Source: Treponema sp. (GTDB taxonomy: Bacteria; Spirochaetota; Spirochaetia; Treponematales; Treponemataceae). From it: a DNA stretch of 64,000 bases. The first letter of the stretch is position 1; every line of letters begins with the position of its first letter. A program made the position numbers and the translations under genes. The notes beneath the pieces are model-generated. The model was not told the origin of the DNA. It did not search any database and was given only the letters and a program-made list of their open reading frames with translations. Below, in pieces: positions 1 through 64,000 of this stretch. The stretch covers positions 221,753 to 285,752 of the forward strand of contig JAFUDX010000025.1 of assembly GCA_017464425.1 (NCBI GenBank), in the 5' to 3' direction.

Positions 1-423
1 TTGATTGAAGAAGAAATCTTCACAGGCTTGGGATTGCCTTTCCATGTCGTTGACACTTGCACGGGAGACTTGGGAGCACCCGCGTACCGAAAATGGGATT
101 TGGAAGCGTGGATGCCAGGTCGCGCAAACGAGGCACACCCCGAAGGCGACTACGGCGAAGTCACTTCAACTTCAAACTGCACGGACTATCAGGCACGCCG
201 CCTCAATGTCAAATACCACGACGATGACGGAAAGAACAAGTATGTGCACATGCTGAACGGAACGGCAATCGCGGTGGGGCGGGCAATGCTCGCGATCTTG
301 GAGAACTATCAGAACGCCGACGGCTCGGTAACAATTCCCGAAGTGCTCGTGCCCTACTGCGGCTTCGACAAAATCGTCCCCAAAGCCAAAAAAGACCCCG
401 TGTATCACGCGGCAAAAAAATAA
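1..423 (+). CDS. serS: Seryl-tRNA synthetase, C-terminal part
   Basis: This is the last 140 or so residues of seryl-tRNA synthetase, which charges tRNA-Ser with serine in the cytoplasm. The gene is cut by the left edge, so the N-terminal tRNA-binding coiled coil and motif 1 are outside the window. Visible class II synthetase features are the segment around [22 protein letters not shown], a stretch typical of SerRS motif 2 surroundings, then [13 protein letters not shown], and near the end motif 3 as [19 protein letters not shown]. The frame is open from base 1, so the apparent first codon is not the real start. The next gene begins 3 bases after the stop, so the two are probably co-transcribed. 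Family assignment is secure. Confidence 0.95.
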
Positions 424-426
424 GGC

Positions 427-1515
427 ATGGAAAACAACAGGTTTTTGAAAGGGATTTTCTATTTTCTCATCTTTATGAGCGTTGTGCTTGCGGGAACAAT
501 GCTCAAGGTGCTTGAAAGTTTCTTCAAACCTGTCGTGCTTGCGATTCTCTTGGCGGCGGTGTTTTATCCGCTCGTCAAAAAACTCAACGCAAAATGCAAA
601 ATTCCGTGGATGCTCGGAATCGTGATTGTGTATGTGGTCTTTCTCGTGATTTTCACGGGGATTTTCAACCTGCTTTCAACGAGCCTTATGACCATCGTTG
701 AGACCTACCCCAAATACGAAGAGCGGTTCCGCACGATTTACCACACGCTCCAAAACGAATTCTCGGCGAATTCCAATTCGGGGGTTTTGAATTTCTTCTT
801 TGACTTTAACCAAGACCAAACGCTGCTCGAAAATATTTCAAATCAGCTTAACATTCTGCCGTTTCTAAAGAATTTCGCGCTCAATTTCACAAACTCGCTC
901 GTTACATTCTTAAAGAGCACTTTTTTGGTTCTTTTGCTTTCGATTTTTTTGATTTTGGAGATGAAATCATTCAAGGCAAAAATCTTGAACGCCTTTTCAA
1001 GCGAAAACAACCAAAAAATCAACGACATCATGCACCGAATCGCAAGCGACACCATGCACTACATCTCAATCAAGTTCCTCATTTCGCTCGCGACGGGCTT
1101 GCTCGTTTTTGTGTGCTGTCTTATCGCCCGAATCGACTTTCCGCTCGTATGGGGATTTTTGGCATTCGTCTTGAACTTCGTGCCCACTTTCGGTTCAATC
1201 ATTTCATGGGCAGTCACCACGATTTTCGCGTTTTTGCAGTGCTACCCTCACCCCGCGCCCATCATTTTCATCGCAATCGCAGTGCTCGTCATCAATCTCG
1301 TTTTGGGAAATGTGGTCGAGCCACGCATTGAGGGCGAAAATTTGGGAATCTCGCCGTTCGTGATTTTGGTAAGTTTGTCTCTCTGGGGCTGGCTCTGGGG
1401 ATTTATGGGGCTGATTCTCGCCGTTCCGCTCATGGTCATCATCAAGATTTTCTGCGAAAATATTTCCTACCTAAGACCAATTGGGATATTGCTGGGTAGC
1501 GAACGGCACGCGTAG
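427..1515 (+). CDS. AI-2E family transporter (PF01594-type permease)
   Basis: A 362-residue polytopic inner-membrane protein of the AI-2E/PerM exporter family. Hydrophobic segments lie at about residues 9-60 (two spans), 62-85, 155-175, then a cluster from about 215 to 345, which is the usual arrangement with a long periplasmic loop in the first half. Substrates of this family are varied and poorly defined (autoinducer-2, Na+/H+, unknown), so the role is left open. It starts 3 bases after serS. The last residues, after YLRPIGILLG, read SERHA and are encoded by the start of a repeat-like element that runs on to about 1590, so the natural C-terminus may have been overwritten by that element. 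Confidence 0.85.
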   Translation: MENNRFLKGIFYFLIFMSVVLAGTMLKVLESFFKPVVLAILLAAVFYPLVKKLNAKCKIPWMLGIVIVYVVFLVIFTGIFNLLSTSLMTIVETYPKYEERFRTIYHTLQNEFSANSNSGVLNFFFDFNQDQTLLENISNQLNILPFLKNFALNFTNSLVTFLKSTFLVLLLSIFLILEMKSFKAKILNAFSSENNQKINDIMHRIASDTMHYISIKFLISLATGLLVFVCCLIARIDFPLVWGFLAFVLNFVPTFGSIISWAVTTIFAFLQCYPHPAPIIFIAIAVLVINLVLGNVVEPRIEGENLGISPFVILVSLSLWGWLWGFMGLILAVPLMVIIKIFCENISYLRPIGILLGSERHA

Positions 1516-1590
1516 CGGGCAAAAACCTGTGAGACAGGTTTTTAGTGAGTCTCCGAGCAGCTATGCTGCGAAGGCGGAAGTGCACATCAC
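1491..1590. repeat. Palindrome-rich repeat-like element overlapping a gene end
   Basis: About 100 bp of compact hairpins unlike the flanking coding DNA: a GC-rich part (1499-1520), a perfect 10-bp stem with a 3-base loop (1521-1543), and a second small hairpin GCAGC-TAT-GCTGC (1557-1569). It covers the end of the AI-2E gene and fills the space to the converging patatin gene. That it is a dispersed repeat is inference from its composition; no second copy is present in this window. Confidence 0.45.
1521..1543. terminator. Bidirectional intrinsic terminator
   Basis: Perfect inverted repeat AAAAACCTGT / ACAGGTTTTT with a GAG loop lies between the stop codons of two converging genes (ends 1515 and 1587). 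The A-run on one side and T-run on the other make a U-tract in either direction. Confidence 0.7.
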
Positions 1591-2501
1591 TCTTCAAACC
1601 AATAATTTGAGACGGGGTATATTTTCCGCCGTTGGAAATAGTCCACCGTGTCCTCATAGCCTTTTTGAATGAGCAAATTGATTCGTTTCTTTGAGAAATT
1701 CGCCGTGCCATCGAGAATGCTTTCAAAAATAGTATCGCCGTCTAAGTCGATGCTTGGAAAAAGCTCGATTATATTGATACTATCGTAATCTTTGGCTTGG
1801 ATTCGGCGCGAAATATGTTTTTTGTCGGAAAGATACACTACGATGATGTTTTTGATTTCGCTCATATCTTTGACAATCGGTGCAATCGGGATATTATCGC
1901 CACCAACCAACTCTTCGCCGCCATCAGAATAGTAATGACCGCCCTCGTCATCGTACACAAAAACAGAATCGCAAATCATCGGAAAGGCAGAGGTTGCCAG
2001 CAGTTTGTTTTTTTTGTTTTCGATTGAATCAATGTCATCATCTAGGCGGAAATAGTAGGCATGGCTTCCGACTCCGCCACCCAAAATATTTGAATTGATG
2101 AATTTGAGCACTTTGAGTCTGTCACGAACTGCGGTCGCATACACACGGACAGCTGAATCATACAGATTTTCAAGCGGAACCCTGTCAATGAGTTCAGAAA
2201 GCCCCGCCTGCGAAATCAAATTACCGTCTTTTGTGAGTTTTGACGGAACAGACTCCACCCAGAGTTTTTCGGCTTTCTGATACGGAAGGCAGGCAAACAA
2301 TGCCGCATTCAAACCGCCCACACTCGTTCCAGCAATTGCGGTCGTTTTTTGGGCAATGCCGTATTCGCACAGAGCTTTCCATACGCCCACTTCGTACGCG
2401 CCTTTTCCGCCACCGCCAGAAAGAACGAGACCGTATTCCTGACCGTAAGAAAAATGAACGAAAAGAAGAAAACAGACACTAAAAATAAGATTTCGCTTCA
2501 T
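1587..2501 (-). CDS. Patatin-like phospholipase, exported
   Basis: A 304-residue serine lipid acyl hydrolase with an N-terminal signal peptide (residues 1-20, cleavage likely after YG). The patatin fold is marked by the glycine-rich oxyanion loop GGGGKGAY at 29-36, nucleophile Ser60 in GTSVGG, and catalytic Asp193 in the D-G-G motif, so both members of the Ser-Asp dyad are present. It probably acts on phospholipids in the periplasm or outside the cell. The start overlaps the stop of the upstream lipoprotein gene by the ATGA arrangement, so they are translationally coupled. The last gene of a leftward unit beginning with an HTH-PTS IIA gene. Physiological substrate is unknown. Confidence 0.88.
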   Translation of the reverse strand: MKRNLIFSVCFLLFVHFSYGQEYGLVLSGGGGKGAYEVGVWKALCEYGIAQKTTAIAGTSVGGLNAALFACLPYQKAEKLWVESVPSKLTKDGNLISQAGLSELIDRVPLENLYDSAVRVYATAVRDRLKVLKFINSNILGGGVGSHAYYFRLDDDIDSIENKKNKLLATSAFPMICDSVFVYDDEGGHYYSDGGEELVGGDNIPIAPIVKDMSEIKNIIVVYLSDKKHISRRIQAKDYDSINIIELFPSIDLDGDTIFESILDGTANFSKKRINLLIQKGYEDTVDYFQRRKIYPVSNYWFEE

Positions 2502-3079
2502 CGCTCCTGCTCCCCCATCTTAAAATAAAGGGCAGTATCTGCCTTTATGTCAGAAAAACGGTCAGAGGCGAGATAGAAAGTGCCGTTTTCACGCAAATAC
2601 GAGCGTTTTTTGTTCACAAGGAAAAAGTCAAGGTTGATGGCGACCAGGCGTTCTGGAATCAAAATTTCCACGCGGGAAAAGATTTTTTCGTCCATAACAG
2701 AAAATTTTCTGCCAACTTGCGTGCCATTTTCATCAGCAACAGGAAATGACTCAATCGTGCCACTCTGATTTTGATAGACTGCGGAGGCTACAGCAAATCG
2801 TTTTTTCCAGACATCGCCCAAATCAAGCGAATGTGACTCAGCGTACGAAAACCATTTTGCCGTGTCATCAGTTTGGGGGAAGGCATAGCGAAGATATTTT
2901 TTGCCATCAATGACGAAGGGATATTCACACTCCCCCTGAGCAGATTTCCATGTTCCGTACAAATCTGAAAGATTCGACACCGCACGGAAATCAGAAGAAA
3001 TTCCACCCGTTGAAGCACAAGAAGCGAGAATCAAAAGAATCAACAGCACCGAAAGGCGCAACGGATGAATGAATTTCAT
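2498..3079 (-). CDS. Predicted lipoprotein of unknown function
   Basis: A 193-residue protein whose N-terminus is a hydrophobic signal followed by a lipobox, L-A-S-C, with the acylated Cys at residue 21. I do not recognise the mature domain; it is rich in beta-strand-like alternation and aromatic residues and could be a small lipocalin- or DUF-type sensor of cell-surface material. It begins 2 bases after the trpB stop and its own stop overlaps the start of the patatin gene, so it is co-translated with the secreted lipase. A role as a partner or anchor of that lipase is only inference from coupling. Confidence 0.75.
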   Translation of the reverse strand: MKFIHPLRLSVLLILLILASCASTGGISSDFRAVSNLSDLYGTWKSAQGECEYPFVIDGKKYLRYAFPQTDDTAKWFSYAESHSLDLGDVWKKRFAVASAVYQNQSGTIESFPVADENGTQVGRKFSVMDEKIFSRVEILIPERLVAINLDFFLVNKKRSYLRENGTFYLASDRFSDIKADTALYFKMGEQER

Positions 3080-3081
3080 TT

Positions 3082-4449
3082 TTAGATTTTCGGCGTTTTT
3101 GCGAGTGACTTTGCGATTTCGTCATCAGTCGGAATGCAGTCGCTCATCGTGCCGTCGTTGAACGCTTTGTAAGCGTACATGTCGAAGTAGCCCGTTCCTG
3201 TAAGCCCGAACAAAATCGTCTTTTCTTCACCCGTTTCTTTGCACTTCAATGCCTCATCGATTGCAACACGGATTGCGTGGCTTGACTCAGGAGCTGGCAA
3301 AATGCCTTCAACGCGCGCAAATTCCTGTGCCGCAGCAAAAACGCTTGTCTGCTCGACGGAGCGTGCTTCCATCAGTTTGTCATCGTACAACTGAGAGAGA
3401 ATTGAGCTCATGCCGTGATAGCGTAAGCCCCCCGCATGGTTCGGAGACGGCATAAATTCGCTTCCGAGCGTGTACATTTTTGAAAGCGGACAGACATGGC
3501 CTGTGTCGCAGAAGTCGTACACGTATTTTCCGCGCGTAAGGCTTGGGCACGAAGCTGGCTCTACGGCGATAAACTGATAGTCCGCCTCGCCGCGCAACTT
3601 TCTGCCCATGAACGGAGAAATCAAGCCGCCCAAGTTTGAGCCGCCGCCCGCGCAGCCAATGATTACATCGGGTTTGATGCCGTATTTGTCCATCGCCGTC
3701 ATCGTTTCAAGACCGATAACCGTTTGATGTAAAAGAACCTGATTCAGCACACTTCCGAGCACATAACGGTAACCTTCCTGTTTAGTGGCTGCTTCCACTG
3801 CTTCAGAAATAGCGCAGCCCAAGCTTCCGCCCGTGCCGGGGAATTCGGCGAGAATCTTTCGCCCGACTTCGGTGGTCTCACTCGGCGACGGCGTGACCTG
3901 TGCGCCATAGGTTCGCATGACTTCGCGGCGGAACGGCTTTTGCTCGTACGAGACTTTGACCATGTAAACCTGACAATCCAAATCAAAGTACGAGCATGCC
4001 ATTGAAAGTGCCGTGCCCCACTGCCCCGCTCCCGTTTCGGTCGTTACCCCGCATAAGCCCTGTTTTTTGGCATAGTAGGCCTGAGCAATCGCCGAATTGA
4101 GTTTGTGGCTTCCGCTCGTGTTGTTTCCTTCAAATTTGTAGTAGATTTTTGCGGGCGTGCCCAACTTTTTTTCAAGACAGTACGCACGGACAAGTGGAGC
4201 CGGTCGGTACATTTTGTAGAATTCGCGGATTTCATCGGGAATCGGAATGTACGCCGTCGTTTCGTCAAGTTCCTGTTTGATAAGCTCATCGCAGAATACG
4301 GCTCGCAAGTCCTCGAATTTCATTGGCTCGTGTGTGGCAGGATTTAAAAGCGGCGCGGGCTTATTCTTCATGTCGGCACGAACATTGTACCAGTTTGTGG
4401 GCAATTCATTTTCAGAGAGATAGATTTTATACGGGATTTTTTCAGACAT
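3082..4449 (-). CDS. TrpB2-type pyridoxal-phosphate enzyme (tryptophan synthase beta-like)
   Basis: A 455-residue PLP enzyme of the TrpB2 subfamily (longer than ordinary TrpB of about 400). PLP Lys116 sits in the NTSGSHKLNSA motif, and the phosphate-binding GCAGGGSNLGG loop is present. The longer N-terminus (LPTNWYNVRADMKNKPAPLLNP) is diagnostic of TrpB2. TrpB2 joins indole and serine to make tryptophan but usually stands alone. No trpA, trpC or other trp gene is nearby, so it may salvage indole produced elsewhere or use another beta-replacement substrate. It follows the HTH-PTS IIA gene by 30 bases and precedes a lipoprotein gene. Confidence 0.9.
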   Translation of the reverse strand: MSEKIPYKIYLSENELPTNWYNVRADMKNKPAPLLNPATHEPMKFEDLRAVFCDELIKQELDETTAYIPIPDEIREFYKMYRPAPLVRAYCLEKKLGTPAKIYYKFEGNNTSGSHKLNSAIAQAYYAKKQGLCGVTTETGAGQWGTALSMACSYFDLDCQVYMVKVSYEQKPFRREVMRTYGAQVTPSPSETTEVGRKILAEFPGTGGSLGCAISEAVEAATKQEGYRYVLGSVLNQVLLHQTVIGLETMTAMDKYGIKPDVIIGCAGGGSNLGGLISPFMGRKLRGEADYQFIAVEPASCPSLTRGKYVYDFCDTGHVCPLSKMYTLGSEFMPSPNHAGGLRYHGMSSILSQLYDDKLMEARSVEQTSVFAAAQEFARVEGILPAPESSHAIRVAIDEALKCKETGEEKTILFGLTGTGYFDMYAYKAFNDGTMSDCIPTDDEIAKSLAKTPKI

Positions 4450-4479
4450 TGGGTGCTCCGTTTCGTTTGATGTAAATGC

Positions 4480-5130
4480 TTAGTCAGAAGTAAGAATTTT
4501 GTACGCTTCCATCGCGTCCTTACAAGAAAGCAATGAATCGCGCACTTCTTTATCTTTGAGTTTTGAGCTAAAGAAGCTTAATGTCTGCAAATAATATGAA
4601 TGCTGATTATACGCAGCCGCAATCATAATCAAAATGCGAACAGGTGTATCATCAATCGTCTGGAAATCCAAAAGCTCGTTATTGCAGATTCCAACACTCA
4701 TCACCAAATCAGTAACAGAAGACAAGCGTACATGAGGAATCGCAATGCCACGACCGATAGCCGTAGACATAAGTTCTTCACGCTTTAAAATCTCTTCAAC
4801 GAGTTCCTTTTCATTTTTGATTTGAGGAGCAGTCGCAAGATTCTGTGCCAGTTCCACGATTGCATCACGCTTTGTGGAATGATTGATAAATACGATTCGA
4901 TCAGGAGAAAGAATATTTTTTGCTGAAACCATTTGCTTTGACTCCGCAGGCTTTTGTGATGAAGAAAGTCGTTCATTCACCCATTTTTCGATTTCTGATT
5001 TTTTGAAACGCCAGACCGTACCGATTTTTCCAGCTGGAATTTCGCCTTTTTGCGCCCAATCATACACCGTTCGTTCAGAAACACGAAGATATTTCGCAAC
5101 TTCTTCTATAGTAAGAATGTCGTCTCCCAC
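4480..5130 (-). CDS. PTS IIA (PtsN-like) protein with N-terminal excisionase-type HTH
   Basis: A 216-residue fusion. Residues 1-55 form a MerR/excisionase-like DNA-binding domain (LTIEEVAKYLRVSERTVYDW), followed by a linker and, from about residue 70, a fructose/mannitol-type PTS EIIA domain with phospho-acceptor His133 in GIAIPHVR. It may link nitrogen/sugar PTS phosphorylation to gene control; no EIIB or EIIC lies nearby, so it fits the regulatory nitrogen-PTS type. Translation most likely starts at GTG 5130, 6 bases after a perfect AAGGAG; an ATG overlaps it two bases upstream in another frame. A good sigma-70 promoter lies at 5173-5201. Confidence 0.88.
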   Translation of the reverse strand: MGDDILTIEEVAKYLRVSERTVYDWAQKGEIPAGKIGTVWRFKKSEIEKWVNERLSSSQKPAESKQMVSAKNILSPDRIVFINHSTKRDAIVELAQNLATAPQIKNEKELVEEILKREELMSTAIGRGIAIPHVRLSSVTDLVMSVGICNNELLDFQTIDDTPVRILIMIAAAYNQHSYYLQTLSFFSSKLKDKEVRDSLLSCKDAMEAYKILTSD

Positions 5131-5172
5131 ATTTTGCTCCTTATTTTACTTTTATTTGAAATTGAATGACAT

Positions 5173-5201
5173 ATTTTGCAATCTTTACGGTATTTTGTCA
5201 A
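5173..5201 (-). promoter_or_regulatory. Sigma-70 promoter for the HTH-PTS IIA operon
   Basis: On the minus strand TTGACA (5196-5201), 17-bp spacer, CAAAAT (5173-5178), followed by about 40 bases to the start codon with its AAGGAG site. The -35 is a perfect match. Confidence 0.75.
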
Positions 5202-5240
5202 GTCATACAATAAGGAAACAAAAAATGGAAAAAACGACAG

Positions 5241-5280
5241 CTATTTTTTGTAATTTTCAGACATTTTTTGCATTTTTCAG
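5241..5280. repeat. Two 20-bp tandem copies
   Basis: Bases 5241-5260 and 5261-5280 are imperfect tandem copies (16 of 20 identical) sharing ATTTTTTG and TTTTCAG blocks. They lie just beyond the cytidine deaminase stop. The low complexity makes chance or slippage likely. Confidence 0.5.
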
Positions 5281-5281
5281 A

Positions 5282-5692
5282 CTAATCTGCAAGTTCATGC
5301 AAACTGTCAAACGGATATAATTCTCCGAGCGTCGACTTTTTTGCATTTTCACAAGTATTTCCAAAAATCACGGGAACGGTATCATCGCCAAATTCTGTAA
5401 GCACTTGCCTGCACGCACCGCACGGTCCGACGGGATAGTCTGATTTGGGGGTTGCGATTGCGACCGCAGAGACCCGTTTCGCACCTTCGGATACAGCCTT
5501 AAAAATCGCAGTTCGCTCGGCACAATTCGTCAGCCCGAATGAGCGGTTTTCGACATTGCAACCAGTAAAAATGCGCCCGTCACTCATAAGAAGTGCCGCA
5601 CCCACAGGAAATTTTGAATACGGTGAGTACGATGCATTTGCCGCTTTGCGCGCCATTGTGAACAATTCAGTCAATTTTTCTTCCGATACCAT
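5282..5692 (-). CDS. cdd: Cytidine deaminase
   Basis: A 136-residue homotetrameric-type cytidine deaminase, converting cytidine or deoxycytidine to uridine in pyrimidine salvage. The zinc-binding and catalytic signature is complete: Cys57-Ala-Glu59 (TNCAERTAIF), with Glu59 as proton shuttle, and PCGAC giving Cys91 and Cys94. The SYSPYSKFPVGAAL segment near residue 21 is typical of the substrate-binding edge. The ATG at 5692 has a strong AGGAGG site upstream. It faces away from the next gene at 5781; a poly-GAAAATTG word occupies its upstream region. Confidence 0.95.
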   Translation of the reverse strand: MVSEEKLTELFTMARKAANASYSPYSKFPVGAALLMSDGRIFTGCNVENRSFGLTNCAERTAIFKAVSEGAKRVSAVAIATPKSDYPVGPCGACRQVLTEFGDDTVPVIFGNTCENAKKSTLGELYPFDSLHELAD

Positions 5693-5721
5693 ACAGTCCT
5701 CCTCTTTTTAGGCATTCGTAG

Positions 5722-5758
5722 TGCATAATTTTCGATTTTCAACTTTCAATTTTCAGTT
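5722..5758. repeat. GAAAATTGAAAGTTGAAAAT word repeat, copy 1
   Basis: On the minus strand this reads as repeated GAAAATTG/GAAAGTTG/GAAAATCG units, the same vocabulary as at 18031-18064 and 24342-24381. It sits in the divergent spacer upstream of cdd. Confidence 0.5.
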
Positions 5759-5772
5759 ATATCTTATATAAT
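5744..5772 (+). promoter_or_regulatory. Promoter with start codon 8 bases past the -10 box
   Basis: A perfect TATAAT (5767-5772) lies 17 bp from a weak TTTCAA (5744-5749). Only ATCATACT separates the -10 from the ATG at 5781 and no Shine-Dalgarno sequence exists, so transcription would begin at or within 2 bases of the start codon (leaderless mRNA). Confidence 0.5.
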
Positions 5773-5780
5773 ATCATACT

Positions 5781-6869
5781 ATGAGTAAAAAGGTAAAAAT
5801 TATTTTGCCAATTTTTTTAGTTTTGGCATTTTTTTATGTAATCATCGCGTCACGGCCACTTTCACCAGAAATCCAGTTTGTTCCCGTTTGGAGTATCGAT
5901 TTAGAATCATTCACTAAAGGCGAAGTTGCCGAATCCACCGAAGAGGATTTTCTAAACGCAGTCTCCTTTAAAATGAATCAGAATTTAGGCTATTTTACCC
6001 CAGAGGGCAAAATTCTGAACTACATCACCTTTCCGTACAAAGCAACGATTTCAAACGATTCATACACGCTCTACGGAACCGCATCAACTGAAATGCAAAT
6101 AAATTCTCCTTCTGGAAAAGAACTCGGAAAAATCTCAGTCACGGGCTTTCCCTACTACACCGCAGACCGCAAATTCATTTTCTTGCCGGGCGGCGCATCA
6201 TTTTCAAAACTCAATGCAGACGGCTCTGTCGCATGGACATACGAAGGATTCTCACCAATCACGGCATTTTCGTCATCCTCAAGCGGAACTGTCGCAGGAT
6301 TTGCGAACGGAAAAGTCATCGGGTTTGACAACGAAGGCAACATCACCCACAACTACGAGCCAGGCGGGAGCAACTACGAAGTCATTTTTGGAGCGGCTAT
6401 CTCAGAAAGCTCCAAATACATCGCCACGCTTTCTGGTCAGGATGGGCAGCGATTCGTCATCGCAAAAAAGAGCGGCGAAACATACGGCGGACACACATCA
6501 ATTATATTCTACAAATCAATGCAGCAAGAAATCAACCGCCAAGTTCTCATTAAATTCAGCAAAGACGAAAAAAAGGTCTTCTATAATAATGCCACAGGAA
6601 TCGGCATCGTAAACTGCAAGAATTTCAAAAACACCGAGATTCCCATCAAAGGCAGGATTCTCTCAATTCTAGAATCAGAATCAGGCAAAGAAATTTTTGT
6701 CCTCAGCAAAGAAGGCTCTACTTACACGGTCTCAACAATCGAGTCATTTGATGCATTCGCAGGTTCCTTTTCGTTCGAGGCACAAACAGCCTGTATTGCA
6801 GTCAGTGGCAATTCACTTTTTGTCGGACGAGACGGAAAAATTTCCCGCTTAGACATAGTACATCGATAA
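5781..6869 (+). CDS. Membrane-anchored beta-propeller-like protein, unknown function
   Basis: A 362-residue protein with a single N-terminal hydrophobic anchor or uncleaved signal (residues 7-24) and an exported domain made of repeated short strands with motifs such as FFTPEGKILNYITF, LNADGSVAWTYEG and GFDNEGNITHNYEPGG. These resemble PQQ/WD-type propeller blades, and the length would fit about six or seven blades. No catalytic motif is visible. It lies 13 bases before a LytM-like gene, so a scaffold role in the periplasm is a reasonable guess. It appears to start without a ribosome-binding site (see the promoter entry). Confidence 0.75.
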   Translation: MSKKVKIILPIFLVLAFFYVIIASRPLSPEIQFVPVWSIDLESFTKGEVAESTEEDFLNAVSFKMNQNLGYFTPEGKILNYITFPYKATISNDSYTLYGTASTEMQINSPSGKELGKISVTGFPYYTADRKFIFLPGGASFSKLNADGSVAWTYEGFSPITAFSSSSSGTVAGFANGKVIGFDNEGNITHNYEPGGSNYEVIFGAAISESSKYIATLSGQDGQRFVIAKKSGETYGGHTSIIFYKSMQQEINRQVLIKFSKDEKKVFYNNATGIGIVNCKNFKNTEIPIKGRILSILESESGKEIFVLSKEGSTYTVSTIESFDAFAGSFSFEAQTACIAVSGNSLFVGRDGKISRLDIVHR

Positions 6870-6882
6870 CAGAGGATTTCAT

Positions 6883-7740
6883 ATGAAAAAACTGATTTTT
6901 ACATTGCTCGCGCTTTTAGCACTTTCCACGCTCTGTGCATTCAATTGGCCGCAAAATGAAATTCTTTCGGATTCATTCTTTTCATATTTCGCGCAGCTTC
7001 GCGGAGGCACAATCAGCACATCGCTCGTTTTTTCAGAAAGCAAAGAAGTAAAGGCTGCGGATAACGGCAGAGTGCTTGCTGTCATTTCTGAGCACAATGA
7101 AGACGAATTATTTGAGAGCACGCTTGGCAATGCCGTCATTCTTGCGCACAAAGATTCGCTTGCCACCGTGTATGCAAACCTTGATGAAGAAAATCTTGAT
7201 GCGCTCTATGCAATGACCGACATTACAACGGGCACTTCGTTTGGTACCACAGGTCTTTCAGGCTGGCAAGAAGGCGAAGCCTGCCTTGAATTTCAAGTGC
7301 TTGATACCAAAAACAAAACATATATCAATCCGCGTATTCTAATGCCACGAGTCGGAAAGGAACTCCAGCTTTCTATCAAAGATGTTGTTGCAATCAGCAA
7401 AAAAGGTGTCACATATGATTTGGGTACGGTCAAAGCCATGCCATCTGGCGTTTACCAGCTTTACCGAGAACGGCAGGAAATCGCAATGCCGTATAAAACG
7501 ACCGTATATGTAAACGGTGCCGTTGCAGAGACGCTCACCTATGACACACTCGCAGAAAAAAACGGAAGAATCACGGTAAACGGCAAAAAAAATTACGATG
7601 TTTCCACCGTGTACCATGACGCAGACAAACAGTTTCTGGGTGAAATCACGCTTCCAAAAGGCAAAACGCAGATTATGGTCGTAGTGGCGGACATTTTAGG
7701 AAAGGAACGGCAGATTATTTATACGGCGGAAGTACGATGA
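6883..7740 (+). CDS. LytM/M23-like periplasmic protein lacking catalytic residues
   Basis: A 285-residue exported protein (signal peptide 1-19, LSTLCAFN). Residues about 55-155 have the outline of the M23/LytM peptidase fold: VKAADNGRVLAVISEH, then GNAVILAHKDSLATVYANL, then CLEFQVLDTKNKTYINPRILMP. However, the zinc ligands are gone: no H-x3-D before the first strand, and the usual H-x-H is C-L-E. It is therefore probably a regulatory pseudoenzyme like EnvC or NlpD, or a structural module. The C-terminal half is unassigned. AGAGGA precedes the ATG; the stop overlaps the fumarase start by ATGA. Confidence 0.78.
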   Translation: MKKLIFTLLALLALSTLCAFNWPQNEILSDSFFSYFAQLRGGTISTSLVFSESKEVKAADNGRVLAVISEHNEDELFESTLGNAVILAHKDSLATVYANLDEENLDALYAMTDITTGTSFGTTGLSGWQEGEACLEFQVLDTKNKTYINPRILMPRVGKELQLSIKDVVAISKKGVTYDLGTVKAMPSGVYQLYRERQEIAMPYKTTVYVNGAVAETLTYDTLAEKNGRITVNGKKNYDVSTVYHDADKQFLGEITLPKGKTQIMVVVADILGKERQIIYTAEVR

Positions 7741-9302
7741 GTTTTGATTTTCTCCCACATGAACAGTCACTCTCACACATGGCAGAACTTGCATTCTCCC
7801 GTCTTTCATTTACTTTCACGCGCGAACATATAGAAAGCCTTATAACGGCGGCCCTTTCCCCAGAAGCAAGTGATAACGACCGCTATGTGTTGTCATGCAT
7901 GCTCAAAAACGCCCAAGTCGCTTCAGAAGGCACATTTCCCATTTGCCAGGACACAGGAATCGCAAACATCTTTGGCTGGAAAAAGGGCACATTCGATTTG
8001 CACGATTCATATGCAAAACTCACCGAAGGCGTCAAAAAAGTCTATGATGAAAAGAAGCTCCGTTTTTCAACGACCGTTCCGTCATCTTTTTACGAAGAAT
8101 TTGATCCCAAAACCAATCTTCCTGCTCAAATTTCAATTTTTGACGCAGATTGTGCGTTAGCTCCTGCACCTTCATTCGTAAAAGACGCGCCAAAAGACTC
8201 AGCAAGTTTTATTTTTTGCGCAAAAGGTGGCGGTTCTTCAAACAAAACAAGTTTTATTCAAGGAACAAAGGCATTTCTCACAAAAGAGCGTTTTTCAGAA
8301 TTAATAAAAACAGAGCTTGCCCATTTTGGAACAAGTGCCTGCCCGCCATACACTATTGCCATCGTTGCCGGCGGATTAAGTCCAGAACAAAACCTGCTCA
8401 CCCTAAAACTCGCTTCAATGGGAGCATATGACAAAATGACCTATGAAGCAAATGAACAGGGCTTCAGGGACAAAGAACTGGAAGATTTGGCACTCAAAAT
8501 TGCGGGCACAACAGGCTTTGGTGCCCAATTTGGCGGTACACAATTTGCCCTTTCCGTGATTGTTGTTCGGCTTCCGCGTCACGGGGCAAGCTGTCCAATT
8601 TCGTTTGGCGTTTCATGCTCAGCACATCGCAATTTAAAAGCGATTCTTACAAAAGAAGGTCTGTATCTCGAACAAACCGTGCAGCATCCCAATGAAGTTG
8701 ACGGATTTTCAAATGCCATACGCATGGCAGAAGGCGCAAAATCTTCTGAGCAGGGCGACTGCCGCCACATCACGAGCAACGGCGATATGGCTTTTGTTCT
8801 CGCTTCCCTTTCTTCCGCACAACCTGGCGAACGAATCATCCTAAACGGCAAAATACTCGTCGCTCGCGATGCGGCTCATGCCCGCTGGCAAAAACTGCTT
8901 GTCTCAGGTAAAAATCTGCCTGACTATTGCACGCGCTACCCCATTTGCTATGCAGGACCTGCCCGCACTCCCACTGGCAAAATCATCGGCAGTTTTGGTC
9001 CCACCACTGCAGGCAGAATGGATGTATACGCAGAAAGTTTGATGAGTCGTGGCGCGGCCCTCGTTACACTCGCAAAAGGAAACCGAAGCAAAAACTGGAC
9101 TGATTCGTGCAAAAAATACGGCGCGTTTTATCTTGGAACGCCCGGAGGAATCGCGGCCTTAATCGCAAGTGAATATATCGTGAGCCAAGAAATTCTGGAT
9201 TATGAAGATTTAGGCATGGAAGCGGTCAGACTCGTTGAAGTCAAAAACCTTCCCTGTTTCGTAATCACAAACAAAAACGGAGAAGATTTTTATGAGCGAT
9301 AA
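7737..9302 (+). CDS. fumA: Fumarate hydratase, class I (Fe-S), single-chain
   Basis: A 521-residue iron-sulfur fumarase joining alpha and beta domains in one chain, interconverting fumarate and malate. The three [4Fe-4S] ligands expected in FumA are visible: Cys70 (PICQDTGI), Cys202 (GTSACPPY) and Cys286 (RHGASCPISF). The beta domain begins near CYAGPARTPTGKIIGSFGPTTAGRMD. The coupling to a LytM-like gene on one side (ATGA) and an Hpt gene on the other (11-base overlap) is unusual for a central metabolic enzyme. The N-terminus is shorter than that of E. coli FumA. A related enzyme such as L(+)-tartrate dehydratase is possible but less likely given the fused chain. Confidence 0.9.
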   Translation: MSFDFLPHEQSLSHMAELAFSRLSFTFTREHIESLITAALSPEASDNDRYVLSCMLKNAQVASEGTFPICQDTGIANIFGWKKGTFDLHDSYAKLTEGVKKVYDEKKLRFSTTVPSSFYEEFDPKTNLPAQISIFDADCALAPAPSFVKDAPKDSASFIFCAKGGGSSNKTSFIQGTKAFLTKERFSELIKTELAHFGTSACPPYTIAIVAGGLSPEQNLLTLKLASMGAYDKMTYEANEQGFRDKELEDLALKIAGTTGFGAQFGGTQFALSVIVVRLPRHGASCPISFGVSCSAHRNLKAILTKEGLYLEQTVQHPNEVDGFSNAIRMAEGAKSSEQGDCRHITSNGDMAFVLASLSSAQPGERIILNGKILVARDAAHARWQKLLVSGKNLPDYCTRYPICYAGPARTPTGKIIGSFGPTTAGRMDVYAESLMSRGAALVTLAKGNRSKNWTDSCKKYGAFYLGTPGGIAALIASEYIVSQEILDYEDLGMEAVRLVEVKNLPCFVITNKNGEDFYER

Positions 9303-9633
9303 GATTATTTTTGACAAAGAGACTGCCCTTGACTTGCTCGGCAGGGACGAAGATTTGCTTCAGATTTTGATTGATTCCTTTCTTGCCGAAAACAAATTTG
9401 AAACGGCTGTGCTCAAAAAACTCGTGTCTGACGGGAAATTAGGCGAAGCGGCAAGTTATGTTCACGCAACGAAAGGAGCTGCCCGCCAGCTTTGCATGGG
9501 AAAACTCAAAGATTCAGGGCAGGTGCTTGAAGATGTCCTGCGCGGAAAGACAACGGGCGACATTCCGGCTCTTATCGAAACAATGGTCGCTAATTATGCA
9601 GAAGCAGTCGCATTCTTAAAAGGCACGCTATAA
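9292..9633 (+). CDS. Hpt (histidine phosphotransfer) domain protein
   Basis: A 113-residue protein consisting of one Hpt four-helix domain. The phospho-acceptor is His58 in YVHATKGAARQLCMGKL, matching H-x-x-K-G-A/S. Stand-alone Hpt proteins pass phosphate between a hybrid kinase and response regulators; no kinase or full receiver is in this window. Its start lies inside the last codons of the fumarase gene (11-base overlap in another frame), so translation is probably coupled. Its 3' end overlaps that of the convergent exporter gene by 40 bases. Confidence 0.85.
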   Translation: MSDKIIFDKETALDLLGRDEDLLQILIDSFLAENKFETAVLKKLVSDGKLGEAASYVHATKGAARQLCMGKLKDSGQVLEDVLRGKTTGDIPALIETMVANYAEAVAFLKGTL

Positions 9634-11810
9634 CGCCGCTTTAACTGTACTCCCACAAAAATCAACAGAATCACAATCGGCAACGCAACAAAATGACCGA
9701 CAATCGTTTTTGTTTTCTGAGCCGAGAATTCTTCTTCGCTTACGAGTTTATGCAATGCCGTAATCGGAGCCGATTTTTGCATGAGTGAGGCAAGTGCTTC
9801 TTCTCCACGCAACATAAAAAGCTCTTTCACGAAATAATCATAGTTTCTGAAATCACCGCTCGATTCTCCCGAAATAAAGCCCGTCATCAAGCTCGAAAGG
9901 AAAAACTGGTCAGAAACAAGCGAAATATTTTTGCTTCGCCCCGCGACAATAAACTGTGCCACTTCAGAATCACTCGCTTGCGCAGTTTTTGGAATCAAAA
10001 ATGGGTTCGTCAAAAACAAATCATCGTTTAATGAAGAATCTTTTGCAGGATTTTGAAGCCATGCCAAATTCGTCGTGTATAAAAGCGGCTCGACATTGCC
10101 ATAAGGGAACAGCGGGCTTGCAAAAAAGACGGTTGCCCCCTGCTTTGCTTCTTTCTGACTTTGCAAAACCACCCAGAGCGGATAATTCACTGTTGCATAT
10201 TCGGCAGTTGAGCCTTCACCACTTTCCATTGTGAGCGGATAGCATGAAATATCTTCAACAAGCGCATTTCCGAACGCAAATCCCTTGCCGTTTAAATACG
10301 AAATAAATGAATCGCTTTGATTTTTTGAGATTTTCCATTCGTCTTCGATTGTCGTATGAAACGGACTTGTCGCAACAAACAGTTTTGTTCCGCGTTCAAC
10401 TGCATTCTGAAGTAAAAACGATTCCTCGTCCGTAAGATTTTTTGTTCCAAACAGCGCAATTTCATCATCAGCAGAAAGACCTTGAAGGACAGGCACAGCT
10501 GTAAAATCAGTAAGTTCTTCAACTTCAAATCCCCGCGAAGTGAGCCAGGGAGCGACATACAGATAACTTTCTGAAATATCACGGCCATTTCCACAGAGAA
10601 GATAGACTTTCCGAGTTTTTTGAGTAACGAACTGCTGGACTCGCTGGGTCAAATCATATTCAAGCGTATTCGTAGAAAGCGTAAACGGAATTACGGCAGA
10701 TTCTTCAAGATATTGCAGAAGAATCGCAGAATACACCGTGACGAATTCAGTTTTGCTTCCGACTTCTCTTCTGATTTGCTGGCCTTGAATACCAAAATTT
10801 TTGAGTTTTTCAGGCTCCGCCTTTTTGAAGGCAAGTGTCACATTTTTTTCAGAGTGGGCGTAAGAAGAAAGAAACTGCGCTACATCCTCTGTCTGCGGAT
10901 ACAAATCCTTTAGTTCTTTTGAACGAAAATAGGTAATCCGAAGCGGATGTTCAAGTTCTGAAAGCACGAGTTTGCTCGTCTGAGAAACGGAAAACTGTTT
11001 TGCCTGTGAAAGATCCAGCCTGAAATACAAATTTTTGCTTGAAAGTGACAGAAAAATAAAAATCAGGGCAAAAAGAAGCGATGTAAACTTCGATGATTTT
11101 TTTCCAAGCCGCTTGTATTCAAAGAGAACCGACAGCAAAATCAACAGGAAAGAAAAAAGCACATAATACGCACAATTCCGTGAATCTAAAATTCCCTTGC
11201 CAAAAGAATCGAAATGCCAGGCAAACGAAAATTCCTGACACAAAAAGGTAAAAAATGAATTGGTTTTAAAATAGAGCGGCACAAGATGAAGAAAATTCAC
11301 ACAGGCAAGCACAACAACAGAAATGATGATTGGAAGAATAAACGAATGAAAAAAAACAGCAAAAAGAAGGCCAGTCAAACTTATGGAAAGGAACAAAAAG
11401 AAAAAAATACCAAAAAATCCGCTAAAACACTGACCGATGTCAACCGTTCCAAAAAATGAAACACAGAGGGGAACGGACACGAGCAGAATAACAGGAAGAA
11501 AAACCGCCGTACAGACAGCACAATTGAGCGAGAGAAAGCGATTGAATGGCGAAACCGGAATTGAATCATCAAGCAAAAGCGGACGAACTCGGAGCACAAG
11601 CAGAGGAATGGCGATAGTGCTTATATAGGGAATTGCATTAAAAAAAGGGCGAAGATTTGTTGAGCCGAATCCTGCAACAAAAAACTTACCCGCAAAGAAA
11701 AATCGGAACGAACAAAAAAGAATCGTCAGAATAGAAGTCACATAAAAAAGCGGATCAATGAGATACGAAAAAAGGGCGGTTTTATACAACACACGGAATT
11801 TTTTCATCAT
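9594..11810 (-). CDS. GldF-GldG-like ABC exporter membrane protein (permease plus auxiliary domain)
   Basis: A 738-residue protein. Residues about 15-265 hold at least six hydrophobic spans of ABC-2 permease type; residues about 280-690 form a large extracytoplasmic domain of the ABC_transp_aux (GldG-like) type, starting SLSSKNLYFRLDLSQAKQFSVSQTSKLVLSEL; a final span lies at about 705-725. It pairs with the ATPase encoded immediately upstream (ATGA overlap). In Bacteroidota GldA-GldF-GldG support gliding; elsewhere such exporters have unknown cargo. A gliding role is not implied here. The gene's end overlaps the convergent hpt gene by 40 bases. Confidence 0.8.
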   Translation of the reverse strand: MMKKFRVLYKTALFSYLIDPLFYVTSILTILFCSFRFFFAGKFFVAGFGSTNLRPFFNAIPYISTIAIPLLVLRVRPLLLDDSIPVSPFNRFLSLNCAVCTAVFLPVILLVSVPLCVSFFGTVDIGQCFSGFFGIFFFLFLSISLTGLLFAVFFHSFILPIIISVVVLACVNFLHLVPLYFKTNSFFTFLCQEFSFAWHFDSFGKGILDSRNCAYYVLFSFLLILLSVLFEYKRLGKKSSKFTSLLFALIFIFLSLSSKNLYFRLDLSQAKQFSVSQTSKLVLSELEHPLRITYFRSKELKDLYPQTEDVAQFLSSYAHSEKNVTLAFKKAEPEKLKNFGIQGQQIRREVGSKTEFVTVYSAILLQYLEESAVIPFTLSTNTLEYDLTQRVQQFVTQKTRKVYLLCGNGRDISESYLYVAPWLTSRGFEVEELTDFTAVPVLQGLSADDEIALFGTKNLTDEESFLLQNAVERGTKLFVATSPFHTTIEDEWKISKNQSDSFISYLNGKGFAFGNALVEDISCYPLTMESGEGSTAEYATVNYPLWVVLQSQKEAKQGATVFFASPLFPYGNVEPLLYTTNLAWLQNPAKDSSLNDDLFLTNPFLIPKTAQASDSEVAQFIVAGRSKNISLVSDQFFLSSLMTGFISGESSGDFRNYDYFVKELFMLRGEEALASLMQKSAPITALHKLVSEEEFSAQKTKTIVGHFVALPIVILLIFVGVQLKRRYSVPFKNATASA

Positions 11811-12520
11811 TCGCTCCCCTTTTGGCTTGTGATTTTAAAAAATGCCTCCTCAAGATTCGCGCAGTTATACTGCAACGCGATGTGGGAAGCAGAGCCAAAG
11901 GCAACACATTTTCCTTCATGAATAATGCATACCTTGTCACACAATGCCTCGACTTCCTGCATCAAATGAGTTGAAAGCAAAATCGTGTGCTCCGCTTTAA
12001 GTGATTTTATGAATTCCCGCACATGTATGATTTGCGCAGGATCCAACCCACTCGTACATTCATCCAAAACCAGAACGGGCGGATTATACAACAAACTTTG
12101 GGCAAAATTCACCCGCTGACGCTGGCCTTTTGAAAGCGTGCGAATTTTTTTGCATAGGATTTCGGACAGAAGGTCAGTCTGAAGGGTAAAATCTTTGACT
12201 CCATGCAAACGCGCGACCATGTTCAGATATTCAGAAACGGTATATTCGTCTGGAAGTTGTGGCTCTTCCTGAACAAATCCCGTAAGATTTCTGACAATTT
12301 CTGGGTGTTCACTTGCATTCACCCCATCCACCAAAACGGTTCCGCTTGTCGCAAAATGCCGCGCTGCAATTGCTTTTAAAATAGTTGTTTTTCCCGCACC
12401 GTTCAAGCCTAAAAGAGCCGTGATTTCACCATTTTGACAGGTAAAAGAAAAATTCTGAACGGCAAACGGCGCATTTCTTTGAGAAGAATATGATTTTGAG
12501 AATTCCCGAAGTTCAATCAT
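11807..12520 (-). CDS. ABC transporter ATP-binding protein (GldA/CcmA-like)
   Basis: A 237-residue ABC ATPase. Walker A is GLNGAGKTT, the signature is LSKGQRQRV, and Walker B is VLVLDECTSGLDP, followed by the His switch in LSTHLMQE. It should energise the membrane protein encoded next, with which it overlaps by 4 bases. It begins 4 bases after the stop of the helicase gene, so the relA-like, helicase and exporter genes are probably one transcript. The subfamily (DRA/CcmA) often exports drugs, polysaccharides or lantibiotics, but the substrate cannot be read from sequence. Confidence 0.92.
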   Translation of the reverse strand: MIELREFSKSYSSQRNAPFAVQNFSFTCQNGEITALLGLNGAGKTTILKAIAARHFATSGTVLVDGVNASEHPEIVRNLTGFVQEEPQLPDEYTVSEYLNMVARLHGVKDFTLQTDLLSEILCKKIRTLSKGQRQRVNFAQSLLYNPPVLVLDECTSGLDPAQIIHVREFIKSLKAEHTILLSTHLMQEVEALCDKVCIIHEGKCVAFGSASHIALQYNCANLEEAFFKITSQKGSE

Positions 12521-12524
12521 TTCT

Positions 12525-14990
12525 CTAAAGACTGTACCGCAAATTTGCTATATTTTCAATTCTCCGCGTAATTTCTGAAATCGGCTTATAGACAATCTCG
12601 CACTTCGGAATGCTCTCTGTGAACATTCTCCCGTAGGATTTTTCGATAATCCGCCTGTCGAGGGCAACAACCGCGCCCTTGTCGTCTCCGCGCCGAATCA
12701 AACGCCCGAAGCCCTGACGGAATTTTATGATCGCCTGCGGAACGCTCAGCTCCATGAACGGAAAGCCGCCTTTTTTTGAAATCTGCTCGCTCCGCGCGGC
12801 AAACACGGGGTCGCTTGGCACGCCAAACGGAAGCTTCACGATAATCACGAGCGAAAGAGACTCGCCCGGCACATCCACGCCCTCCCAAAATGAATCGGTC
12901 GCAAAAAGACAGCTTGAAACATCGTCCTTAAATTGCGAAAGCAAGCGGAATCGGTCATCATCGCCCTGCTTTAGGACCGTGATGCCAGATGAGCGAAGCC
13001 GAGTTCGGGCAGTGTCGCATGCGTGACGAAGAGAATCGTACGCGGTAAACAGCACGAGCGTTTTTCCGCCCGCCGTCTCAATCAGATGAACGATTGCGTC
13101 TTCTATAAAATTCTGAAAATTCTCGTTGTCGGAGAACGGCGCGTCGCTCGGAACGGCAAAAAACATATTTTTTTCATACGGAAACGGAGAGGCAAATTCA
13201 CCGCTCTTCACGCGCTCTTTTTCGATAAAATTGATTCCAACACGCTTTTTCCAAAAATCAAAGCTCTTGCTGATAGAAATCGTTGCCGAAGTACACACGA
13301 TGCTTTTCATCGGCTCAAACACGCCCTTGTTCATGAGCGGGGCAATGTCAAGCGGCGTTTCGTTGAATTCATAGTACATCGGATTGTCAAGATTTTTCGT
13401 CATTGCAGGGGGAAGCCGCTTTGCACCAATCCAAAACACGCTCTCGGCATGCTCTTCCCACGAAACAAAGTTCTGGCAGACTTCAACCATTGTGTCGAGC
13501 CTTCGCAAAACCGCCTTCGATTCGTAAATCACCGAGTTGTCCAAATCGTCCTCGTCAATTCCGTCGATGATTTCACGCATGATTCCGCAGATTGTCGCAA
13601 GATTTTTCTGCAAAGCGATGATTTTTTTGATAAGCTCAGAAAATCGAGGGGCAGTTCCCTCAAAAAGCCTGATGTTGAATTCCCTGCCGAGCACCGCCGC
13701 CGCCGTTTCTTCAAGGCTCGCGATGGATTCTTTCGCGCGCTCGATTTCGTTTTTCACAAGGTCGGATTTGTCTTCGATTTTAGAAAGAGCCGAAAGCGTG
13801 AACACATAGCCCGTAGAACTCGCCTTCCGCTGACGGTAAATCAAATTCAGCTGCTTTAGGATTCTGAATCGGTTAAGTGAATTTGAAAAAAAACTCGTTG
13901 CCGCGTCCTCGATTCCGTGCGCCTCGTCAAAGACAATCCGCTTGTACGGGGGAAGCACCGCCGTGTCGTCATAGCCCGCGCCGTTCATGCGTGACTCAAT
14001 GTCCGCAAATAGCATGTGATGGTTCACCACGAGAATGTTTGCGTCCGCCGCCTCTTTTCGCACCTTCATCACAAAACATTTTTCGCGGAACTTGCACCGC
14101 ATTCCCATGCACGCGTCCGCCTCAGAATTGATTCGCTGCCACAGGTTTTCGGGCGGAAGGAAACTCAAATCGCTCTTGCTTCCCGTTTTGCTTTCTTTTG
14201 CCCACGACGCTATTTTGTCAAAAATCTCCGTTTCATCGCTGAATAAATCCCGCTCCGCGCCCACTTCAGAAAGCCGCCGCAAGCACACATAATTCTGTCG
14301 CCCTTTCACGAGAATCGACTTCACTTTCTTTCCGATGATTTTTTCTGCCTGCGGAATGTCCTTTTCTGAAAGCTGCTGCTGGAGATTGATTGTGCCCGTG
14401 GAAATAACAACGCGCTCGCGGTTCGCCAACGCCCAGAGCATAGACGGCACGAGATAGGCAAACGATTTTCCGACGCCCGTTCCCGCCTCAAACACGCCCA
14501 CCGCCTCATCGTTGAAAGTGTGCGCGATTTCCTTGACAAGCTCAATCTGGCTCGGTCGCTCCTCAAAATACGGCGAGATTTTTGCAAGCGGACCTGATTT
14601 TGAAAGGTACACCGCCGTTTCATCAGAATCAAGTTTTTTGGTCACAGTCGGCTTTATCGGCTCCATGACCACATACACTTCGCTCACCGAATTATTGACA
14701 ATGTAAAATCCCTGCGCCTTTTCAGAAGCGTCAGAAGCGACCATTAAATCCGCGCCAGAGGGCTGTAAATTACCAGAAGGGTGATTGTGAATTAAAACCG
14801 AAGCCTCGCGCGCAAAAGAAAAATTCACGGGAACTGTGTCCGCGTTCCCCCTAGAGCCCGCCACGACCGAGACAACAACGCCCTCAGCATCAATATTCCC
14901 CGCAAAAAAAACTTCATTCCCGCCCGCGCTCTCAATCTGCCGCCGCATCTCCTCGCGCACCAAAGGCGAAAAGCGTTTGTTGATTTCCAT
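12525..14990 (-). CDS. DinG-family helicase fused to an N-terminal JAB/RadC-like domain
   Basis: An 821-residue protein. Residues 1-110 are a JAB/MPN domain with an intact metal motif, His68-x-His70 and Asp81 (HNHPSG...SGAD), closest to RadC. From about 140 it is an XPD/DinG superfamily-2 helicase: Walker A 168-176 (EAGTGVGKS), four Fe-S cysteines at 236, 294, 299 and 305, a DEAH box at 355-358, and the C-terminal QGFGRLIRRGDDKG motif VI. DinG unwinds D-loops, R-loops and G-quadruplexes 5' to 3'. Ordinary DinG carries no JAB domain (some Gram-positive forms carry a 3' exonuclease instead). It lies 9 bases after the RelA-like gene. Whether the JAB domain is a peptidase or nuclease is unknown. 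Confidence 0.9.
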   Translation of the reverse strand: MEINKRFSPLVREEMRRQIESAGGNEVFFAGNIDAEGVVVSVVAGSRGNADTVPVNFSFAREASVLIHNHPSGNLQPSGADLMVASDASEKAQGFYIVNNSVSEVYVVMEPIKPTVTKKLDSDETAVYLSKSGPLAKISPYFEERPSQIELVKEIAHTFNDEAVGVFEAGTGVGKSFAYLVPSMLWALANRERVVISTGTINLQQQLSEKDIPQAEKIIGKKVKSILVKGRQNYVCLRRLSEVGAERDLFSDETEIFDKIASWAKESKTGSKSDLSFLPPENLWQRINSEADACMGMRCKFREKCFVMKVRKEAADANILVVNHHMLFADIESRMNGAGYDDTAVLPPYKRIVFDEAHGIEDAATSFFSNSLNRFRILKQLNLIYRQRKASSTGYVFTLSALSKIEDKSDLVKNEIERAKESIASLEETAAAVLGREFNIRLFEGTAPRFSELIKKIIALQKNLATICGIMREIIDGIDEDDLDNSVIYESKAVLRRLDTMVEVCQNFVSWEEHAESVFWIGAKRLPPAMTKNLDNPMYYEFNETPLDIAPLMNKGVFEPMKSIVCTSATISISKSFDFWKKRVGINFIEKERVKSGEFASPFPYEKNMFFAVPSDAPFSDNENFQNFIEDAIVHLIETAGGKTLVLFTAYDSLRHACDTARTRLRSSGITVLKQGDDDRFRLLSQFKDDVSSCLFATDSFWEGVDVPGESLSLVIIVKLPFGVPSDPVFAARSEQISKKGGFPFMELSVPQAIIKFRQGFGRLIRRGDDKGAVVALDRRIIEKSYGRMFTESIPKCEIVYKPISEITRRIENIANLRYSL

Positions 14991-14999
14991 TCTGTTATT

Positions 15000-16250
15000 C
15001 TACATCTTCATTCCGAATTTTTCCATCAGTTTTGCGTGGAGATTTTCTGTTTCGGCATCGTTTAAGCCGAGCGATTGCGCGTCGGTCACATCTTTTAGCG
15101 CGTTGTCGAAATCGCCGAGCTTGTAGTATGAAACCGCCCGCCTAAAATGCGCGTGCGACTGATACTCATTGATTCGGATTGACTCGCTGTAAGCCGCAAT
15201 CGCCTCTTCGTGCTTGTTCATAATGCTCAGAACAATTCCGATGTAATAGTACGAGCGGAACGCGTTCGGGTCGTAGACAACGCTTTTTTGGAAATCTTCG
15301 AGCGAGGCGGTGTAATTGTTCTGCGAGAAATACGCCATGCCGCGGTGCTTGTGAATGACGGCGAGGACGGGCGCGGCGGGAGTCGGCTCGGAATTGATGA
15401 TGATTGAGTAGATTTCGACCGCTTTTTCCAAATCGCCGTGGTTGTGCGCCTGAATCGCTTCGAGAATCATGTCGTCAATCGTGCCGTGCACATACGGCGA
15501 AACTCGGCTAATGCTTTTTGGCTCTGGGTTTTCGATTTTTTTGCCGTTTGAAGAAAGTGTGAGCTCGTCTGCCTTTTCATAGAACGAAGCGCGGCGAGCC
15601 TCAACCTCTCCCTGCAATTTCTTTTGATAGTCGCGGATTTCTTGGAAGATAATATCTGCCAAAGTAAGGCTTGCGTTCATTGAAGCAAGTTTTCGGCGTA
15701 ACGGCATGTCGAACGGCGTGAATTCAGACTTGTAGATAAGCTCATGCTCCACTTCCGCCCATGCGTCCTGCAAAATCGTGCGGATTTGAATTTCGCACAC
15801 GAGCGTTTCAGGAAGCGGTAAATCGCATTTTTTTGGCATACAGTCTTTGGGAATTGAGACGAGCACATGCACCGACTCATAGCCGAATTCGCGGAAACTC
15901 TGCTGCGCGCCCTTGTACTCCACTTCTTTGACGACGAAATTGTCTTTGATTTGCTGCTCGACTTCGCTCAAATCTTCAAGGAAAGCGCAGATGACGCGGA
16001 TTCCCATCATGTCAGTGAGCTCGACAAAATTATTTTTTTCAGCCTCCTCGCCTTTTAAGCGAAGCACCTTGCGATAGTAACTGTTGAATGATTTTACACG
16101 AGATTTATATGTTGGGTTTGAAGACAATTGAAGCGTTTTGCGCAGTTTGTTTTCTACATTGGTTACGATTTCTGAGAAAACAGGCTTGTATGACTCATAA
16201 GTGACTTTAATATTATTCTTGCTCGGAAGTGAATTTACGAAGTTTTCCAT
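15000..16250 (-). CDS. RelA/SpoT-domain alarmone synthetase-like protein with C-terminal TPRs
   Basis: A 416-residue protein. Residues about 35-215 form a RelA/SpoT nucleotidyltransferase domain: YKSRVKSFNSYYRKV matches the substrate-binding R-x-K-x-x-x-S motif, DMMGIRVICAF the conserved core, YESVHV the active-site Tyr/His region, and CEIQIRTILQDAWAEVEHELIYK the E-x-Q-x-R catalytic block. No HD hydrolase, TGS or ACT domain is present, so it resembles a small (p)ppGpp synthetase. Residues about 255-410 are three to four TPR units. It heads a unit with the JAB-DinG and exporter genes. The -10 box ends 7 bases before the ATG. Confidence 0.87.
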   Translation of the reverse strand: MENFVNSLPSKNNIKVTYESYKPVFSEIVTNVENKLRKTLQLSSNPTYKSRVKSFNSYYRKVLRLKGEEAEKNNFVELTDMMGIRVICAFLEDLSEVEQQIKDNFVVKEVEYKGAQQSFREFGYESVHVLVSIPKDCMPKKCDLPLPETLVCEIQIRTILQDAWAEVEHELIYKSEFTPFDMPLRRKLASMNASLTLADIIFQEIRDYQKKLQGEVEARRASFYEKADELTLSSNGKKIENPEPKSISRVSPYVHGTIDDMILEAIQAHNHGDLEKAVEIYSIIINSEPTPAAPVLAVIHKHRGMAYFSQNNYTASLEDFQKSVVYDPNAFRSYYYIGIVLSIMNKHEEAIAAYSESIRINEYQSHAHFRRAVSYYKLGDFDNALKDVTDAQSLGLNDAETENLHAKLMEKFGMKM

Positions 16251-16257
16251 ATCTAGA

Positions 16258-16285
16258 ATTTTACCATAAAATCAGCGTAAATCAA
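16258..16285 (-). promoter_or_regulatory. Promoter of the RelA/SpoT-TPR gene, leaderless type
   Basis: Minus-strand TTGATT (16280-16285), 16-bp spacer, TAAAAT (16258-16263). The ATG at 16250 follows after 7 bases and no Shine-Dalgarno site exists, so the transcript would start at the start codon. Confidence 0.6.
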
Positions 16286-16303
16286 GCAGAATATTTTAAA
16301 GAC

Positions 16304-16333
16304 AAAAAACCGCCTGCAAAAGCAAGCGGTTTT
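16304..16333 (-). terminator. Intrinsic terminator after flaA
   Basis: A 12-bp stem AAAACCGCTTGC / GCAGGCGGTTTT (one G-U pair) with a TTTT loop, followed on the minus strand by a run of Ts. It is placed 18 bases after the flaA stop and separates flaA from the RelA-like gene. Confidence 0.88.
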
Positions 16334-16351
16334 AACCAGGAATCTAGTTAC

Positions 16352-17467
16352 TTATTTTGCGTCAGCTGCCTGACCACCGTTAGACTGAGCACTTGAAGAG
16401 CTGTTCGGATCAACAGTTGGTGTGAAGTCTTCTTCGACAGCCATCTTCTGTTTTTCAACATAGCGGTTAACCTGCTTGTTGCCGAAGCGTGACATTTCAA
16501 GAGCCTGTCGAGCGTTTTCTTTCTTTGTGATGATACCCCAAATATCTTCGTCAGAGATATCGCGTTCTGTCTCAAGATTTGCTTTATCGTAGATGATTTT
16601 AACATCTTTGAAGTAACCGATGAAGTCATCGCCGATGTGAGCAGCGTCACGAGCAATCTGGAAGCCTTCGAATTTTACGAATGGCTCACCGCGTGGATAG
16701 ATTGGGTAAACACGAATTTCGCGAGTGCGAACTTCTGAAATATATTCTGGGTTGTTCCATTCAAGTGTTTTCCAACCGTCGAAACCAAGATATCCCATGA
16801 AGTAGCGGCGTGTAACACCGTCATTGTCACTCAAGAGAGCATAGAGACCATGTGGGAAGTTCATACCCATTGTGGTAACAGCAATCTTTTTGAGAGTGCC
16901 AACATTCTTAACGAGACCATATGCTGGAGAAGCTTTGTCGCTTGGATTGTCTGACTCAAACTGCCATTTTGGACCAGAAGAATCACCATCGCTATTCTCT
17001 GCTTTCTGGCGAGTTCCGTTTTCGTCAAGCTCGCCATATGGTTCATAGGCCGGAATTGAGAACGGTGGAACGATTTTTGCGTTTGCATTGTAAGCACCGC
17101 TTGGGAAAACAACACGAACACCCATTACATGCTCAAAGGTCTTTGATTTTGCATCTCTTACCTGAGACAATGCCAAGCTTGTGACATTGCGTGCAGAACT
17201 GTTAAGAACGACTTCCCATTCTGTGAGAGCGAGAGAAGAACGCATGAGCTCTTTCTGATCTGAGCTTGCAGATGCACCAGCGGCCTTGCGGTAGTCCATC
17301 AAAGTACGGTGATTCTGATTGTTAGTTTTCTCTCCGTCGTAATCCTGTGGATAGACGGCCTCGTCCGCCGTAAGCAATGAAAAGTCGATAAGGGTTCTTT
17401 CTTCTGCAAAAGATGAAAGTCCTACGAGAGTAATCAATGCTGCCGATAAAACCAAAGTTTTCTTCAT
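16352..17467 (-). CDS. flaA: Flagellar filament outer-layer (sheath) protein FlaA
   Basis: A 371-residue exported protein (signal peptide residues 1-20, ending SSFA-EE) of the spirochaete FlaA family, which coats the FlaB core of the periplasmic flagellum. Recognisable segments are RTLIDFSLL near the start, MGVRVVFPSGAYNANAKIVPPF, and the region GYLGFDGWKTLEWNNPEYISEVRTREIRVYPIYP. The C-terminal tail is Ser/Gln/Asn-rich and low-complexity. Its neighbours, a GerMN protein and an amidase, match the order I remember at T. pallidum TP0247-TP0249. A near-perfect sigma-70 promoter, AAGGAG site and strong terminator indicate a highly expressed single-gene unit. Confidence 0.93.
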   Translation of the reverse strand: MKKTLVLSAALITLVGLSSFAEERTLIDFSLLTADEAVYPQDYDGEKTNNQNHRTLMDYRKAAGASASSDQKELMRSSLALTEWEVVLNSSARNVTSLALSQVRDAKSKTFEHVMGVRVVFPSGAYNANAKIVPPFSIPAYEPYGELDENGTRQKAENSDGDSSGPKWQFESDNPSDKASPAYGLVKNVGTLKKIAVTTMGMNFPHGLYALLSDNDGVTRRYFMGYLGFDGWKTLEWNNPEYISEVRTREIRVYPIYPRGEPFVKFEGFQIARDAAHIGDDFIGYFKDVKIIYDKANLETERDISDEDIWGIITKKENARQALEMSRFGNKQVNRYVEKQKMAVEEDFTPTVDPNSSSSAQSNGGQAADAK

Positions 17468-17514
17468 TTTGAAGCTCCTTTTTACTCAATATGATGTAGC
17501 CTTGTATATCTTAC

Positions 17515-17543
17515 AGTATCTAACATATATCGATTTTTGTCAA
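17515..17543 (-). promoter_or_regulatory. Sigma-70 promoter of flaA
   Basis: Minus-strand TTGACA (17538-17543), exactly 17 bp, GATACT (17515-17520), then a leader of about 40 bases ending in AAGGAG before the ATG. Treponemal flaA genes are known to use the housekeeping sigma rather than sigma-28, consistent with this. Confidence 0.85.
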
Positions 17544-17562
17544 CGAAAAATTTATATAATTT

Positions 17563-18045
17563 TCAGTCTTTTAAATCTAAATCAATAAAATTTCCGTCAA
17601 TAAAAATTTCTATATTTTTGATTCCTGTAAAATTCTTTTTGATATTTTTTTTGAGAAGCGCAACAGCCCGCGACATCTCACAAGAGCCGTCCTCCTGCAA
17701 CACCGCATCTTCGGAAAGCCCGACATACAGCGTTTTATTTTTAAGGACGCAATATTCCCGTTTTGTTCCCGAAGTAAAAATCGGGCGGCTTCGATACACA
17801 GAAGGACCGAGCAAAAGTTCATCAATATAGCATTGGATTTTCCCCTGAACTGCTTCTGAATCAATATAACGGACTTCTTTCTGAAGTTTAGACGAGCCAG
17901 AAATCGGAAAATAAAACACGCGGCGGTCAGTGCCAAGATGAGACAGAATATGAAGCACAATGAGCAGAACGATGATTCCGCCTGCGATAAGAGCAATTTT
18001 GAATTTATTCTTTTTCAGAACCTGCACACAACTTTCAATTTTCAT
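17563..18045 (-). CDS. GerMN-domain membrane-anchored protein
   Basis: A 160-residue protein with one N-terminal transmembrane helix (about residues 14-33) and an external GerMN domain: RVFYFPISGSSKLQKEVRYI, YIDELLLGPS, LYVGLSEDAVL and IFIDGNFID are typical blocks. GerMN domains occur in spore germination GerM and in cell-wall-associated proteins and probably bind peptidoglycan or partner proteins. Here it lies between an amidase and flaA, so a role near the cell wall or periplasmic flagella is plausible. Its start codon falls in a GAAAATTG word repeat (18031-18064). Confidence 0.8.
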   Translation of the reverse strand: MKIESCVQVLKKNKFKIALIAGGIIVLLIVLHILSHLGTDRRVFYFPISGSSKLQKEVRYIDSEAVQGKIQCYIDELLLGPSVYRSRPIFTSGTKREYCVLKNKTLYVGLSEDAVLQEDGSCEMSRAVALLKKNIKKNFTGIKNIEIFIDGNFIDLDLKD

Positions 18046-18064
18046 TTTTCATTTTCCGTTTTAG
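18031..18064. repeat. GAAAATTG word repeat, copy 2, supplying a start codon
   Basis: Minus-strand run of AAAATGGAAAATGAAAAATG-like units ending in ATGAAAATTGAAAG, which includes the GerMN gene start at 18045 and reaches the amidase stop. The same words occur at 5722-5758 and 24342-24381. Confidence 0.55.
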
Positions 18065-19089
18065 TGCCCTGTAAAGCCCCGTGAACGCTCGAAATGCGTG
18101 ACGAACGCGGATAGACCATTATATATGCCGAGCGACATTTTTTGCAAGTATGAATTGTCGGCGAGGAGCGCGGCTTCTTTTTCGTTTGAAAGGAATCCGA
18201 CTTCCACAAGGACGGCGGGCATGTTTGAATTCTTGACGACAAACCACTCCTCCGCCTTGATTCCACGCGGTGAAGAAAGATTTCCGACTTGTGCGGCGAT
18301 TCCGTCCATGATGAATTTTGCGATTAAAATGCTTTCGGTAGTGTATTCTTCTTCCATCATGGAATTCATGACATTGAAGAGATTTTTATCGACATCGCCC
18401 GTTTTTTCGAGGACAGTGCGACGGTAGCCAGGAGAAAGATACCAGGTCTCGTAGCCGCTCGCTTTTTTGTCGAGGGAAGAATTGACATGCACGGAGACAT
18501 ACAGAATCGCTTCCTTTTCGCCGAGTTTTACGGAATTGGCGATTTCAGTGCGCTCGGAAAGAGAAAGAAAAACATCCGTGTTGCGCGTCATAAGGATTTT
18601 TTTGTCGGGATAAGCGGCTTTGAGGCGCGAATAGAGCATTTTTCCGACCGAGAGATTCACATCTTTTTCGCGGACGGTGAGTTTTTTTCCTTTGATTGTA
18701 TGCGTCATCTGCGCGCCGGGGTCTTTTCCGCCGTGACCGGGGTCTATGAGAATCGCGCCGATTTTGTAGCCGCCAGATTCGGCTGTTTCTGTTTTAAAAA
18801 GTTTGTTTGCGCTGTCCAAGAAATTTTTAGTAACAAAAAGCACTCCATCCGTTATGATGGGCGCATCGGTAAGGGCAAGTTTTTTGAAATCCTGCAGCAC
18901 GAATGAATCCCCTGCCCGAAAAGAAATCTGATGTCCGTTTTTTTCAAGCAGCCCCGCCCCGCTCAATGAATCCCAATACACCGTCGCGCCCAGTTTTTCG
19001 GACTCGGTGATGAGGTTGAGGTTCGCTGATTGGGCATATACCGTAAACAGAGAAAATAAAACTGTCAGAAATAAAAATATTCGTTTCAT
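18061..19089 (-). CDS. N-acetylmuramoyl-L-alanine amidase (Amidase_3)
   Basis: A 342-residue exported amidase cutting the bond between MurNAc and the stem peptide. A signal peptide covers the first 19 or so residues from MKRIFLF. The catalytic domain starts at IGAILIDPGHGGKDPGA (zinc His), continues through the zinc Glu in VREKDVNLSVG and the His in LYVSVHVNSS, and ends with the VEVGFLSNEKEAALL block. The start is set at ATG 19089; eight further upstream codons would come from repeat DNA. A non-catalytic N-terminal region of about 90 residues resembles an AMIN-like or copper-amine-type fold. Located upstream of GerMN and flaA. Confidence 0.92.
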   Translation of the reverse strand: MKRIFLFLTVLFSLFTVYAQSANLNLITESEKLGATVYWDSLSGAGLLEKNGHQISFRAGDSFVLQDFKKLALTDAPIITDGVLFVTKNFLDSANKLFKTETAESGGYKIGAILIDPGHGGKDPGAQMTHTIKGKKLTVREKDVNLSVGKMLYSRLKAAYPDKKILMTRNTDVFLSLSERTEIANSVKLGEKEAILYVSVHVNSSLDKKASGYETWYLSPGYRRTVLEKTGDVDKNLFNVMNSMMEEEYTTESILIAKFIMDGIAAQVGNLSSPRGIKAEEWFVVKNSNMPAVLVEVGFLSNEKEAALLADNSYLQKMSLGIYNGLSAFVTHFERSRGFTGH

Positions 19090-19098
19090 AGTGATTTT

Positions 19099-19200
19099 GT
19101 GAGCAGTGAGCAATGTGCAGTGAGCAATTTTAGATTGCTTCGCCTATGGCTCGCAATGACCAAATGATGTTACCTTCTCACTGCTAACTGCTCACTCCTA
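19099..19200. repeat. GAGCAGTGAGCA inverted repeat enclosing a GTCATTGCGAG-type palindrome
   Basis: Left arm GAGCAGTGAGCAATGTGCAG (19101-19120) and right arm TCACTGCTAACTGCTCACTCC (about 19181-19199) are inverted copies of one word. Between them lies GATTGCTTCGCCTATGGCTC followed by GCAATGAC, which in reverse reads GTCATTGCGAG...GAAGCAATC, a palindrome type I recall from many bacterial genomes. The element fills the whole gap between the ATP-grasp stop and the amidase start. Confidence 0.65.
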
Positions 19201-20910
19201 ACTTTGATTATCGGCAACATACAACGCGCCCTGAATTCCTCCTCGGAGAACGGCTTGCCAAAAACGCTTTCCGTCGAGTTCGGCGTGGGTCGGGCAAAGT
19301 GCGTCGAATTGTTCGAGCGTTTTCCGCAACGTGCGGTGATTCCAGTCCTTCAGAGAATCGGCGAGCGGTATCAAAGTTTCGGGAAGATAGTCGATTGTCT
19401 TGGCGTTTTCGGGGATTTTAGTGCCCTCGCCCACCGTAAGCGAATTTGCGTTCTTTGGCGCGAAAGTGAACGCCGAGGGCGGGAATCCTTCTTCATCGAT
19501 TTCGCACGAGCCAGAAAGGAATTTTTCGGTTTCTGCGTTGTTCGGCTCTAGGCGGAGCGTGATTGAGGAAACGGCTTCTTCGGCGGATTTATATGCCTGC
19601 TCGTGATTTATGCCGACTGCGATGATGTTCCCGCATTTTTCGACATTGTTCCGAGGGAATTCAACTTTGTCGCCCTCTTTTGCTCGGGGAAGCACATCGC
19701 GCATGCCGTAGATTTGCTTGACTTCATCAAGACCGTAGATTTTTGCGACTGTTCCGGGGATTGAAAGCCATGCCCGTTCTGCGCTCACCAGCGTGTTCGT
19801 AATTTCATACAACTCGAAGGGCTGTGTCTTTCCTTTGACGCTCTCATGCGGCTGCCACGGAAGCGAGACACGGTTTGAAAGCAGGTAATCGGGTTCTTTT
19901 CCCACGGCGATTTTGAGGGCTTCTTCAGTGAGGTTCATGCCGCTCGCATACGGAAAAGTCCAGCCCGACATGTAGCCGCCTGAAAGACGAGCCGCGATTT
20001 CTCCAATCATCGGACCGTTTTTTGTGTATTTGATGTCAGCCTTTGCCACTCCGCAGGTCAAGCCCAACGCTTTGATTCCGAGCGCGAATGTGGCGATGAG
20101 TTCATTTTTGATTTTTGGCTCACACTTTGAAGGGAGTGAGTGCCCCATCTCGATGAAATACGGCGGATAAAAGATGTGTCTGTCGGCAAAGCCCGTAATC
20201 GTGAGCGTGCCGTTATAGACGACTGAATCGATTGAAAACTCCGCGCCTTCCATGTAGTCCTCGAAGATTGCGCGGTGCGTGCGGGAATTTTCGATTGCGT
20301 GCGTAACGGCGGGGGCAAGTTCGCCTTCGGTGCGGATTAAGCGGCAACCGCGCCCGCCCATGTTGTCGCAGGGTTTTACGACTTTAGGGTAATCCACAGA
20401 TTTGCACAGATTTGCACAGATTTTGGAAGATTCGTCATTCTGAGTTCGACCGCTTTCGTTGTTGCGGTCGCTTTGTCTCAGAATCTCGTTTTTTTTAGAT
20501 TCCGAACTAAATTCGGAATGACAAGATTCGTCTAGTTCTTGGAATTTGGGGGATGGCACTCCGGCTTTTTCAAAACAGGCGCGCATTCGCACTTTGTCGC
20601 TTGCGTTCAATGCGGCTTCAAAACTGTGTGCGGGAAGACCGAGATTCTCGGCGACGAATGAAACGCTCGCGGAAAAATCGGTGCCGGCGGTGAAAACGCC
20701 TTTTAAGTCGCCTTTTTTGTTCAATTTTTTTGCGAGTTCTAAGAGACTTTCTCGGTCTTTTAAGTCAACGGGGTAAAATTCATCGGCCATGGGCACGGCG
20801 ACGGCATTTTTGTTCGCGTCTACGACGATTGCTTTAAAGCCGAGATGCTTTGCGGCGAGAATGGCGGGCTTTTGCATGAGACCCGCGCCCAAAATCAAGA
20901 TTTTATTCAT
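19198..20910 (-). CDS. ATP-grasp family ligase-like protein with an in-frame repeat insertion
   Basis: About 570 residues. A Rossmann-like N-terminal domain (KILILGAGLMQKPAILAAKHLGFK) precedes an ATP-grasp core with YPKVVKPCDNMGGRGC (ATP-binding Lys and glycine loop) and IGEIAARLSGGYMSG (metal-binding end). Members join an acid to an amine using ATP; the substrate here is unknown. A segment of about 45 residues (roughly 128-172 from ATG 20910; Cys-His-Ser-Glu-Phe onward) is not family sequence: it is translated repeat DNA lying between the N-terminal and ATP-grasp parts. The ATG at 20910 is preferred over TTG 20922. The C-terminal 150 residues are unassigned. Confidence 0.8.
   Translation of the reverse strand: MNKILILGAGLMQKPAILAAKHLGFKAIVVDANKNAVAVPMADEFYPVDLKDRESLLELAKKLNKKGDLKGVFTAGTDFSASVSFVAENLGLPAHSFEAALNASDKVRMRACFEKAGVPSPKFQELDESCHSEFSSESKKNEILRQSDRNNESGRTQNDESSKICANLCKSVDYPKVVKPCDNMGGRGCRLIRTEGELAPAVTHAIENSRTHRAIFEDYMEGAEFSIDSVVYNGTLTITGFADRHIFYPPYFIEMGHSLPSKCEPKIKNELIATFALGIKALGLTCGVAKADIKYTKNGPMIGEIAARLSGGYMSGWTFPYASGMNLTEEALKIAVGKEPDYLLSNRVSLPWQPHESVKGKTQPFELYEITNTLVSAERAWLSIPGTVAKIYGLDEVKQIYGMRDVLPRAKEGDKVEFPRNNVEKCGNIIAVGINHEQAYKSAEEAVSSITLRLEPNNAETEKFLSGSCEIDEEGFPPSAFTFAPKNANSLTVGEGTKIPENAKTIDYLPETLIPLADSLKDWNHRTLRKTLEQFDALCPTHAELDGKRFWQAVLRGGIQGALYVADNQS
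20391..20424. repeat. CACAGAT word repeat inside the ATP-grasp gene
   Basis: Three near-tandem copies of TTTGCACAGA/ATCCACAGA lie directly beside the palindromic element in the same reading frame, encoding Lys-Ile-Cys-Ala-Asn-Leu-Cys-Lys. The same words form the arms of the repeat at 35575-35705. Confidence 0.65.
20427..20532. mobile_element. MITE-like palindromic element with 10-bp flanking direct repeat, in-frame in a gene
   Basis: AAGATTCGTC occurs at 20427-20436 and again at 20523-20532. Between them the element begins GTCATTCTGA and ends TCGGAATGAC, giving terminal inverted repeats, and contains two further hairpins: ATTCTGAG...CTCAGAAT around GACCGC/GCGGTC, and ATTCCGAA-CTAAA-TTCGGAAT. 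The period of the direct repeat is 96 bp, exactly 32 codons, and all three reading-frame constraints are met so the gene stays open. No transposase is present; mobility would depend on one elsewhere. Confidence 0.7.
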
Positions 20911-20980
20911 GTGTATTTCCAAATTTTTCTTTAGTGTAGTATATTTTTAGCACAAAATAAAGTGTCGATTCTATCATTTT

Positions 20981-22261
20981 TTACACATCGGACATGCGCA
21001 AAAAAAGAGGCAAGAATTTTTCAAGCACGGCTTTTCCTTCGTTGCTTTCAGCGGAAAAACCTGTTTTTAATAGAAGAAGCTGCGTAAAAATCTCCTTATC
21101 ATCAAGATTTTTTATTTCAGTACTGTCAAACTGCGCATATTCAGAACTGATAGAAAAATAATGCTCTGCATCCATGACCTTCCAGCTCACGACGCTCATA
21201 TTTTTGGGAAGCGAGCGAATGGTATCTGACAAATACTCTTGGGCATTCACGCCAATTTCCCGTTTATAGCACAATTCAATATACAGCGGAGATTTTTCAT
21301 CTAAGGTTTCGAGCTGTTCTTTTATCTGCGAGAGCGTGCCTGAAATCCGTTTGTAGCGGAATGTTTTTGGAGTCTCACATGTTTCGACTTCAATTGCGAA
21401 TTTTTTTCCTTTTTGGCGTTCGCCCGTTTTTACGACATGAACAAAATGAGGACGCTCTGCTTCGTCAAAGCCCATCACAAACGGCGAGCCTGAATAGCAG
21501 ACGCGGGGATTTTTTGCAACGGTCGTAGAATAATGAACATGACCGAGCGCGACATAATCAACATCAGGAAAAACAGAAGGCGGAACATTTCCGAGCGTGC
21601 CGAGCACATCAAGCACTTTCATGCCGTCATCGCTTTTTTCGTTGGATTTTTTTTGAGAAAGACGACCCTCTAAATCGGCGGCATACAAGTGACCAGTCGC
21701 AATCACGGGAAGAGGGCGTCCAGCACGCAGTTTTTCGGCTTCGGAAAAGACCAGCGCGTACAGTTTTTTGTAGGCCAGTGCATACAAATCACAATCGCTG
21801 GCAGTTTCAGACGAATCAGCAATAAGATTTCGCAGTTCAACTTCCCGCACAAAGGGAACAGCCATGCAAATTCCACAGACTGCGCCAGAAGCATCCGTCA
21901 GTTCAAAACACAAGTCTGCATACGAAGTATTGTTTATGGAGCCAACGACATGAATATGCAGGACATCGAGCAACTCTTTTGCACTGTCAAGCATGGCGGC
22001 AGAATCATGATTACCGGCAATCACAATCACATTCTTGCAACACGAATCAACCAGAGATGCCAAAAATGAATAATACAATTTTCTTGCTTCAATGCTCGGA
22101 TTCGTTGTATCAAAAACATCGCCTGCAATCACAAGGGCTTCGGCATTTTTTTTGACGATACAGTCTTTTAAAAAGCGCAAAAACGCCCGTGCCTCTTCGC
22201 CCCTGTCGATTTCATGCATTTGATTTCCCAAATGCCAGTCAGCGGTATGTATGAAGGTCAT
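20981..22261 (-). CDS. sbcD: Nuclease SbcCD subunit D
   Basis: A 426-residue Mre11-like metallophosphoesterase, the nuclease half of SbcCD which cuts hairpins and blocked DNA ends. All motifs are visible in order: DWHLGN, GDVFDTTNPS, GNHDSAAM, TGHLYAAD and ALGHVHYS. The C-terminal capping region is present. It starts 3 bases after the NHL/VWA gene stop and is followed by an unrelated ATP-grasp gene, so sbcC, normally the next gene, must lie elsewhere or be missing. An SbcCD complex specialised for long palindromes is relevant in a region so rich in them. Confidence 0.93.
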   Translation of the reverse strand: MTFIHTADWHLGNQMHEIDRGEEARAFLRFLKDCIVKKNAEALVIAGDVFDTTNPSIEARKLYYSFLASLVDSCCKNVIVIAGNHDSAAMLDSAKELLDVLHIHVVGSINNTSYADLCFELTDASGAVCGICMAVPFVREVELRNLIADSSETASDCDLYALAYKKLYALVFSEAEKLRAGRPLPVIATGHLYAADLEGRLSQKKSNEKSDDGMKVLDVLGTLGNVPPSVFPDVDYVALGHVHYSTTVAKNPRVCYSGSPFVMGFDEAERPHFVHVVKTGERQKGKKFAIEVETCETPKTFRYKRISGTLSQIKEQLETLDEKSPLYIELCYKREIGVNAQEYLSDTIRSLPKNMSVVSWKVMDAEHYFSISSEYAQFDSTEIKNLDDKEIFTQLLLLKTGFSAESNEGKAVLEKFLPLFLRMSDV

Positions 22262-22264
22262 ATG

Positions 22265-24355
22265 TTACTGAAGAGGAGCAAAATAGCCCGTTTCATCACG
22301 CCCACTGCGATTCATGATGAACGCCTCGACTTCAACGGGAAGGAATTTCTGCCCAAAATCAGTCTGCAAAGCCGAATCATACGAAAGCAGATACACGCCT
22401 GACGGAATATCAATGATGTCAGCAACGATTCCAGACAAACCTTCATCACGATACACATAGTATTCACCGCCTTCGGTGTAATCGCAGATAAAGTTAAGCT
22501 CGTCGGACGCACTTCCCTTGTCAAGCAAAAGATTTACGAAACTAATGGAATTGTTATTGAGGTATGCCGTTAAATCAGAAAGCGAGTATTTCGAGAACGC
22601 ATTCTGCGTGACTTTTCCGTCTCCAATATACATGATGGCAGATTTTTTTTCTGCGTTGATAAGATTGTTCGCGCACATTCGCACGGCAACATCAAGCGAT
22701 ACGACCTGCGAGACAGGATTTTTAAGATTCTGAGCCCTGAATTTAAATGCGTCAGAAGGATTTCCTTCAAATTCGATGAGCGGAACAGTGCCAGCCGAAA
22801 CGATTCTGAGAGTGCCTTTTCCTTGCATTGACGCAGCAATTTCCTTGACGGCACTTTCGAGTGATTCATCATAGCGGGAAGAAGAAAGCGAACGGTCAAT
22901 CAAAAGCGTGATGTCAGCAGTTTCATTTGCGTAAGCCGCACCTTCGAGTTTGTAATTTGCGACAGAGGCTTTATTTTCAGTGATAAGGAAATTGTTTTCT
23001 TTTAGACCGACCACGCTCTGACGCGAGCGGTTTTCGACTTTGACTTCAAGCGTGACGCGCGGGAAAGAATCAGAAATAACGCGCTCAATCTGAACGAAAA
23101 GCCCGCCAACAACTTCAGCAAGCTTTGACATGACGAAGACTTCATTTGAGGTAAAATCAGTCGCCAAAAGATTTCCGTTGATATCAGGAACGGCACTCGT
23201 AAGGCGGGAAGGCGCATTCCCCGAAGAAAGATTTTCAAAGAGTGAACCCGTGTCCGTATCAATTGAATAGACTTTGTTTTTGTCGCAGATGACAAGGTAT
23301 CGCCCCCAGCGTTTCATTGACTCTGGCTTTTTAAAAGTTTTGTTTTTGCACAAGAGGCCGAGATAATTGCCTGAAACATCAAAGCGATACACCGCCCCTG
23401 TAAGACAATCAGCCACAAAAACAATATTTTCATAAATTGCGATTCCCGTGGGACCTTTAAGCCCCGCAAAATCATTTGACTTTCTGCCAAAGAAGAACAG
23501 CGGATTTCCTTCTGCATCAAACACATCGATTCGGGCATTTCCGAAGTCGCTCACATAGATGTTCCCGTCGGCATCTTCCGCCAAATACTGAGGTCCGACC
23601 ACCCCGCCGACCTTTGAGCCCTTTTCGCCGAATGACTTGATGAACGCGCCTTTTGGTGTGAACATGCTGATTCGGTCGCCCGCAAATTCACTCACGAGCA
23701 AATTGCCGTTGTGAAGGCGAATCAAATCCATCGGGCGGTCAAAGCCGTTAAAGTAGCCGCCGTTTCGGTCAATGATAAGGCCGTTCATGTCCATTTTTAA
23801 AAGCTCGTTTGAGCCGTACGAAAGAATCCACATTGAGCCGTCATTGTTCGGCAACACAGAGACAGGCTGGCTGAACACGAGTTTGCCCTCGTCATTTTTG
23901 CCGTTGTAGCTGCCCGATTCCGTGTAGCGCACGGGCTTATCGATTGCCCCGCCCGCAAGCAAGCGACGGTCGCGCACGATTTCGATTCGGTTCTGCAGCA
24001 AAAGACCGCCGTAGCCTTCATTTGCCGCGTACGACCAATGCTCCAACGCCGCGCCCTCAACGCCTGAGCGGTAATATGCCTTTCCGAGCCAGTCAAGGAT
24101 AATGTTCTCGCCGGGAAGATAGGAAAGAGCCTTCTCAAACTGCAAAATGGCATCGTTAAACGAGCCGCGATAATACGCCTGAACGCCACGACGGAATTCC
24201 TGTTCGGCAAGCCCCGAAGAAGCAGAACGCGCACCGATTGAAGAGCGTGCATTTGCCTCCTCGCTTTTGAACGCCCCACTCTGCTGGGAGAAAGATAATC
24301 CCGCAAGAGAAATGAGAAAAACCGTCAGTAGAATCTTCTTTTTTTCAATTTTCAT
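22265..24355 (-). CDS. Exported TPR-NHL-VWA-like protein
   Basis: A 696-residue exported protein: signal peptide 1-23 (LAGLSFSQQ); a TPR pair at about 45-120 (EFRRGVQAYYRGSFNDAILQFEKAL); NHL-type propeller repeats at about 160-400 (FDRPMDLIRLHNGNLLVSEFAGDRISMF, GPQYLAEDADGNIYVSDFGNARIDVFD, LKGPTGIAIYENIVFVADCLTGAVYRFD); and a VWA-like domain from about 455 (ADITLLIDRSLSSSRYDESL, a DxSxS-like metal site). The mix suggests a periplasmic scaffold. It belongs to a tight leftward unit with galK-like, surE, TPR and sbcD genes. Its ATG lies in a GAAAATTG word repeat. Confidence 0.82.
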   Translation of the reverse strand: MKIEKKKILLTVFLISLAGLSFSQQSGAFKSEEANARSSIGARSASSGLAEQEFRRGVQAYYRGSFNDAILQFEKALSYLPGENIILDWLGKAYYRSGVEGAALEHWSYAANEGYGGLLLQNRIEIVRDRRLLAGGAIDKPVRYTESGSYNGKNDEGKLVFSQPVSVLPNNDGSMWILSYGSNELLKMDMNGLIIDRNGGYFNGFDRPMDLIRLHNGNLLVSEFAGDRISMFTPKGAFIKSFGEKGSKVGGVVGPQYLAEDADGNIYVSDFGNARIDVFDAEGNPLFFFGRKSNDFAGLKGPTGIAIYENIVFVADCLTGAVYRFDVSGNYLGLLCKNKTFKKPESMKRWGRYLVICDKNKVYSIDTDTGSLFENLSSGNAPSRLTSAVPDINGNLLATDFTSNEVFVMSKLAEVVGGLFVQIERVISDSFPRVTLEVKVENRSRQSVVGLKENNFLITENKASVANYKLEGAAYANETADITLLIDRSLSSSRYDESLESAVKEIAASMQGKGTLRIVSAGTVPLIEFEGNPSDAFKFRAQNLKNPVSQVVSLDVAVRMCANNLINAEKKSAIMYIGDGKVTQNAFSKYSLSDLTAYLNNNSISFVNLLLDKGSASDELNFICDYTEGGEYYVYRDEGLSGIVADIIDIPSGVYLLSYDSALQTDFGQKFLPVEVEAFIMNRSGRDETGYFAPLQ

Positions 24356-24381
24356 TTTTTATTTTTCCATTTTCAGTTTTC
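24342..24381. repeat. GAAAATTG word repeat, copy 3, between stop and start codons
   Basis: Minus-strand AAAACTGAAAATGGAAAAATAAAAAATG followed by GAAAATTGAAAA bridges the TPR gene stop (24373) and supplies the ATG of the NHL/VWA gene (24355). Similar words occur at 5722-5758 and 18031-18064. Confidence 0.55.
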
Positions 24382-25047
24382 ATGCGCTATACGCAAATGC
24401 TCCGCAATCTCTTCGTTGTTCGGAAGTTTTTCCTGAGCTTGATCGAGATATTTGAACGCATCATCCATGAGACCGAGTTTGAGATAAATCCAGCCCACGC
24501 TGTCCATACAGGCGGCTGAATCAGGGTGCTTGCTCAACGCTTTTTTGCAGTAAGAAAGAGCCTTCGTTAAATCGCGGTTCTCGCATGCCAAGACATAGCC
24601 CATGCCGTTGAGCGCGGTGGCATTTTCCGGCTCAATCTCAATCGCCTTTTTGTAAAAATCAAGGGAACGCTCCACATCGTCCTGCTTCCATGCGACATAC
24701 GCAAGCGAAGAATACACCGATGCCAGGCGATAATTTGACTCAAGCAGTTTGTTTAATTCAAATTCCGCCAGTTTTTTGCGCCCGCTGTTTGCATAAATGA
24801 CGGCGAGCACATAGCGGCACTGCAAAACGCGGTCAAGTTCCGCACCGCCTGTAACCACCTGCTCCAAATACAAAAGCGCATCATCGTAGCGTTCCAACTT
24901 CGCGTAGCAAAGCCCCAGATAATACGCAAGATTCATGTTGTCGATTTGCTCAGCGGAATCTTCCGGCAAAGAAAGGAAAAACGCAAGGGCAGCCGAATAA
25001 TCGCCCTTGTGATACAGAGAAATACCATTTTGAAGAATATCAGCCAT
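24373..25047 (-). CDS. TPR-repeat protein
   Basis: A 224-residue soluble protein made almost wholly of tetratricopeptide repeats, about five units, for example YHKGDYSAALAFFLSLP, YDDALLYLEQVVTGGAELDRVLQCRYVLAVIYANSGR, DDVERSLDFYKKAIEIEPENATALNGMGYVLA and DLTKALSYCKKALSKHPDSAACMDSVGWIYLKLG. No signal peptide is visible. TPR proteins act as binding scaffolds; no specific partner can be named. It lies 22 bases after surE and 17 before the TPR-NHL-VWA gene. A GGGGGG run serves as ribosome-binding site. Confidence 0.87.
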   Translation of the reverse strand: MADILQNGISLYHKGDYSAALAFFLSLPEDSAEQIDNMNLAYYLGLCYAKLERYDDALLYLEQVVTGGAELDRVLQCRYVLAVIYANSGRKKLAEFELNKLLESNYRLASVYSSLAYVAWKQDDVERSLDFYKKAIEIEPENATALNGMGYVLACENRDLTKALSYCKKALSKHPDSAACMDSVGWIYLKLGLMDDAFKYLDQAQEKLPNNEEIAEHLRIAHEN

Positions 25048-25069
25048 ATGCCCCCCCGCTCATAACTGA

Positions 25070-25834
25070 TTAAAACGTAAAATTTGCACCGCCGTTCATT
25101 TTTTTGAGCACTGGCTCTGCGTAAATCAGAGAGACTGCGATTTTGCCGCTTCTGGCAATGTTATAGTCGCAATCACTTTCACCAGTAACTGAAATTTTAT
25201 CAGTCGTGCAAAAACCTGTCAATTCAGGTTCTTCGCCCTCAAACTCCACCCTGTCGCCATAATCACGAACGCACCCTGAAGCAAAAACGGCCTCTGTATA
25301 TGTATCGGCCGATGTGGCGTTGAGACTTACAAAAACTTCCCCCGTACAGAGAGAAATGAGCGCATCAAGGTTTTTTGCCGTAAAATCCGCAAGCGGCTTG
25401 AAGTTGTAGCCGTTGCGCGCATAATCAAAGAATTCCGACTCAAGGCTTACGGCGATTCCTGGCACTCCCATAAGAACGGCCTGACGGGCAGCCGCACAAG
25501 TACCAGAATAGATGACATCAGTTCCCATGTTTGGTCCCGCATTGATTCCAGAAACAACCGCATCAAACCTACAGCCAAAAAGCGGCGAAGTGAGCGCGGA
25601 AATCACGCAGTCAGCAGGCATTCCTGAGCAAGAATAGACACCATCGCCATGTCTGTGGTATGAGACACGCCGATCCATCGTAATTTTGCTTGAGACTGCG
25701 GAACGATTTGAGTCAGGGGCAAGGATGTAAACATCACACACCGTTTTGAGCGATTCGACGAGCACCCGTAAGCCTTCCCCGTCAATTCCATCGTCATTCG
25801 TGACAAGAATTTTTTTACGAAGCAAATCAGACAA
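25070..25834 (-). CDS. surE: 5'/3'-nucleotidase SurE
   Basis: A 254-residue SurE phosphatase that removes phosphate from nucleoside monophosphates and short polyphosphates. The metal-binding N-D-D-G motif is near the start (ILVTNDDGIDGEGL), followed by APDSNRSAVSSKIT and VVSGINAGPNMGTDVIYSGTCAAARQAVLMGVPGIAVSL, the conserved core. Translation appears to begin at TTG 25834, which has a GGGAG site 6 bases upstream and overlaps the end of the galactokinase-like gene by 8 bases. Function is confidently assigned from the motifs. Confidence 0.93.
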   Translation of the reverse strand: MSDLLRKKILVTNDDGIDGEGLRVLVESLKTVCDVYILAPDSNRSAVSSKITMDRRVSYHRHGDGVYSCSGMPADCVISALTSPLFGCRFDAVVSGINAGPNMGTDVIYSGTCAAARQAVLMGVPGIAVSLESEFFDYARNGYNFKPLADFTAKNLDALISLCTGEVFVSLNATSADTYTEAVFASGCVRDYGDRVEFEGEEPELTGFCTTDKISVTGESDCDYNIARSGKIAVSLIYAEPVLKKMNGGANFTF

Positions 25835-27002
25835 TGTGAACTCCCTGAGCAGGCTCTACCACATAGCTTGATGTTTTGAAGCCGAAAATTTTGGTGAATT
25901 CGGAAAGCTTTTTGTTGAATTCTTTGACATCTTTATCATCAAGAATGGCATACAGGCAGCGACCGAATCCCTTTCCCGTGATTCTGCCACAATTGAACGG
26001 ATTACGCGAATCATCGTTATTCGGATTGATTTCTGCAAGCCGCTTTAAAATCCAATCGATTTCCGGGCAGGAAATTTCGTATTCACCACGCATATTCTCG
26101 TGGCTGTGGTTGACGGCGCGCGCAAAAGAGCCGAACGCATGCTTTTCAAGACCGTCCCACGCGTCAAGAACGAACTGATGCTCCATGATGATGCTGTGCA
26201 GTTTTTTATGAATCATCTCAGGCGCGATAGAAAGGACGAGATTGACTTCGTGCGGGTTTTCTTCGTATCGCCAGCCGCCACGCACATAGGATTTGCGGTC
26301 TTTGAGCTCACCGATGAGAAGCGCATATTCTGCCTCGCGAATAATATCTTCGTTCCAAATGCTGACACGCGGGACCTTTGCGTCGACAAGGATAATCCGT
26401 TTTTCTGGATAATCGAATGGAAGAAGCACATGGGATTTTGCGGCATGATCCGTAAGCACCAGCGATTTTTCGTCTGAATGGATTGCAGTAAGAATGTCAG
26501 CGATGTAATTGGTAGAATTGAGAAATTTTATGTTCCCCCGCGAGATTACCTGCAGAATCTGTGACTCATCGCACTTAAAATTGTGGATTTCGCGAATTGC
26601 ATACGCCGCCCCGACTTTGATGGCGGTGTTTATGCCAAAGCCTGCGGAGGGAAGGATTTCGGAATAGATGGTAAAATTAAGGCCTTTGACATCATACCCA
26701 CCCGAAGTGAAGCCATAAATCATCGCCTTGATGGAATTTGCCCATCGGTCTTCCTTGCGGAGCTTCATTGATGCCATTGAAATCTTTTTGCGGTCTTTAA
26801 GCTGCGGGAAATAAAAATGAAAGACACCCTCACTGTTGAAAGAGACTGCGACATACACGGGGAGATTGACTCCCATAGAAAGCGTTTTGTCGCGGAAAAA
26901 CCAAGAATGTTCCCCAATCAAATGAAACCGACCCGGCGTGCATACGACAACGCTTGGGTTCTCACCATACTCAGACTTATGAATATCTTTTACAAGATCC
27001 AT
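25827..27002 (-). CDS. Galactokinase-like GHMP kinase with altered active site
   Basis: A 391-residue GHMP-superfamily protein related to galactokinase. The sugar-binding signature is GRFHLIGEHSWFFRD (24-38): Glu31 and His32 are kept but the Asp of G-E-H-T-D-Y is lost. The phosphate loop is LPSAGFGINTAIKVG (117-131) instead of P-x-G-x-G-L-S-S-S, and the C-G-I-M-D-Q stretch reads N-Y-I-A-D-I-L. Motif 3, GKGFGRCLYAIL, is recognisable. It therefore probably does not phosphorylate galactose; a different sugar or a regulatory role is likely. The start is ATG 27002, after a GTGGGGGA site. First gene of the surE-sbcD unit. Confidence 0.78.
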   Translation of the reverse strand: MDLVKDIHKSEYGENPSVVVCTPGRFHLIGEHSWFFRDKTLSMGVNLPVYVAVSFNSEGVFHFYFPQLKDRKKISMASMKLRKEDRWANSIKAMIYGFTSGGYDVKGLNFTIYSEILPSAGFGINTAIKVGAAYAIREIHNFKCDESQILQVISRGNIKFLNSTNYIADILTAIHSDEKSLVLTDHAAKSHVLLPFDYPEKRIILVDAKVPRVSIWNEDIIREAEYALLIGELKDRKSYVRGGWRYEENPHEVNLVLSIAPEMIHKKLHSIIMEHQFVLDAWDGLEKHAFGSFARAVNHSHENMRGEYEISCPEIDWILKRLAEINPNNDDSRNPFNCGRITGKGFGRCLYAILDDKDVKEFNKKLSEFTKIFGFKTSSYVVEPAQGVHIV

Positions 27003-27030
27003 AGTATCCCCCACCGAACATTTTTTATAA

Positions 27031-27059
27031 TTGCTTTTTTAAATGCAACTTTATAGAAT
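27031..27059 (+). promoter_or_regulatory. Promoter of lnt, leaderless type
   Basis: TTGCTT (27031-27036), 17-bp spacer, TAGAAT (27054-27059). The ATG at 27069 follows 9 bases later with no Shine-Dalgarno sequence, giving at most a 2-3 base leader. Confidence 0.5.
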
Positions 27060-27068
27060 AATAACATA

Positions 27069-28904
27069 ATGCTTCAGTTTTTACAAATTTTTTGTACGCT
27101 GCTTTCCTCTTTTTTAATCGCACTTGCCATTCCCAACGAATTTTTGCATTTCGGCTCGCCGCTTATCGGGCTTTTTTCGCTGTTTCCGTTTTATATCGCG
27201 CTCTCGCGCTCTCAATCGCTCAAAGAATCATTCATTCTCTGCTTCGTTCACGGATTTTTTACCCATCTTTTTTCAAGTTTCTGGCTCGGCAATTTCGCGG
27301 GCTTTGCGATTTTTACGCTCGGAGCAAGCGACTTCGGCACGGCGTTTTTTGAGGGATTTTTTGCGCTCGGCTTTTACTTTCCCGTTCTTTTTGAATCAAA
27401 ATACGAGCCTCTTTCACACCGTTCTGGAAAGAATCATTTTTCCGTTCCGTTTAAGATTTTTTGGTTCGCCTCAGTCTACACCGTCTGGGAGTACTGCAAG
27501 TCAACGGGATTTTTAGCCTATCCGTGGGGAACCATCTCCATGACCGCATACAAGTGGAACACGCTCACGCAGATTGCCGACATCACGGGCGTGTACGGAA
27601 TCACATTTTTATTCGCTTCGTTTTCTGCCGTCTTGGGCGAAGGCACGCTCTTGCTTTCAGAAATTTCAAATTCGGATTCTGGAAAATCACTTTTCTCTTC
27701 ATACACAAAAGCATGCCTTGCCATTCTCGTTTTAGTTTTCCTTTCTGTGTTTTACGGAATCGACCGACTTTCACAAGAACGCTATCCCACTAAAATCATG
27801 AACACGATTTTAGTCCAGCAGAACAGAAATCCCAACCGCCGCGAAGAAGAAGCAAATATTCTTGCAGCCCAAAAAATCACACAAGAAAAAATCGATGAAA
27901 TCACACAAGATGACGAAAAACTTGATTTAATCGTCTGGAGCGAGGCAGTCCTTTCAAAAAGATTTCCCGCAGCCGAAACTTACTACAATTATTTTCCCGA
28001 CGAAAACCCGCTCATCAAATTCATCAAAAAAAATCATACGCCTTTCGTAATCGGAGGTCCTGTCGTTTTCAATGACGAAAACCACGAATACGGAAACTCA
28101 GCCCTTCTCTTCGACAAAAACGGCAAATTTCATGGCTCGTACACAAAAATGCACTTAGTTCCGTTCGCCGAGCTTATTCCGCTCAGGCAATACGAGCGCG
28201 TGCGAAAAATCATAAAAAGCATGGTCGGGTTTTCTTACGGCTGGACTCCGGGTAAAAAGCCCGTCCTGTTTGAGATTCCGCTTGAGTCTAAAATTGAGCC
28301 AGAAAAGCCGTTCGACATCATCTCAATCCTTCCAGAAAAAGACAAAAAAAAGAAGGACGAGCCGGTAAAATCAGTTCTTATTTCAACGCCCATCTGCTTC
28401 GACGACTCGGCGCACGAAGTCTGCCACGCACTCTACAACGCAGGAAGCGAAGTGTTTGTGAACATCACGAATGATTCTTGGTCAAAAACCGAATCCGCCG
28501 AAATCCAGCACTTTGTCGTGGCTCACTACCGCTCAATCGAATACCGCACCACCACAATCAGAAGCGCAAACGCGGGCTACACCTGCGTAATCGACCCCAC
28601 AGGCAAAATCCTTGCCGATTTGCCGCTTTTTGAGGAAGGTGCGCTTTCATACCATGTTCCGATTTACGAGCGAAAACTGACGGTGTATGCCCGATACGGC
28701 GACTGGCTTCCCTACACGCTCATTCTTCTTGTTTTCACATACATTTTCTTCGCTGTGCTCCAAAAGCAAAAAGAAGAGATTTCGCTCAAATCAATTCCGA
28801 CCACGCTCTTACCGCATACAATCGAATGGTACGAACTTTTGGAGCGCGTTATGGCTCGTTACGAAGAAGACTTTGCTATTGACTGGAACCGCTGGAATAT
28901 GTAA
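27069..28904 (+). CDS. lnt: Apolipoprotein N-acyltransferase
   Basis: A 611-residue inner-membrane enzyme adding the third acyl chain to lipoproteins. Six or more spans lie in residues 1-235, then the nitrilase-like periplasmic domain. The catalytic triad is intact: Glu292 (VWSEAV), Lys360 (YTKMHLVPFAE) and Cys443 (STPICFDDSAHE). It is about 100 residues longer than E. coli Lnt: a charged insertion of about 30 residues (405-434, ESKIEPEKPF...KDKKKKDEP) lies between Lys and Cys, and a C-terminal cytoplasmic tail follows the last span (about 560-580). It fits with the lipoproteins and Lol transporter encoded elsewhere in the window. Confidence 0.93.
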   Translation: MLQFLQIFCTLLSSFLIALAIPNEFLHFGSPLIGLFSLFPFYIALSRSQSLKESFILCFVHGFFTHLFSSFWLGNFAGFAIFTLGASDFGTAFFEGFFALGFYFPVLFESKYEPLSHRSGKNHFSVPFKIFWFASVYTVWEYCKSTGFLAYPWGTISMTAYKWNTLTQIADITGVYGITFLFASFSAVLGEGTLLLSEISNSDSGKSLFSSYTKACLAILVLVFLSVFYGIDRLSQERYPTKIMNTILVQQNRNPNRREEEANILAAQKITQEKIDEITQDDEKLDLIVWSEAVLSKRFPAAETYYNYFPDENPLIKFIKKNHTPFVIGGPVVFNDENHEYGNSALLFDKNGKFHGSYTKMHLVPFAELIPLRQYERVRKIIKSMVGFSYGWTPGKKPVLFEIPLESKIEPEKPFDIISILPEKDKKKKDEPVKSVLISTPICFDDSAHEVCHALYNAGSEVFVNITNDSWSKTESAEIQHFVVAHYRSIEYRTTTIRSANAGYTCVIDPTGKILADLPLFEEGALSYHVPIYERKLTVYARYGDWLPYTLILLVFTYIFFAVLQKQKEEISLKSIPTTLLPHTIEWYELLERVMARYEEDFAIDWNRWNM

Positions 28905-28906
28905 AA

Positions 28907-28939
28907 TTGTAAACATATTTTTATAAAAGAGGTTTACAA
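28907..28939. promoter_or_regulatory. BirA-type biotin operator upstream of bioY
   Basis: TTGTAAAC (28907-28914), 17-bp spacer, GTTTACAA (28932-28939), a perfect inverted repeat extended to AATTGTAAAC/GTTTACAATT. This equals the known BirA operator (TTGTAAAC-N17-GTTTACAA). It begins 3 bases after the lnt stop and ends 5 bases before the bioY ATG, overlapping the AGAGG ribosome-binding site. Confidence 0.9.
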
Positions 28940-28944
28940 TTAAA

Positions 28945-29523
28945 ATGAACACAAAGAAAGCCGTATTTACAGCCCTTTTCGCTGCCCTTATCTGTATCGG
29001 CTGCGTTATAGCCATACCGCTTCCGGGCGGAGTGCCGATTACCGTGCAGAACCTGTTCGCCATTCTTGCGGGCGGCATTTTAGGCTCGTTTTACGGCGGG
29101 GCTGCTGTCCTCATCTGGATGATTTTAGGAGCGGTGGGCATCCCCGTCTTTGCAAACGCGCATGGTGGGCTTGCGATTATTTTGGGACCGACCGGCGGCT
29201 ATATGTGGGGCTACGCGCTCGGCTCGCTCTTTTTGGGTCTTACTTTGGGAAAGCCAAAACTCACCGAAAACAAAAAGGATGTACGCTTTATCCTAAAAAT
29301 CGCGCTCCTTGCCCTTGTCGCATACGCGCTTGTCTATGTGCCTGGCATTCCGTGGTTTATGCATGTGATGGCAGGCAAAGGAAAGCCGCAGACCTTCCAG
29401 AGCGCGTTAAAGCTCACATTCATTCCGTTCATTCCGGGTGACTTGATTAAGTGGGTCATCACCATTCCCCTCACCGCCACCCTCCGCCCAATCGCCGCGA
29501 GATATTTGGAAAATGAGGAATAA
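28945..29523 (+). CDS. bioY: Biotin transporter substrate-binding subunit BioY
   Basis: A 192-residue membrane S-component for biotin. Around six hydrophobic segments are visible, with the BioY signatures IPLPGGVPITVQNLFAILAGGILGSFYGG near residue 28, GPTGGYMWGYALGS near 80, and the late FIPGDLIKWVITIPL. It captures biotin and works with the ATPase and T-component encoded next, forming an ECF importer (BioYMN). Control by biotin is indicated by the perfect BirA operator directly upstream, which implies a BirA with a DNA-binding domain elsewhere in the genome. Confidence 0.96.
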   Translation: MNTKKAVFTALFAALICIGCVIAIPLPGGVPITVQNLFAILAGGILGSFYGGAAVLIWMILGAVGIPVFANAHGGLAIILGPTGGYMWGYALGSLFLGLTLGKPKLTENKKDVRFILKIALLALVAYALVYVPGIPWFMHVMAGKGKPQTFQSALKLTFIPFIPGDLIKWVITIPLTATLRPIAARYLENEE

Positions 29524-29524
29524 A

Positions 29525-29616
29525 AATTCCTCACAGAGCATAAGAGCACACAGAGCATTTTTCTTACAAGCTATTTAAAACCTCTGTGAACTCTGTGCCC
29601 TCTGTGAGAAATTTAA
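29525..29616. repeat. CACAGAG/CTCTGTG inverted repeat, copy A
   Basis: Left arm AATTCCTCACAGAG...CACACAGAG and right arm CTCTGTGAACTCTGTG...TCTGTGAGAAATTT are inverted copies around an AT-rich loop of about 27 bases. It lies between bioY and ecfA; the right arm creates a false upstream extension of the ecfA reading frame. Copies B and C are at 38026-38110 and 61297-61448. Confidence 0.8.
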
Positions 29617-29621
29617 AAACT

Positions 29622-30338
29622 ATGGAACTTGCTGTAAAACTTGAACACATATCGAAACGCTTCTCTTCTACATCATTTTTGCTCAGCGACATTTCGTTTG
29701 AAATCGAAAAAGGCTCGCTTACGATTGTGGGGGGCGCGAACGGGAGCGGGAAGAGCGTCCTCATGATGCTGATTTCAGGACTGATGAAGCCGTCCGAAGG
29801 GAAACTTACGGTTTCATCAAAGCCAGGCCTTGTCTTTCAGGAAGCGTCCACGCAGATTTTGGGCGACACGCCACGCGAAGATGTCGCCGTTGGACCGAAA
29901 AACCTCAAATTCAGCAAAAAAGGAATTCCTGAAATTGTGGAAAATTCCCTAAAAAGCGTGCGGCTCCTCGAAAAAGCAGACTTACCCGCGGAATATCTTT
30001 CGGGCGGAGAAAAGCGGCGGCTTGCGGTGGCTTCGATTCTTGCGATGAAGCGCGACATCATCATCTTTGACGAGCCGTACGCAAACCTCGATTATCCCGC
30101 CGTCTGCGATGTGAACAATCTTTTGCAGCAGCTAAAATCAGAAGGCAAAACGGTGATTCTGCTCACGCACGAGCTGGAAAAATGCCTCGCCCTCGCCGAC
30201 CATTTTCTGATTCTGCAAAAAGGAAAACTCGTCTTTGACGGCTCGGTCGAAGAAGCCATAAAACTTCCGCTAGAAAACTGGGGAATCAGAAACCCGCTCG
30301 TTTCGTACGGAAGCGTAAAAGATTTAATTTGGAGATAA
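29622..30338 (+). CDS. bioM: ECF biotin transporter ATPase (BioM/EcfA-like)
   Basis: A 238-residue ABC ATPase of the energy-coupling factor type. Walker A is GGANGSGKS, Q-loop region GLVFQEASTQILGDT, signature LSGGEKRRLAVASI, Walker B IIIFDEPYANLDYP, and the His switch LTHELEK. It pairs with the T-component encoded next, whose gene starts 1 base after its stop. The start is taken as ATG 29622; an in-frame upstream ATG at 29586 would add twelve residues encoded by repeat DNA. Only one ATPase gene is present, as in BioMNY systems, rather than an EcfA1-A2 pair. Confidence 0.92.
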   Translation: MELAVKLEHISKRFSSTSFLLSDISFEIEKGSLTIVGGANGSGKSVLMMLISGLMKPSEGKLTVSSKPGLVFQEASTQILGDTPREDVAVGPKNLKFSKKGIPEIVENSLKSVRLLEKADLPAEYLSGGEKRRLAVASILAMKRDIIIFDEPYANLDYPAVCDVNNLLQQLKSEGKTVILLTHELEKCLALADHFLILQKGKLVFDGSVEEAIKLPLENWGIRNPLVSYGSVKDLIWR

Positions 30339-31025
30339 ATGGAAAACGCAACCTTCTTTCATTACAAAACAGAAATCACTTTTCTCCACAAAATTCCTGC
30401 GTGGCTCAAGATTCTGCTCATCATCTCGCTTGCTATCATCGCGTTTTATCTTCCCGTAAGAATCTGCCTTATCGCCTACCCGATTTTGATTCTCTTCTCC
30501 GCGATTTTTTTGAAATTCAGTCCAACCGAAATTTTTTCCGACCAGAAGCCAACGCTTGCCTATATTTTTTTGCTCTATATCGCGACAATTCTTTTAAATC
30601 TGACAAATCACTTATCGCACCTCAACTATCCAGTAGCTTCATGGAGCGAAGTGTACGAAAACATTTCAAAAATTTTCATTCCGAATCTCACTTATCTGCC
30701 ATTGCTCGCCCATCTCGCGCTCTCACTTGAAATCACATCGATTTTTTACCGCACGACGAGTCACGGGCAATTTAAAGACGGATTTTCCACAATAGAAATG
30801 TTCGTCACGCGAAAAGACACCGCCCCGCTCTCAGACACGCTTGCGCTCGCCCTCTCGTTTATCCCGCGCATCTCGACCTTTTGGGCACGGCTCAACCGCG
30901 CGTGGCGCAGTCGAAGTGGCACGGACTCGCTATTCAAAGCATTCGCCCTTTTTCCGAAACTTTTCCATGTCGCGATGAGAGAAGGATACGAAAAATCACT
31001 TGCAATTCAGAATCGAAGTTTGTAG
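30339..31025 (+). CDS. bioN: ECF transporter T component (BioN/EcfT-like)
   Basis: A 228-residue integral membrane protein with about four to five hydrophobic spans (residues 22-45, 45-65, 70-88, 115-135) and the cytoplasmic coupling helix with Ala/Trp-Arg-Ser-Arg motifs, FWARLNRAWRSRSG, near residue 185-198. T components join the S component (BioY) to the ATPase. Gene order BioY-ATPase-T with nearly no spacing supports a dedicated biotin importer. Confidence 0.9.
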   Translation: MENATFFHYKTEITFLHKIPAWLKILLIISLAIIAFYLPVRICLIAYPILILFSAIFLKFSPTEIFSDQKPTLAYIFLLYIATILLNLTNHLSHLNYPVASWSEVYENISKIFIPNLTYLPLLAHLALSLEITSIFYRTTSHGQFKDGFSTIEMFVTRKDTAPLSDTLALALSFIPRISTFWARLNRAWRSRSGTDSLFKAFALFPKLFHVAMREGYEKSLAIQNRSL

Positions 31026-31050
31026 AATTCCAAGCGAGAGGAATGCAAGT

Positions 31051-31542
31051 ATGAGATGCCCCTATTGCGGAAGCCTTGATGACAAAGTGCTTGAATCAAG
31101 AACAATGGCAAACGGTGAGTCAATCCGCCGCCGACGAGAATGTGTGAGCTGCGGCATGCGATTCACGAGCTATGAGCGGATCGAAGAAAAACCGTTCATG
31201 GTCATAAAGCGTGACGGTCGCCGCCAGCCGTTTGACCGTTCCAAAATCGAAAAAGGAATTGAGCGCGCGCTTGAAAAACGCCCCGTCTCTTCAAGCACAA
31301 AAGAAAACATCATAAACGACATCGAAGACTCGGCATTCATGAAAGGAAAGTCATCCAGAGAAATCTCCACCGCCGATTTGGGCGAAATCATCTTGGAGCG
31401 ACTTCATGAAGTCGATAAGGTTGCATACATCAGATTCGCCTCAGTCTACCGAAATTTTGAGAACTTGGACGAATTTATCAGCGAAGTCAAAAAACTAAAG
31501 AAATCAAAAACAGCGGAAAATTCAAAAACCGAAAAAAAATAA
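31051..31542 (+). CDS. nrdR: Transcriptional repressor NrdR
   Basis: A 163-residue regulator of ribonucleotide reductase genes. The N-terminal zinc ribbon MRCPYCGSLDDKVLESR with the second pair in RRRECVSCGMRFTSYERIE gives four Cys ligands; the ATP-cone follows (VIKRDGRRQPFDRSKIEKGIERALEKR). Start ATG 31051 has a GAGAGGAA site. No ribonucleotide reductase gene or NrdR box pair is seen in this window, so it acts on distant genes. It follows the biotin importer by 25 bases and may share its transcript. Confidence 0.96.
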   Translation: MRCPYCGSLDDKVLESRTMANGESIRRRRECVSCGMRFTSYERIEEKPFMVIKRDGRRQPFDRSKIEKGIERALEKRPVSSSTKENIINDIEDSAFMKGKSSREISTADLGEIILERLHEVDKVAYIRFASVYRNFENLDEFISEVKKLKKSKTAENSKTEKK

Positions 31543-31581
31543 TTTTTTCAAAGAAATTCCCCGTTTTTCGGCTCTGCTCCC

Positions 31582-31610
31582 TTGACACGAAAGAGCAATA
31601 TCTATATCAT
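31582..31610 (+). promoter_or_regulatory. Sigma-70 promoter of the CAT tRNA gene
   Basis: TTGACA (31582-31587), 17-bp spacer, TATCAT (31605-31610), with the tRNA starting 13 bases later. Confidence 0.8.
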
Positions 31611-31623
31611 AGAATAATCACAT

Positions 31624-31696
31624 GGGGGCATAGTCCAGCTGGTAGAACACCGGACTCATATTCCGTATGTCATAGGTTCAAGTCCTATTGCCCCTA
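31624..31696 (+). tRNA. tRNA with anticodon CAT (elongator Met most likely)
   Basis: A 73-nt cloverleaf: acceptor GGGGGCA/TGCCCCT (G1-U72 wobble), D arm GTCC/GAAC, anticodon stem-loop CCGGA-CTCATAT-TCCGT with CAT, T arm ATAGG-TTCAAGT-CCTAT, discriminator A. The 3' CCA is not encoded. It lacks the three G-C anticodon pairs and C1-A72 mismatch of initiator tRNA. Elongator tRNA-Met is most likely; tRNA-Ile with lysidine-modified CAT is the alternative. Confidence 0.9.
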
Positions 31697-31705
31697 TCGC
31701 ATAAG

Positions 31706-31739
31706 AACTCCAGGAATTTACTTTCTGGAGTTTTTTTTT
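31706..31739 (+). terminator. Intrinsic terminator after the CAT tRNA
   Basis: AACTCCAG (31706-31713) pairs with CTGGAGTT (31725-31732) and runs into nine Ts. Confidence 0.92.
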
Positions 31740-31744
31740 AAGTG

Positions 31745-31772
31745 TAGAGATTTCACAAAAACATTCCGATAA
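31745..31772 (+). promoter_or_regulatory. Possible sigma-28 (FliA) promoter
   Basis: TAGA (31745-31748), 16-bp spacer, TCCGATAA (31765-31772), close to the FliA pattern TAAA-N15-GCCGATAA. About 30 bases lie between the predicted start site and the TTG at 31809, with AAGGAG between. The 16-bp spacer and G in the -35 weaken it. Confidence 0.35.
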
Positions 31773-31808
31773 TAAAACCGAATATCTTTAAAAATTAAGG
31801 AGAAGCAG

Positions 31809-32789
31809 TTGAAACGCATTCTTTTTTCATTTATAGCAGCATTTTCACTTTTGTCACCGCTCGCTTTTTCGCAGAATATAAGCGAAAAGCAAGCCGATTA
31901 CTCAAAGGCACAAGTCTCTATCAGATTTTACGACCGCACGATGTATTATCCTGGCAGCAAAGAGGATAATCCCATCTATGTTGATGTCGCAATCACAAAC
32001 AAAGGAACGGACACGCTCAGATTCAAGCTTGCTGACGACCGTATGTTCTCGCTTGATTTTTATGCGTTCACCATCAAGAACACAACGTTGCCAGTCACAA
32101 AAGACTTGACCATCAAGCGTTCTACAAACCAGACCGTCTACTTCCGCGAGCTTGCGATTGAGCCGGGCGAAACATATTCTTTCGTTGAGAATGTAAAGGA
32201 CTATATCCAGATTGACGAGCCATCAATCTACTACCTCGAAATGCGATTCTATCCAGAATTGTACAAATCAAAAGTGGTCGAAGTTGCATCAAACCGCCTG
32301 AGCCTTGACATTCGCCCCGCGCCATCTGCATCTTCTTCAAGCGTGCTTCCTGTCGAAAACAAAACGACCGCGCTTTTAAAACCAGAGGCAATTTCACCGG
32401 ACAAAGTAATCGAACAGACAATCACGGCACGGCAGAAATCATTGTGGGATCAGTACTTCCTGTACATGGACATTGAGCAGATGATGGTACGCAACAGCGA
32501 AGTCAACCGCAGATACAAAAATGCGGCCGCAAACGAACGAAACCGCATGCTCCAGTCTTACAAGGCCGATTTAATGCAGAACAGAATCGACTACGACATC
32601 GTAAGCATTCCAGAGAAATTTGAGATTGAGAACACTTCATACTCTCAGACGGACGGCACTGTTTCTGTCCTCGAATGGTTCAAATATCCTAATTTCAGCC
32701 AGAAAAAACGCTACATCTACAAAGTCCGCCAGCGCGATGGAATCTGGCAGATTTACGATTATTCGGTCACCAATTTGGGTACGGAGTAA
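31809..32789 (+). CDS. Exported protein of unknown function, conserved-looking
   Basis: A 326-residue exported protein (signal peptide about 1-21, LSPLAFSQN). The first domain (about 30-160) looks like an immunoglobulin-type beta-sandwich for binding or assembly: YPGSKEDNPIYVDVAITNKGTDTLRFKLAD, FAFTIKNTT, ELAIEPGETYSFVENVKDYIQI. The second half has helical then beta character. I do not recognise a named family; it resembles proteins kept in treponemes. Translation starts at TTG 31809, 6 bases after AAGGAG. It precedes the receiver-like gene by 3 bases and may be under sigma-28 control. Confidence 0.75.
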   Translation: MKRILFSFIAAFSLLSPLAFSQNISEKQADYSKAQVSIRFYDRTMYYPGSKEDNPIYVDVAITNKGTDTLRFKLADDRMFSLDFYAFTIKNTTLPVTKDLTIKRSTNQTVYFRELAIEPGETYSFVENVKDYIQIDEPSIYYLEMRFYPELYKSKVVEVASNRLSLDIRPAPSASSSSVLPVENKTTALLKPEAISPDKVIEQTITARQKSLWDQYFLYMDIEQMMVRNSEVNRRYKNAAANERNRMLQSYKADLMQNRIDYDIVSIPEKFEIENTSYSQTDGTVSVLEWFKYPNFSQKKRYIYKVRQRDGIWQIYDYSVTNLGTE

Positions 32790-32792
32790 CAC

Positions 32793-34100
32793 ATGAAGGC
32801 ATTGCTCGTAGCCGACGATGAAAAGGCAATCGAAAACATCTCTCAAGTTCTCAAATCAGCAGGCTACGACACCATTGTCTACAAATGGCTTTTAAAAGCA
32901 CTCGACAACATTGAAGAAATCGCGCCGCATCTCATCGTCATAAGCACAGGCGATTATCCACGCCATTGGAAAACGATGGCACAATACGCAAAAACAGGAT
33001 TTGGCGACTACACTCCCCAAGTAATTCTGTATACGGACGAAAATTTTGACGAAGAAGAACAAAAAAAGGCAGAAATTCTGGGAGTACGGGGAACATTCAA
33101 TTCAATCGGCGTAGACGGACTGGACGCACTGCGCGAAATTCTCTCAAAAGCCGATGATATTTTCTCAGGCTATCTGAACGAAGAAGAACAGGCAGAAATC
33201 ACCGTCGATGATTTAGTTCCGAACGCGACTAAATTCGTTGAGGCAAAGATTGAAGAAGCTGAGCAGGCGGACGAGGTAGAGCAAGTAAAAGAATCAGAAA
33301 CGCACGAGCAGTCTCCGCTTGAAGACACATTTGACGACCTTGTTACAAAATTTGAAGAGACTATCGATGATTCTGAAAGATTTGAACAGAGCGAGCCGAC
33401 CTTAGAAGACATTGAAGAAGCGCAGATTGAAGCCGAAGACGATGAAAAAGCCGCCGATATGCTCACGCAAATTGTAGAAGACGAAAAAGCGGCGGACAAA
33501 CTTGAAGAAATCACGGGCGACGAACTGGCCGCAGACAAACTCGAACGGATGAGCGGCAATGAAGAAATTCCGACGGTAAGCACGATACTGAGCGAAAGCA
33601 CAACTGACGAAGAATCCACTTCCCTGCCCGGCGAAGAAGAACTTAAAAAACTGCTTTCTGAAAATGATTTTTTTGAAGAAAAACAGTTTGAAGAATCCGA
33701 AACTGATGATATAATTGAAGAACAGGAAGAATCTTTCCCCGATGGAGAACAAACTATGGCTGACGAACAGAGCATTGACGAAAAACTTGCAGCGATTATG
33801 AACGCAAACAAAGCAGATGCAAAAGAAAAGGCAGAAGCACTCAAACTTGACACCGGCACCAGCTCCGTTTCTTTCGTGTTCACAAATCCTATCACGCTCG
33901 CAATGGTCTCAGGAGTCGCACGCAATTATAACGGACTTATTCTTGAATTTACGCCCGATATTCCGTCATTCATTCTCAATCTTTCTCCAGGCACAAAAAT
34001 CAGCATCGCATCCATGAAGATTGACGACAAAATTGAAAATGTATTCGCCGAAGTCATGTCAAACGATGCCAAAAAACTCGCGCTTGCAATCAAAAAATAA
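32793..34100 (+). CDS. Receiver-like protein with acidic linker and PilZ-like C-terminus
   Basis: A 435-residue cytoplasmic protein in three parts. Residues 1-125 have the outline of a response-regulator receiver: the acidic pocket ADDE at 7-10 is kept, but the phospho-acceptor position reads L-I-V-I-S-T-G and the usual Lys near 105 is missing, so it is probably not phosphorylated. Residues about 130-340 are very acidic and repetitive (many D-E-K-A-A-D units), likely disordered. Residues 345-435 (FVFTNPITLAMVSGVARNYNGLILEF) suggest a PilZ-like barrel without a clear RxxxR motif. Function unknown. Confidence 0.7.
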   Translation: MKALLVADDEKAIENISQVLKSAGYDTIVYKWLLKALDNIEEIAPHLIVISTGDYPRHWKTMAQYAKTGFGDYTPQVILYTDENFDEEEQKKAEILGVRGTFNSIGVDGLDALREILSKADDIFSGYLNEEEQAEITVDDLVPNATKFVEAKIEEAEQADEVEQVKESETHEQSPLEDTFDDLVTKFEETIDDSERFEQSEPTLEDIEEAQIEAEDDEKAADMLTQIVEDEKAADKLEEITGDELAADKLERMSGNEEIPTVSTILSESTTDEESTSLPGEEELKKLLSENDFFEEKQFEESETDDIIEEQEESFPDGEQTMADEQSIDEKLAAIMNANKADAKEKAEALKLDTGTSSVSFVFTNPITLAMVSGVARNYNGLILEFTPDIPSFILNLSPGTKISIASMKIDDKIENVFAEVMSNDAKKLALAIKK

Positions 34101-34115
34101 GTTTTACGCAAAAAA

Positions 34116-34508
34116 ATGAAAAAACAATCGGCAAAATTTTTCTGTGAAAACTGCGGTGCGGAAGTTCCTCAAAACGCCCGCGTCTGTAAACATTGCGGAA
34201 AATTCTTTTCTTCTGTACGCTGCCCAGTCTGTGGTGAAACGGGAACTCCCGGAAAATTCACAAACGGCTGTCCCAAGTGCGGCTATGCAATCGGACAGGG
34301 GCATAAAATCGACGCCCCCAGCCAAAAAGAAGGCAAAGCAAGCCGTAAATCAAAGAAAGCACTCTTACAAGCAATCGATTCACGAAACCCACGCGCCACG
34401 CGCAGACGAAACGCAGACGGCACACTCCCCCTCTGGTCATTTTTTGTGATTGTAGTAATTTTAGCAGGAGCAGTTGCTGGCGCAATGAAATATCTGGGAA
34501 CTATATAA
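34116..34508 (+). CDS. Zinc-ribbon membrane protein
   Basis: A 130-residue protein with two N-terminal zinc ribbons, CENCGAEVPQNARVCKHCG and CPVCGETGTPGKFTNGCPKCG, a basic linker rich in Lys and Arg, and one C-terminal transmembrane helix (about 106-124). Such tail-anchored zinc-ribbon proteins are common and mostly uncharacterised. It is the third gene of a unit with the exported protein and the receiver-like protein. Confidence 0.78.
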   Translation: MKKQSAKFFCENCGAEVPQNARVCKHCGKFFSSVRCPVCGETGTPGKFTNGCPKCGYAIGQGHKIDAPSQKEGKASRKSKKALLQAIDSRNPRATRRRNADGTLPLWSFFVIVVILAGAVAGAMKYLGTI

Positions 34509-34543
34509 AATAAAACAGCGAACGGAAGTTTAGAAAGTGATTA

Positions 34544-34627
34544 TGCCCGAAAGGGGACTTGAACCCCTATGAAGTTGCCCTCACTAGGACCTGAACCTAG
34601 CGCGTCTGCCAATTCCGCCATTCGGGC
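34544..34627 (-). tRNA. tRNA-Leu (anticodon CAG)
   Basis: 84-nt class II tRNA on the minus strand: acceptor GCCCGAA/TTCGGGC with discriminator A, D loop AATTGGCAGA, anticodon loop TTCAGGT within stem CTAGG/CCTAG, a long variable arm TGAGGGCAACTTCA, T loop TTCAAGT. The 3' CCA is not encoded. The long variable arm and CAG fit tRNA-Leu. Confidence 0.95.
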
Positions 34628-34641
34628 TAAAAGGTTAGAAT

Positions 34642-34670
34642 ATACTATAGATAAATGCATAATTTGTCAA
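34642..34670 (-). promoter_or_regulatory. Sigma-70 promoter of tRNA-Leu
   Basis: Minus-strand TTGACA (34665-34670), 17-bp spacer, TAGTAT (34642-34647). An 8-bp inverted repeat GTTAGAAT/ATTCTAAC brackets it (34634-34641 and 34678-34685). Confidence 0.82.
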
Positions 34671-34711
34671 TGAATACATTCTAACACACACGCATAAACG
34701 ATGCGTAAAAA

Positions 34712-35563
34712 TTACAAATCTTTTCCCGTGATTTTCTTCACGCACTCGTGGTAGAGTTCGCTCGTTTTTTTAACGACATCAGCGGGTACTTCCTTAATGT
34801 TCGGGTCACCGGCGAGGTTGTTCGCTTTGAGCCAGTCGCGGATAAACTGCTTGTCGTAGCTCGCGGGGCTTGTTCCCACTTTGTATTCACTTGCGTTCCA
34901 GAATCGGCTTGAATCGGGGGTTAAAACTTCGTCAGCCAGGACAAGCTCGCCGTTTTCGTCAAGACCGAACTCAAATTTGGTGTCGGCGATGATGATTCCG
35001 TTCTTTGCCGCGTGGTCGTAGCATTTTTTGTAGATTGCAAGCGCGGTCTGCTCGATTTTTGTGCCGAGTTCCGCTCCCAAGTCGTTTTTCATGTAGTCGA
35101 GCGTGACATTGATGTCGTGCCCTTCTGCCGCCTTTGTTGAGGGAGTTACAATCGGCTCGTCGAGTTTTTCTGCCTGCTCGTATTTTTTTGTGAACGAGTG
35201 CCCCAAGAACGGCTCGCCCTTTTTGTAGGCTTCATACATACTTCCGAACATGTAGCCGCGCACGATGACTTCATAAGGAATCATCTTGAGTTTTTTGACG
35301 AGAATTGTGCGACCCTCGTACTCAGGCTTTTGGAATTCAGCGGGCATGTCCTTCAAGTCAGAAGAAATCATGTGGTTCTTCGTGATGTCCTTTGTCAAAT
35401 CGAACCAGAAATTTGAGAGTGCGTTCAAAACTTTGCCTTTGTCTGAAATCTCCGTTGGCAGAATGACATCGAACGCAGAGATTCGGTCGGTGGTGACGAT
35501 GACCATGCGCCCGTCTTCCAAATCATACACTTCGCGGACTTTTCCGCTGATAATCTTTTTCAT
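34712..35563 (-). CDS. purC: SAICAR synthetase (PurC)
   Basis: A 283-residue enzyme joining CAIR and aspartate with ATP in purine synthesis. Visible motifs are MKKIISGKVREVYDLEDGRMVIVTTDRISAFDV at the N-terminus, the substrate-binding MIPYEVIVRGYMFGSMYEAYKKG, and LVLADEVLTPDSSRFW with DKQFIRDW near the end. Start ATG 35563 has GAGG upstream; an upstream extension would only be repeat DNA. No other pur genes are adjacent. The promoter region is occupied by the CACAGAT repeat. Confidence 0.96.
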   Translation of the reverse strand: MKKIISGKVREVYDLEDGRMVIVTTDRISAFDVILPTEISDKGKVLNALSNFWFDLTKDITKNHMISSDLKDMPAEFQKPEYEGRTILVKKLKMIPYEVIVRGYMFGSMYEAYKKGEPFLGHSFTKKYEQAEKLDEPIVTPSTKAAEGHDINVTLDYMKNDLGAELGTKIEQTALAIYKKCYDHAAKNGIIIADTKFEFGLDENGELVLADEVLTPDSSRFWNASEYKVGTSPASYDKQFIRDWLKANNLAGDPNIKEVPADVVKKTSELYHECVKKITGKDL

Positions 35564-35574
35564 TTTAAACCTCG

Positions 35575-35705
35575 TTATCCACAGATTAACACAGATGTGC
35601 ACAGATTACATGTTTATCCAAGTGAAAAACTTTCAGAAAATTGTGAAAGATTTTCGAATAACATAAATTCATAATCTGTGATAATCTTTCTAATCTGTGG
35701 ATTAT
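35575..35705. repeat. CACAGAT/ATCTGTG inverted repeat between purC and pcnB
   Basis: Left arm TATCCACAGATTAACACAGA followed by TGTGCACAGATTA; right arm ATAATCTGTGATAATC followed by TTTCTAATCTGTGGAT. The arms enclose about 50 bases holding a smaller hairpin GAAAAACTTTC/GAAAGATTTTC. The same word occurs inside the ATP-grasp gene at 20391-20424. Confidence 0.75.
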
Positions 35706-35724
35706 TTTATCTTTATTTTTCAAG

Positions 35725-35753
35725 TTGAACAAGATGAAAATAAATATTATAGT
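35725..35753 (+). promoter_or_regulatory. Promoter of pcnB, leaderless type
   Basis: TTGAAC (35725-35730), 17-bp spacer, TATAGT (35748-35753). The GTG start at 35762 comes 8 bases later, so a transcript would begin almost on the start codon. Confidence 0.6.
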
Positions 35754-35761
35754 AAGGTATT

Positions 35762-36850
35762 GTGTTAATTCGTTATTCATCTGACAGTCGGGGACGACCG
35801 GTAAAAAAGGCCGTTATTTATACAAAAGAAGAACATAAAATACCAGTAAATCAAGTAGATCCAGACGCACTTTTTATTATCAGACATTTGCGTGAGTGCG
35901 GATATGACGCATATATTGTGGGCGGTGCTGTTCGGGACTTAATTGTCGGCAAAAAGCCCAAAGATTTTGACATCGTAACCGAGGCAACTCCTTCCAAAAT
36001 CAAAAAACTCTTCCGCAACTCGCGCATCATCGGAAAGCGGTTTCGCCTTGTACATGTTTTTTTCGGTCAGAAGATTTTTGAAGTCTCGACCTTCCGCTCA
36101 ATCTGCGATGGCTCTGTAGGAAATTCGTTCGGCACGATGGACGAGGACGTTCAGCGGCGCGATTTTACGCTCAACGCGCTCTACTACGACCCGCTCAAAG
36201 AACAGGTGATTGACTATGTAAACGGCGTTGAAGATATTAAAAAGAAAGTTATTCACCCGGTGATTCCGCTCGACCGCATTTTTGTAGAAGACCCCGTGCG
36301 AATGCTCCGTGCCGTAAAATACAGCGCGACCACAGGCTGCAAATTGCCCCACTCGCTCAAAACCAAAATCCGAAAGAGCGCGCATTTGCTTTCGCCTATC
36401 TCGCCTTCCCGCCTCACCGAAGAATTGCTTAAAATCATCAATTCAGGGCACTCCTACGAGATTGTTTCGGCGGCAATGGATGCTGACCTTTTTATGTATC
36501 TGCAACCCTCTGCCTGCGCCCTCATGTACGCAAACAAAGCATACGAGAAAAAATACATGCAGCACCTAAAAGACTTGGATTCGCTCGTAAAATCAGAGCC
36601 AGAGTCACGGCTTGGGAAACGGCTCACCTACATCGTCTACGATTTTATTTCTGCGCTCACTGACTGGCAGCAGGAAGTTTCCACAAAAACAGCGGCAGGC
36701 GAACTCTATACCAAAACATGGAATCAGTGCCGCCATTTCGTGCTTCCGATGAATCCCCAGCGCACGGAACTTGAATACGCGATTAAGAACACGCTCACCC
36801 AGCTCGGAGTCGGCGTAAGAATCAGTAAAAAACGCAAAATTGAAAAATGA
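35762..36850 (+). CDS. pcnB: Poly(A) polymerase / CCA-adding-type nucleotidyltransferase (PcnB-like)
   Basis: A 362-residue class II nucleotidyltransferase. The catalytic block is GYDAYIVGGAVRDLIVGKKPKDFDIVTEATP with the D-F-D pair, followed by IIGKRFRLVHVFF, the signature that separates bacterial poly(A) polymerases from CCA enzymes, and RRDFTLNALYYD with the head-domain motif VEDPVRMLRAVKYSA. It adds A tails to RNA 3' ends and helps decay. Both tRNAs in the window lack encoded CCA, so a true CCA enzyme is needed elsewhere unless this one does it. GTG start. Its end overlaps the next gene by ATGA. Confidence 0.9.
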   Translation: MLIRYSSDSRGRPVKKAVIYTKEEHKIPVNQVDPDALFIIRHLRECGYDAYIVGGAVRDLIVGKKPKDFDIVTEATPSKIKKLFRNSRIIGKRFRLVHVFFGQKIFEVSTFRSICDGSVGNSFGTMDEDVQRRDFTLNALYYDPLKEQVIDYVNGVEDIKKKVIHPVIPLDRIFVEDPVRMLRAVKYSATTGCKLPHSLKTKIRKSAHLLSPISPSRLTEELLKIINSGHSYEIVSAAMDADLFMYLQPSACALMYANKAYEKKYMQHLKDLDSLVKSEPESRLGKRLTYIVYDFISALTDWQQEVSTKTAAGELYTKTWNQCRHFVLPMNPQRTELEYAIKNTLTQLGVGVRISKKRKIEK

Positions 36851-38025
36851 AAGCTGAGCATTACTTTGACTGGGCGGCGACAGCCCTGTGTGACGAGCAG
36901 ATTTTACGCGATTCTTTGGAAATTGCGATTCAATATGACGGAAACCCTTCTTCCACGCACAAAACGGGAAGCGAGGCTCGGAAAATTCTTGAAGCGGCGC
37001 GGGAAAACTGCGCAAACTCACTCGGCGTACGGGCAAATCAAGTGTTTTTTACCTCAGGCGGAACGGAAAGCGACCACATTCCCCTGCTCTCCGTTTTGAA
37101 TTCGCCCGCACGAACAGGAAGAATTATCCTCAGCGCGATTGAGCACCCTGCCTTGCGCGAAGAATGTGCCCTGCTCAAAAAGCTCGGATTCGATGTGGTG
37201 AGCATAATGCCCGACAAAAACGGCTTTGTTTCGCCCCAAGCAATTGTTGAAAATCTCACAAGCGACACGCTTTTTGTGACGGTAATGGCGGTGAACAACG
37301 AGACGGGCTGTGTTCAGCCAATCTACGAAATTGCCGACGCGCTCACCAAAGCCACCAACGGCAAGCGAAAGCCTCACTTTCATGTGGACTGTGTGCAGGC
37401 GGCAGGAAAAATCCCGCTTGATTTGAGCCACGCGGGAATCGACTCGGCGGCACTGAGCGCACACAAGATTTCAGGTCCGCGCGGAATCGGCATTTTATAT
37501 CTCGCACGAGCGCTCAACTCATTTTTGGTCGGCGGCGGGCAAGAACAGAACATCAGAAGCGGCACGGAAAATCTCTTCGGCGCGGTCGCTTTCTCAAAAT
37601 GCTTGGAAAAATTTTATCTGAACAAAAAAAATGAAGCGGCGCAAAAACGATTTGAAGAACAAAAAGAATGGACGCGCGATTTTTTGAAAAAATTAAAAGA
37701 AATTGAGCGATGCCGCCTTGTGCCAGAACTGCGCGAAGATTTTTCGGAAAGCACGGAAGCGCGATTCAGCCCGTGGGTCGTGCAGGCGGCGTTTTTGGGA
37801 ATTCCCGGAAATGTGATGGTGCGCGCGCTTGACGCAAAAGGATACTGCATTTCAACGGGAAGCGCGTGCTCCGCCAAAAAGCAGAGCCGCCCGATTCTTG
37901 CCGCCATGAACGCGAGCCGAGAAATCCAAGACAGCGCCCTTCGGTTCAGCTTCGGCGCATTCACGACCAAAAAAGCAATGGACGAACTGGCAGAAGCCGT
38001 GAAAGAAATTGTATCGGCATTTTAA
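36847..38025 (+). CDS. Cysteine desulfurase (NifS/IscS-like)
   Basis: A 392-residue PLP enzyme releasing sulfur from cysteine for Fe-S clusters and thiolated tRNA. PLP Lys207 lies in SAHKISGPRGIGILYL; the catalytic Cys341 loop is STGSACSAKKQSRP; upstream FTSGGTESDH and NNETGCVQPI are the cofactor-binding blocks. It overlaps pcnB by 4 bases. The class (IscS-type with the longer loop) is suggested by loop length. No iscU, sufB or mnmA homologue is adjacent. Confidence 0.92.
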   Translation: MKAEHYFDWAATALCDEQILRDSLEIAIQYDGNPSSTHKTGSEARKILEAARENCANSLGVRANQVFFTSGGTESDHIPLLSVLNSPARTGRIILSAIEHPALREECALLKKLGFDVVSIMPDKNGFVSPQAIVENLTSDTLFVTVMAVNNETGCVQPIYEIADALTKATNGKRKPHFHVDCVQAAGKIPLDLSHAGIDSAALSAHKISGPRGIGILYLARALNSFLVGGGQEQNIRSGTENLFGAVAFSKCLEKFYLNKKNEAAQKRFEEQKEWTRDFLKKLKEIERCRLVPELREDFSESTEARFSPWVVQAAFLGIPGNVMVRALDAKGYCISTGSACSAKKQSRPILAAMNASREIQDSALRFSFGAFTTKKAMDELAEAVKEIVSAF

Positions 38026-38110
38026 ATTTCTCACAGAGATACAGAGTTCACAGAGAGCTTATTACCTATAAAAACTTCTCTGTGCCCTCTTTTGCTCTGT
38101 GAGGATTTTT
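38026..38110. repeat. CACAGAG/CTCTGTG inverted repeat, copy B
   Basis: Left arm AATTTCTCACAGAGATACAG and CACAGAG, right arm CTCTGTGCCCTC and GCTCTGTGAGGA, with a loop of about 20 bases. It fills the gap between two converging genes (cysteine desulfurase and PUR protein). Confidence 0.8.
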
Positions 38111-38505
38111 TATTCTTCTTTCTTAGACTTAATGTGAATCACTTTGCCTGTGCGTTTGATGCCGTCGTCTTTCTTTTCTTCACCTTTTTTGCGGTAGACT
38201 TTTTTGTCGCTTCCGCCGAGCGCGTATTTTGCTTCTTTTGCGGCTTTGATTTCAGCACGGCGTTTTGCGCGTTCTTTGCGCTCTTTTTCGATGAATTTGA
38301 GGGAGTCGTCGAGACCAGCGAGCACTTTCTGCATGTCTTCGGCGAAAATTGAAATTTGGTGGCGGTCAAAATCAGCACCGTCGCCCTTCTTGCTCTCTAC
38401 AATCTGCAAAAATACATCACCAGCCCGATTTTCTTTGACATTGAAAAAATAAGAGCGGTTATCCAACAAAACCTGAGTAGTAAAAAGTTCTCCACGGATG
38501 CTCAT
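38110..38505 (-). CDS. PUR-domain nucleic-acid-binding protein (BpuR/DUF3276-like)
   Basis: A 131-residue protein. Residues 1-75 match the bacterial PUR-alpha-like fold: GELFTTQVLLDNRSYFFNVKENRAGDVFLQIVESKKG followed by DFDRHQISIFAEDMQKVLAGLDDSLKFIE, very like Borrelia BpuR, which binds DNA and RNA and adjusts gene expression. Residues 76-131 are a highly basic, lysine-rich tail absent from short PUR proteins and probably add nonspecific nucleic-acid affinity. A strong promoter (38546-38574) and AAGGAAGGGG site point to high expression. Confidence 0.85.
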   Translation of the reverse strand: MSIRGELFTTQVLLDNRSYFFNVKENRAGDVFLQIVESKKGDGADFDRHQISIFAEDMQKVLAGLDDSLKFIEKERKERAKRRAEIKAAKEAKYALGGSDKKVYRKKGEEKKDDGIKRTGKVIHIKSKKEE

Positions 38506-38545
38506 GTGCCCCTTCCTTAAACATGTGATTTGATTTATTTACTCT

Positions 38546-38574
38546 TTTATAACATATTATGTACTTTTTTGCAA
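38546..38574 (-). promoter_or_regulatory. Sigma-70 promoter of the PUR protein gene
   Basis: Minus-strand TTGCAA (38569-38574), 17-bp spacer, TATAAA (38546-38551), about 40 bases upstream of the ATG. Confidence 0.7.
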
Positions 38575-38617
38575 TATATCACTAGAAAATCAAAAAAATC
38601 TGTGCTTAAATGAAGCG

Positions 38618-39628
38618 ATGGATTTCACGCATTTTATCGCTGGAAAAGATGACGACGGAAGGCGATTGGACAAAATTTTACGCCGATTTTTACAAGAAGA
38701 TCATCTTTCGGTCATATACAAATCTCTTCGCAACGGCTTAATCAAAGTCAACGGCAAAAAATGCGAGGGAAATTTCCGCGTTAGTGAGGGAACCGACATT
38801 CAGATTGCAAATGTGTTGCTGCAAAAAAATGACACGGCGAGCGATACGCGAGAGCAAAACAGCCCTCTCAAAGCGTTGCACGACTTTATTATTTTCAAAA
38901 ACGATGCGATTCTGATTCTCAATAAGCCCTACGATATTCCCGTGCAACCGTCTTCGTCTTCTCATGGAAATTCGCTTTCAGAACTCGTGCAGGCAGAATA
39001 CGAAGCAAATCACGAAAAGACATCACTTTCATTTAGGACGGGTCCGCTCCACCGCCTCGACCGAAAAACAACGGGATTAATCGCATTTTCGCAGAATCTT
39101 GAAGGAGCGCGGTGGTTTTCAGAGCACATACAGAGTCATGCGATTCAGAAAGTGTATATTGCCATTCTTGAAGGAAATCTCACCGAAAAGCAGGTGTGGG
39201 AAGAGAGGATAGAGAAATCAGGAGTGAGCAATGAGCAGTTAGCAGGGAGCCGTGCACAGAGGGGGAAGTTTCATACCGTTGAGGTAAATTCTACGAATGG
39301 GAAAATTGCGCATACGGAAGTTGAGCCTGTTTCGCACGGCGTTTTTTTGGGGAAAGATGTTACGCTCGCTTGCGTTTTGATTAAGACGGGGCGGACGCAC
39401 CAGATTCGCGCACAGGCGGCGTTTCACGGCTTTCCGTTGCTCGGCGACACGGCATATGGCAGCACGCAGATTGACTCAAAGCGATTTAAGCAGGAATTTT
39501 TTCTTCATGCTGCGGAACTGCACTTTCCGCACGATAATCCACTGGGGCTTCCCGAAACGATAAAAGCACCGATTGGGAAAGAATTCTTAAAAATCATTGA
39601 AAATTCACATTTCTCGCCTTATAATTAA
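38618..39628 (+). CDS. RluA-family pseudouridine synthase with a repeat-derived insertion
   Basis: A 336-residue RNA pseudouridine synthase of the RluC/RluD type. An S4 RNA-binding domain lies at about 15-70 (DGRRLDKILRRFLQEDHLS...SLRNGLIKVNGKKCEG), the catalytic Asp in GPLHRLDRKTTGLIAFSQN at about 142-160, and the late KTGRTHQIRAQAAFHGFPLLGDTAYG block. Residues about 202-212 (GVSNEQLAGSR) are encoded by the GAGCAATGAGCAGTTAGCAG word repeat and interrupt a loop before GKFHTVEV. The protein still reads through to a normal C-terminus. Which rRNA or tRNA site it modifies cannot be told. Confidence 0.9.
   Translation: MDFTHFIAGKDDDGRRLDKILRRFLQEDHLSVIYKSLRNGLIKVNGKKCEGNFRVSEGTDIQIANVLLQKNDTASDTREQNSPLKALHDFIIFKNDAILILNKPYDIPVQPSSSSHGNSLSELVQAEYEANHEKTSLSFRTGPLHRLDRKTTGLIAFSQNLEGARWFSEHIQSHAIQKVYIAILEGNLTEKQVWEERIEKSGVSNEQLAGSRAQRGKFHTVEVNSTNGKIAHTEVEPVSHGVFLGKDVTLACVLIKTGRTHQIRAQAAFHGFPLLGDTAYGSTQIDSKRFKQEFFLHAAELHFPHDNPLGLPETIKAPIGKEFLKIIENSHFSPYN
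39221..39251. repeat. GAGCAGTGAGCA word repeat inside the RluA gene
   Basis: GGAGTGAGCAATGAGCAGTT followed by AGCAGGGAGC matches the intergenic copies at 19099-19200, 40568-40628 and 50318-50352 and is read in frame. Confidence 0.65.
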
Positions 39629-39643
39629 AACATACTGAAAAAT

Positions 39644-40564
39644 ATGAATCTCGAATCGCTCAAAGAATTGTTCGGGCTTGAAAAAAAGGGAACGACGGTG
39701 TACGCGTTTCACGGTCCGAGCGGCACAGGCAAAAGTTTCAGGGCAAAGCTCGTCGCCCAGCAGTATGGAATCAAGGCTATCATCGATGACGGTCTTCTTA
39801 TCCATGACGATGAAATTTTGGCCGGAAAATCAGCGAAACTCGAAAGCACATACATGGGGGCAGTCCGCGCCGCGCTGTTTGACGACAAAGAGCACCGTGA
39901 TTCTGTGGCCCGCGCGATTCAAAAAAACAAAATCAAAAAAATCCTCATTCTTGGCACGAGCGAAAAAATGGTGAATAAAATCGCTGTCCGATTGCAACTC
40001 CCGTTGCCAGAAAAATACATTAAAATCCAAGAAATTTCCACGCCGGAGCAAATGGAAGAAGCCCGTCGCAGCCGTCAAATCGAAGGAAAGCATGTCATTC
40101 CCGTGCGTGCCTACGAGGTCAAAAATCAGTCGTACTCAAAGATTTTCTATGATTCAATCCGCGTTTCTACGGCAAAAAATAAATTCGTCTACAAATTGCT
40201 CAGATCGCTCTTCGGAAAGCCGTCTGGTACGCCCTCTCAGAACACAAAACTTTTTGAAAAATCGCTCGTCCGCCCCGCGTTCTCACAGGCTGAGCGCAAG
40301 GAAGTCTCGCATGCCGTCCTCGCTCAAATGACGATGAGCTTTATCGGCGAATTCAACGCGCAAGTCAGAATCAAAAAACTTACGGTCAAAAACGAAAAGA
40401 ACGGCTACACATTCATCATGACGGTCGATGTTCCGCTCGGAAAAGAACTCACCCAAATCAGCGAAGATTTAAAAGCCTTCGTCATCCGCATGATTGAGAA
40501 AAAACTCCGCCTCAGAATCGAAGATGTGTACATCGTGATTGATAAACTGCTGAAATCAGCATAG
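39644..40564 (+). CDS. P-loop protein with Asp23/Gls24-like C-terminus, unknown function
   Basis: A 306-residue cytoplasmic protein. Walker A is GPSGTGKS at 24-31; a Walker B-like strand may be KAIIDDGLLIHDDE at about 47-60, so residues 1-150 probably bind a nucleotide. From about 225 the pattern VRIKKLTVKNEKNGYTFIMTVDVPLGKELTQISEDLKAFVIRMIEKKLRLRIEDVYIVID resembles the Asp23/Gls24 alkaline-shock fold. I do not know this combination as a named family. It lies 15 bases after the rluA gene. Not a kinase I can identify; a stress or envelope regulator is only speculation. Confidence 0.75.
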   Translation: MNLESLKELFGLEKKGTTVYAFHGPSGTGKSFRAKLVAQQYGIKAIIDDGLLIHDDEILAGKSAKLESTYMGAVRAALFDDKEHRDSVARAIQKNKIKKILILGTSEKMVNKIAVRLQLPLPEKYIKIQEISTPEQMEEARRSRQIEGKHVIPVRAYEVKNQSYSKIFYDSIRVSTAKNKFVYKLLRSLFGKPSGTPSQNTKLFEKSLVRPAFSQAERKEVSHAVLAQMTMSFIGEFNAQVRIKKLTVKNEKNGYTFIMTVDVPLGKELTQISEDLKAFVIRMIEKKLRLRIEDVYIVIDKLLKSA

Positions 40565-40567
40565 ATA

Positions 40568-40628
40568 AGTGAGCAGGGAGCAGTGAGAAGTTAAAAAACT
40601 GCTAACTGCTCATTGCTAACTGCTAACT
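40568..40628. repeat. GAGCAGTGAGCA inverted repeat between convergent genes
   Basis: GTGAGCAGGGAGCAGTGAGA and, after AAAAAA, AACTGCTAACTGCTCATTGC and further copies. It can form a long hairpin and separates the P-loop gene from flgF, where no other terminator is visible. Confidence 0.75.
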
Positions 40629-40631
40629 AAA

Positions 40632-41426
40632 TTAGTGGCTCAGCGCGACCTTATTCCAGAGCGTCTGCATCATGCTGTCTTCGCTTTGGATTGTCTTTTG
40701 GCTTGCTTCGTAGGCGCGGTTTACTTCAATCATCTTGACCATTTCGTTCACCACATTCACATTGCTCGTTTCCATGTAGCCCTGAAGCATTTTCGGTCGC
40801 TCCATGCCCTCGGCGATGTAGGCTTCGCCAGAAATGTTGTTTGAAGACCAGAAAGAATTTCCCATTTTTTTGAGGTAGCGTTCGTTCTCAAAGCGCACGA
40901 TTTTGATTCGGTCGATGACTTCATTGTCTTTCGTGGTGATAATGCCGTCCTCGTTCACGATGAATTTGTCGTCTTCAAGACGGATGATTCCGTTCTCGCC
41001 CATGAGCGGGTAGCCGTCCTTTGTGGTGAGGATGCCTTCTTTTCCGAGGATAAAGTTTCCGTTTCGGGTGTATCTCTCGCCATTCGGGGTGTCTACGGCA
41101 AAAAATCCCTCGCCTGCAAGAGCAAGGTCAGTGTTCGTGTTCGTTCCGCGGAAGGAGCCTTGCTCAAATTCTGTGAAATTTTCGTTGGTTTCAACTCCAA
41201 GACCGAGTTTTCCGATAATCGGCGCGGCATCGGCAGAGCCAAACGGAGTTTTGTACACGCCGTCAGCCTCAGTTCGCCGCAAAAGCAATTCTGGAAATGA
41301 TTTTGAAACGCTCACATCGCGCTTGAATCCCGCCGTATCGACATTCGCGAGATTGTTAGAGATTGTGTCAAGACGATTTTGCTGTGCGTTCATTCCGCTC
41401 GAACCGATATACCAACCACGAATCAT
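40632..41426 (-). CDS. flgF: Flagellar basal-body rod protein FlgF (FlgG-family)
   Basis: A 264-residue axial protein of the flagellar rod. The N-terminal signature SSGMNAQQNRLDTISNNLANVDTAGFKRD and the C-terminal MVKMIEVNRAYEASQKTIQSEDSMMQTLWNKV are typical of rod/hook proteins; MIRGWYIG and the length favour spirochaete FlgF (FlgG1) over FlgG. A GGGGGT site precedes the ATG. It is alone: the usual downstream flgG is replaced by a repeat and an opposing gene. A sigma-28-type promoter lies upstream at 41481-41507. Confidence 0.88.
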   Translation of the reverse strand: MIRGWYIGSSGMNAQQNRLDTISNNLANVDTAGFKRDVSVSKSFPELLLRRTEADGVYKTPFGSADAAPIIGKLGLGVETNENFTEFEQGSFRGTNTNTDLALAGEGFFAVDTPNGERYTRNGNFILGKEGILTTKDGYPLMGENGIIRLEDDKFIVNEDGIITTKDNEVIDRIKIVRFENERYLKKMGNSFWSSNNISGEAYIAEGMERPKMLQGYMETSNVNVVNEMVKMIEVNRAYEASQKTIQSEDSMMQTLWNKVALSH

Positions 41427-41436
41427 GTGTTACCCC

Positions 41437-41463
41437 CAAAGATTATCTGGGCAAGCCCGATAA
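41437..41463 (+). promoter_or_regulatory. Sigma-28 (FliA)-type promoter of the EAL gene
   Basis: CAAA (41437-41440), exactly 15 bp, CCCGATAA (41456-41463), against TAAA-N15-GCCGATAA. It points to the phosphodiesterase gene at 41548. Confidence 0.5.
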
Positions 41464-41480
41464 TGACATGCGTTACTTTA

Positions 41481-41507
41481 TTATCGGAATTTTGAAATCG
41501 GAATTTA
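41481..41507 (-). promoter_or_regulatory. Sigma-28 (FliA)-type promoter of flgF
   Basis: On the minus strand TAAA (41504-41507), exactly 15 bp, TCCGATAA (41481-41488): one mismatch from the FliA consensus. The ATG of flgF follows after a leader of about 50 bases. Confidence 0.72.
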
Positions 41508-41547
41508 GTATTTGTTTTTTCTTGCATTATGTTTTAGAATAGAAGAA

Positions 41548-42990
41548 ATGTTAGATTCGCGTTTTACGGCTGTTGATTTTATTCTTGGCTTTACCTGTGC
41601 ATTTCTCTTTGTTTTTTCTATTGTCGGTGTTATTCTTATCAATCGGCACTACAAAAAAAAGCTTGATTACGACCACATCACGGGGCTTTTTTCGCTGGCA
41701 AAATTCCGCAGGGAAGCGCAAAAAATCTTGCTTTCGGCAAAGTCTGATGAATATTCATTCGTCTGCATCGACATTCAAAATTTCCAGTATCTGGTGGACA
41801 CGCTCGGTCGCGACACGGCAAATGCGGTGCTCAAAGTGCTGGGCGAAAATTTCAAGAAATGCGCTCCCAAAGACGCGATTGTCTGCCGCCGCTACGCTGA
41901 CAACTTCGTCATGCTCATTCATTCAACAGTGCTCCCCGTTATCGAAGATTATGTGCTTTCAATGATTGAAATCGTCTCAAAAATGGGTGCGCTTCTTCCC
42001 CTTCACTACACGCTTGAATTTTCATCGGGCGTGTATGCGGTCAAAAACACCGACGAAGACATTGAAGTGATGATTCACAAGGCAAATTCTGCGCGAAAAG
42101 AAGGCAAAGACAGCATTCACCCCGGCAGAATCAGCGTATACGATGACGAACTGAGCATCAACACAGAGCACGAAAAAGAAATCATCTTCGACATGAACCG
42201 TGCGTACGAGGCGGGAGAATTCATCGCCTGGTATCAGCCCAAATTCAACTTTACTGACGGCTCTATCATCGGCGCGGAAGCACTTGTTCGCTGGAATCAC
42301 CACAAAAAAGGCATTCTCTTGCCCGGCTATTTTGTGCCCTTGTTTGAAAAGAACGGCTTTATTTCAAAAATCGACCAAAAAGTGTTTGAATCGGTCTGCA
42401 AATTTTTGGACAAATGGAACAAATCGGGCAAGGACGGCACATGCCCGCGCCCGCTTGCGATTTCGTGCAACATCTCGCGCTACCAGTTGTACAATCCGGG
42501 ATTCGCGCAGGAATATTCAGAAATCGCAAAAAAATATCAGATTGCGCCGTCAAAAATTGAACTTGAACTTACCGAAAGCCTTATGATGGACAACAAAAAA
42601 CGGCTTTTAAAGGCGATGAACGAAATCAAAGCAGCGGGATTTGACCTTTCTATCGACGATTTTGGCTCAGGATTTTCTTCGCTCAGCCTTTTAAAAGATA
42701 TTCCTGCCCGCGTTTTAAAGCTCGACCGCGAATTCTTGGCGAATACGATTTCCGATACCGCCGATGACGCACCGACCCAAAATTCCGAAAAGCAAAAAGA
42801 CCGAATCATCGTTTCGTCAGTGATTGACATGGCAAAAAAGCTCAAAATGACCACCGTTGCGGAAGGCGTTGAAGAAGAAACGCAGGCAAAATTCCTCAAA
42901 GAAACAGGCTGCGACATCGTGCAAGGCTTCTTGTACGCCAAGCCGATGAGCGAAGAGGAATTCACGGAGCTTTTAAAAAAGAAACTCTAG
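41548..42990 (+). CDS. Degenerate-GGDEF/EAL c-di-GMP phosphodiesterase
   Basis: About 480 residues. One N-terminal membrane span (residues 7-30), a GGDEF-like domain where the active-site motif reads R-Y-A-D-N-F, so it cannot make c-di-GMP, and an EAL domain with the key parts intact: GAEALVRWNH, ELELTES, SIDDFGSGFSSLSLL, KLDREFL and AEGVEEETQ...QGFLYAKPM. It should hydrolyse c-di-GMP at the membrane, with the dead GGDEF perhaps binding GTP as a sensor. ATG 41548 is preferred over TTG 41512. It diverges from flgF and has its own sigma-28-type promoter, suggesting co-regulation with motility. Confidence 0.9.
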   Translation: MLDSRFTAVDFILGFTCAFLFVFSIVGVILINRHYKKKLDYDHITGLFSLAKFRREAQKILLSAKSDEYSFVCIDIQNFQYLVDTLGRDTANAVLKVLGENFKKCAPKDAIVCRRYADNFVMLIHSTVLPVIEDYVLSMIEIVSKMGALLPLHYTLEFSSGVYAVKNTDEDIEVMIHKANSARKEGKDSIHPGRISVYDDELSINTEHEKEIIFDMNRAYEAGEFIAWYQPKFNFTDGSIIGAEALVRWNHHKKGILLPGYFVPLFEKNGFISKIDQKVFESVCKFLDKWNKSGKDGTCPRPLAISCNISRYQLYNPGFAQEYSEIAKKYQIAPSKIELELTESLMMDNKKRLLKAMNEIKAAGFDLSIDDFGSGFSSLSLLKDIPARVLKLDREFLANTISDTADDAPTQNSEKQKDRIIVSSVIDMAKKLKMTTVAEGVEEETQAKFLKETGCDIVQGFLYAKPMSEEEFTELLKKKL

Positions 42991-42992
42991 GT

Positions 42993-43958
42993 TTATCGCA
43001 CGCCCCAGTTTTCGACTAAATCAAGTGCGTCATGCTTAAAACGGTATTTATTCTGCTCTACCCAGTCGCGCGCTTCATTAAATCGGTTGAGAGCCTCAAA
43101 AAATCCGCAGGAAGAACTTCCCCAGAACGCAAAAAATGATGAAAGCGGAATCAGGCCGTGATCGGCATGTTTTTTATCGATGCGCGGAACAAGATTTTTT
43201 AAATAGAATCTGTTTGAAAATTGGCTCGCAGATGTTTCCAGTATGGGAACCTCAGTCGTGTACGAAAGGCTGAATGCCGTCGAAAAAATAATCTTTTCGC
43301 CCCAGAGCCATGAGCGGAACGAAAAATCAAGGTTCTGCCAGTATGAATTTAAAATCGTGTAGTCAAATCCGCCCAAATCAATGAATTTTCTGCGGTTGTA
43401 CAAACCGATGTAATCAAAACAAAAAAGATTCGGCACACCATCTGAAACCACGGAAGTCGAAAGCACATTGAGCGAAGCCCGTTTGATTGAAGGAGAAAAA
43501 AGCACGGGAAAGGCAAAATTCTCTTTTCCTAAAAGGCGCGGGGTGATGCAAAAAAATTTTTCTTCGGTGAGTTTTGCGGCGAGCGTCGGTGTAAGAATAT
43601 CTTGCGAAAAATCAAGGGAATCGCGGAGGACAAGAACAAAATCCGCGCTGCTTTCTGAAATTCCGATGTTTATCAAATCGCCGTCCGTCGTTTTTTCAAG
43701 CGGAATAATAACCTTAACAAATGGAAATTTTCTTGAAAAATCCTCGATACTGTAGTTTTCGGAATCAGTTTCGATTGAAATGATTTCAGAAAAACCACAG
43801 CGCATAAGATTTTCGACCATTTTTGAGCGGTACGAAGACCAACCTTTGTTGAGAATAAGCGCCGAAATATTCATTTTGATATTCGGAACGCTTTCTTTTC
43901 CGCCGAGAATGGTCATGCTTATTTGATGTTCGTTAAAAATTGAAGGTATAGGATTCAT
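42993..43958 (-). CDS. Glycosyltransferase-like protein (GT-A fold)
   Basis: About 321 residues. The N-terminal region ISALILNKGWSSYRSKMVENLMRCGFSEIISIETDSENYSIEDFSRKFPFVKVIIP and the following NIGISESSADFVLVLRDSLDF suggest a family-2 glycosyltransferase fold, with a D-x-D-like LRDSLD. The later part, with FDYIGLYNRRKFIDLGGFDYTILNSYWQNLDFSFRSWLWG, matches the acceptor-side region of such enzymes. Start ATG 43958 overlaps the upstream gene by 26 bases. Linked to an SpsF-like gene, so surface glycan or flagellin glycosylation is plausible but unproven. Confidence 0.72.
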   Translation of the reverse strand: MNPIPSIFNEHQISMTILGGKESVPNIKMNISALILNKGWSSYRSKMVENLMRCGFSEIISIETDSENYSIEDFSRKFPFVKVIIPLEKTTDGDLINIGISESSADFVLVLRDSLDFSQDILTPTLAAKLTEEKFFCITPRLLGKENFAFPVLFSPSIKRASLNVLSTSVVSDGVPNLFCFDYIGLYNRRKFIDLGGFDYTILNSYWQNLDFSFRSWLWGEKIIFSTAFSLSYTTEVPILETSASQFSNRFYLKNLVPRIDKKHADHGLIPLSSFFAFWGSSSCGFFEALNRFNEARDWVEQNKYRFKHDALDLVENWGVR

Positions 43959-45543
43959 CGCAGATACTACAATTATCGGAAGAAGCAGGCTTCTCCTGTA
44001 CACGGCAATAGCGGTCAAGATGCGTTTCGAGCACACTGGCGAATTTTTTATATACCGCCTGAATTCCGTCCGAAAGAATATTGCCCGCAGTTTCCGCAAA
44101 TGAGAGCTGGAAGCAGAACGGTACGGTTCCGTCGGATAAAATAGTCATGTCGCGGCGGAGATGCCAGCACGGAAGCCTGTTCACGGGGGAAAGGTCAGCA
44201 GATTTTAAATCGGGCAAAAGACCGCACGCCGCATTGTATTTTTGAATGATGAGCTTTCCGTTTGAGGGAGAAGATTTTTCGCTCCAAAAACGATAAAATG
44301 ACTCCAAATGCGCTTCGTTTGTCTTCATTCGCATAAACTGAGGATACACATGATTTTCAAAGTGCTTTTCAAGGATTTGAACAGAACGCAACGCCTTTTC
44401 AAAATCATCTTCGTGGCAGTTATGAATTTTTGCGTATGAGGATTTTTCGACAGAATCAAGATAGACAATCCAGTTTACTTCCGCCTGTTTTGAAGTGGCG
44501 AGTTGTGAAAGGCGTGCGGCACATTCTTCGGTAACACCAATACCATCGGTTTCAATCAAGAGCGAAATGGCATGATTTTCGTCATTCTGCTGTATGACTT
44601 CGCTGGCAAAATCAAAGAAGTGTGGATGCAACAGCGGCTCCCCGAATGCAGAAAGCGAAATGACGGCATTTTCAGAAAAATCCTTAATTTGAGCAAGGAT
44701 AGCCGTAAAATCTGAAAAGTCCATAAAATCCTTTGCGCACGGATTTTTTCCGACTTGCGCAAGAGAATAGCAATAGGGGTGATTGTACTTTGAAGAAATC
44801 TGGATAGTGTAAAAAGCGGGCACGGTCTGCATGACACAAGCCGTGCGCGACGCAAGATTTGAAAGCGCATAGGCATCGCGCAGGTCGATATTCTGGGATT
44901 TTGCTTCTTCAAAAAGATTTTTACACGCAAGGAAATTGATTTTGGAACTTGCCTCAAAGTTAAAGCGCAAAAGACGGTAATCTTCGTCAGCAATCAATGT
45001 TTCGATTTCAAATGAATTGATGTCACCGCGCAGTACAGAGAAAAGCGCTTCACGATCCATGCATTTTTCGCCTTCAGCTTTTAAATGTGATTTTGAAAGT
45101 TCCGCAAGAATTGAAGCCGTACCCGCTTCTATGATTTCTGGAGTAAGCCCGTATGGAAAGCCATCCGCAAACGAATACTCAGCGGCATATGTTTCGTGCA
45201 TGTCAAGAAGGTCTGCCGTCAGTTTTTCGTTTAAAAACGGCGTGTCGACATAGGTGACGATTGCATTGCTGCACTGATTTTTTTTGAGTTCTTCTGAAAT
45301 CGTTTCGATAAAAAGCGATTTTGTCCAAGAATCTTGCGAAACGACTTCAAGCTGTGACTCCGATGAAACATGAGCTGATAATTCAGCACAAACGGGAGAC
45401 GATTTTTTTGTAAAAAGCACGATTTTGCTAGAAAAATGGGAAGCCCACGCACAGACACGCTCAAAAGCCGATGTGCCGTCAAAAATAGTTTCAAAAGCAT
45501 GGTGCGTTAAATCCCCACCATAAAGAATCACCAGATTTTTCAT
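43933..45543 (-). CDS. SpsF-like / SPASM-domain protein lacking the radical SAM cysteine triad
   Basis: A 536-residue protein. Residues 1-240 resemble a nucleotidyltransferase of the SpsF type (MKNLVILYGGD, VTYVDTPFLNEKLTADLL, EYSFADGFPYGLTPEII). From about 240 a radical-SAM-like barrel begins, but the C-x3-C-x2-C site reads Ser251-KYN-His255-PY-Cys258, so no SAM cluster is expected. The C-terminal SPASM-type cysteines remain (LPCWHLRRDM...VPFCFQL...RYCRVQ...NCSICDE). I recall a similar T. pallidum gene annotated spsF. It starts 42 bases after the Lol permease. Role in glycan or peptide modification is unproven. Confidence 0.72.
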   Translation of the reverse strand: MKNLVILYGGDLTHHAFETIFDGTSAFERVCAWASHFSSKIVLFTKKSSPVCAELSAHVSSESQLEVVSQDSWTKSLFIETISEELKKNQCSNAIVTYVDTPFLNEKLTADLLDMHETYAAEYSFADGFPYGLTPEIIEAGTASILAELSKSHLKAEGEKCMDREALFSVLRGDINSFEIETLIADEDYRLLRFNFEASSKINFLACKNLFEEAKSQNIDLRDAYALSNLASRTACVMQTVPAFYTIQISSKYNHPYCYSLAQVGKNPCAKDFMDFSDFTAILAQIKDFSENAVISLSAFGEPLLHPHFFDFASEVIQQNDENHAISLLIETDGIGVTEECAARLSQLATSKQAEVNWIVYLDSVEKSSYAKIHNCHEDDFEKALRSVQILEKHFENHVYPQFMRMKTNEAHLESFYRFWSEKSSPSNGKLIIQKYNAACGLLPDLKSADLSPVNRLPCWHLRRDMTILSDGTVPFCFQLSFAETAGNILSDGIQAVYKKFASVLETHLDRYCRVQEKPASSDNCSICDESYTFNF

Positions 45544-45585
45544 TAACTCGTATTTTAACAAGTTTTTTTGATTATGGGAAGAACA

Positions 45586-46911
45586 CTACATTTTTCTCAG
45601 AGTTTCGATAGGCTTTTCCCGCCCCGCTTTAACAGAAGGAATTACGCTCACCAAAATCGAAAGAATCAGTGTGCCGATTGCAATCAAAAGAATCTTGGGA
45701 ACAGGCACAACAATCGAAAAATTCTGCAAATAAAACGCCTCGTCTAACAGATGCACTTCACCATAGCCAGATGCATTGCCCGTCACAAAATAAAAAATAC
45801 GCGCACAGAAATTCACGATTTTTTCAATGCCAGACATAATTTCACTAAATCGCAGAGAACACAGCAGTCCGAGCGGAATCCCCACGCACACGCCAAAAAA
45901 TCCCGTAACAAAAGCCGTGATAATAAAAGAGAGGGAAATTCCCCCAGCCGTTCCGCCAAGACTTTTTAAAATCGCAATTTCTTTTTTTCGCTCCATGACA
46001 AGCATGACAAGCGCACTCGAAATATTCACTGAGGCAACGAGAACAATCAGCATCATAATAAAAAGAAGCATAATCTGAGTGGAAGCAAAATTTTCGTATT
46101 GGGACGTGTTTAAGTCATTCCAGCGGTAGAGCCTTCCAAACGATGACAGAAACGGGGCAAGCAATTTGTATGATTTTTCAAGTTCATAAGAAAACGCATC
46201 GGGTGTTTCGATTCCAAAAACAGCCGTGCTTGAAGCGGAGGACAAAAGGCCAAAACCAGAATCCAATGACACAAAAATCCAAAGCGCGTCCAATTCCTGA
46301 TAGCCACTCGACACGATTCCGCTCACATGCAGTGCAGTGATTTTGGGAACAGTTTTACCAGAAGCATTTTCTTTTGTTGTGATAAGCCTGACCGTTCCTC
46401 CCGCCGTGACGCCCAAATCTGAAGCCAGTTTTTTTCCAAGAACGCAAGAATTCTTTGCAGAAAGATCGGTATTTCCGTCCAGCACTTCAAAAAGAGTTTT
46501 AAAAGAGGCATTTCGTTCAAACATATCGCTTTGAACGGCGCGAATTTGCGAGCCAAACCTGCCGTTTGCGGATGCAGCCAAGCCGATTCCCTGAAGCTCT
46601 GGGTAGACATTCAGAACAGAAGCGTCATAATTCTGAATCGCACGGGAAAAATCCTGCATAATCTGCTCATTTTTTGCGTATTCGGAACCAGGATACAGGA
46701 CAAGTTGCAAATGTGAAGACGAAAGACCAATCATTCGCTCGGTGATTCCTTTTATCATTCCTTCAGAAACCGTCAGCACCATAATCAGCGGAACCAACGA
46801 AACGCCGATGCACAAAAGCGAACCAAACAAACTCCGCCGTGCATTGGATTTTTTACCCGTTCGAGGAAACAGCAATCGCGAAGCAAATAACACAGAAGAA
46901 GAAAAAGTCAT
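45586..46911 (-). CDS. Lipoprotein-releasing ABC transporter permease (LolC/LolE-like)
   Basis: A 441-residue FtsX/MacB-family permease with one N-terminal span (about 28-50), a large periplasmic domain (about 55-275), then three spans near 285-310, 330-360 and 405-430. It overlaps the ATPase gene by 4 bases. With the other permease and LolD it should lift lipoproteins out of the inner membrane. The two permeases are distinct in sequence, but which corresponds to LolC or LolE cannot be decided by eye. Confidence 0.88.
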   Translation of the reverse strand: MTFSSSVLFASRLLFPRTGKKSNARRSLFGSLLCIGVSLVPLIMVLTVSEGMIKGITERMIGLSSSHLQLVLYPGSEYAKNEQIMQDFSRAIQNYDASVLNVYPELQGIGLAASANGRFGSQIRAVQSDMFERNASFKTLFEVLDGNTDLSAKNSCVLGKKLASDLGVTAGGTVRLITTKENASGKTVPKITALHVSGIVSSGYQELDALWIFVSLDSGFGLLSSASSTAVFGIETPDAFSYELEKSYKLLAPFLSSFGRLYRWNDLNTSQYENFASTQIMLLFIMMLIVLVASVNISSALVMLVMERKKEIAILKSLGGTAGGISLSFIITAFVTGFFGVCVGIPLGLLCSLRFSEIMSGIEKIVNFCARIFYFVTGNASGYGEVHLLDEAFYLQNFSIVVPVPKILLIAIGTLILSILVSVIPSVKAGREKPIETLRKM

Positions 46912-47603
46912 TTTATCTCCCCTTTCACTTCTTCAAGCGCACCATTTTTTATCGAATAGCAAATATCGCCTTTTTGAGCAAGATTTCTATCGTGCGTTAC
47001 GAGCAGGAGCGTTTTCTGATATTTTTCGGTCATTGAAAAAAGCAGGTCGCCAATCATCGCCGCATTCTGAGGGTCAAGATTTCCCGTCGGCTCATCAGCA
47101 AGGATAAGCTCAGGATTATTGATTAATGCACGCGCCACCGCAACCCGCTGCCGCTCGCCGCCAGAAAGTTTGCTCGGAAGATGGGAAAGCCGGTCTTCAA
47201 GCGCAACATCACACAAAAGTTTTTTTGCCCGCTCCATCGCCGTTTTTTTCGGAACGCCTGCCATAATTGCCGGCAAGGCAACATTTTCCAAAGCGGTAAA
47301 ATCTTTTAAAAGATAATGAAACTGAAAAATAAGGCCCAAAAAGTGCGTTCGGTATTTTGAAAGCGAAGATTCATCGAGTTTTGACAGATTAAACGAGCCG
47401 CATATCACTTCACCACTCGTTGCCTTATCCAAACCGCCGATTATATTCAAAAATGTGCTTTTTCCGCTTCCGCTTTCGCCTACAATCGTGATTTTTTTGC
47501 CTTTTTCGATGTCTACGCTTAAATCTTTGAGAATGGTAAGCGTCTCACCTTCGGATTTGTATGTTTTTTCAAGCGATGCTACGCGCACTATGATTTCACT
47601 CAT
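46908..47603 (-). CDS. lolD: Lipoprotein-releasing ABC transporter ATPase LolD
   Basis: A 231-residue ABC ATPase of the LolD/MacB class. Walker A GESGSGKS, signature [15 protein letters not shown], Walker [14 protein letters not shown] and LVTHDRNLA are intact. It overlaps both permease genes (8 bases upstream, 4 downstream), giving a compact three-gene transporter. Substrate should be acylated outer-membrane lipoproteins, which fits Lnt and the lipobox proteins encoded in this window. Confidence 0.95.
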
Positions 47604-48909
47604 CTCTCATCACCTCAATAACAGTCAGTTTAAGAATATTTCTGCTTGCAGCCCAACTTGCAACAAGCGAAGAACAAATGCCAAAAAGCGTAATCAACAC
47701 GACCTCGCTTGCAAAAATCTTGGGCGGAATCGAAGCGTACAACATGAACATGGGATTTTCCCGCACAAACTGGGCATTTTCAGGATTCGCGATTTTCATA
47801 AAAATCAGCGTGGCATAATACGAAAGTTTTGAAAGCAGCATAAAAACAGTTTCCATGTTGATTGTAATGAAAATTCCCAGAATCATGCCGGGAACAGCCC
47901 CGAAAAATCCCGTAAGGAAGCCCTTCACCACAAAAATAGCCTTCACTTCCTTTTTTTTGCCACCGAATGCGCTCAGAACAGAAATTTCCTCGCGCCGTTC
48001 GTACACCATGCGCCGCATGCCGTTAAAGATGTTGACGGCAACGACCACAAAAATCAAAAACACAAGCACCATCAGCATATTTTTTTCAACTTGCAATGCC
48101 CCGAAAAACGAGCGGTTGTAGCTTTTCCATGATTCAGCCTTCGCAGTGGGAAATTCTTTCAAAATCCTCGCAATGACACGGGAATCATCCTGCTCATTGA
48201 ACAGTTTTATGCCATAAATGCGCTTTGCGTTTTTTCCAAAATAGTGCTCGCCATTTTCAAGGCTTATGAATGCAAATGTCGCGTTGATGTCGGCATAGCC
48301 CGTGTGAAAAACACCTGTCACCGTGCATTTTCTGTCCGTTGAGAATAAGTCAACATCACTGCCACCCGAAAGAGCGTACAGATTGATTTCGCTTCCGAGC
48401 CGTGCCCCCGTGCGACGGGCAAGTTCCGAACCAATCACAATGCTGTTCGGCTCTGCAATATCAAAGGAACCTGCAATCATGGTCACTTGTTTTTTAAATC
48501 CCGCATCCGTAGCGTACACCGAAGCAGGTACAGCTTTTATCATCGCGGCTGATTCTTTGCCATAACTGCCGACAACAAGACTCTGAGCTTCATAAAACGG
48601 CGTTACCGAGCGAATTAATTTTTCTGAGCGGCAGAATTCTTCTAAGTCCTCACTGCTCAGTACCCTAATGTGATACGAAGAAATTTCCATAATCACATCG
48701 ATAAAACTGTGTTGAAATCCGTTCATCACGCTGATAACGCAAATCAAAGTCATAACGCCAAAACCGATGCCAAGAGAAGACAGCGTTGTCGTAACGGCAG
48801 ATGAACCTTTTCGGTCAACTTTTGCAAACCGCCGTGAGACAAAAAAAATCCATGCAAAAGAAATTTTTACTGAGGAAAAAAACTGTTTTACCGCAGACTT
48901 AATATTCAA
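47596..48909 (-). CDS. Lipoprotein-releasing ABC transporter permease (second LolC/LolE-like)
   Basis: About 437 residues, FtsX/MacB-type: N-terminal span near 35-60 (SLGIGFGVMTLICVISVMNGFQ), a periplasmic domain to about 270, then three spans. A conserved MRRMVYERREEISVLSAFGGKKKEV block is the coupling helix for the ATPase. I place the start at TTG 48909, which has AGGAG 8 bases upstream; an ATG at 48936 is possible and would overlap the previous gene by 38 bases. Partner of LolD and the other permease. Confidence 0.87.
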   Translation of the reverse strand: MNIKSAVKQFFSSVKISFAWIFFVSRRFAKVDRKGSSAVTTTLSSLGIGFGVMTLICVISVMNGFQHSFIDVIMEISSYHIRVLSSEDLEEFCRSEKLIRSVTPFYEAQSLVVGSYGKESAAMIKAVPASVYATDAGFKKQVTMIAGSFDIAEPNSIVIGSELARRTGARLGSEINLYALSGGSDVDLFSTDRKCTVTGVFHTGYADINATFAFISLENGEHYFGKNAKRIYGIKLFNEQDDSRVIARILKEFPTAKAESWKSYNRSFFGALQVEKNMLMVLVFLIFVVVAVNIFNGMRRMVYERREEISVLSAFGGKKKEVKAIFVVKGFLTGFFGAVPGMILGIFITINMETVFMLLSKLSYYATLIFMKIANPENAQFVRENPMFMLYASIPPKIFASEVVLITLFGICSSLVASWAASRNILKLTVIEVMRDE

Positions 48910-50251
48910 ATTCCCGTCTCCTGCTTTCAACGCCATTCAGATAAATAATTTCCGTTTTTCTCATATCATTTTCATAGAGCACTTCGACAGAAAATCCGCC
49001 CTCAAAATACATTCGCTCCGAGTAATGAGTTGCGTCCGTATATGTTCGCTCAAGATGAAGCTCACCGTTCTCAAAAAACTGCACATTCGGCAGAAGATTG
49101 TTGTCTTCGGTAACGGCGGAATAATCATACAGATTTTTTGTCTCATGCTGCTCGGTCATATTCCTTCCGAAGGAATTTGTTTTATAGGTCCAAGTGATTA
49201 TGTCTTCTTCGATTGTGTGGCCCTTTTCGTCGTAGACACGCACGGTCTTTTTATCATCAAGCAAAACGGTCTCTGTTTCCGCCTTTTCGCCATCTTTCTT
49301 TTTCTTTTTTGATTTTATCTCGCGCTCTTCATAATGGCTTTCAAGCTTGGAAATCACGCGCCCGTTGTCATCAAAAAGATTCTCGACCTTTCTTTTGTCA
49401 GAAATCATATCCTCCACCGATTTTTTAAGAAGATTTGATTCACCGGCATAGGTATAGTCTATCTGACTTTCAAGATTCATGCTCTTTGCCGTAGAACCTG
49501 TTTTAAACCGTTCGTTTCTTACAAGCCGATAGAGTTCATCAAAATGCTTCCGAATCAATTTGTCGCCATAGTAATGCACGAGTACAGTCTGGTCATCTTT
49601 TTCAGAAAAGGAAAATTGCTCGCCATCATATGAAAAACGCCGCAACGAGCCGTCATTTTTCGTGTAGGAAAATTCTTTGGGAATATCAGTCTGCTCGTCT
49701 TTGCCTTCTTCAGCCTGCGACTCAATGCCACGGCTGTCGTTGTTTTCAAGCATTTGCAGGATTTTTTCGCCATCTAGAATTCCAAAAGTTTCTGATGACA
49801 GATTCTGATTTGAGGAAGGAGCGTACAATGTCTGAAAAACCTCGTCAATCCAATCAAATTCGGGCAGATTTTCTTCAAGTTCTTCGTCTTCGCCTTCTTC
49901 AACATGTTCGATTCCCGCAAAAAAATCTCCCGCAACATACAAATCTTCAGGGCAGAATGTTGAATCGATGATACCGATTTTTTCTGGATTATAAAACTCA
50001 CAGAGGTACACGGGATTTTTGACCGAGTCAGCGATTTTTCGGTGCGCCATAAGAGCCGAACCAACTTTTGAAATTTCAGAAAGTCCCGCCGCCTCAGACA
50101 TCGAAGAAAGCCCCGTAACATTGTAGCGCGTGACCTCAAAAGTAAGATTACGCACATACGAAAGTGCCCGCTCCTCATTCGACGAGGAAGCAAGTGAAGG
50201 AAAGAGAGGAAAAAGCGTAATAAAAAGAAAAAAAAATTTCTTAACCAACAT
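48899..50251 (-). CDS. Exported protein of unknown function in the Lol cluster
   Basis: A 450-residue exported protein (signal peptide 1-22, FPSLASSSN). The middle is acidic and low in complexity (VEEGEDEELEENLPEFD). The second half is built of repeated strands with YD/toxin-like text: LRRFSYDGEQFSFSEKD, DNGRVISKLESHYEEREIKSKKKKKDGEK, RVYDEKGHTIEEDIITWTYK, NGELHLERTYTDATHYSERMYFEGG. That looks like an elongated beta-structure, perhaps on the cell surface. I know no named family. It directly precedes the Lol permease gene, so an envelope role is plausible. Confidence 0.72.
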   Translation of the reverse strand: MLVKKFFFLFITLFPLFPSLASSSNEERALSYVRNLTFEVTRYNVTGLSSMSEAAGLSEISKVGSALMAHRKIADSVKNPVYLCEFYNPEKIGIIDSTFCPEDLYVAGDFFAGIEHVEEGEDEELEENLPEFDWIDEVFQTLYAPSSNQNLSSETFGILDGEKILQMLENNDSRGIESQAEEGKDEQTDIPKEFSYTKNDGSLRRFSYDGEQFSFSEKDDQTVLVHYYGDKLIRKHFDELYRLVRNERFKTGSTAKSMNLESQIDYTYAGESNLLKKSVEDMISDKRKVENLFDDNGRVISKLESHYEEREIKSKKKKKDGEKAETETVLLDDKKTVRVYDEKGHTIEEDIITWTYKTNSFGRNMTEQHETKNLYDYSAVTEDNNLLPNVQFFENGELHLERTYTDATHYSERMYFEGGFSVEVLYENDMRKTEIIYLNGVESRRREFEY

Positions 50252-50317
50252 AATTCCACAAAAAAAGACAGAAGACAGGAATCAGAAACACAGAAGGCGA
50301 AAACACAGCAGAGTCGT

Positions 50318-50352
50318 CACTGCTCACTGCTACCTGCTAATTGCTCACTCCT
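50318..50352. repeat. GAGCAGTGAGCA word repeat, intergenic single-sided copy
   Basis: CACTGCTCACTGCTACCTGC followed by TAATTGCTCACTCC between ftsY and the exported protein gene; only one arm is present, without an inverted partner. Confidence 0.65.
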
Positions 50353-50358
50353 TATTCC

Positions 50359-51234
50359 TCATTTCTCACTTTCTATATATTCCTCAATGTACTTTTCTGG
50401 CTCGAACGGCTGAATGTTCTCGTATTTTTCGCCCGTGCATACAAAAAGGACGGGAAGGCCGAGCGTTTTTCCGATTGAAAACACACAGCCACCGCGCGCC
50501 GTTGAGTCGTATTTAGTGACCACGATTGCATCCACGCCCACGCTCTCGGAAAACACTTCCGCTTGGCGAAGCGCGTTCTGCCCCGTCGTGCCGTCAATCA
50601 CGAGGATTTTTTTGTAACAGCCAGAATCAGCCTTTTGAGAAGCGATTCGGTCGATTTTCTGCAACTCGCGCACGAGATTTTCTTTATTGTGAAGCCGCCC
50701 CGCCGTGTCCGCGATAATCACACCGCCGCCCTGCGCCCTGCAACTTTCCGCCGCGTCAAACACAACGGAACTGGGGTCGCTTCCGTGCTGGTGGGAAATC
50801 ACTCGGATTCCAAGCCGCTCGCCGTGAAGCTCAAGCTGCTCCTCTGCAGCCGCACGGAATGTGTCGCTTGCCGCCATGAGCACATTCTCGCCTTTTTGCT
50901 TGAACAAGCGGGCAACTTTGGCACAGGTGGTCGTTTTTCCCACGCCGTTTACGCCGAGCATCATGTAGATATTAACCTTGCCTTTTTCGGGCACAAATTC
51001 ACATGACTTTGCGTAGGGGAGCAGCAAATTTTTTAGCTCATTTTTGATTTCGCTTTCTTCGGTGATTTTTTTGCTCTTGCATGTTTTTTCAAGTTCTTCG
51101 GCAAGTTCATATGCCATTTTTGCGCCCATATCGCCCTCGACAAGCGCGTCCGTCAAATCCTCAAAAAATTCCTCATCGATTTTTTTTGAAGAAAAGAGAT
51201 TCTTAAACCGTTGTGCAAATGAAAGTTTTGCCAT
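50359..51234 (-). CDS. ftsY: Signal recognition particle receptor FtsY
   Basis: A 291-residue SRP GTPase receptor docking ribosomes at the membrane. The NG domain is complete: GVNGVGKTTTCAKVARLF (G1), DTFRAAAEEQL (G2), IIADTAGRLHNKENLVREL (G3) and VVTKYDSTARGG (G4), where Tyr and Ser replace the common Leu and Gly. No acidic A domain precedes the N domain, as in other short FtsY. It starts 2 bases after a large exported-protein gene, so secretion and envelope genes share a transcript. Confidence 0.95.
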   Translation of the reverse strand: MAKLSFAQRFKNLFSSKKIDEEFFEDLTDALVEGDMGAKMAYELAEELEKTCKSKKITEESEIKNELKNLLLPYAKSCEFVPEKGKVNIYMMLGVNGVGKTTTCAKVARLFKQKGENVLMAASDTFRAAAEEQLELHGERLGIRVISHQHGSDPSSVVFDAAESCRAQGGGVIIADTAGRLHNKENLVRELQKIDRIASQKADSGCYKKILVIDGTTGQNALRQAEVFSESVGVDAIVVTKYDSTARGGCVFSIGKTLGLPVLFVCTGEKYENIQPFEPEKYIEEYIESEK

Positions 51235-51236
51235 GA

Positions 51237-53015
51237 TTACTCCACAATTATTTCAGCATTTTGTATTGTATCAGAATTCTCTGATTCTGTCGGCGATTTT
51301 TCTTCATTTTCGGGCATTTCAGAAGGGAATTCTGAGTTTTCGCTCGCCAAAGGAATCAATTCCTCGACCGCACTTTTATTCGCCCGTTTGTCGATTTTTG
51401 TCCGTGCAGGAAGAACGCGATCAGCAGCCCACAAATAGCGCACAAGCTCCACACCTACCCATACACCGCATACGGCAGAAATGACCGCGCACACATTACT
51501 GCGCGTCTGAAGGCTCGTAAGACGGTCATAATCACCCCGACCCTGCGAATATGCCGTATTTTCCGCAGTGAATTCACCTTTATAGTAAAAAGTAAATGGA
51601 AGCGAGCAAAGCAAGGCCGTGTATGCCGTGTACATCCATCGCCGCCGCTTATCGATATTCGCCTCACGGTCAAACGGTTTTGCGTTGACAACCAGATTCG
51701 CGCCGTCAAATGCCTGATTCTGAGGAATCCGAAAAAACGCGATATTGCTTGAAGCCGAATCATCTTCATTTTCTTTGGGAACGGTAAAAACACCGAGCAC
51801 ATTCTTAGAGTTGACCAGAAGTTCAGCCTTTTGATTTTCTTCGGTAATGGGAGCTTGCAGAAGCCCATATGTATGAAAAACGCCATCCCGATACTTTTTA
51901 AGCCTGATTTTCGCAACTCCGTGCACTTCGGGAACAAGGTTCGCATGAACAAAAAAGTGATTGTCATCGGTAAAGGAATAGGAGAAGGCAAGCGTCTCGT
52001 AATCGGGAGCAGAAACACTGATATGATGGATTCCAGAATCTTTGATGATTTTGTTGTCAAACGTTCCGTCTGTTTTCGTAAGCGAAAAAACAACGCCGTC
52101 AATCATGATTTTTGCATCTTTTGCGATTTCTTTTGGCTCAACTTCAAACTCTATCATCACAGGGAGCGCATTCGCGATTTTTGAATCAAGATTTCGCGCA
52201 ATTGAAGAGGCAAGCGGCATCAAATCGCTCAGAAGCCCCACTTCCGTCACCGTTCCAAGAATCTGCGCACCCGGATAAATACGCAGGCTTGCCGAAACAG
52301 AGCAATAATCGCCATAGGTAGTGATTTCGCCAGTAATCAGCCCGTTGATTTTGGCAGATATGACTTCCTGCTCAAAATCCCATGAAGTAAATCCCGCCTC
52401 AAAAGCCTTGTCGGTCGGCTTAAAAAGTGCCGTCGAATCATTTTTGTACAGGACGACATTTTCTGTAACGATTTTGTTTTCTTCGGTCTGTCTGAAAAAC
52501 GGAAACGGAAGCCTGAACGGAAAGCCGCGAGAGCTTTTTTTTTCGCTCTCCTTTTTTTCTCCGTCGGAAATCATTTTTTCACGGTCAATCTTGGAACGCG
52601 CCTCGTCCTTTGCCTTTTTGACTTCCTCAAGATTCTCATCGATTTTTATTTCGATGTCACGGATTTTTTCCATTTCTTCTTGGAGTGCTTTTTGCAATTT
52701 TTTTGAATTTGTCGTTGTAAGCACCAACGAGTCGCGCGTTTTGTATTCTTTTGAAAGCTGCAAGAAAAGTGAAAGCCGGGCCGTCTGAAGTTCCTTTAAT
52801 GTGCGGTCAAGGCTTTCCTGCGCCGGAATCGTACGCACTTCCTCGCTTGAAAACTGCTCGATGATGAGCTGAGGCAAAACGGAAGCCGCCTTCGATGAAC
52901 TTTCCCCCCGTTTCTGCGTCTGCTTAAAAGAAAATTCCATCACGCCCAGCGTCCAGTTGTCGGCATAGGCAAAGAATGAGAAAATCAAGAAACAGAAACA
53001 CAAAAATTTTTTCAT
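51237..53015 (-). CDS. Exported protein of unknown function upstream of ftsY
   Basis: A 592-residue exported protein (signal peptide 1-18, FFAYADN). The start VMEFSFKQTQKRGESSSKAASVLPQLIIEQFSSEEVRTIPAQESLDRTLKELQ recalls CsgG/LpoB-type outer-membrane secretion proteins. A charged coiled-coil at about 85-165 follows, then a stretch with PEGA-like strands (VEPKEIAKDAKIMIDGVVFSLTKTDGTFDNKIIKDSGIHHISVSAPDYETLAFSY). Two hydrophobic spans lie near 465-485 and 515-535; the tail is Glu/Ser-rich. Role unknown, presumably envelope. It lies between the amidase lipoprotein and ftsY with short gaps. Confidence 0.72.
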   Translation of the reverse strand: MKKFLCFCFLIFSFFAYADNWTLGVMEFSFKQTQKRGESSSKAASVLPQLIIEQFSSEEVRTIPAQESLDRTLKELQTARLSLFLQLSKEYKTRDSLVLTTTNSKKLQKALQEEMEKIRDIEIKIDENLEEVKKAKDEARSKIDREKMISDGEKKESEKKSSRGFPFRLPFPFFRQTEENKIVTENVVLYKNDSTALFKPTDKAFEAGFTSWDFEQEVISAKINGLITGEITTYGDYCSVSASLRIYPGAQILGTVTEVGLLSDLMPLASSIARNLDSKIANALPVMIEFEVEPKEIAKDAKIMIDGVVFSLTKTDGTFDNKIIKDSGIHHISVSAPDYETLAFSYSFTDDNHFFVHANLVPEVHGVAKIRLKKYRDGVFHTYGLLQAPITEENQKAELLVNSKNVLGVFTVPKENEDDSASSNIAFFRIPQNQAFDGANLVVNAKPFDREANIDKRRRWMYTAYTALLCSLPFTFYYKGEFTAENTAYSQGRGDYDRLTSLQTRSNVCAVISAVCGVWVGVELVRYLWAADRVLPARTKIDKRANKSAVEELIPLASENSEFPSEMPENEEKSPTESENSDTIQNAEIIVE

Positions 53016-53027
53016 CGATGTTTTATT

Positions 53028-55292
53028 TTATTTGTTCGTAAAAAACAATTCTACCCCTTCCAGTAAGCCTTTCGCCCGCTTTTCGATTTCAGAAGTCTGT
53101 GTGAGCGTGCACTGATTTCCAAGTTCTATGTCCACCGTAGGAATCGTACTGAAACTGGTCTGGGTGAGGTCCGTCTCAATCTTTCCGTTGTCATATACGG
53201 GTACACTTTGAGACGCAAGTCCAGTTACCAGACACTCGCCCAATCGCTCGCTCTCTTTCCAGTGATTTTTCACATTCGGAAGCTGTTTGATTCCGTCTGG
53301 AACCGAGCAATAGAATGCCCCCTTGTCCTCTTTTTTGCCGTCAGAATCATAATGAAGTGCGATATGAACGGCCGCCGTGTTGTTCGCAATGACCGTCCGT
53401 GCGACATTATCAAGCTGTGTGTCAGCAGAATCACGAATCATAAGGACATCATAGCCCGCTTTTAAGAGCAGATTTTTAAAAATCCGAGCCGTTCTCAAGT
53501 TTATCTCCGCTTCGCTTTTTCCGTCATTGAAAATCATTCCGTCAGAAACAGCAATTGATACTATCGCACCCGCCGCTGTCGTCCCGCCAGTAACTTTGGG
53601 AGATTTATCAGGATGAGAGAATGTTTTTTGCGTGGCTCCGCCCTTTGTTCCGTGCCCAGCATTTACTGCGACAACACTATTTTTCCGATTTTTGGCCGAT
53701 GACGCATAGAAAACCGAAAAGCCCGCCGTAATCTTTGAAAAATCCGCGAATTCCCATTTTTTGTTGAGAAACACACGATTATCTGAAAAAGTTCCGTCAT
53801 CGGAAAGAATTTTTGCCTTTGAAAGCAAATCAAGCCATGTTTCTCCCGTTTTTCGCTTCATTTCAAGCGTATTTATGCTCACTGAATTCGCATCGACTTT
53901 GACATCATCAAAATAATATGCCCCAAGCGCACTGATAACATAGTGATTTCCGCCCACAGCACCAAGATACAGAAACACATGTCCGGGAAATCCCATGACA
54001 CAGCCAGACTCAAGCGACGAAAGCAGCGAGCGTTTCTTGGAAAGCGTTTTTCCGTCAAAATCGATTGTTTTTCCGCTCATGCTCATCTGAGTACGGCTGT
54101 TTCGGGCAAAATTGAATCCAAAACAGCGGAAAATATCTTTTAAGTATTCAGAGCAATCCCGCGAATCATTCATTCCGCCCCAGCCATAATGCTTTCCGAG
54201 CGTCTTAAAAGCCAAATTCAGCGTATTTTCTGCCGTATAATCAACTAAGCCCTGCGTGCAGGCAGAAACAGGAAGCGAAGCGTAAGCCACCCCCAGCATT
54301 CCGTCAGATTTTCGGTACGGAATTTCCACCAAAAAATTAGCGAACGGAGTCCGCTGCAAAAGCGTTCCCTCAGATTCAGCCTCACTCCAATCAGCCGTAA
54401 AAAGATACGTTCCCATGAACAGCGGAATTTTTTCTTCAGAGGCAGACTGATTCAGAATGTATTCGGGTGGCAGAACAAAGCAATCTTCGGTAATCGTAAC
54501 AAACTCGCTCTGATTTTTTTCAGCATAGTCGAACAGACGCGCAAATGCCTTATCAGAACAAAACGCAATGTCTTCGGAATGAATCCAGCCCGTGCAAAAA
54601 GATGTTTTTACATAGAAAAAATCTTTTTCCTTGCTTTCCCACAGCACAAGAACCGGCTCATTCATTAAAATCCCGGAATTCTGGGCAATATCATCGTACC
54701 AATAGTCTTTGTCGTCCGTGTAAAAACTGTCGTCAGGCACCAAGCGAAGATTTGAGCGGCGGACACAAACTGCCTTCCGCACAGGGTAATCTTTTTTTGC
54801 CAGTTCCTCGTCTTTTGCCCTTCCGCCCATAAAATAATTCATTGATTCAAGCGCGGAGTGATTCATCTTTTCAAAAAGTGCCCGCCATTCTTTTTGCGAG
54901 AGAGCTTTGATTTCTTCTCCAGACTTTCCTTTTACTTTTTTATACCACACGGAAGAAGATGGGTAGCGTTGCATTTGCGAGCGGATTTCAGCAGCCGTCA
55001 TCACCGAATCATATTTTCGTAAGTCGCATACAATTGCAAAATCAGAAGAGGCAGGATACCGCACCGTTTCCATCGTTCTGTTCCATGCGGCAATACTCGG
55101 ACGGGTCATTTTGATTTTCTGCGGATTTTTTGTCCGTGAAATCCAAAATGAAGGCGAGAGCATTTCTGCCGTAACATCGGGGGCAAGCCGAATCGAAGCA
55201 GGATTTGCGTCAGATTCAGAAGCAGAAGAGATATGTGACGAAGCACATGACACGAACAGAAACGGAATCAAAAAAAAGAAAAAAAGTTTCAT
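53028..55292 (-). CDS. Bifunctional peptidoglycan hydrolase lipoprotein: NlpC/P60 plus Amidase_3
   Basis: A 754-residue lipoprotein (signal, then lipobox F-V-S-C with Cys16). The middle carries SH3-like segments (RKAVCVRRSNLRLVPDDSFY, VLVLWESKEKDFFYVKTSFCTGWIHSEDI) followed by an NlpC/P60 endopeptidase with Cys in GGMNDSRDCSEYLKDIF and His in FPGHVFLYLGA. The C-terminal 220 residues are an Amidase_3 domain: VVAVNAGHGTKGG, EINLRTARIFKNLL, AVHIALHYDSDG and TVDIELGNQ. It should cut both stem peptides and the sugar-peptide bond at the outer membrane. Coupled to the HAD gene by ATGA. Confidence 0.88.
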   Translation of the reverse strand: MKLFFFFLIPFLFVSCASSHISSASESDANPASIRLAPDVTAEMLSPSFWISRTKNPQKIKMTRPSIAAWNRTMETVRYPASSDFAIVCDLRKYDSVMTAAEIRSQMQRYPSSSVWYKKVKGKSGEEIKALSQKEWRALFEKMNHSALESMNYFMGGRAKDEELAKKDYPVRKAVCVRRSNLRLVPDDSFYTDDKDYWYDDIAQNSGILMNEPVLVLWESKEKDFFYVKTSFCTGWIHSEDIAFCSDKAFARLFDYAEKNQSEFVTITEDCFVLPPEYILNQSASEEKIPLFMGTYLFTADWSEAESEGTLLQRTPFANFLVEIPYRKSDGMLGVAYASLPVSACTQGLVDYTAENTLNLAFKTLGKHYGWGGMNDSRDCSEYLKDIFRCFGFNFARNSRTQMSMSGKTIDFDGKTLSKKRSLLSSLESGCVMGFPGHVFLYLGAVGGNHYVISALGAYYFDDVKVDANSVSINTLEMKRKTGETWLDLLSKAKILSDDGTFSDNRVFLNKKWEFADFSKITAGFSVFYASSAKNRKNSVVAVNAGHGTKGGATQKTFSHPDKSPKVTGGTTAAGAIVSIAVSDGMIFNDGKSEAEINLRTARIFKNLLLKAGYDVLMIRDSADTQLDNVARTVIANNTAAVHIALHYDSDGKKEDKGAFYCSVPDGIKQLPNVKNHWKESERLGECLVTGLASQSVPVYDNGKIETDLTQTSFSTIPTVDIELGNQCTLTQTSEIEKRAKGLLEGVELFFTNK

Positions 55293-55960
55293 TCCGTCTG
55301 CCCTTTTATAAGGAAGTCAGCGGTTTCTTTTAGATTTGAGAAGATTTTCCATGATTTTTCTTTCATTTCGTCATCAGGCTGAATCATATCAGGAACCATT
55401 ATGCATTTGATTCCCGCAGCCGTTGCTGAACGAACACCATTCGGGCTGTCTTCAATTGCAACACATTCTTCCACAGAAACACCAAGTGATTCTGCCGCCG
55501 TTATGTAGATTTCTGGAGCAGGCTTTGACTGACTCACCATATCGCCCGTGATGATTTTCTCAAAATAGTCATGAATTTGTGCATTCGTAAGCTGCGGATG
55601 GACTTTTTCGCCACGAGTTGAACTTGCAACGGCAAAACGGAAGCCAGCTTTTTTGAGTAAATCGAGACAGTCTGTAACGAACGGCATTTTCTGCAAGCCT
55701 TCGGATTTTTCGATTTCTTCAAAAATTTCGCCCGTCCGAAGTCTAAAAGACTCAGATTTTTTCTGATCCCCATCAAAATACTTCGCAAGCGTTTTTATCG
55801 TATCAGCTCGTGTCCGCCCCACGCACTCATGAAACATCATTTCGACATCTTTTTCTTTATTATATTCAACGGCAGCCTTTTTCCAGCACACTTCGCAAAC
55901 CGATTCAGTGTCCAAAAGCACGCCGTCCATATCAAAAATGACAGCCTTGATTTTTTTCAT
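55289..55960 (-). CDS. HAD-superfamily phosphatase / beta-phosphoglucomutase-like
   Basis: A 223-residue HAD hydrolase with the nucleophile motif IFDMDGVLLDTE, motif II VASSTRGEK, motif III lysine in ITGDMVSQSKPAPEIYI, and motif IV CVAIEDSPNGVRSA. A helical cap of the phosphatase/beta-phosphoglucomutase type follows motif I. Members act on sugar phosphates. Start ATG 55960 is preferred; upstream codons lie in the promoter region. It overlaps the amidase lipoprotein gene and heads the cluster. Confidence 0.88.
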   Translation of the reverse strand: MKKIKAVIFDMDGVLLDTESVCEVCWKKAAVEYNKEKDVEMMFHECVGRTRADTIKTLAKYFDGDQKKSESFRLRTGEIFEEIEKSEGLQKMPFVTDCLDLLKKAGFRFAVASSTRGEKVHPQLTNAQIHDYFEKIITGDMVSQSKPAPEIYITAAESLGVSVEECVAIEDSPNGVRSATAAGIKCIMVPDMIQPDDEMKEKSWKIFSNLKETADFLIKGQTE

Positions 55961-56091
55961 ACGAACACTATACCAGAAAGACAAAATAAAAAAAATACCG
56001 CTCAATTTCGTATGGATACATTCTCCTTTTTCTGATAAAATAGTATATTCAAAAAATTTCTATGCTTGTGCATGGGAGTGACGAGGATACT

Positions 56092-57177
56092 ATGTCAGAA
56101 GAATTAGAAACGAATGCAGATAAAATCTTGGCGTCGGCAATGAAGATGAGCGACAAAATTGAAGCCGACATCGCCGTGAACCCTCAGAAATACCGCGTGC
56201 TTACGGGCGACCGACCGACGGGACGGCTTCACATCGGGCACTATTTCGGTTCGCTCAAAAACCGCGTGCGCCTTTCAAAACTCGGTGTTCCCACGATGAT
56301 TCTTATCGCCGACTATCAGGTGTTGACCGACCACGACGCGTACGACAAAATCAGCCAGAACACAAAGGAGCTCGTGATTGACTACCTTGCCGCGGGAATC
56401 GAGCCGGGCGAGCATGTGTGCATTTATCCGCACAGCCATGTGCCGGAGGCGAACCAGCTCATGGTGCCGTTCCTTGCCCTCGTCACCCGCGCGGAGCTTG
56501 ACCGAAACCCAACCGTAAAAGACGAAATGGCGAAGTCTGCGATTCCGCTCAATGCGGGCATGTACACCTATCCCGTGCATCAGGCTGTGGACATTCTTTT
56601 CTGCAAGGGAAATGTCGTTCCAGTGGGCAAGGACCAGCTCCCGCACCTTGAAATCGCCCGCGTGATTGCCCGAAGATTCAACAACCAGTTCTGTAAGAAT
56701 TCCGAGCCAGTTTTCCCTGAGCCGCATGCGCTCCTTTCAAAAACGCCGATGATTATGGGGCTTGATGGCAACGCAAAAATGTCGAAATCTCTCGGAAACA
56801 CAATCATGCTTTCAGCCACCGAAGACGAAACGGCATTGCTGATTAAAAAGGCAAAGACCGACCAAGACCGACATATCACTTACGATCCAGAGCATCGAAA
56901 GGAAGTCGCGAACCTCTTGCGGATTATTTCGCTTTGTACCGACGAAGAGCCAGAGGCAATCGCAGAGAGAATCGGTGACGGCGGTGGCGGGGCACTCAAA
57001 GCCGAGCTCACAGAGGCCTTGAACGAGCATTTAAAGCCGCTCCGAGCCAAGCGCGCCGAACTTGAGCAGCAGCCAGAGCTTATCAAGCGCGTTCTCAATG
57101 AAGGCGTGGAAAAAGCGAGAGAAATAGCGAGCAAAACGCTCCTCGAAGTACGCCATGTCATGAATATGGAGATATAG
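56092..57177 (+). CDS. trpS: Tryptophanyl-tRNA synthetase
   Basis: A 361-residue class I synthetase charging tRNA-Trp. The HIGH motif is RPTGRLHIGHYFGSLKNRV and the KMSKS motif is GNAKMSKSLGNTI; AGMYTYPVHQAVDILFCKGNVVPVGKDQLPHLE is the tryptophan site. Start ATG 56092 follows a GAGG site; a further upstream ATG at 56062 would add ten poorly placed residues. No attenuator or T-box leader is visible in the 80 bases upstream. It precedes yicC by 3 bases. Confidence 0.95.
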   Translation: MSEELETNADKILASAMKMSDKIEADIAVNPQKYRVLTGDRPTGRLHIGHYFGSLKNRVRLSKLGVPTMILIADYQVLTDHDAYDKISQNTKELVIDYLAAGIEPGEHVCIYPHSHVPEANQLMVPFLALVTRAELDRNPTVKDEMAKSAIPLNAGMYTYPVHQAVDILFCKGNVVPVGKDQLPHLEIARVIARRFNNQFCKNSEPVFPEPHALLSKTPMIMGLDGNAKMSKSLGNTIMLSATEDETALLIKKAKTDQDRHITYDPEHRKEVANLLRIISLCTDEEPEAIAERIGDGGGGALKAELTEALNEHLKPLRAKRAELEQQPELIKRVLNEGVEKAREIASKTLLEVRHVMNMEI

Positions 57178-57180
57178 TCT

Positions 57181-58050
57181 ATGAACAGCATGACAGGGTA
57201 CGGCTTTAAGGAAGCCGTCGTTGACGACACGCAAATCAGCGTTGAAATAAAGAGCGTGAACAACCGTTTTCTTGACTTGAACATAAATCTTCCGTATTTT
57301 TTGAATCCGCTTGAACAAAAAGTGCGAAAGCTCGTTTCAGAAAAAATCGTGCGCGGAAAGGTCGATGTCACCATCCGCGTGAAAGACATGAATTCCACTG
57401 CCCGCGTCACGGCGGACAGTCAGGCGGCAAAGATGTACGCCGATGCGATTGGTCAGATTGCCGAGGCGATTGGGCGAAAGACAGAGGACATTCCGCTTTC
57501 ACTCATCGTTTCTCAGGAAGGCGTTTTGAACATCACGCACGACTACGACGCGGAAAGTTACTGGGCGAAAATCGAGGGCGTGTTTTCCGAGGTGTTCAGC
57601 CAATTCGTTTCTGATCGGGCGAGGGAAGGCGAGAATCTCAAAAAAGACCTGCTTTCAAAGCTCGATGTTTTGGACAAGTGCGCCGCGTTCTTCAAAGAAT
57701 GGCAGCCAAAAATGGAAGAAAAGTTCCGCGAGCAGATTACAACCCGCTTCACTGAGCTTTTGGGCGACCATGTTGACGAAAACCGCATCATGACGGAAGT
57801 GGCGGCGATGATGGTAAAATACACGATTAACGAAGAAATCATCCGCCTGCACTCACACCTTGCCGCGCTCCGAAAGGAATTCAACGAGAATCCCGTTCCC
57901 GGTAAGCGAATCGACTTCATCTGCCAGGAAGCGAACCGCGAAATCAACACAATCGGAAGCAAAAACCAGTTCACGGAAGTCGGCGCAATGGTCATAAACG
58001 CCAAAGACGCACTGGAAAATATTAGAGAACAATCTAAGAATGTAGAGTAG
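57181..58050 (+). CDS. yicC: YicC-family endoribonuclease
   Basis: A 289-residue cytoplasmic protein of the YicC family, which has RNase activity on small RNAs in E. coli. The start NSMTGYGFKEAVVDDTQISVEIKSVNNRFLDLNINLP is the YicC N-domain signature; the C-domain (DUF1732) ends with GKRIDFICQEANREINTIGSKNQFTEVGAMVINAKDALENIREQSKNVE, rich in charged residues thought to bind RNA. It lies 10 bases before the CMP-kinase-like gene. Confidence 0.92.
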   Translation: MNSMTGYGFKEAVVDDTQISVEIKSVNNRFLDLNINLPYFLNPLEQKVRKLVSEKIVRGKVDVTIRVKDMNSTARVTADSQAAKMYADAIGQIAEAIGRKTEDIPLSLIVSQEGVLNITHDYDAESYWAKIEGVFSEVFSQFVSDRAREGENLKKDLLSKLDVLDKCAAFFKEWQPKMEEKFREQITTRFTELLGDHVDENRIMTEVAAMMVKYTINEEIIRLHSHLAALRKEFNENPVPGKRIDFICQEANREINTIGSKNQFTEVGAMVINAKDALENIREQSKNVE

Positions 58051-58060
58051 AGGGGAAACT

Positions 58061-58618
58061 ATGTCTGAATACAATTTGAAAAAAGAACTGCGCGTGGCGA
58101 TTTCGGGAAAATCGGGCTGCGGGAACACCACGGTCTCAACCATGCTCGCAGAAAAACTCGGTGTCAAACTGATTAACTACACCTTCCGCCAGCTCGCCGC
58201 CGAAAAAGGCATGACGCTTGCAGAAGTCATTGAGAACGCAAAGACTGACGACAGCTACGATGTCGCCGTGGACACGCACCAAGTCGCGCTCGCCCAAAAA
58301 GAATCGTGCGTGCTCGGAAGCCGTCTTGCAATCTGGATGCTCAAAGAAGCCGATGTGAAAGTCTACCTTATCGCAAGCGATGACACCCGCGCCAAGCGAA
58401 TCTTGAACCGTGAGGGCGGCGATTTGCAGCAAATCAAGGACTTCACCGCCATGCGCGACCGCGAGGATTCTGCCCGCTACATGAAGCTTTATCAAATCGA
58501 CAACAGCGAGTACGAATTCGCCGACTTAAAGATTGACACCGCAACCCGCACGCCAGAGGCGATTGTCGAGCTGATTTTGGATTATCTTGAGAAACGTAAT
58601 CTCATTGAGAAAAAATAA
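58061..58618 (+). CDS. Cytidylate-kinase-like protein with changed P-loop
   Basis: A 185-residue P-loop kinase of the archaeal-type (d)CMP kinase group. The P-loop reads SGKSGCGNTTVS: the usual Walker A Lys before Thr is Asn. Later LAQKESCVLGSRLAIWMLKEADVKVYLIASDDTRAKRIL is the CMP-lid region, and the end AIVELILDYLEKRN is typical. Type II cytidylate kinases often vary here, so it may still work, or bind without transfer. It completes a trpS-yicC unit. Confidence 0.8.
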   Translation: MSEYNLKKELRVAISGKSGCGNTTVSTMLAEKLGVKLINYTFRQLAAEKGMTLAEVIENAKTDDSYDVAVDTHQVALAQKESCVLGSRLAIWMLKEADVKVYLIASDDTRAKRILNREGGDLQQIKDFTAMRDREDSARYMKLYQIDNSEYEFADLKIDTATRTPEAIVELILDYLEKRNLIEKK

Positions 58619-58630
58619 AAAAATAAAAAC

Positions 58631-58659
58631 TTGACGGCAATATATTCCGATGTTAAAAT
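58631..58659 (+). promoter_or_regulatory. Sigma-70 promoter of the rsbU operon
   Basis: TTGACG (58631-58636), 17-bp spacer, TAAAAT (58654-58659). Transcription would begin at about 58666. Confidence 0.78.
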
Positions 58660-58674
58660 ATATAAATCTGTAAA

Positions 58675-58700
58675 AGAATCATAAAATTTTTTATGATTCT
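58675..58700 (+). promoter_or_regulatory. Leader hairpin before rsbU
   Basis: AGAATCATAAAA-TT-TTTTATGATTCT: a 12-bp perfect stem with a 2-base loop, starting about 9 bases after the predicted transcription start and ending 2 bases before AAAGGAG, the ribosome-binding site. It may stabilise the mRNA or be an operator. Confidence 0.65.
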
Positions 58701-58714
58701 TCAAAGGGAGTCAA

Positions 58715-60373
58715 ATGTTTACATCAGACGCAATTTCCTATGTACCTCTGTTTTGTACGGCGTTCGTTGCGATTGCAATCGCTGTGCTTCTTACAGTCAT
58801 AAAAATACGAAAAACAGCAAAGGTCAGTTTTATCGCCTATTTTGCCCTTGCCGTAGTGATTTTTGCCTGTGTCTATACAGCCACACATCCTGGCATCATG
58901 TTGTTCTCGTTACTCATTCTTCTTACATCACTTCTTTTTATCCCGTATTGTGTCATGCTTGCTTTCGGTAAGCCACAGGAATATGTCACTGCAGAAGAAG
59001 TCGAAGAATTAGCTGAAGAAGTTGCCGCTCCAGAAGTCGTTGTCGAAGAAATTCAAGCCGAAAAAATTGAACTTGTCGAAAAGGGCAAGGCTTTCGTTGC
59101 ACTGGCCTCAGATTCATTCTCAAACAAAGACGGCATGCAAACGCTTCTCGACGCAATCAATGCCACTTGTATCGAAGTCACCAAAGCAAACGGTGGCGCA
59201 ATTCTCATGGTTGATGAATTTGAAGACTTAATCACAGTCAAGTCTTTCAACGGCGAATTTCCGCCGCCATACAAGCTCCCCGAAGACTTACCGCACAAGC
59301 CGCTTCGTGTTTCAACGAGCTTCAAATATGCACAATTTCCGCTCCGCGACAACATTTTCGGTGAAGTCGCTACGGCAGGCAAAGCAGAGCTCATTCCCGT
59401 TCCAAAAATGGACGAGCGAATCGTTGAAAACGAGCCAGAAGATTTCTTAAAGCTCGGAAGCTACATTTTCCTTCCGTTGCGCATGCCGGGAAAAGATGTC
59501 GTTATCGGCGTTCTCGCGCTTTCTCGCAATCCCGGCGTTGACCCGTTTGGTGACAGCGAATTCGATTGGGCGCAAACGCTCGCAGGTTTCGCAGAAGCCG
59601 CACTCAAAACAGCTCTTAACTTCAAGCAATATACAGAAAAACAGGAACTTACCAAAGAAGCCGACATTGCTTCTGGAATTCAAGTTTCTTTCCTTCCCAA
59701 AAAACTTCCGCCATTACAGGGGCTTAACATCGGCACTTACGCAGAGCACACATCGGGCGTTTGCTCAGACATTTTCGATGTTATTCCCGCGCGGCAAGAT
59801 AGAATCGCCTTCGTCATGATGGATGTCGCAGGCAAAGGCATGAATTCATTGCTCGTCATGACGATGATTCGCGCTATGTTCCGTCTTATCGTAAACACCA
59901 CGCAAACGGCAGGAACAATCTTGAGCTGGGCAAACAGGGGCATCTGTTCTGAGCCGAACGCCGACCATTTCGCTTCGGTCGCGCTCATCAACTACGACCC
60001 CACAAAAAAGAAGGTTCAGCTTTCAACGGGTGGAAGCGTTCCTGTTTATCGTTATAATGTAGCTAAGGGAGCTGTAGAAAAGGTCTCTGTCACTTGTGAG
60101 CCGCTTGGTATCGAAAAAACCACCGCTTACAAGGATATAGAGTTTACAGCAAGCACTGGAGACATTATAATATGTTATACTGATGGTTTGGTCGAGGCTC
60201 TCAATGCACAGGGGCAGCAGTATTCCCTTGCGAGCCTCGCTAATATCATAAAAGCGAATGCTAAACTGCCAGGGAAGGATATTGCCAACCTGGTAAAAAC
60301 CGATATCAAGAAGTTCGTCGGAAACGAAACGCTGCGCGATGACCAGACACTTCTTGTGATTAAAATTCAGTAA
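58715..60373 (+). CDS. rsbU: RsbU-like PP2C phosphatase with membrane and GAF domains
   Basis: A 552-residue membrane protein: three hydrophobic spans (about 5-25, 35-53, 55-80), a linker rich in Glu and Val, a GAF-like domain at about 125-300, and a SpoIIE-type PP2C phosphatase to the end (VCSDIFDVIPARQDRIAFVMMDVAGKGMNSLLVMTMIRAMFR; later GDIIICYTDGLVEALNAQGQQYS). It should dephosphorylate the STAS protein encoded next. A promoter and hairpin leader precede it, and AAAGGAG sets the ATG. Confidence 0.92.
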   Translation: MFTSDAISYVPLFCTAFVAIAIAVLLTVIKIRKTAKVSFIAYFALAVVIFACVYTATHPGIMLFSLLILLTSLLFIPYCVMLAFGKPQEYVTAEEVEELAEEVAAPEVVVEEIQAEKIELVEKGKAFVALASDSFSNKDGMQTLLDAINATCIEVTKANGGAILMVDEFEDLITVKSFNGEFPPPYKLPEDLPHKPLRVSTSFKYAQFPLRDNIFGEVATAGKAELIPVPKMDERIVENEPEDFLKLGSYIFLPLRMPGKDVVIGVLALSRNPGVDPFGDSEFDWAQTLAGFAEAALKTALNFKQYTEKQELTKEADIASGIQVSFLPKKLPPLQGLNIGTYAEHTSGVCSDIFDVIPARQDRIAFVMMDVAGKGMNSLLVMTMIRAMFRLIVNTTQTAGTILSWANRGICSEPNADHFASVALINYDPTKKKVQLSTGGSVPVYRYNVAKGAVEKVSVTCEPLGIEKTTAYKDIEFTASTGDIIICYTDGLVEALNAQGQQYSLASLANIIKANAKLPGKDIANLVKTDIKKFVGNETLRDDQTLLVIKIQ

Positions 60374-60391
60374 CTAAAGGAGTTAAAATTT

Positions 60392-60730
60392 ATGGAACTG
60401 AAAATCAGAAAAAATGGAGAAGTTTATATCATAGATGTAAACGGCGAAATGGATCTTTACAACTCCTATAAATTAAAGGAACTCGTCATGAAAATGCTCG
60501 AGAAGAATGTAAAGAGTTTCATCATCAACCTTGAGCAAGTTGACTACATCGACTCGTCTGGAATCGGTGCGCTCATCTACATCTGCTCTACCATCAAAAA
60601 GATGAACCTTAAGCTCGCAATCTCAAACATTCATGGCTCTGTAAAAAAGGTCATTGAACTCACCAAACTCATGGGCTACTTCCCTATCGCCAACAGCGTT
60701 GAAGAAGCACTTCTCATGGTAAACGAATAA
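60392..60730 (+). CDS. rsbV: STAS anti-anti-sigma factor (RsbV/SpoIIAA-like)
   Basis: A 112-residue STAS domain. The phosphorylatable Ser56 is in VDYIDSSGIGALIYI. When dephosphorylated by the phosphatase encoded upstream it should bind the kinase encoded next and free that kinase's target. It has its own AAAGGAG site, and the cluster of phosphatase-STAS-kinase has the same order I recall from T. pallidum TP0218-TP0220. Confidence 0.95.
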   Translation: MELKIRKNGEVYIIDVNGEMDLYNSYKLKELVMKMLEKNVKSFIINLEQVDYIDSSGIGALIYICSTIKKMNLKLAISNIHGSVKKVIELTKLMGYFPIANSVEEALLMVNE

Positions 60731-60748
60731 AAAAAGGAGAGTACAGAA

Positions 60749-61297
60749 ATGGAACAGATTAAAGAACTTCGCTCAGACGACAACGATCCGTTGTTCGACA
60801 CAACGAATATGCTCTACAAGGAATTCCCCTCAGATTTCCGCCAGATTCGCTATTTCACGCTTCTTATCGTGCAGTCAGCTCCGCTTGAAATCAAGGAAAT
60901 CAACCTTCTTGAGCAGCAGATTTCGGAAGTCATCAAGAATGCCGTCAAGCACGGAAACAACTGCGACATCAACAAAAAAGTCAAAGTGTGGTATTCATTC
61001 AGCCCGTCACACGCGCACATCATCGTGCAGGACGAAGGCGAAGGCTTCAAAGATTTGGAAAAATGGAATGAATTCAACCGCAAGCGATTGCAGGCTTTGC
61101 ATGACTCAAACTTTGAGGAACTCGCGAACTATGTCTCGTTCCGCACCAAAAAGTCAGACGATCAGGACGGCGGTAACGCTCTCTTCGCGGCTCTCGAATA
61201 CTGGGACGGCGGCTATGTCTACAACGGCAAAAAGAACGGTGTAGCAATGCTCAAAAAATTCCAGAAAAAACACCTCGGCGTAGCAGTCGAGGATTAA
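60749..61297 (+). CDS. rsbW: Anti-sigma-factor-type histidine-kinase-like ATPase (RsbW-like)
   Basis: A 182-residue GHKL ATPase that phosphorylates the STAS partner. The N box is LEQQISEVIKNAVKHGNNCD, the ADP-binding G1 box IIVQDEGEGFKD, and the G2-like region GGNALFAALEYWDGG; the C-terminal GVAMLKKF resembles other RsbW-type kinases. No sigma factor gene follows, so the output may be a sigma factor elsewhere or a non-transcriptional target. Confidence 0.9.
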   Translation: MEQIKELRSDDNDPLFDTTNMLYKEFPSDFRQIRYFTLLIVQSAPLEIKEINLLEQQISEVIKNAVKHGNNCDINKKVKVWYSFSPSHAHIIVQDEGEGFKDLEKWNEFNRKRLQALHDSNFEELANYVSFRTKKSDDQDGGNALFAALEYWDGGYVYNGKKNGVAMLKKFQKKHLGVAVED

Positions 61298-61448
61298 ATT
61301 TCTCACAGAGTTTAAGAGAACACAGAGAGTTCTTCATAAAAGCAATAAAAACACCATAGTTCTGTCATTTAAAAAACAGAATAGTGGTGTTTTTTATTTC
61401 ATATACAAAATTTTCTCTGTGAACTCAGTGTTTTCTGTGAGGAATTTA
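61297..61448. repeat. CACAGAG/CTCTGTG inverted repeat, copy C, with a terminator inside
   Basis: Left arm AATTTCTCACAGAG...CACAGAGAG (61297-61330) and right arm TCTCTGTGAACTCAGTG...TCTGTGAGGAAT (61412-61446). Unlike copies A and B, the enclosed DNA is about 80 bases and contains a separate hairpin terminator. It spans the gap between two converging genes. Confidence 0.8.
61347..61395. terminator. Intrinsic terminator inside repeat copy C
   Basis: A stem of about 16 bp, AACACCATAGTTCTGT with ACAGAATAGTGGTGTT, flanked by A and T runs, works for both the rsbW and the glycosyltransferase transcripts. Confidence 0.8.
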
Positions 61449-62558
61449 TTTTATCACTGTTTTTAGCACTTCAACTGTTTCTTGGGCGGTTGTTTCCCAG
61501 TCGAATTTCTTTGCCCAGTTAATTCCGTCTTTTATCATTTTTTTACGAAGATGTATATCCGTAACAATTTTTTCGATTGAATCTGCAATCTCTTCGATAT
61601 GTGTACTATCAAACAAAATCGCTTTTTCACCAGAAATTTCTTGCAACGCACCAGCTTTGGAGCAGGCCACAGGAATTCCCGTTGCCATCGCCTCCAAAAT
61701 CGGAAGCCCTACCCCTTCGATTTCTGACGGAAAAAGACAGCCTTCGCTCCCTGCATACAGCGCAGGAAAACTTTCATGCGGAAAATACCCCGTGATGAAA
61801 ATATCTGAAGCAAACGCAGAATTCATAGCAGTTTTTTTGATATTTTCTGAACATGCACCTTCTCCACCAGCTAGAACAAGTCGATGCGGAAGGTTCGTCT
61901 TTTTTTTGAAGATTTCAAACGCCTTTATAAGTTCAACATGGCGTTTAAAAGGACTGGACATAGTTGAAGCGTATAAAAAATACGGTCGACGAATTGCAAA
62001 TGGTTTTATCATTTCGGTTTCAGAAGTGATAATTTCACGCGGATAAAAGAGGGAATGATTAATTCCGTTGTGCACAACGGTGATTTTTTCCTGATTGATT
62101 CCGAGTCGCTTCAAGTCCTTTTTGACAAAATTGCTCGGCGCGATAATTTTATTGACTTTTTTAAGACTGTGTTTGATTCTTGATTTTTCTGCGAAAGATT
62201 TTGTAGCAAAAAGCTCAGAAACAATATCATTTACGACAGCAACTGAAGAAACGGAAAAATGAAATGGCAGCGCATAAGAAGACGCAGGAAATAACAGTGC
62301 ATCATATTTTTGTCTTTTAGAAAATGAATTGCACAAAAAAAAGTGCCATGCCTTTTCGGCACGCTCTGTATCCGGCAGAATCACGCTCTCAAAACCAAGA
62401 TTATTTTCCTGGCCAAAAGTATACCGATCAATTTCAGCCCCAAAAAGCTCAAACTGATTTTCTTCTGTATTTTTTAAATTCTGCGAAAGAGAAGTTAAAT
62501 ATGAGCCGATTCCAGACTTTCCATGATCACAACCAAAGGTGTCTATGCCGATTTTCAT
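61446..62558 (-). CDS. Glycosyltransferase family 4 protein
   Basis: A 370-residue GT-B glycosyltransferase. The N-terminal GIDTFGCDHGKSGIGSYLTSLSQNL is the acceptor-domain glycine loop, and the C-terminal donor domain carries the conserved E-x7-E block PSEIEGVGLPILEAMATGIPVACSKAGALQEI. NDP-sugar donor and acceptor are unknown; likely surface polysaccharide or glycolipid. Its promoter has TATAAT at 62573-62578 on the minus strand. Confidence 0.9.
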   Translation of the reverse strand: MKIGIDTFGCDHGKSGIGSYLTSLSQNLKNTEENQFELFGAEIDRYTFGQENNLGFESVILPDTERAEKAWHFFLCNSFSKRQKYDALLFPASSYALPFHFSVSSVAVVNDIVSELFATKSFAEKSRIKHSLKKVNKIIAPSNFVKKDLKRLGINQEKITVVHNGINHSLFYPREIITSETEMIKPFAIRRPYFLYASTMSSPFKRHVELIKAFEIFKKKTNLPHRLVLAGGEGACSENIKKTAMNSAFASDIFITGYFPHESFPALYAGSEGCLFPSEIEGVGLPILEAMATGIPVACSKAGALQEISGEKAILFDSTHIEEIADSIEKIVTDIHLRKKMIKDGINWAKKFDWETTAQETVEVLKTVIK

Positions 62559-62610
62559 AATTATTCAAAAAAATTATAGCAAAATTTCTGATTTTCTGCT
62601 ATAGTAAAAC

Positions 62611-63810
62611 ATGGATTTAGAAAACTTGAATACCAACAGCACAAACACATTTTCTTCACTCGCCATCAACAAAACATATATTGAAAAGCTCGCTGCCGCT
62701 CAAATTACGGAGCCAACGGCTGTTCAATCACAGGCAATTCCTGAGATTTTAAAGGGAACTTCACTTCTGTTTCAGAGTGAGACAGGAACAGGAAAGACAC
62801 TTGCCTATCTTCTTCCATTGCTTCAAAATATTGAACAACAGGAAAATCCCAAGAAAGAAGTCAGAATCGTAATTATTTCGCCCACAATTGAACTTGCCTC
62901 ACAGATAAAAACACAAGTACAACTTGTCACAGAGAGCAAAGTCGCCCTTCTCGTAGGCGGAGCACCGCTCAAACGGCAAATTGAACTTTTAAAAGAAAAA
63001 CCTCTCATCGTTATCGGTGGCCCTGCCCGCCTTTTGGAGCTCTTCCACCTCAAAAAACTCAAACTTGATGGAGCGCAAGCGGTCGTTCTTGATGAAGTTG
63101 ACCGTCTCACTGCAAAAGAAATGATTACAGAGACGGTTGAGCTTATCAAGGCAATGAAAAAGGATATTCAGCTTATCGCCGCGAGCGCAACGATTACAAA
63201 ATCAACGCAGAAAATTTTACAGGACACACGCGTCAAGCTGAACGGCACAACTGAAAGCGATTTGAAAACGCTCTTTTTACCGCCCGAAGATGTTTTGCGA
63301 AAGAGAATCACACATTATGCACTTTTTGCAGAGACACGCGACAAAATTGACACATTACGGAAGCTTTTACTTGCAGAAAAGCCAGAAAAAGCACTTATTT
63401 TCACCTCAAAACTTGATCAAGTGGCAAACATTGTCTCAAAACTAAAATACAAAAATATCGAATGTTCTGCGCTTACAGCCAAAACCGAAAAAACAGAACG
63501 CAAAGCTACGATTGACCGATTCAGAAGCGGAAAAATTAAGATTCTGGTTACGAGTGATTTGGTAGCACGCGGTATGGACATTCCAAATATAAGCCATGTA
63601 ATTCAGATGGATATGCCAAGTGACGATGATTTTTTTATTCACCGAGCGGGCAGAACGGCTCGTATGGGCAAAACAGGTATAAATATTGTTATCGGTGACG
63701 CCTTTGAAATGCGAAAATATGCCGCAATCGAAAAGAAACTCAAAATTACTGTCTATCCGCGTATTTTGTACAAAAATAAATTAATCGATCCAAACAACAC
63801 AGAAGAATAA
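62611..63810 (+). CDS. DEAD-box RNA helicase
   Basis: A 399-residue RNA helicase. The Q motif is ITEPTAVQSQAIP, motif I SETGTGKT, Ia PTIELA, II VLDEVD (DEVD rather than DEAD), III SAT, V ARGMDIP and VI HRAGRTARMG. No C-terminal extension is present, so it is a compact core enzyme. DEVD-box variants are active in some families. It may remodel rRNA; the 5S gene begins in the next 130 bases on the opposite strand. Confidence 0.93.
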   Translation: MDLENLNTNSTNTFSSLAINKTYIEKLAAAQITEPTAVQSQAIPEILKGTSLLFQSETGTGKTLAYLLPLLQNIEQQENPKKEVRIVIISPTIELASQIKTQVQLVTESKVALLVGGAPLKRQIELLKEKPLIVIGGPARLLELFHLKKLKLDGAQAVVLDEVDRLTAKEMITETVELIKAMKKDIQLIAASATITKSTQKILQDTRVKLNGTTESDLKTLFLPPEDVLRKRITHYALFAETRDKIDTLRKLLLAEKPEKALIFTSKLDQVANIVSKLKYKNIECSALTAKTEKTERKATIDRFRSGKIKILVTSDLVARGMDIPNISHVIQMDMPSDDDFFIHRAGRTARMGKTGINIVIGDAFEMRKYAAIEKKLKITVYPRILYKNKLIDPNNTEE

Positions 63811-63865
63811 ACTCATACTAAAACACAAATCTATGAAGCTCTCATACTTCTTACCAGACGGGGAG

Positions 63866-63918
63866 AAAAGCAGCGGCCCCCGCGGGAACGGGGACCACCC
63901 CGCATGCGCACATGCGGG
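63866..63918 (-). terminator. Tandem terminator of the rRNA operon
   Basis: Reading leftward, CCCGCATG/CATGCGGG (63899-63918, perfect) is followed by a second hairpin (63875-63896) and then TTTT (63866-63869). The second stem has one pair that is C-A on the given strand but G-U in the minus-strand RNA, which fits leftward transcription. Confidence 0.75.
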
Positions 63919-63936
63919 CAGAGAGAAATATAAGAG

Positions 63937-64000
63937 GAGCCGGCGGCGGCCTACTTTCCCCCGGATGGGAGTATCATCGGCGCAGGGGTGCTTGACTTCC
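63937..64000 (-). rRNA. rrf: 5S ribosomal RNA, 3' part
   Basis: In reverse complement the sequence reads CTGCGCCGATGATACTCCCA, then CCGGGGGAAAGTAGGCCGCC and GCCGGC, the conserved loop and 3' half of bacterial 5S rRNA. The gene enters from the right edge; about 64 of roughly 115 bases are present. The exact 3' end is approximate. Confidence 0.9.

Follow-up and report, generated by a model that had tools for sequence, protein, structure and literature searches.

How a palindromic repeat can come to lie within the reading frame of an enzyme gene, and what it adds to the protein, is the question raised by an ATP-grasp ligase gene of a Treponema species. The gene lies in a stretch of 64,000 nucleotides of contig JAFUDX010000025.1 (assembly GCA_017464425.1), which is referred to as the window. 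The original prediction, made from the letters of the window, described a MITE-like element inserted in frame into this gene; the features it listed, a 10-bp direct repeat, terminal inverted repeats, two hairpins and a period of 96 bp, are all present in the sequence. The reading we prefer, to which we assign a probability of roughly 85%, is that the insert is a head-to-head pair of REP-like units (REP-A), likely inserted non-autonomous mobile DNA, which would have been kept because it is read as a hydrophilic, predicted disordered loop of 32 residues. In the following, genomes are labelled G, contigs C and loci L.

Architecture of the insert

The REP element proper (20434-20522) consists of two palindromic units, of 53 and 26 bp, arranged head to head (Table 1). 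The direct repeat AAGATTCGTC is exact in its two copies, and its period of 96 bp corresponds to 32 codons. The terminal inverted arms (20434-20446/20510-20522) comprise 13 nt and are 85% complementary, and each of the two inner hairpins (20437-20444/20477-20484 and 20499-20506/20512-20519) has arms of 8 bp that match perfectly. Folded as single-stranded DNA the insert reaches -20.2 kcal/mol (z -4.1), and none of 200 shuffled sequences was equally low. The segment is known from a 50-contig assembly, in which the best further copy of the element is found on contig C3 with 81% identity (E 2e-19, element covered).

Table 1. Positions of the features at the ATP-grasp locus (window numbering) and of the REP-A clusters compared with two relatives.
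Feature	Position	Strand	Remarks
REP-B unit	19133..19160	(-)	GTCATTGCGAGCCATAGGCGAAGCAATC; just 3' of the ATP-grasp stop codon
ATP-grasp ligase gene	19198..20910	(-)	stop codon included; ATG start proposed at 20910
R2 repeat	20395..20421	(-)	ATCTGTGCAAATCTGTGCAAATCTGTG; encodes most of the linker's ICANLCKSVD(Y)
Direct repeat, left copy	20427..20436		AAGATTCGTC; its final GTC is at the same time the tag of the element
Long REP-A unit	20434..20486	(+)	53 bp, i.e. the 26-bp type with a 27-bp loop extension; inner stem GACCGC/GCGGTC
Spacer between head-to-head REP-A units	20487..20496		10 bp
Short REP-A unit	20497..20522	(-)	26 bp; GTCATTCCGAATTTAGTTCGGAATCT on the minus strand
Direct repeat, right copy	20523..20532		GACGAATCTT in gene orientation; once in the G020 linker
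Clusters with a unit-free two-sided match in G020 or G089	C9:1944, C9:129799, C17:23495, C22, C31:44033, C36, C41:58289
Remaining queried clusters	C44, C3:16160, C46		C44, single gapped stretch; C3:16160, one-sided; C46, no match

The ligase and its linker

The ORF table begins the gene at a TTG codon at 20922 (ORF 19198..20922 on the minus strand, 574 aa). The product comprises the Pfam domains ATPgrasp_N, ATP-grasp_4 and LAL_C2, and the insert is placed between the N-terminal and the ATP-grasp domain. As predicted, it adds 32 codons without a stop, and the minus-strand ORF is open throughout (ELDES, then CHSEFSSESKKNEILRQSDRNNESGRTQND, then ESSK). The repeat-derived peptide CHSEF...TQND corresponds to residues 129-158, numbered from the residue after the initial Met.

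The ligase has retained the residues at the invariant columns of a 63-row alignment (62 of 120 homologues and the window protein), as follows from its being itself one of the rows. The dN/dS values of the gene (Nei-Gojobori) are 0.12 in the comparison with G020 (552 codons) and 0.05 in that with G089 (536 codons), and they cover the entire time since divergence, of which the period after the insertion is only a part. An AlphaFold2 model has a mean pLDDT of 89.6 and a pTM of 0.88, with weak spots at residues 137-162 (pLDDT below 50) and 484-489. The original prediction had expected about 32-45 added surface residues; the number stands at 32, and the surface position is a prediction of the model, which shows a disordered loop. 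The closest solved relative by sequence is 4dim, whose alignment ends at query residue 119 and restarts at 165, so that 45 residues of the window ligase stand against 12 in the 4dim chain. Extra residues number up to 53 in this linker and exceed 6 at no other internal place of the 63-row alignment. The insert is likely tolerated because it lies in a linker that is predicted to be floppy.

Next to the ATP-grasp gene lies a gene (20981-22261) which by its look we take to encode an SbcD-type nuclease subunit. SbcCD enzymes cleave DNA hairpins; that such a gene neighbours a hairpin-bearing one may be coincidence.

The REP-A family

The REP-A units follow the consensus GTC-ATnCnGAA-loop-TTCnGnAT-CT. 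With the pattern GTCATKCYGAN{4,34}TCRGMATCW, 53 units are found in the genome of 3.22 Mb (28 on the plus and 25 on the minus strand), and with the reversed pattern, which served as control, none; together with the 81% copy on C3, this bears out the expectation that the element is repeated in the genome. The majority of the units are 26 bp long (42), nine are 53 bp and two are 25 bp long. All eight positions of the outer stem are paired in all 42 of the 26-bp units, which have a 5-nt loop, and at three positions both sides of the stem have changed (GC 17/TA 25; TA 30/CG 12; AT 34/GC 7/GT 1), the search pattern having permitted mismatched combinations at two of these three. In the nine 53-bp units two positions of the outer stem show two and one unpaired cells, respectively. 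The 27 extra loop bases of this form contain an inner stem whose pairs, judged by eye, vary in concert (GACCGC/GCGGTC, AAGGGC/GCCCTT, GCGAAC/GTTCGC); in one copy the pairing is disrupted.

The 53 units form 38 clusters. Of these, 23 are single units and 15 are pairs, of which 11 are head-to-head, 4 tail-to-tail and none head-to-tail. GTC is preceded by T in 35, C in 10, A in 5 and G in 3 units. The tail reads CT, where the pattern permitted CW, and the base following it is C in 20, A in 18, T in 9 and G in 6 units.

Within the genus 84 of 146 genomes contain at least one unit, compared with three control matches across all 146. The number reaches 216 in one genome without a Y1 match, and G104, which is 99% complete, has 121 units and likewise no match to Y1_Tnp. 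A literature search of open-licence titles and abstracts returned, among the matches listed, none on the REP-A family.

Absence from homologues and empty sites in relatives

Among the 120 homologues listed of 3733 matched, the insert peptide is found only in P0018, which is the window's own fragment. The absence from the other 119 agrees with the predicted in-frame insertion of a palindrome that separates the N-terminal and ATP-grasp parts, and the segment, which has further copies in the genome, is not conserved in distant relatives.

The nearest genome with the ATP-grasp gene is G020, a close relative that is 97% identical across 182 protein columns. Its linker contains GACGAATCTT once, followed by 18 residues (FLHQATATENKTDTNEKI) that are missing from the window and then by ICANLCKSVDY as in the window; the 18 residues thus stand between ELDES and ICANLCKS. 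Because of them the event in the ATP-grasp linker may have been a replacement of sequence and not a plain addition, or an insertion with duplication which was followed by a loss, as far as the two aligned sequences tell.

For seven of ten clusters queried, both flanks were matched without a unit between them in G020 and/or G089 (Table 1); one of these sites, C9:129799, holds a separate REP-A unit in G089. The flanking DNA is roughly 65-98%, often 75-85%, identical to that of the relatives, and the exact junctions are unreadable at most copies since the flanks are too diverged. At C17:23495 and C41:58289 the net gain relative to G020 equals the element plus about 13-16 bp (hand count). As G020 contains one exact unit compared with 53 here, and seven of the ten queried clusters have unit-free counterparts, the amplification of REP-A in this genome is likely recent. 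A dispersed palindrome-like repeat of the CACGGATTCGATTTTGCTAACGCAAAATC type was also observed in the left flank of the cluster at C36 13303 (query 1296-1348), and it has many matches in G020 and G089.

REP-A units in frame inside other genes

Ten of the 38 clusters lie in frame and at least 40 residues inside an ORF of at least 200 aa. Under the same thresholds this applies to nine of 71 clusters in other genomes, sampled from 30 loci (one each of 30 genomes) and 40 stretches of G104 and G015. Three clusters were set aside before the frames were counted: L184, which is located at the N-terminal end of its ORF, likely upstream of the true start, with one unit read in frame s0 and one in a0; L158, a 31-bp match within a full-length NMT1_3 domain; and L170, which has no Pfam domain. 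Nine clusters in the own genome and seven in others were retained, so that REP-A copies other than the one in the ATP-grasp gene, too, are found in frame within ORFs.

All seven retained clusters of the other genomes and eight of the nine own ones are in ORFs with Pfam domains, L066 being the one that has none. The own host ORFs encode ATP-grasp, CitMHS, HATPase-REC-Hpt, CHASE2-cyclase, Rsm22, PolA, MutS and UppP/BacA proteins. In the HATPase-REC-Hpt protein REP-A is found between REC and Hpt, and in PolA (L185) between the 5'-nuclease and the 3'-exonuclease parts. MutS (L191:721-3024, C41:55780) is longer by about 35 residues, REP-A peptides among them, immediately N-terminal of its ATPase domain, where it has 39 residues compared with 4 in the best solved homologue. 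The CHASE2-cyclase insert is absent from G089, and the PolA and UppP alignments break at the REP-A insert. Two DNA-maintenance genes of the genome, those of MutS and PolA, thereby carry REP-A, and hosts of this kind have been reported for other REP families too. In two MmeI-type restriction-modification genes (L168 of G057 and L179 of G040) REP-A occupies the same linker between methyltransferase and target recognition, which may reflect one shared insertion.

The 19 units of the 16 retained clusters are read in frame s2 (10), a2 (6), a1 (2) and a0 (1), and none is read in the hydrophobic frame s0. The s2 frame gives peptides of the HAELVSAS/HSELVSES type, a2 those of the ILKQVQND type and s0 the hydrophobic VILNLFQN. 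Frame s0 is open in 18 of the 19 units. Under equal tolerance of the three usual frames, none of 16 in s0 would have a probability of (2/3)^16, about 0.0015; with one frame counted per cluster the value is about 0.003, the clusters being perhaps partly dependent, and with L184 included (s0 in 1 of 17 among s0, s2 and a2) it is about 0.01 (all calculated by hand). Outside the thresholds, L062 and L068 show s0-type peptides at the ORF start and end. The prediction that the element is stop-free in at least one frame thus has to be extended, as most units are open in three frames; of these, mainly two occur among the surviving inserts, a pattern suggestive of a filter that acts after insertion.

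One linker, three repeat families

The linker of the ligase was read in 90 genomes (30 loci and 60 more) of the 140 with an ATP-grasp match. Three repeat families were first recognised by eye and scored afterwards, and their scores are cleanly separated from those of the other linkers, although more decayed copies would be missed by this scoring. REP-A scores 23/26 in the window and 21/26 in G050 (next best 17). R2 is a dispersed ATCTGTG repeat of period 10 that adjoins the insert and is unrelated to REP-A; it scores 14/14 in the window, G020, G089, G023 and G100 (next best 11). REP-B (GTCATTGCGAGC...GAAGCAATC) scores 28/28 in G092 and G104 and 25/28 in G111 (next best 15). In total 9 of the 90 linkers contain at least one of the three repeats and 81 none, and 48 of the 90 genomes have a linker of 21 residues. 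Intact copies (window, G092, G104), partly changed ones (G111, G050) and repeat-free linkers coexist. A peptide of the HAELVSKS type is found in the linker of 29 of the 120 listed homologues, and in G050 this peptide corresponds to a REP-A unit in decay, with 21 of 26 bases matching.

On a 90-row tree computed without the linker, in which 36 of 87 inner branches are starred and support is thus uneven, parsimony requires two changes each for REP-A, R2 and REP-B. The REP-B changes may represent one gain and one loss, so that at least five gains of repeats remain for this linker.

R2 and REP-B are also dispersed families. Triple-unit matches of R2 with at most one mismatch number 83 in the own genome, 67 in G020, 42 in G089, 79 in G023 and 5 in G100, compared with a single control match, in G023. 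R2 is also present at 35580-35606 of the window, and several copies form inverted pairs tens of bases apart, for which reason the full R2 element may be a larger palindrome. Exact REP-B copies number 3 in the own genome, 212 in G092, 39 in G104 and 4 in G111, and in G092 and G104 at least one of them is inside the ATP-grasp gene. The REP-B unit just past the stop codon is identical in G020 (G000:C12:240885-240912 in the own genome, G020:C2:9831-9858).

Mobilisation and alternative explanations

A classical MITE would be the derivative of a DDE transposon whose transposase recognises the GTCAT...ATGAC ends and leaves a target duplication of 7-10 bp. The terminal inverted repeats and the exact 10-bp direct repeat at the ATP-grasp copy fit this explanation, and an abutting match of 7 bp arises by chance with 4^-7 per copy, i.e. 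about 0.002 over 38 clusters (hand calculation). As a general feature of REP-A, target duplication had to be rejected: direct repeats that abut the element and exceed 3 bp exist at the ATP-grasp copy alone (1 of 38 clusters), and 27 of the 38 have no abutting direct repeat whatsoever. With the repeat confined to this copy, a target duplication of the transposon type is unproven, and the reading as a classical MITE with such a duplication is not supported. The occurrence of singles and of both pair orientations is moreover the behaviour of REPs, and no parent transposon was seen in a transposase search directed at Y1 (PF01797), all of which makes a MITE improbable. Slightly less probable still is a REP-associated tyrosine transposase of the Y1 (IS200/IS605) type as the mover of the units. 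The hairpins with an unpaired tag would be in line with such an enzyme, and the one Y1 gene of the own genome is followed by a REP-A pair, which lies about 250 bp downstream. However, Y1_Tnp is found in 4 of 18 genomes with at least 30 units and in 36 of 128 others (Fisher p 0.78), the unit-rich G104 has none, and REP-A lies within 800 bp of Y1 at the own locus only, one of 30 Y1 loci from the 40 genomes with a match. The association with such a transposase that the original prediction proposed to look for is not seen across the 146 genomes, and an exact REP-B unit was found at none of the 30 Y1 loci scanned. The own Y1 match itself (L061:1501-2125, C9) is IS200-like by eye and has an AGTAGCC-type tandem tract upstream.

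Two further explanations concern the linker and not the mover. Its repeats could have been selected for because a longer hinge is useful, a possibility we rate as low as that of the MITE: the three families with their five or more gains, the many homologues with a HAELVSKS-type peptide and the maintained reading frame speak for it, but tolerance without benefit explains the same pattern, most of the genomes show none of the repeats, over half of them have a 21-residue linker, and the window insert, whose stems are intact, looks recent. That the segment is native, fast-evolving linker with a chance likeness to a repeat can practically be dismissed. Length and sequence of the linker do vary among relatives; this explanation is nevertheless refuted by the 81%-identical copy elsewhere, by 53 units against none in the control, by the perfect hairpins and by the absence of the segment from relatives.

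Proposed explanation and meaning

We hence return to the inserted REP-like pair as the preferred reading and suggest the following course of events. A trans-acting activity, which would likely recognise the hairpins and the Y-GTC end, may spread the units, and their insertion would be roughly indiscriminate. Selection would then remove copies that shift the frame, fall within a folded core or are read in the hydrophobic VILNLFQN frame, and the survivors would be intergenic copies or those in tolerant linkers, mostly with HSELVSES or ILKQVQND readings. Indiscriminate insertion together with selection on the protein would account for the position in a linker, for the bias among reading frames and for the disorder in the model. 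The same filter, acting in different lineages, could have led to three repeat families in one linker.

A wider reading, which we put forward tentatively and at somewhat less than even odds, is that inter-domain linkers are docking places for whatever small repeats are active in a bacterial genome. On this reading, for which the same reserve holds, the linker would have taken up REP-A and the ATCTGTG repeat at least twice each and REP-B once or more, in different lineages of the genus, and some copies would have been retained and worn down to ordinary linker sequence across a clade. If it is true, the capture of REPs is a standing route to new segments of bacterial proteins, with a reading-frame filter that can be measured. 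The linker of the 90 genomes is a natural data set on the conversion of selfish DNA into protein. The mobiliser of CGTC-type REPs could be sought in this genus, in which a genome without a Y1 match reaches 216 units.

Comparison with known repeat systems

The REPs of the CGTC super-family, as described in the main text of their survey (Di Nocera, De Gregorio and Rocco 2013, PMC3733652), have an unpaired CGTC (or TGTC/CCTC) tag at one end, a stem of 8-9 bp beginning with AT, a loop of 4-5 nt and at the opposite end a tail that is mostly CCA, and their pairs are predominantly head-to-head. According to the same text there are intragenic copies, whose host genes include that of DNA polymerase I and further repair genes, and one species pair has REPs at about the same position of recB; the authors report no dedicated transposase and leave the mobiliser open. 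The Rickettsia elements RPE-4 and RPE-6 are included in the super-family (CGTC-4 and CGTC-1 of R. conorii, respectively), and Treponema is not mentioned in the main text of PMC3733652. REP-A resembles the REPs described there in its Y-GTC tag (C or T in 45 of 53 units), AT-initial 8-bp stem and 5-nt loop, where GTC and the stem-initial AT were built into the search pattern, in its mostly head-to-head pairs (11 compared with 4 tail-to-tail) and in the units within repair genes. As to a transposase, the PF01797 search gave no association of REP-A with Y1_Tnp. REP-A differs from them in its CT tail, where most CGTC units have CCA, and in the 27-bp loop extension with a second stem in 9 of 53 units. 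Tag, stem, loop and pairing of REP-A, compared at the level of sequence with the published description, hence match the CGTC-type super-family, whereas the tail differs.

Hairpin units in head-to-head and tail-to-tail pairs are also known from the GTAG REPs with RAYT (REPtrons), from which REP-A is distinguished by its Y-GTC tag and by the Y1 association that was not found. With MITEs it shares short length, non-autonomy and inverted ends; unlike them it also occurs as lone single units and has no general target duplication.

The Rickettsia palindromic elements (RPE) are small palindromes through which unrelated proteins gain tens of residues in frame. REP-A does the same in 9 of 38 own and 7 of 71 other clusters, and its absence from homologues was seen for the ATP-grasp protein, for MutS (best solved homologue) and for the CHASE2-cyclase (compared with G089); sequence and host are different, and here several families have entered one linker across species. 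REPs in frame are already known, mostly as scattered cases, from the Rickettsia elements and, as far as its main text covers them, from the REP survey of 2013 (PMC3733652). New here are three repeat families in the same linker (9 of 90 genomes), and it is this collection of several families by one linker which is the notable part and makes the locus an unusually clear case.
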